7,377 bases of DNA from Sulfurimonas sp. (lineage in GTDB: Bacteria; Campylobacterota; Campylobacteria; Campylobacterales; Sulfurimonadaceae). A program made the translations under genes and the position numbers. The notes below the pieces were generated by a model. The model was not told where the DNA came from and ran no database searches. It worked only from the letters and a program-made list of their open reading frames with translations. The DNA lies in NCBI GenBank assembly GCA_016764205.1, contig JAESSH010000015.1, positions 1,102 through 8,478 on the forward strand. The letters are read 5' to 3'. How positions within the stretch are numbered: the first letter of the stretch is position 1; each line of letters opens with the position of its first letter. Positions 1 to 7,377 of this stretch are shown here, piece after piece.

Positions 1-1
1 A

Positions 2-2131
2 GATGCAAGCTACTTCTCCCAACAGCAGCATCCATCTTCTTTGATGGATTATATGGCAATACGCTTATACTTTGAAATAAAACATACGAAAAAAAATAAA
101 ATCAACAACTTCGAAAAATTCACTTCTTATTCCAAAGAAAATAATGCCTACACAATCCTAAAACTTTTACAATACAAGGATAAGCTTCCTGGTGTTTACC
201 TTGATTCTTTAGAGGAAAGTAAAGACTATGAAGAGATTCTCAATGATTATATTTTACATGAAATTCAACTCGATGCTCTGCAAATACAGCATGCAAAAGA
301 ATTATTACCACACTTTGATATTTCACTTACAGAGTTTACAGATTTTATTCATTTTTTACAAAAAGAAGAAGGGTTTGTCTGGCTAAAATCATTGGAAGAT
401 ACTTATATACATAGCTATATCAATGAATTTGCAATGCATGCTACTCAAGAGGAAAAACCCTTAGCTTCAGTAACATTTTGTCTTGATGTACGGTCTGAAG
501 TTATCCGTAGAACCATTGAAGATTCAGGGGCATACACAAGCTACGGAGCAGGAGGATTTTTAGGATTACCTATTGCCTTTGTTGAATTCGATAAGGCTCA
601 CGAACTTTTTTTAGCTCCAGCCATAATTAAACCAACAAATGTAGTTTTTGAGATACCAAAAGAATCACATGAAGAATATAGTAATAAAAAAGGTATTGCT
701 AAAACCAGTAAGAAAATCTTAAGTGACCTTAAAAATAACCCTTATACTCCATATATAATGGTTGAAGCTATAGGATGGATTTTTGGAATAGCTCTCTTTG
801 GTAAAACATTTTTTCCAAGAAAGACTGAAAAACTTTTCTCAAAAATGAAACCTCAAAAACCTAAGACTTCCTATACTCTTGATAAACTATCATCAAAAGA
901 AATAGAGAAGTATGTTAAAAAGTTACATGTAAAAATTATTCACGAAGTTATAGTAAATAACCATCTTACATTAGCTGAAGAAGAGATTGAGAAAATCTGG
1001 AAACACCTTATTTTTGCTACTCCCTTAGACTTAGATATTTCTCATAAAATTATCAATAAACTAACAAGCCATTATCAAATAACAAAAGATGATTACGAGT
1101 TTCAAAAAGAAAAATTAACTATGGTTGGTTTTACTCTTGAAGAAAAAGTAAAATATGTCTATAACTTTTTAACCATGATAGGACAGGTAAAGGATTTTCC
1201 TAAATTTGTTATTATAGTTGGGCACGGAAGCGTATCTAGCAATAACCCCTTTGAATCAGCCCTTGATTGTGGAGCATGTGGTGGTAATATTAGCTTACCA
1301 AATACAAGAGCATTATGTATGATTGCAAATATACCTGAAGTACGTGCAGAACTTCTCAAAAAAGGTATTAGTATTCCTGAAAATGTAAAATTTATGCCTG
1401 CGCTTCATACAACCACAACAGATGAGATTACATTTTATGATATGGATATACTGAGTGATGAAGAGCTAAAATGTTTTAGTCTCATTCAATCCGATTTTAA
1501 AAAAGCATCCTATGCCGCCAGAGAAGAAAGAGCAAGATTCTTACCAAATACGAATACTCAAGAAGATGTGTTTATTAAATCTATGGACTGGTCTGACCCA
1601 CGACCAGAATGGGGTTTAGCTGGTAATATGGGAGTGTATGCAGGTCCTAGAAGCTCTACAAAGCATATGACATTTAACAACCGTTTATTTATGCACTCTT
1701 ATGATTCTTCTATTGATAATGAAAATGCAGATATTCTAACCCGAATCTTTGATGGCCCCCTCATTGTTGGTGAGTGGATTAATCTCGAACATTATTTTTC
1801 AACTGTTGATAACAGCATCTATGGAGCAGGTTCAAAGGTTTACCACAATGTTGTGTCAAAAATAGGCGTTTATACTGGTAACTATAGTGACCTAAAAATT
1901 GGTCTTCCCTCACAGTCTGTTATCTTAGATGGAGAGGCATACCATGAGCCTATACGCTTACTCACCTTTATGGAAGCACCTTTGAGTACGGTAGCTAAAG
2001 CCGTAGAAAATTCTATTGCACAAGAATTTATTTTAAATGAATGGATTAGACCAATCGTACTTGACAAAGAGGCTAAGAAGATTTACTCTTATGAATCAGG
2101 TGAGTTTATAGTTATTAAAGAACTTGATTAA
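2..2131 (+). CDS. dabA: DabA, zinc-containing subunit of the inorganic carbon transporter (DUF2309/UPF0753), 5'-partial
   Basis: This is the C-terminal ~709 residues of DabA. In characterised systems DabA pairs with the NuoL-like membrane protein DabB to drive energy-coupled CO2 hydration and accumulate bicarbonate. The frame is open to the left edge (in-frame codons read D-A-S-Y-F-S before a TTG at 41), so neither the TTG nor the following ATG is the true start, and the N-terminal part lies outside. Numbering from the TTG, the carbonic-anhydrase-like zinc ligands are all visible: C147 and D149 in FCLDVRSE, H395 in VGHGS, and C410 in LDCGACGG. They match C351, D353, H524 and C539 of Halothiobacillus DabA2. 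Other family blocks are DWSDPRPEWGLAGN (~516-529), the GAGSKVYHNVV region and the HEPIRLL block near the end. A hydrophobic stretch lies at ~238-258. The C-terminus looks complete. dabB is not in the window and is probably upstream. The next gene follows after 18 bp and is likely cotranscribed. Confidence 0.93.
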   Translation, partial: DASYFSQQQHPSSLMDYMAIRLYFEIKHTKKNKINNFEKFTSYSKENNAYTILKLLQYKDKLPGVYLDSLEESKDYEEILNDYILHEIQLDALQIQHAKELLPHFDISLTEFTDFIHFLQKEEGFVWLKSLEDTYIHSYINEFAMHATQEEKPLASVTFCLDVRSEVIRRTIEDSGAYTSYGAGGFLGLPIAFVEFDKAHELFLAPAIIKPTNVVFEIPKESHEEYSNKKGIAKTSKKILSDLKNNPYTPYIMVEAIGWIFGIALFGKTFFPRKTEKLFSKMKPQKPKTSYTLDKLSSKEIEKYVKKLHVKIIHEVIVNNHLTLAEEEIEKIWKHLIFATPLDLDISHKIINKLTSHYQITKDDYEFQKEKLTMVGFTLEEKVKYVYNFLTMIGQVKDFPKFVIIVGHGSVSSNNPFESALDCGACGGNISLPNTRALCMIANIPEVRAELLKKGISIPENVKFMPALHTTTTDEITFYDMDILSDEELKCFSLIQSDFKKASYAAREERARFLPNTNTQEDVFIKSMDWSDPRPEWGLAGNMGVYAGPRSSTKHMTFNNRLFMHSYDSSIDNENADILTRIFDGPLIVGEWINLEHYFSTVDNSIYGAGSKVYHNVVSKIGVYTGNYSDLKIGLPSQSVILDGEAYHEPIRLLTFMEAPLSTVAKAVENSIAQEFILNEWIRPIVLDKEAKKIYSYESGEFIVIKELD

Positions 2132-2149
2132 AAATACTAAAGGAAAAAT

Positions 2150-2386
2150 ATGTATAGAATTCATATAGAAAAAGAATGTAGTTGTTTTATAAAGGGATCA
2201 TTTGTTAATGATGAAGTCTTTAAAGACAAGGCAGATGCTATAATGAAAGCAAAAATAATCGAATGCAGAATGAACCAAGAATTTTGTCACACACATTATT
2301 TCGAGGCAGAAGACATGGGAGATGAAATTATCATTCGTAGTACTGTACGCCCAGTTGATGAAGACGATGACGATGACTATGACTAG
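2150..2386 (+). CDS. Small Cys/His protein with acidic tail, paralogue of the next gene (unknown family)
   Basis: A 78-aa soluble-looking protein that I cannot name. An AAAGGA ribosome binding site lies about 5 bases before the ATG, and the gene begins 18 bp after dabA, so it is probably in the dabA transcript. Visible features are an ECSC motif (C10, C12), C39, and an MNQEFCHTH block giving C46 and H49 (plus H47). The C-terminus is a run of Asp/Glu from residue 70 (DEDDDDDYD). It aligns without gaps to the next protein over about 53 residues with 18 identities, including C10, C12, C46 and H49, which makes a Cys3His metal site plausible. There is no signal peptide or membrane segment. The acidic tail is encoded by near-perfect GAT/GAC repeats. 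Metal binding and a role with DabA are inferences from residue conservation and position. Confidence 0.8.
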   Translation: MYRIHIEKECSCFIKGSFVNDEVFKDKADAIMKAKIIECRMNQEFCHTHYFEAEDMGDEIIIRSTVRPVDEDDDDDYD

Positions 2387-2460
2387 AAAGCGCATACTTT
2401 ACAAAACGTATGTATAAGTAATTCATTATTTGTATTTAAGTTCTTATTGTTATTATCCCG

Positions 2461-2490
2461 TATAAATTTTATTATCAAAAGGAAATATAT
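2461..2490 (+). promoter_or_regulatory. Possible promoter -10 and RBS before the second small gene
   Basis: The 104-bp gap 2387-2490 is much longer than the 18 bp before the first small gene and is AT-rich. A TATAAA at 2461-2466 could be a -10 element, preceded by a T-rich stretch but no clear -35, as is common in Campylobacterota. A good ribosome binding site, AAAAGGA, lies at 2477-2483, 7 bases before the ATG at 2491. The RBS is well supported. The promoter is weak, and readthrough from dabA is equally possible. Confidence 0.25.
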
Positions 2491-2733
2491 ATGTTTTTAG
2501 TAACAGTGGAAAAAGAATGCGGATGTCTTCGTAAAAGTGAGATTCAAAAAGAAAAGTCATTTGAAAAAAGAGAAGATGCAGTGCTTTACTCTCAATCAAT
2601 AGCAGAAATAATGAACGAAGATTTTTGTCAGCAACATCTATTTACCGCAAGAGCTTCAGCCGGTAATGAGATTATGATTACTGTTGGACAGAATGCAGGT
2701 GGTGGATGTTGTGGTGGTGGACACTGCGATTAA
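2491..2733 (+). CDS. Small Cys/His protein with GGGCC-GGGHC metal-binding-like tail (unknown family)
   Basis: An 80-aa paralogue of the preceding gene, of unknown family. The shared core holds ECGC (C10, C12) and MNEDFCQQH (C46, H49). The C-terminus from residue 70 is a Gly/Cys/His tail: two tandem five-residue units, GGGCC and GGGHC, then Asp. Such tails resemble metal-binding extensions seen on proteins such as SlyD and on some nickel, zinc or iron-sulfur chaperones. The acidic tail of its neighbour is absent. A strong AAAAGGA RBS supports the ATG. The stop codon is 6 bp from the stop of the convergent COG0523 GTPase gene, with no T-tract terminator between them. Predicted role (inference): cytoplasmic metal carrier or scaffold acting with the GTPase and/or DabA. 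No membrane segment or signal peptide is visible. Confidence 0.82.
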   Translation: MFLVTVEKECGCLRKSEIQKEKSFEKREDAVLYSQSIAEIMNEDFCQQHLFTARASAGNEIMITVGQNAGGGCCGGGHCD

Positions 2734-2739
2734 TCGCCA

Positions 2740-3711
2740 CTAGGGCTTGATTGAAAAAGTTGGTGTAGACAATACATCAAATTTTTCACATAAAGCCTTC
2801 ACATCTTCTTCTATGTTTTCTCCAATAAATATCAACAAAGACTTTTCATTGTAATCTTGCAACTCTTCAAAATTAAGATCCCCAAAGGCATAATTAATAA
2901 AAAGAGCATTATCAACATCGCTCACTTTTACAACACCTTTGACTCTATAAATATTTTTAGGTAAGCTCTTTAAAATCATATCTACATCGTTAAATGAGCT
3001 TCCATCTTTTATATACCCTACTTTTTGCGTAAGAGAATCTTTTATAGTATGATTCAAGTGCTTATAGTCTTCAGCAAACTTTACAACTTCATCTACCTTG
3101 TACATGCCCTCAAAGACTTCTTTATTAACAAGCCCTTGTTCTGCCCTATAAAGTACATAGTTTTTGAATATAGGCTTGCCTGTCATCGTATTTTTAATAT
3201 TATATTTCTCTTTTATCTCTCTTACACTCTTCTCGGTTTCATTTGCTTCTTCTTCACTTACTAAGTCAATCTTGTTGAGGACAATAATATTAGATCCACC
3301 AAGCTGGTATTGTGCAGTTGAATTATCTTTATAAGAATGAAAGTTTTTTGTATCAACTATCGCGATAATCCCATCAACAGATATACCTAAATTTTGAAGG
3401 GATAAAAAGATTGGAAAAGGTTCAGATGCACCAGATGTTTCTACAAATATTATCTCAGGATTATATTTGCTTATTATTTCTAAAACACCACTCTCAAATT
3501 CTTCTGCAAGCTGACAACAAATACAACCTTCAGAAATTTCAAGTACCTCGCTATAAACATTTTTCAATATTTTACTATCAACACCAATATCACCAAATTC
3601 ATTAACAATAATTGCTATTTTTTTATCTTTAAAATTTTCTTTAACACTATTTGTGAGCATAGTAGTTTTACCTACGCCTAAAAATCCTGTTATAACAAAA
3701 GAGGAAATCAT
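2740..3711 (-). CDS. COG0523/CobW-type G3E GTPase, predicted metallochaperone
   Basis: A 323-aa GTP-binding protein of the G3E family (CobW/YjiA/ZNG1 relatives). These couple GTP hydrolysis to delivery of Zn, Co, Ni or other metals to client proteins. Visible in order are Walker A GFLGVGKT (9-16), NEFGDIGVD (37-45), the family metal motif GCICC (C63, C65, C66), the Walker B region with ETSG (91-94), and NKID (146-149) for guanine specificity. A CobW C-terminal-like domain lies at about residues 250-310 (IYRVKGVVKV onward). There is no His-rich insert, so the metal cannot be read from the sequence. The segment before NKID reads QLGGSN where many relatives have an AD-containing stretch. An AAAGG RBS at 3718-3722 supports the start. 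It lies 77 bp downstream of the oxidoreductase operon, behind a hairpin, and converges on the Cys/His small protein gene. Client unknown; the nearby zinc protein DabA is the obvious candidate (inference). Confidence 0.92.
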   Translation of the reverse strand: MISSFVITGFLGVGKTTMLTNSVKENFKDKKIAIIVNEFGDIGVDSKILKNVYSEVLEISEGCICCQLAEEFESGVLEIISKYNPEIIFVETSGASEPFPIFLSLQNLGISVDGIIAIVDTKNFHSYKDNSTAQYQLGGSNIIVLNKIDLVSEEEANETEKSVREIKEKYNIKNTMTGKPIFKNYVLYRAEQGLVNKEVFEGMYKVDEVVKFAEDYKHLNHTIKDSLTQKVGYIKDGSSFNDVDMILKSLPKNIYRVKGVVKVSDVDNALFINYAFGDLNFEELQDYNEKSLLIFIGENIEEDVKALCEKFDVLSTPTFSIKP

Positions 3712-3753
3712 TTTATACCTTTAAGAAGAAAGTGTGGAATTTTATGTAGTCTT

Positions 3754-3784
3754 TAGAAGAAGAAGTTCTGTGCCGAAGCACAGA
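3754..3784 (-). terminator. UUCG-capped hairpin after porG, probable (leaky) terminator
   Basis: On the - strand the stem TCTGTGC / GCACAGA (arms 3778-3784 and 3767-3773) closes a TTCG tetraloop in the extra-stable C(UUCG)G context, five bases after the porG stop. It is followed by a pyrimidine-rich ACTTCTTCTTCT rather than a clean U run, so termination may be incomplete and some transcripts may continue into the GTPase gene. Confidence 0.6.
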
Positions 3785-3788
3785 GTGT

Positions 3789-4496
3789 TTATGATGCTTT
3801 TTTTACAGGATCTAAGATAGGTGCTAGACCTACTTCTTTAACCCATTCAGTAACTAAGTCATATGCAGCAGATGCTGTATCAAGATTTTTTTGAATAAGT
3901 TCTTTCTTTTTCTTAAATTTCTTTTCAATAACTGAGTCAAGTGTAGCAGTACCACCAGAAGCTGTATATTTCTTAAGGAATCTATCTTTAATCCCTTCTT
4001 CAATAGCAGACTTACTAACAGTTCCTAATGCTCCAAATAATGCACCAAGCATTGCCATATTTGTTGCAAGTTCAGTACCAGCAATTTCAATAGCAAATCG
4101 TGTAAAGTCTCGTGTTAAAACTTTAACATTTTTTGAATCTAAAAACTTTTTATCAGATTCAGTTAAAAGGTTAAACTCACTATTTATAATAACAAGACCG
4201 TTTTCTTTAATACCAGCATAAAAAGGCATAGTATATGATTTACCCATAGTAATTACTTGTGGGTGATAAATCATAACGATATCAGGATAAATAACTTCCC
4301 CTCTATCATAAATAGGCACGGTACTTATTCTTGCATAACTCTCTGAAGGTGCCATTCTTTTTTCAGCTCCAAAAAATGGATTTGAAACAGCATAGTACCC
4401 TTCAGTATCTGCAGCAGTAGCAGCGATATGTGCTGCTGTAACTGCCCCTTGACCACCAAGTGCTGGCATTCTGATTTTAATCGAATCTTTTGACAT
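3789..4496 (-). CDS. porG: 2-oxoacid (pyruvate-type) : acceptor oxidoreductase, gamma subunit
   Basis: A 235-aa gamma-family subunit (called PorC in Helicobacter). It is expected to carry the domain that contacts CoA and structures the TPP enzyme. Residues 11-17 read PALGGQG, the family's glycine-rich GGQG motif. FGAEKRMAPSESYARIS at 42-58 matches the conserved Gly-Ala-Glu-Arg/Lys and Arg-Ile-Ser block. The C-terminal ~50 residues are Lys-rich and helical-looking, making the protein longer than the usual ~185 aa. It contains no cysteine, so no iron-sulfur cluster is fused to it. The ATG shares one base with the porB stop (TAATG), and a GAAGGA RBS lies inside the porB end, so translation is probably coupled. 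It is the last gene of the four-gene operon. Pyruvate specificity comes from the beta subunit, not from this one. Confidence 0.85.
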   Translation of the reverse strand: MSKDSIKIRMPALGGQGAVTAAHIAATAADTEGYYAVSNPFFGAEKRMAPSESYARISTVPIYDRGEVIYPDIVMIYHPQVITMGKSYTMPFYAGIKENGLVIINSEFNLLTESDKKFLDSKNVKVLTRDFTRFAIEIAGTELATNMAMLGALFGALGTVSKSAIEEGIKDRFLKKYTASGGTATLDSVIEKKFKKKKELIQKNLDTASAAYDLVTEWVKEVGLAPILDPVKKAS

Positions 4497-5356
4497 TATA
4501 GAATTCCTTCTTCTTTACATTTTTTCAAATGTGCTTCTGCAGCTTCAGAAACATATTTAAATGATACAAATCTATCTTTATCTTGCTCTTTCATTTCACG
4601 AAGACCTTCATGAGCATCTAAACCGATTTCAAGAATACATGGAGTATAAAGGTTTATATATGTTGGACCAATTTCTCTTGCAATCAAAACTGCTTCTCTT
4701 AATGTTTTTGCAACAGCCTTAGGTGCTGAAGCGGTAAGGTTTACAGAATAGTGACAACCTGCTTCAACAGCAATTTTCCACATTTGTACTTTTTCAAATA
4801 GTTTCCCTTTAGGAGCCATTTTAAAAACCTGACCTTTTGGAGTCATTCCAGACTCTTGTCCACCAGTATTTGCATATACTTCATTATCAAAACAAATTGT
4901 AGTGATATTTTCTTGTCTAAAGAATGACTGCATTGTATAATCTAAACCGATATCAACAGTAGCACCATCTCCAGCTAAAACAATAACATCTTTAGTTTTG
5001 TTTGGAAATCTCCATTCTAAAGATCTTTTGATACCAGATGCAACTGCATTTTGGTTACCAAAAAGTGAGTGCACAGTATGAAGTGCAATATGTGGAAACA
5101 TTAAAGATGTACAACCAGTAGAGTTTACAATAACTGTCTCTTCTGGAACAGGAAGTGCCGCTAAGATATATCTTAGTCCAGCAGCTTCAGGACAACCAGC
5201 ACATAATGAGTGCTCTTCCATTATCTCTTTTCTGTCTGTTAAATCCATAATACCGCGTTTTTTCTCGCCCCAAGTAGCATCTTCCTCAAGATCAATAATC
5301 TCTTTTGGCATGATGTCTCTAAATTCAGGATTAATTTTATAAATATCTACTGACAT
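4496..5356 (-). CDS. porB: 2-oxoacid (pyruvate-type) : acceptor oxidoreductase, beta subunit (TPP-binding)
   Basis: A 286-aa catalytic subunit that binds thiamine pyrophosphate and the proximal [4Fe-4S] cluster. The four expected cluster cysteines are visible: C52 and C55 (LCAGC), C82 (TGCTS) and C240 (YTPC). The TPP/Mg motif begins with GDG at 130-132 or adjacent and runs to DNEVYANTGGQESGMTPKG (157-175). The NTGGQ-S-x-TP form is typical of pyruvate oxidoreductases and differs from the GLTKGQ form of two-subunit 2-oxoglutarate enzymes, so pyruvate is preferred. Five-subunit 2-oxoglutarate enzymes of the Hydrogenobacter For type are close relatives and cannot be excluded. A 50-residue N-terminal segment precedes the first Cys motif. 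The start is one base after the porA stop, with AAAGGAG inside the porA end. In reductive TCA metabolism the complex would carboxylate acetyl-CoA to pyruvate using low-potential ferredoxin. Confidence 0.9.
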   Translation of the reverse strand: MSVDIYKINPEFRDIMPKEIIDLEEDATWGEKKRGIMDLTDRKEIMEEHSLCAGCPEAAGLRYILAALPVPEETVIVNSTGCTSLMFPHIALHTVHSLFGNQNAVASGIKRSLEWRFPNKTKDVIVLAGDGATVDIGLDYTMQSFFRQENITTICFDNEVYANTGGQESGMTPKGQVFKMAPKGKLFEKVQMWKIAVEAGCHYSVNLTASAPKAVAKTLREAVLIAREIGPTYINLYTPCILEIGLDAHEGLREMKEQDKDRFVSFKYVSEAAEAHLKKCKEEGIL

Positions 5357-5357
5357 T

Positions 5358-6560
5358 TTATGCTCCTTTCTCTACATTAATATGCTCGAAAACTTCTTTA
5401 AGAATCGCTTCAACTGGCATACTCATACCACCAGCAACTCTCGGCCTACCGATAATCTCAGTGTCGGTTTTCCCATAAAGAGAAGTTCTTACTTCTTTAT
5501 CTAACCAACCAACAACATTGAACTCAGGAACAAAAATATGCTTCGCACTTCTTGTAGCTTCTAAAAGTTCTTTATGAGGAAATGGTCGAATAGTTCTTAA
5601 TTTAACAACCTTGGACTTAATACCCAATTTAGCTAATTCTCTGTGCGCTTCTTTTGCTTGATGAGAAGCAGTTCCACAAGCAACAAATACTATTTCAGCA
5701 TCTTCGTCACCACTAGTGTGAACAAGACCTTTAAGGTAATGTTTCGCATGTGGAATAGATCTCTCAACTGCAGATCTTACTTCCCACTGCCAAGAAGCAT
5801 GTGTTGCATAAGAAATATAGTTCGATTTCATTACAAATGGATCTCTAAGAAATCTACCAGGAGGCATTTCTGAATCAATCGGAGGTAATGGAGCTGCATA
5901 TGGATCATATGGAAATAATGCAATATCATCAGGTGGTAGCATTACAGATTCTCTTGTATGTGATACAAAGAAACCATCAACAACAGTAACAATTGGAACA
6001 TGTACTTCTGGTTGTTCAGAAACCATAAATGCAGCAATTATCATGTCAAAAAGTTCTTGAACATCTTCTGCATACCAAATCATACACCCTGTTTCTAACA
6101 TAAATGTTACTTCAAGATTATCTGGTTGAATTGTTAGAGGTGAATTAATCCCTCTCGCCATTAGTATAAGTTGAACTGGAATTCTAGTACCTGACCACAT
6201 TGGAAAGTTTTCCATTGCTCGCAAAGTACCTGGTCCTGAAGTTGTTGTTACTGTACGTGATCCTGACATTGCACATCCTGCAACCTCAGACATAACTCCA
6301 AATTCATTTTCCCCTCTAAAATACATACCTATGTAACCCTCTGCCCATAGCTCACCAATAAGGTGTGCTGCTTCAGATTGTGGTGTTATAGGATAAGATA
6401 CAGATGCATCAACTGTACATCTTTTTACCGCCTCTTTTGTCACTTCAGAACCTGTCATAAAGTGTTTTTCTCTTGGAGCTTCAAAAAGTAAGTAGTCAGC
6501 CGAAACCATCGTCTGACCTGCCCAGTTTTTATCTCCATTTATTCTATTGTGTACGCTCAT
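5358..6560 (-). CDS. porA: 2-oxoacid (pyruvate-type) : acceptor oxidoreductase, alpha subunit
   Basis: A 400-aa alpha subunit, of usual length, that completes the TPP site with beta. The pyrimidine-binding domain spans about residues 38-200 and shows YPITP (56-60), RGENEF with the candidate catalytic glutamates (E84, E86), TSGPG (107-111) and VVDGFFVSHTRE (193-204). A transketolase-C-like domain II follows at about 285-390 (AEIVFVACGTASHQA onward). An unusually strong Shine-Dalgarno, AGGAGGT (6565-6571), lies 4 bases before the ATG, inside the 15-bp gap after the preceding gene. The N-terminal ~35 residues (including NWAGQTMVSADYLLFEAPRE) are an extension before the first conserved strand. 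The sequence differs strongly from the Helicobacter PorA as I recall it and looks closer to the Hydrogenobacter five-subunit type. Substrate assignment (pyruvate over 2-oxoglutarate) is probable, not certain. Confidence 0.88.
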   Translation of the reverse strand: MSVHNRINGDKNWAGQTMVSADYLLFEAPREKHFMTGSEVTKEAVKRCTVDASVSYPITPQSEAAHLIGELWAEGYIGMYFRGENEFGVMSEVAGCAMSGSRTVTTTSGPGTLRAMENFPMWSGTRIPVQLILMARGINSPLTIQPDNLEVTFMLETGCMIWYAEDVQELFDMIIAAFMVSEQPEVHVPIVTVVDGFFVSHTRESVMLPPDDIALFPYDPYAAPLPPIDSEMPPGRFLRDPFVMKSNYISYATHASWQWEVRSAVERSIPHAKHYLKGLVHTSGDEDAEIVFVACGTASHQAKEAHRELAKLGIKSKVVKLRTIRPFPHKELLEATRSAKHIFVPEFNVVGWLDKEVRTSLYGKTDTEIIGRPRVAGGMSMPVEAILKEVFEHINVEKGA

Positions 6561-6575
6561 AATAACCTCCTAAGC

Positions 6576-7145
6576 CTATTTGCCGAGTTCTTTTTTTACT
6601 TCTTTTGCAATTTTAATGAACTTTTCTAACTCTGCTGAATGCTGGTCACGGATAGTAGCCATAGCATCTTCATGTCCAGAAAGTCCACATATTGCAGCAG
6701 TATAACAATCAGTTTCAGATCTAACGATTTTTAATGCAACATTTGCATAATGACAATGAACACCAATAAAGATACATGCTTTAATATCATTATGCCAAAT
6801 TGTTAAGTTTGGATGATTAGGATTAATCTCTACTTCTGGATTAATCTTAGGATATTTTGGTCTATAATCATACATTGGTATGAGTTTAGCACCTAAAACT
6901 TCTGCCATCTCTTTAATGAGTGGCGCTTTTTTCTTTGCTTCTTCATTCCACGCATATAAAACTTGTGGTCCAGGGAAGATTGTTGCATTTTCACTTGTTA
7001 ACATTACTCTAGCAATTTCTCTCATTGCTACTTCTTCATCAACTATTTCCGTTAATAACAGTCCTTTTCCTTTTGGTGGTGTAATTAAACCATCATAAGT
7101 TGCAACTGGATATGGTGAATAGTAAGCTGGGCCTAGATTAGCCAT
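6576..7145 (-). CDS. Accessory subunit of five-subunit-type oxidoreductase (CO dehydrogenase beta / ACDS epsilon-like)
   Basis: A 189-aa protein, first gene of the operon. It resembles the CO dehydrogenase beta/acetyl-CoA decarbonylase epsilon-like family (PF02552 type) that is found beside alpha-beta-gamma oxidoreductase genes in Campylobacterota and Aquificales; this is from memory of the family, not a search. The N-terminus reads GPAYYSPYPVATYDG; a Rossmann-like alternation follows (TIFPGPQVLYAW, ending with CIFIGVH). The C-terminal half holds a cluster of potential metal ligands: C124, H130-C131-H132, C147, C153 and H158. There is no CxxCxxCxxxC, so it is not the usual ferredoxin-type delta subunit. 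Its counterpart would be one of the extra subunits in the Hydrogenobacter porEDABG or forDABGE clusters; I do not assign a letter. AGGAG at 7151-7155 supports the ATG. It probably assists electron transfer or assembly (inference). Confidence 0.75.
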   Translation of the reverse strand: MANLGPAYYSPYPVATYDGLITPPKGKGLLLTEIVDEEVAMREIARVMLTSENATIFPGPQVLYAWNEEAKKKAPLIKEMAEVLGAKLIPMYDYRPKYPKINPEVEINPNHPNLTIWHNDIKACIFIGVHCHYANVALKIVRSETDCYTAAICGLSGHEDAMATIRDQHSAELEKFIKIAKEVKKELGK

Positions 7146-7168
7146 TTTATCTCCTAAATATTACCTTG

Positions 7169-7240
7169 TGTAATTTTGTATCATCTTTCATAAAAATGAA
7201 AATTTATAAATAATTTTTATTTACATGATACAAAATTACA
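7169..7240. repeat. Perfect 16-bp inverted repeat flanking the operon promoter
   Basis: TGTAATTTTGTATCAT at 7169-7184 and its exact reverse complement ATGATACAAAATTACA at 7225-7240 are separated by 40 bp of very AT-rich DNA. Pairing stops at C/C on the inside and G/T on the outside. Two inverted operator half-clusters around a promoter, or a long RNA stem if both arms are transcribed, are both possible. I do not match the arm to a named regulator. Confidence 0.85.
7203..7233 (-). promoter_or_regulatory. Candidate promoter of the oxidoreductase operon
   Basis: On the - strand a TATAAA (-10-like, 7208 to 7203) lies in the AT-rich spacer between the inverted repeat arms. A weak TTGTAT (-35-like, 7233 to 7228) sits about 19 bp upstream, inside the upstream arm. 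Transcription would start near 7196 and give a leader of about 50 nt. The downstream arm would then fall within the leader. Based on motif resemblance only. Confidence 0.4.
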
Positions 7241-7241
7241 T

Positions 7242-7266
7242 TCCTTATGCTTTGTAAGCATAAGGA
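7242..7266. repeat. 11-bp perfect hairpin next to the inverted repeat
   Basis: TCCTTATGCTT / AAGCATAAGGA around a 3-base TGT loop, one base outside the 16-bp repeat arm. Read on the + strand it is followed by ATTTTTAAA, like a terminator, but no + strand gene ends here. Read on the - strand it is followed only by AATGTAATTTTG. It could be a second 3' hairpin for the upstream gene or a protein binding site. Confidence 0.7.
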
Positions 7267-7281
7267 TTTTTAAATCTTTCG

Positions 7282-7304
7282 TGTTAGGAAAAAAGCTCCT
7301 AACA
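7282..7304 (-). terminator. Hairpin after the partial upstream gene, possible terminator
   Basis: An 8-bp perfect stem, TGTTAGGA / TCCTAACA, lies 7 bases beyond the stop of the gene entering from the right edge. On the - strand the loop is GCTTTTT, and the stem is followed by CGAAAGATTT rather than a U run. The position suits a terminator or 3'-end stabiliser, but the missing U tract leaves this uncertain. Confidence 0.4.
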
Positions 7305-7311
7305 TTAAAAC

Positions 7312-7377
7312 TTACGCTTCTTCTTGAGTTACCATTGTCATTTCAATACAATCTCTACTTAAAAGATCAGAACAAAC
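7312..7377 (-). CDS. C-terminal 21 residues of an unidentified gene (partial)
   Basis: An open frame enters from the right edge on the - strand and ends with TAA at 7312-7314. The visible C-terminus reads VCSDLLSRDCIEMTMVTQEE plus Ala, with two cysteines. It is too short to identify. The 166-bp structured gap before the next gene argues against simple cotranscription with the oxidoreductase genes. In Hydrogenobacter an extra subunit gene (porE) precedes the rest of the por cluster, so a subunit of the same complex is possible but not shown. Confidence 0.6.
   Translation of the reverse strand, partial: VCSDLLSRDCIEMTMVTQEEA

Follow-up and report, generated by a model that had tools for sequence, protein, structure and literature searches.

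Genes and features of the locus

The window, by which we mean the whole 7,377-nucleotide stretch of DNA that was analysed, opens within a dabA gene, the 3′ part of which (positions 2–2131, forward strand) lies in a frame open from base 2 and matches PF10070 with an E-value of 4.4e-164. The zinc-site motifs CxDxR and GH...CGAC are both intact in this fragment, at residues 160 and 407, and the product is a DAB/DAC CO2-uptake subunit; all 34 DabA proteins of at least 690 amino acids have CxDxRS, and 33 of them have GH...CGAC. Eighteen nucleotides past the dabA stop codon begins F-A (2150–2386, forward strand), an ATG-initiated gene for a 78-residue protein that has the core pattern CxC-x33-CxxH and an acidic C-terminal tail. 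After a spacer of 104 nt (2387–2490), in which no terminator-like site was found, it is followed by F-B (2491–2733, forward strand), which also starts with ATG and encodes 80 residues with the same core and the tail GGGCCGGGHCD. Promoter-like matches between positions 1900 and 3000 (7, versus 4.9 with a standard deviation of 2.0 in shuffled sequences) were not clearly above expectation.

The two halves of the putative metal site are encoded, again on the forward strand, by codons C10-S11-C12 (2177–2185) and C46-H47-T48-H49 (2285–2296) in F-A, and by codons C10-G11-C12 (2518–2526) and C46-Q47-Q48-H49 (2626–2637) in F-B. Four further Cys/His residues (C73, C74, H78 and C79) lie in the glycine-rich tail of F-B (2698–2730, forward strand), a segment that varies among subfamilies, while F-A has additional H5, C39 and H47, which are not family-wide.

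Downstream, a convergent gene on the reverse strand (2740–3711) encodes a COG0523/CobW-family GTPase (PF02492, E = 5.1e-46), which we do not count in the system. Beyond it lie genes for three subunits of the 2-oxoacid:ferredoxin oxidoreductase type (PF01558, PF02775, PF01855) and a PF02552 protein (3789–7145, other strand).

Upstream gene order had to be read from relatives of the window locus, since the window holds only the 3′ part of dabA; in these the order is dabB (NuoL-like), an interstitial membrane protein gene, and dabA (PF10070). In the loci L025–L030, L035 and L036 (Sulfurovum), genes for two uncharacterised proteins (about 130–180 and 241–245 amino acids) precede dabB, and representatives of these had no Pfam or NCBIfam match.

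The two small proteins belong to one family

The preliminary description of this DNA had reported 18 identities between proteins A and B, aligned without gaps over their first 53 residues and including C10, C12, C46 and H49, and this count proved exact (M1, E7, K8, E9, C10, C12, K15, F24, D29, A30, I37, M41, N42, F45, C46, H49, F51 and A53). By BLASTP, 22 of 63 residues are identical with one gap (E = 2e-13 in a single comparison), and the local alignment scores 114, whereas none of 2000 shuffled versions of B exceeded 48. In five orthologue pairs each of A and B, dN/dS was about 0.03–0.23 (with dS above 1 in three of the five A pairs), which indicates purifying selection and hence that A and B are genuine genes.

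Both proteins are members of a single, apparently unnamed family, here called F, which is absent from Pfam and NCBIfam and consists of small proteins with the pattern CxC-x33-CxxHxF in a core of about 68 residues. Neither A nor B scored above the curated cut-offs of Pfam-A or NCBIfam, and when 49 diverse members were compared with Pfam, the best E-value was 0.0015 (for one member) and no family was matched by more than two of them; the earlier suggestion of a possibly undescribed family was thus supported, for A and B by both collections and for the 49 relatives by Pfam. The label "DUF2249 family" that one member, P0160, carries as its JGI name received no support from Pfam.

Among 5.8 billion proteins, 27 relatives were found for B and 92 for A, and a profile of the 49 members retrieved 938 (E ≤ 0.01). 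Apart from functional labels without an organism, the names on the relatives listed (for the profile, on 120 of the 938) are those of Campylobacterota or plain "bacterium". The titles of the 80 contigs kept from 200 relatives found likewise name Campylobacterota genera or groups, except for one "bacterium", and the one plasmid record among 72,556 that B matches is from a Sulfurovum. On the evidence of these protein, contig and plasmid records, family F is likely restricted to Campylobacterota.

In a set of 353 unique sequences (351–353 per column), C10, C12, C46, H49 and F51 are the only core positions that are 100% invariant, followed by M41 and F45 (98.6% each), S16 (96.6%) and N42 (95.8%). 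Part of this set was collected by search words and patterns biased towards the motifs; however, all five positions are also kept in every one of the 119 complete rows of a second set, for which sequences were collected by a profile and not by motif patterns, the 120th row being partial and probably a chance match. Both window proteins carry all five residues, and the proposed retention of the four likely metal ligands thus holds well beyond the two proteins from which it was first read. The tails differ (GGCCGGGHC, SCSTGSCGC, CCGNGCC, acidic, or none).

The full and invariant Cys3His set is strong evidence for a metal site in F, and the metal bound would most likely be zinc.

Predicted structure and resemblance to known metal sites

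AlphaFold2 models of the two proteins (mean pLDDT 80.3 and pTM 0.62 for B, 81.4 and 0.64 for A) have a common layout, in which a strand (2–6), a short helix (11–15), a strand (21/22–24), a long helix (27–45) and two further strands (49–55 and 59/60–66/67) are followed by a poorly predicted tail. The first pair, C10 and C12, falls where the short helix begins, in the connection from strand 1 to strand 2, and the second pair, C46 and H49, in that from the long helix to strand 3. Weak structural matches of the models include a topology like that of proteins G and L, a layout in which both ligand-bearing connections are at the same end. The models contain no metal; in such a layout, C10, C12, C46 and H49 would probably lie close together in one site.

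No convincing PDB relative was found for family F, nor could a relative of known function be established by fold or sequence. At E ≤ 10, the 49-member profile matched only the zinc domain of E. coli Hsp33 in the PDB (1xjh, E = 0.061; 1i7f, E = 0.34), whereas an 88-member profile had no match. A direct hhalign comparison of F with Hsp33 gave an E-value of 0.001 (as a single comparison), but the probability stayed low, at 21.7% for E. coli Hsp33 and 17.6% for an alignment of five Hsp33 sequences. Like F, the Hsp33 C-terminal domain (PF01430, 1xjh) has a CxC motif and a second metal-binding pair about 30 residues further on, and the alignment pairs CxC with CxC and C46 of F with the second cysteine of the Hsp33 CxxC. 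The fourth ligand is shifted, however: in F it is a histidine three residues after C46, and in Hsp33 a cysteine three residues before the aligned position. Furthermore, F is predicted to form a long helix before C46, where Hsp33 has strands, and it has no chaperone domain. The Hsp33 alignment has invariant C230, C232, C263 and C266, while F is Cys3His and lacks a conserved cysteine at the third of these positions; F thus does not carry the four zinc cysteines (CxC + CxxC) of the Hsp33 redox-switch domain. The likeness may hint at how the site works, as a resemblance and not as kinship.

Three cysteines and one histidine, with CxC first, also form the [2Fe-2S] site of CDGSH/mitoNEET proteins. 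All ligands of the CDGSH motif (CxC...CDGxH) fall within about 16 residues, whereas 33 residues separate the two pairs of F; with the spacing CxC-x33-CxxH found throughout the family, and no CDGSH family among the Pfam matches of the 49 members, this candidate was rejected.

Linkage to dabA

We compared 81 loci, comprising the window and the 80 kept from the 200 found. Forty-one hold an A gene, while the other 40 hold solo copies of F only and lack dabA on the stretch. Every one of the 41 A genes is at most 800 nt behind dabA; the label A was itself assigned by position behind dabA (in one case, L031_21, by hand, as dabA there runs off the contig and its end was found upstream), and the independent result is therefore the tree described below. 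Among the 35 A loci that extend 700 nt or more downstream, 28 have B as a second F gene behind A and seven do not.

A count by genome gave a similar picture, with the qualification that the dabA-bearing genomes overlap the 81 loci. One taxonomic family had dabA in 14 of 151 genomes and another in 14 of 150, and one more dabA-bearing genome came from a sample of the phylum; F lies directly behind dabA in 12 of 14, 14 of 14 and none of one, respectively, or 26 of the 29 dabA-bearing genomes.

The COG0523 gene of the window was considered as a fixed part of the arrangement. A COG0523 gene lies within 2 kb behind 15 of the 35 A genes with enough downstream sequence and is absent within that distance from 20, and thus no consistent link to COG0523 emerged.

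Phylogeny of family F

A midpoint-rooted FastTree tree of 133 sequences over 68 columns, the deep branches of which are weakly supported, places 40 dab-linked A proteins in one clade (support 1.0) that includes none of the 63 solo copies. L018_39, although labelled A, falls outside the clade and is actually a B protein, the A protein of the same locus not being included. The A clade adjoins solo copies of the Sulfurovum type, while B is found elsewhere in the tree together with five solo relatives. A local duplication giving rise to A and B, as implied when the pair was first described, is not compatible with this separation; instead, the pair goes back either to old paralogues that were brought together or to a very early duplication, and not to a recent tandem event.

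Contigs that carry A-clade members are titled Sulfurovum, Sulfurimonas, Sulfuricurvum, Sulfurospirillum and Arcobacter, and their flanks vary. That a clade free of solo copies spans several genera with varying flanks argues for selection on the pairing of A with dabA.

Thirty-three of the 40 A proteins have no cysteine after H49. The A protein of locus L002, where a single F gene lies behind dabA, bears a B-like CCGGG tail, and the CCGGG tail usual on B is likewise present in P0026, P0027 and P0090, three A-like proteins taken without their genomic context.

Distribution and solo copies

F was detected in 114 of 397 genomes drawn from Campylobacterota, with at most five copies each; a further genome search found up to six copies per genome. 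In contrast, dabA is present in four of 397 genomes of the phylum sample, three of which have F, and 111 of the 114 F-bearing genomes consequently have no dabA match (both counts cover 397 genomes with the same draw settings and are taken as one draw). Family F is therefore broader than a dab role, and a dependence of the whole family on dabA was rejected. The association with dabA put forward in the preliminary description thus stands for clade A and fails for the family as a whole, as does the idea that the role of F is tied in general to the zinc of DabA.

Solo copies of F adjoin many different, unrelated genes, named mostly from sequence. With most F genes free of dab and with such unrelated neighbours, the founding role of F would not have been DAB regulation. 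On Sulfurovum-type contigs (L039–L071), solo F is often divergent from a gene of the molybdopterin oxidoreductase family (Pfam), near DUF520/YajQ. This oxidoreductase cluster occurs 15 times beside solo F, and the gene is probably that of a formate dehydrogenase alpha subunit.

PII in the position behind dabA

The three exceptions to the presence of F behind dabA are the genomes G336 (locus L204), G337 (L203) and G490 (L205/L206). Their gene order is dabB, interstitial gene and dabA, followed by a gene for a PII protein of 99–103 amino acids (PF00543, E = 2e-19 to 7e-19). The full-length DabA proteins of G336 and G337 are about 34–35% identical to F-associated DabA, and the DabA halves of G490, where the operon lies on two contig ends, are 28–41% identical. 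PF00361 was matched on one DabB of the PII type, to which F-type DabB is about 35% identical. The interstitial protein of an F-type locus (L025) matches that of L203 (21% identity, E = 8e-12); it has no direct match to those of L204 and of a Nitrobacter plasmid (E = 0.15 and 0.89), but these two proteins match that of L203. A second, divergent type of three-gene dab operon, with PII instead of F, thus occurs within Campylobacterota. G337 and G490 carry F elsewhere in the genome, whereas G336 has none, and a profile of the PII proteins of the three genomes found no PII in the F-bearing dab stretches examined.

Compared with the PDB, the L203 PII protein matched 5d4n, 5d4o, 5d4p, 5drk and 5ds7 at 2e-22. 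Some of these entries we take to be the carboxysome-associated CPII, which, judging by the title of the paper on it, is reportedly regulated by bicarbonate.

A similar arrangement is found outside the phylum. On a Nitrobacter hamburgensis plasmid, dabB, a gene for a transmembrane protein and dabA are followed by an annotated PII gene. The DAB1-type DAC of Halothiobacillus neapolitanus (hneap_0907–0909) resembles the operon studied here in having a NuoL-like DabB, an interstitial membrane protein and DabA; there, however, PII and a small hypothetical protein follow dabA in the three-gene operon (PMC4633670), whereas here F follows. PII has also been placed at the 3′ end in one clade of such operons (PMC5700660). 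On plasmids of Halobaculum, Staphylococcus, Mesorhizobium, Thiodictyon and Methylocystis, dabB and dabA occur without an interstitial gene, and neither PII nor F is annotated behind dabA; this comparison draws on five plasmid dab operons from 123 matched records, with incomplete gene tables.

F and PII are alike in being small soluble proteins encoded by the first gene behind dabA in operons of dabB, a transmembrane protein gene and dabA. They differ in that F has no PF00543 match and has the invariant Cys/His set. Judged by gene order, F is the occupant of an apparent accessory slot of the three-gene dab operon in one Campylobacterota lineage. The seeming exchange with PII, for which the PII side comprises three Campylobacterota genomes, one Nitrobacter plasmid and two papers, is an argument from position; it suggests that the place behind dabA is a swappable accessory slot, held by PII in one lineage and by F in another.

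Possible roles of F-A and F-B

In H. neapolitanus, a model chemolithoautotroph, a DAB pump is essential for the uptake of CO2, and the zinc of DabA is held by a Cys2His set together with an Asp-Arg dyad (PMC13144422). The active site of DabA is described as gated and deep within the protein, and access to it and its catalysis are considered to be under tight regulation (PMC13144422); a protein that controls it is therefore plausible. A 2021 review reported evidence for control of inorganic carbon uptake by a partner protein only for SbtA (PMC8438413). Our literature search, which left most subscription journals and bioRxiv outside, found no paper that joins DabA, DabB and Campylobacterota and no relevant paper on DabA and Sulfurimonas, and in the passages on DUF2309 consulted it found no Campylobacterota case. 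The preliminary description knew of no described partner of this kind for DabA, and in the literature searched this remains so for F itself; the slot, however, has a known occupant elsewhere, namely PII.

Taken together, the sequence comparisons argue that F is a real family whose Cys/His site is very well supported, and that one of its clades constantly accompanies the gene for a DAB-type pump. The pair behind dabA may represent a novel type of helper or regulator of the CO2 pump, one that depends on metal or redox state. The reading we favour, to which we give a little less than an even chance, is that F-A and F-B are metal-binding accessory or regulatory proteins of the DAB1-type CO2 pump. 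As small soluble proteins, each with one Cys3His site (C10, C12, C46 and H49) most likely filled by zinc, they would, most likely, bind DabA, the cytoplasmic subunit, and respond to metal or thiol/redox state by controlling or stabilising it, in the position that PII holds in other dab operons of three genes. What speaks for regulation or assembly is the pairing of A with dabA and the exchange with PII, and four full ligands would fit a site that is structural or acts as a switch better than one for metal transfer. Against a regulator speak the facts that most F genes are not near dab and that B is missing behind seven of 35 A genes. More specifically, a dedicated pair of Cys3His sensors may have replaced PII as the control subunit of this proton-driven CO2 pump, so that metal or redox state would set CO2 capture, a proposal that we consider rather unlikely as it stands.

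The main rival to an accessory or regulatory role, which we also regard as rather unlikely, is that F-A and F-B act as zinc metallochaperones, or as a store of zinc, and load the Cys2His site of DabA, the mobile CCGGGHC tail of B capturing the ion and handing it over, possibly with the COG0523 GTPase. In its favour, DabA2 of H. neapolitanus has one catalytic zinc (PMC13144422), and B-type tails are rich in Cys/His and glycine, a feature that the CCGGG tails of P0026, P0027, P0090 and the A protein of the single-F locus L002 share; the 15 A genes with COG0523 within 2 kb point the same way. Most A proteins, however, lack any cysteine after H49, as described above, the other 20 A genes have no COG0523 gene at that distance, and nearly all F-bearing genomes lack a dabA to be served. 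In addition, dabAB1 of H. neapolitanus with the interstitial gene complements E. coli devoid of carbonic anhydrase without the seven other genes of its operon (PMC7714395), so that this DabA needs no dedicated chaperone in that setting.

Alternatively, F proteins could be general metal-site adaptors of Campylobacterota, in which case the dab copies would be passengers, co-transcribed but without any action on DAB. The unrelated neighbours of solo F genes and the five to six copies reached in some genomes fit this account, whereas an A clade free of solo copies across genera with varying flanks does not, and we consider it improbable. More doubtful still is a stand-alone thiol-zinc redox switch, akin to the Hsp33 domain, that protects or silences the pump under oxidants: the PDB matches of the 49-member profile speak for it, as do the absence of an Hsp33 (PF01430) match from all 16 Campylobacterota genomes searched, against its presence in eight of 14 control genomes, and a Leptospirillum DUF2309 gene that raised the tolerance of E. 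coli to chromate and peroxide (PMC9080137), yet the low hhalign probabilities, the empty search with the larger profile, the shifted fourth ligand, the long helix of F and its lack of a chaperone domain all stand against it.

For the interpretation of carbon uptake in Campylobacterota, a small, linked and strictly conserved partner offers a testable regulator or assembly factor, and a widespread family without a name in Pfam or NCBIfam is added.

As a minor observation, genes for 2-oxoacid:ferredoxin oxidoreductase are present somewhere on 34 of the 41 A loci, in varying orientation, and the PF02552 gene near the F-type dab operon of the window represents the CO dehydrogenase beta/acetyl-CoA synthase epsilon family. 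Among the described autotrophs of the Campylobacterota, CO2 fixation mostly runs through the reductive TCA cycle (PMC6908604), and the synteny of these oxidoreductase genes with dab may reflect a supply of carbon to reductive carboxylation.
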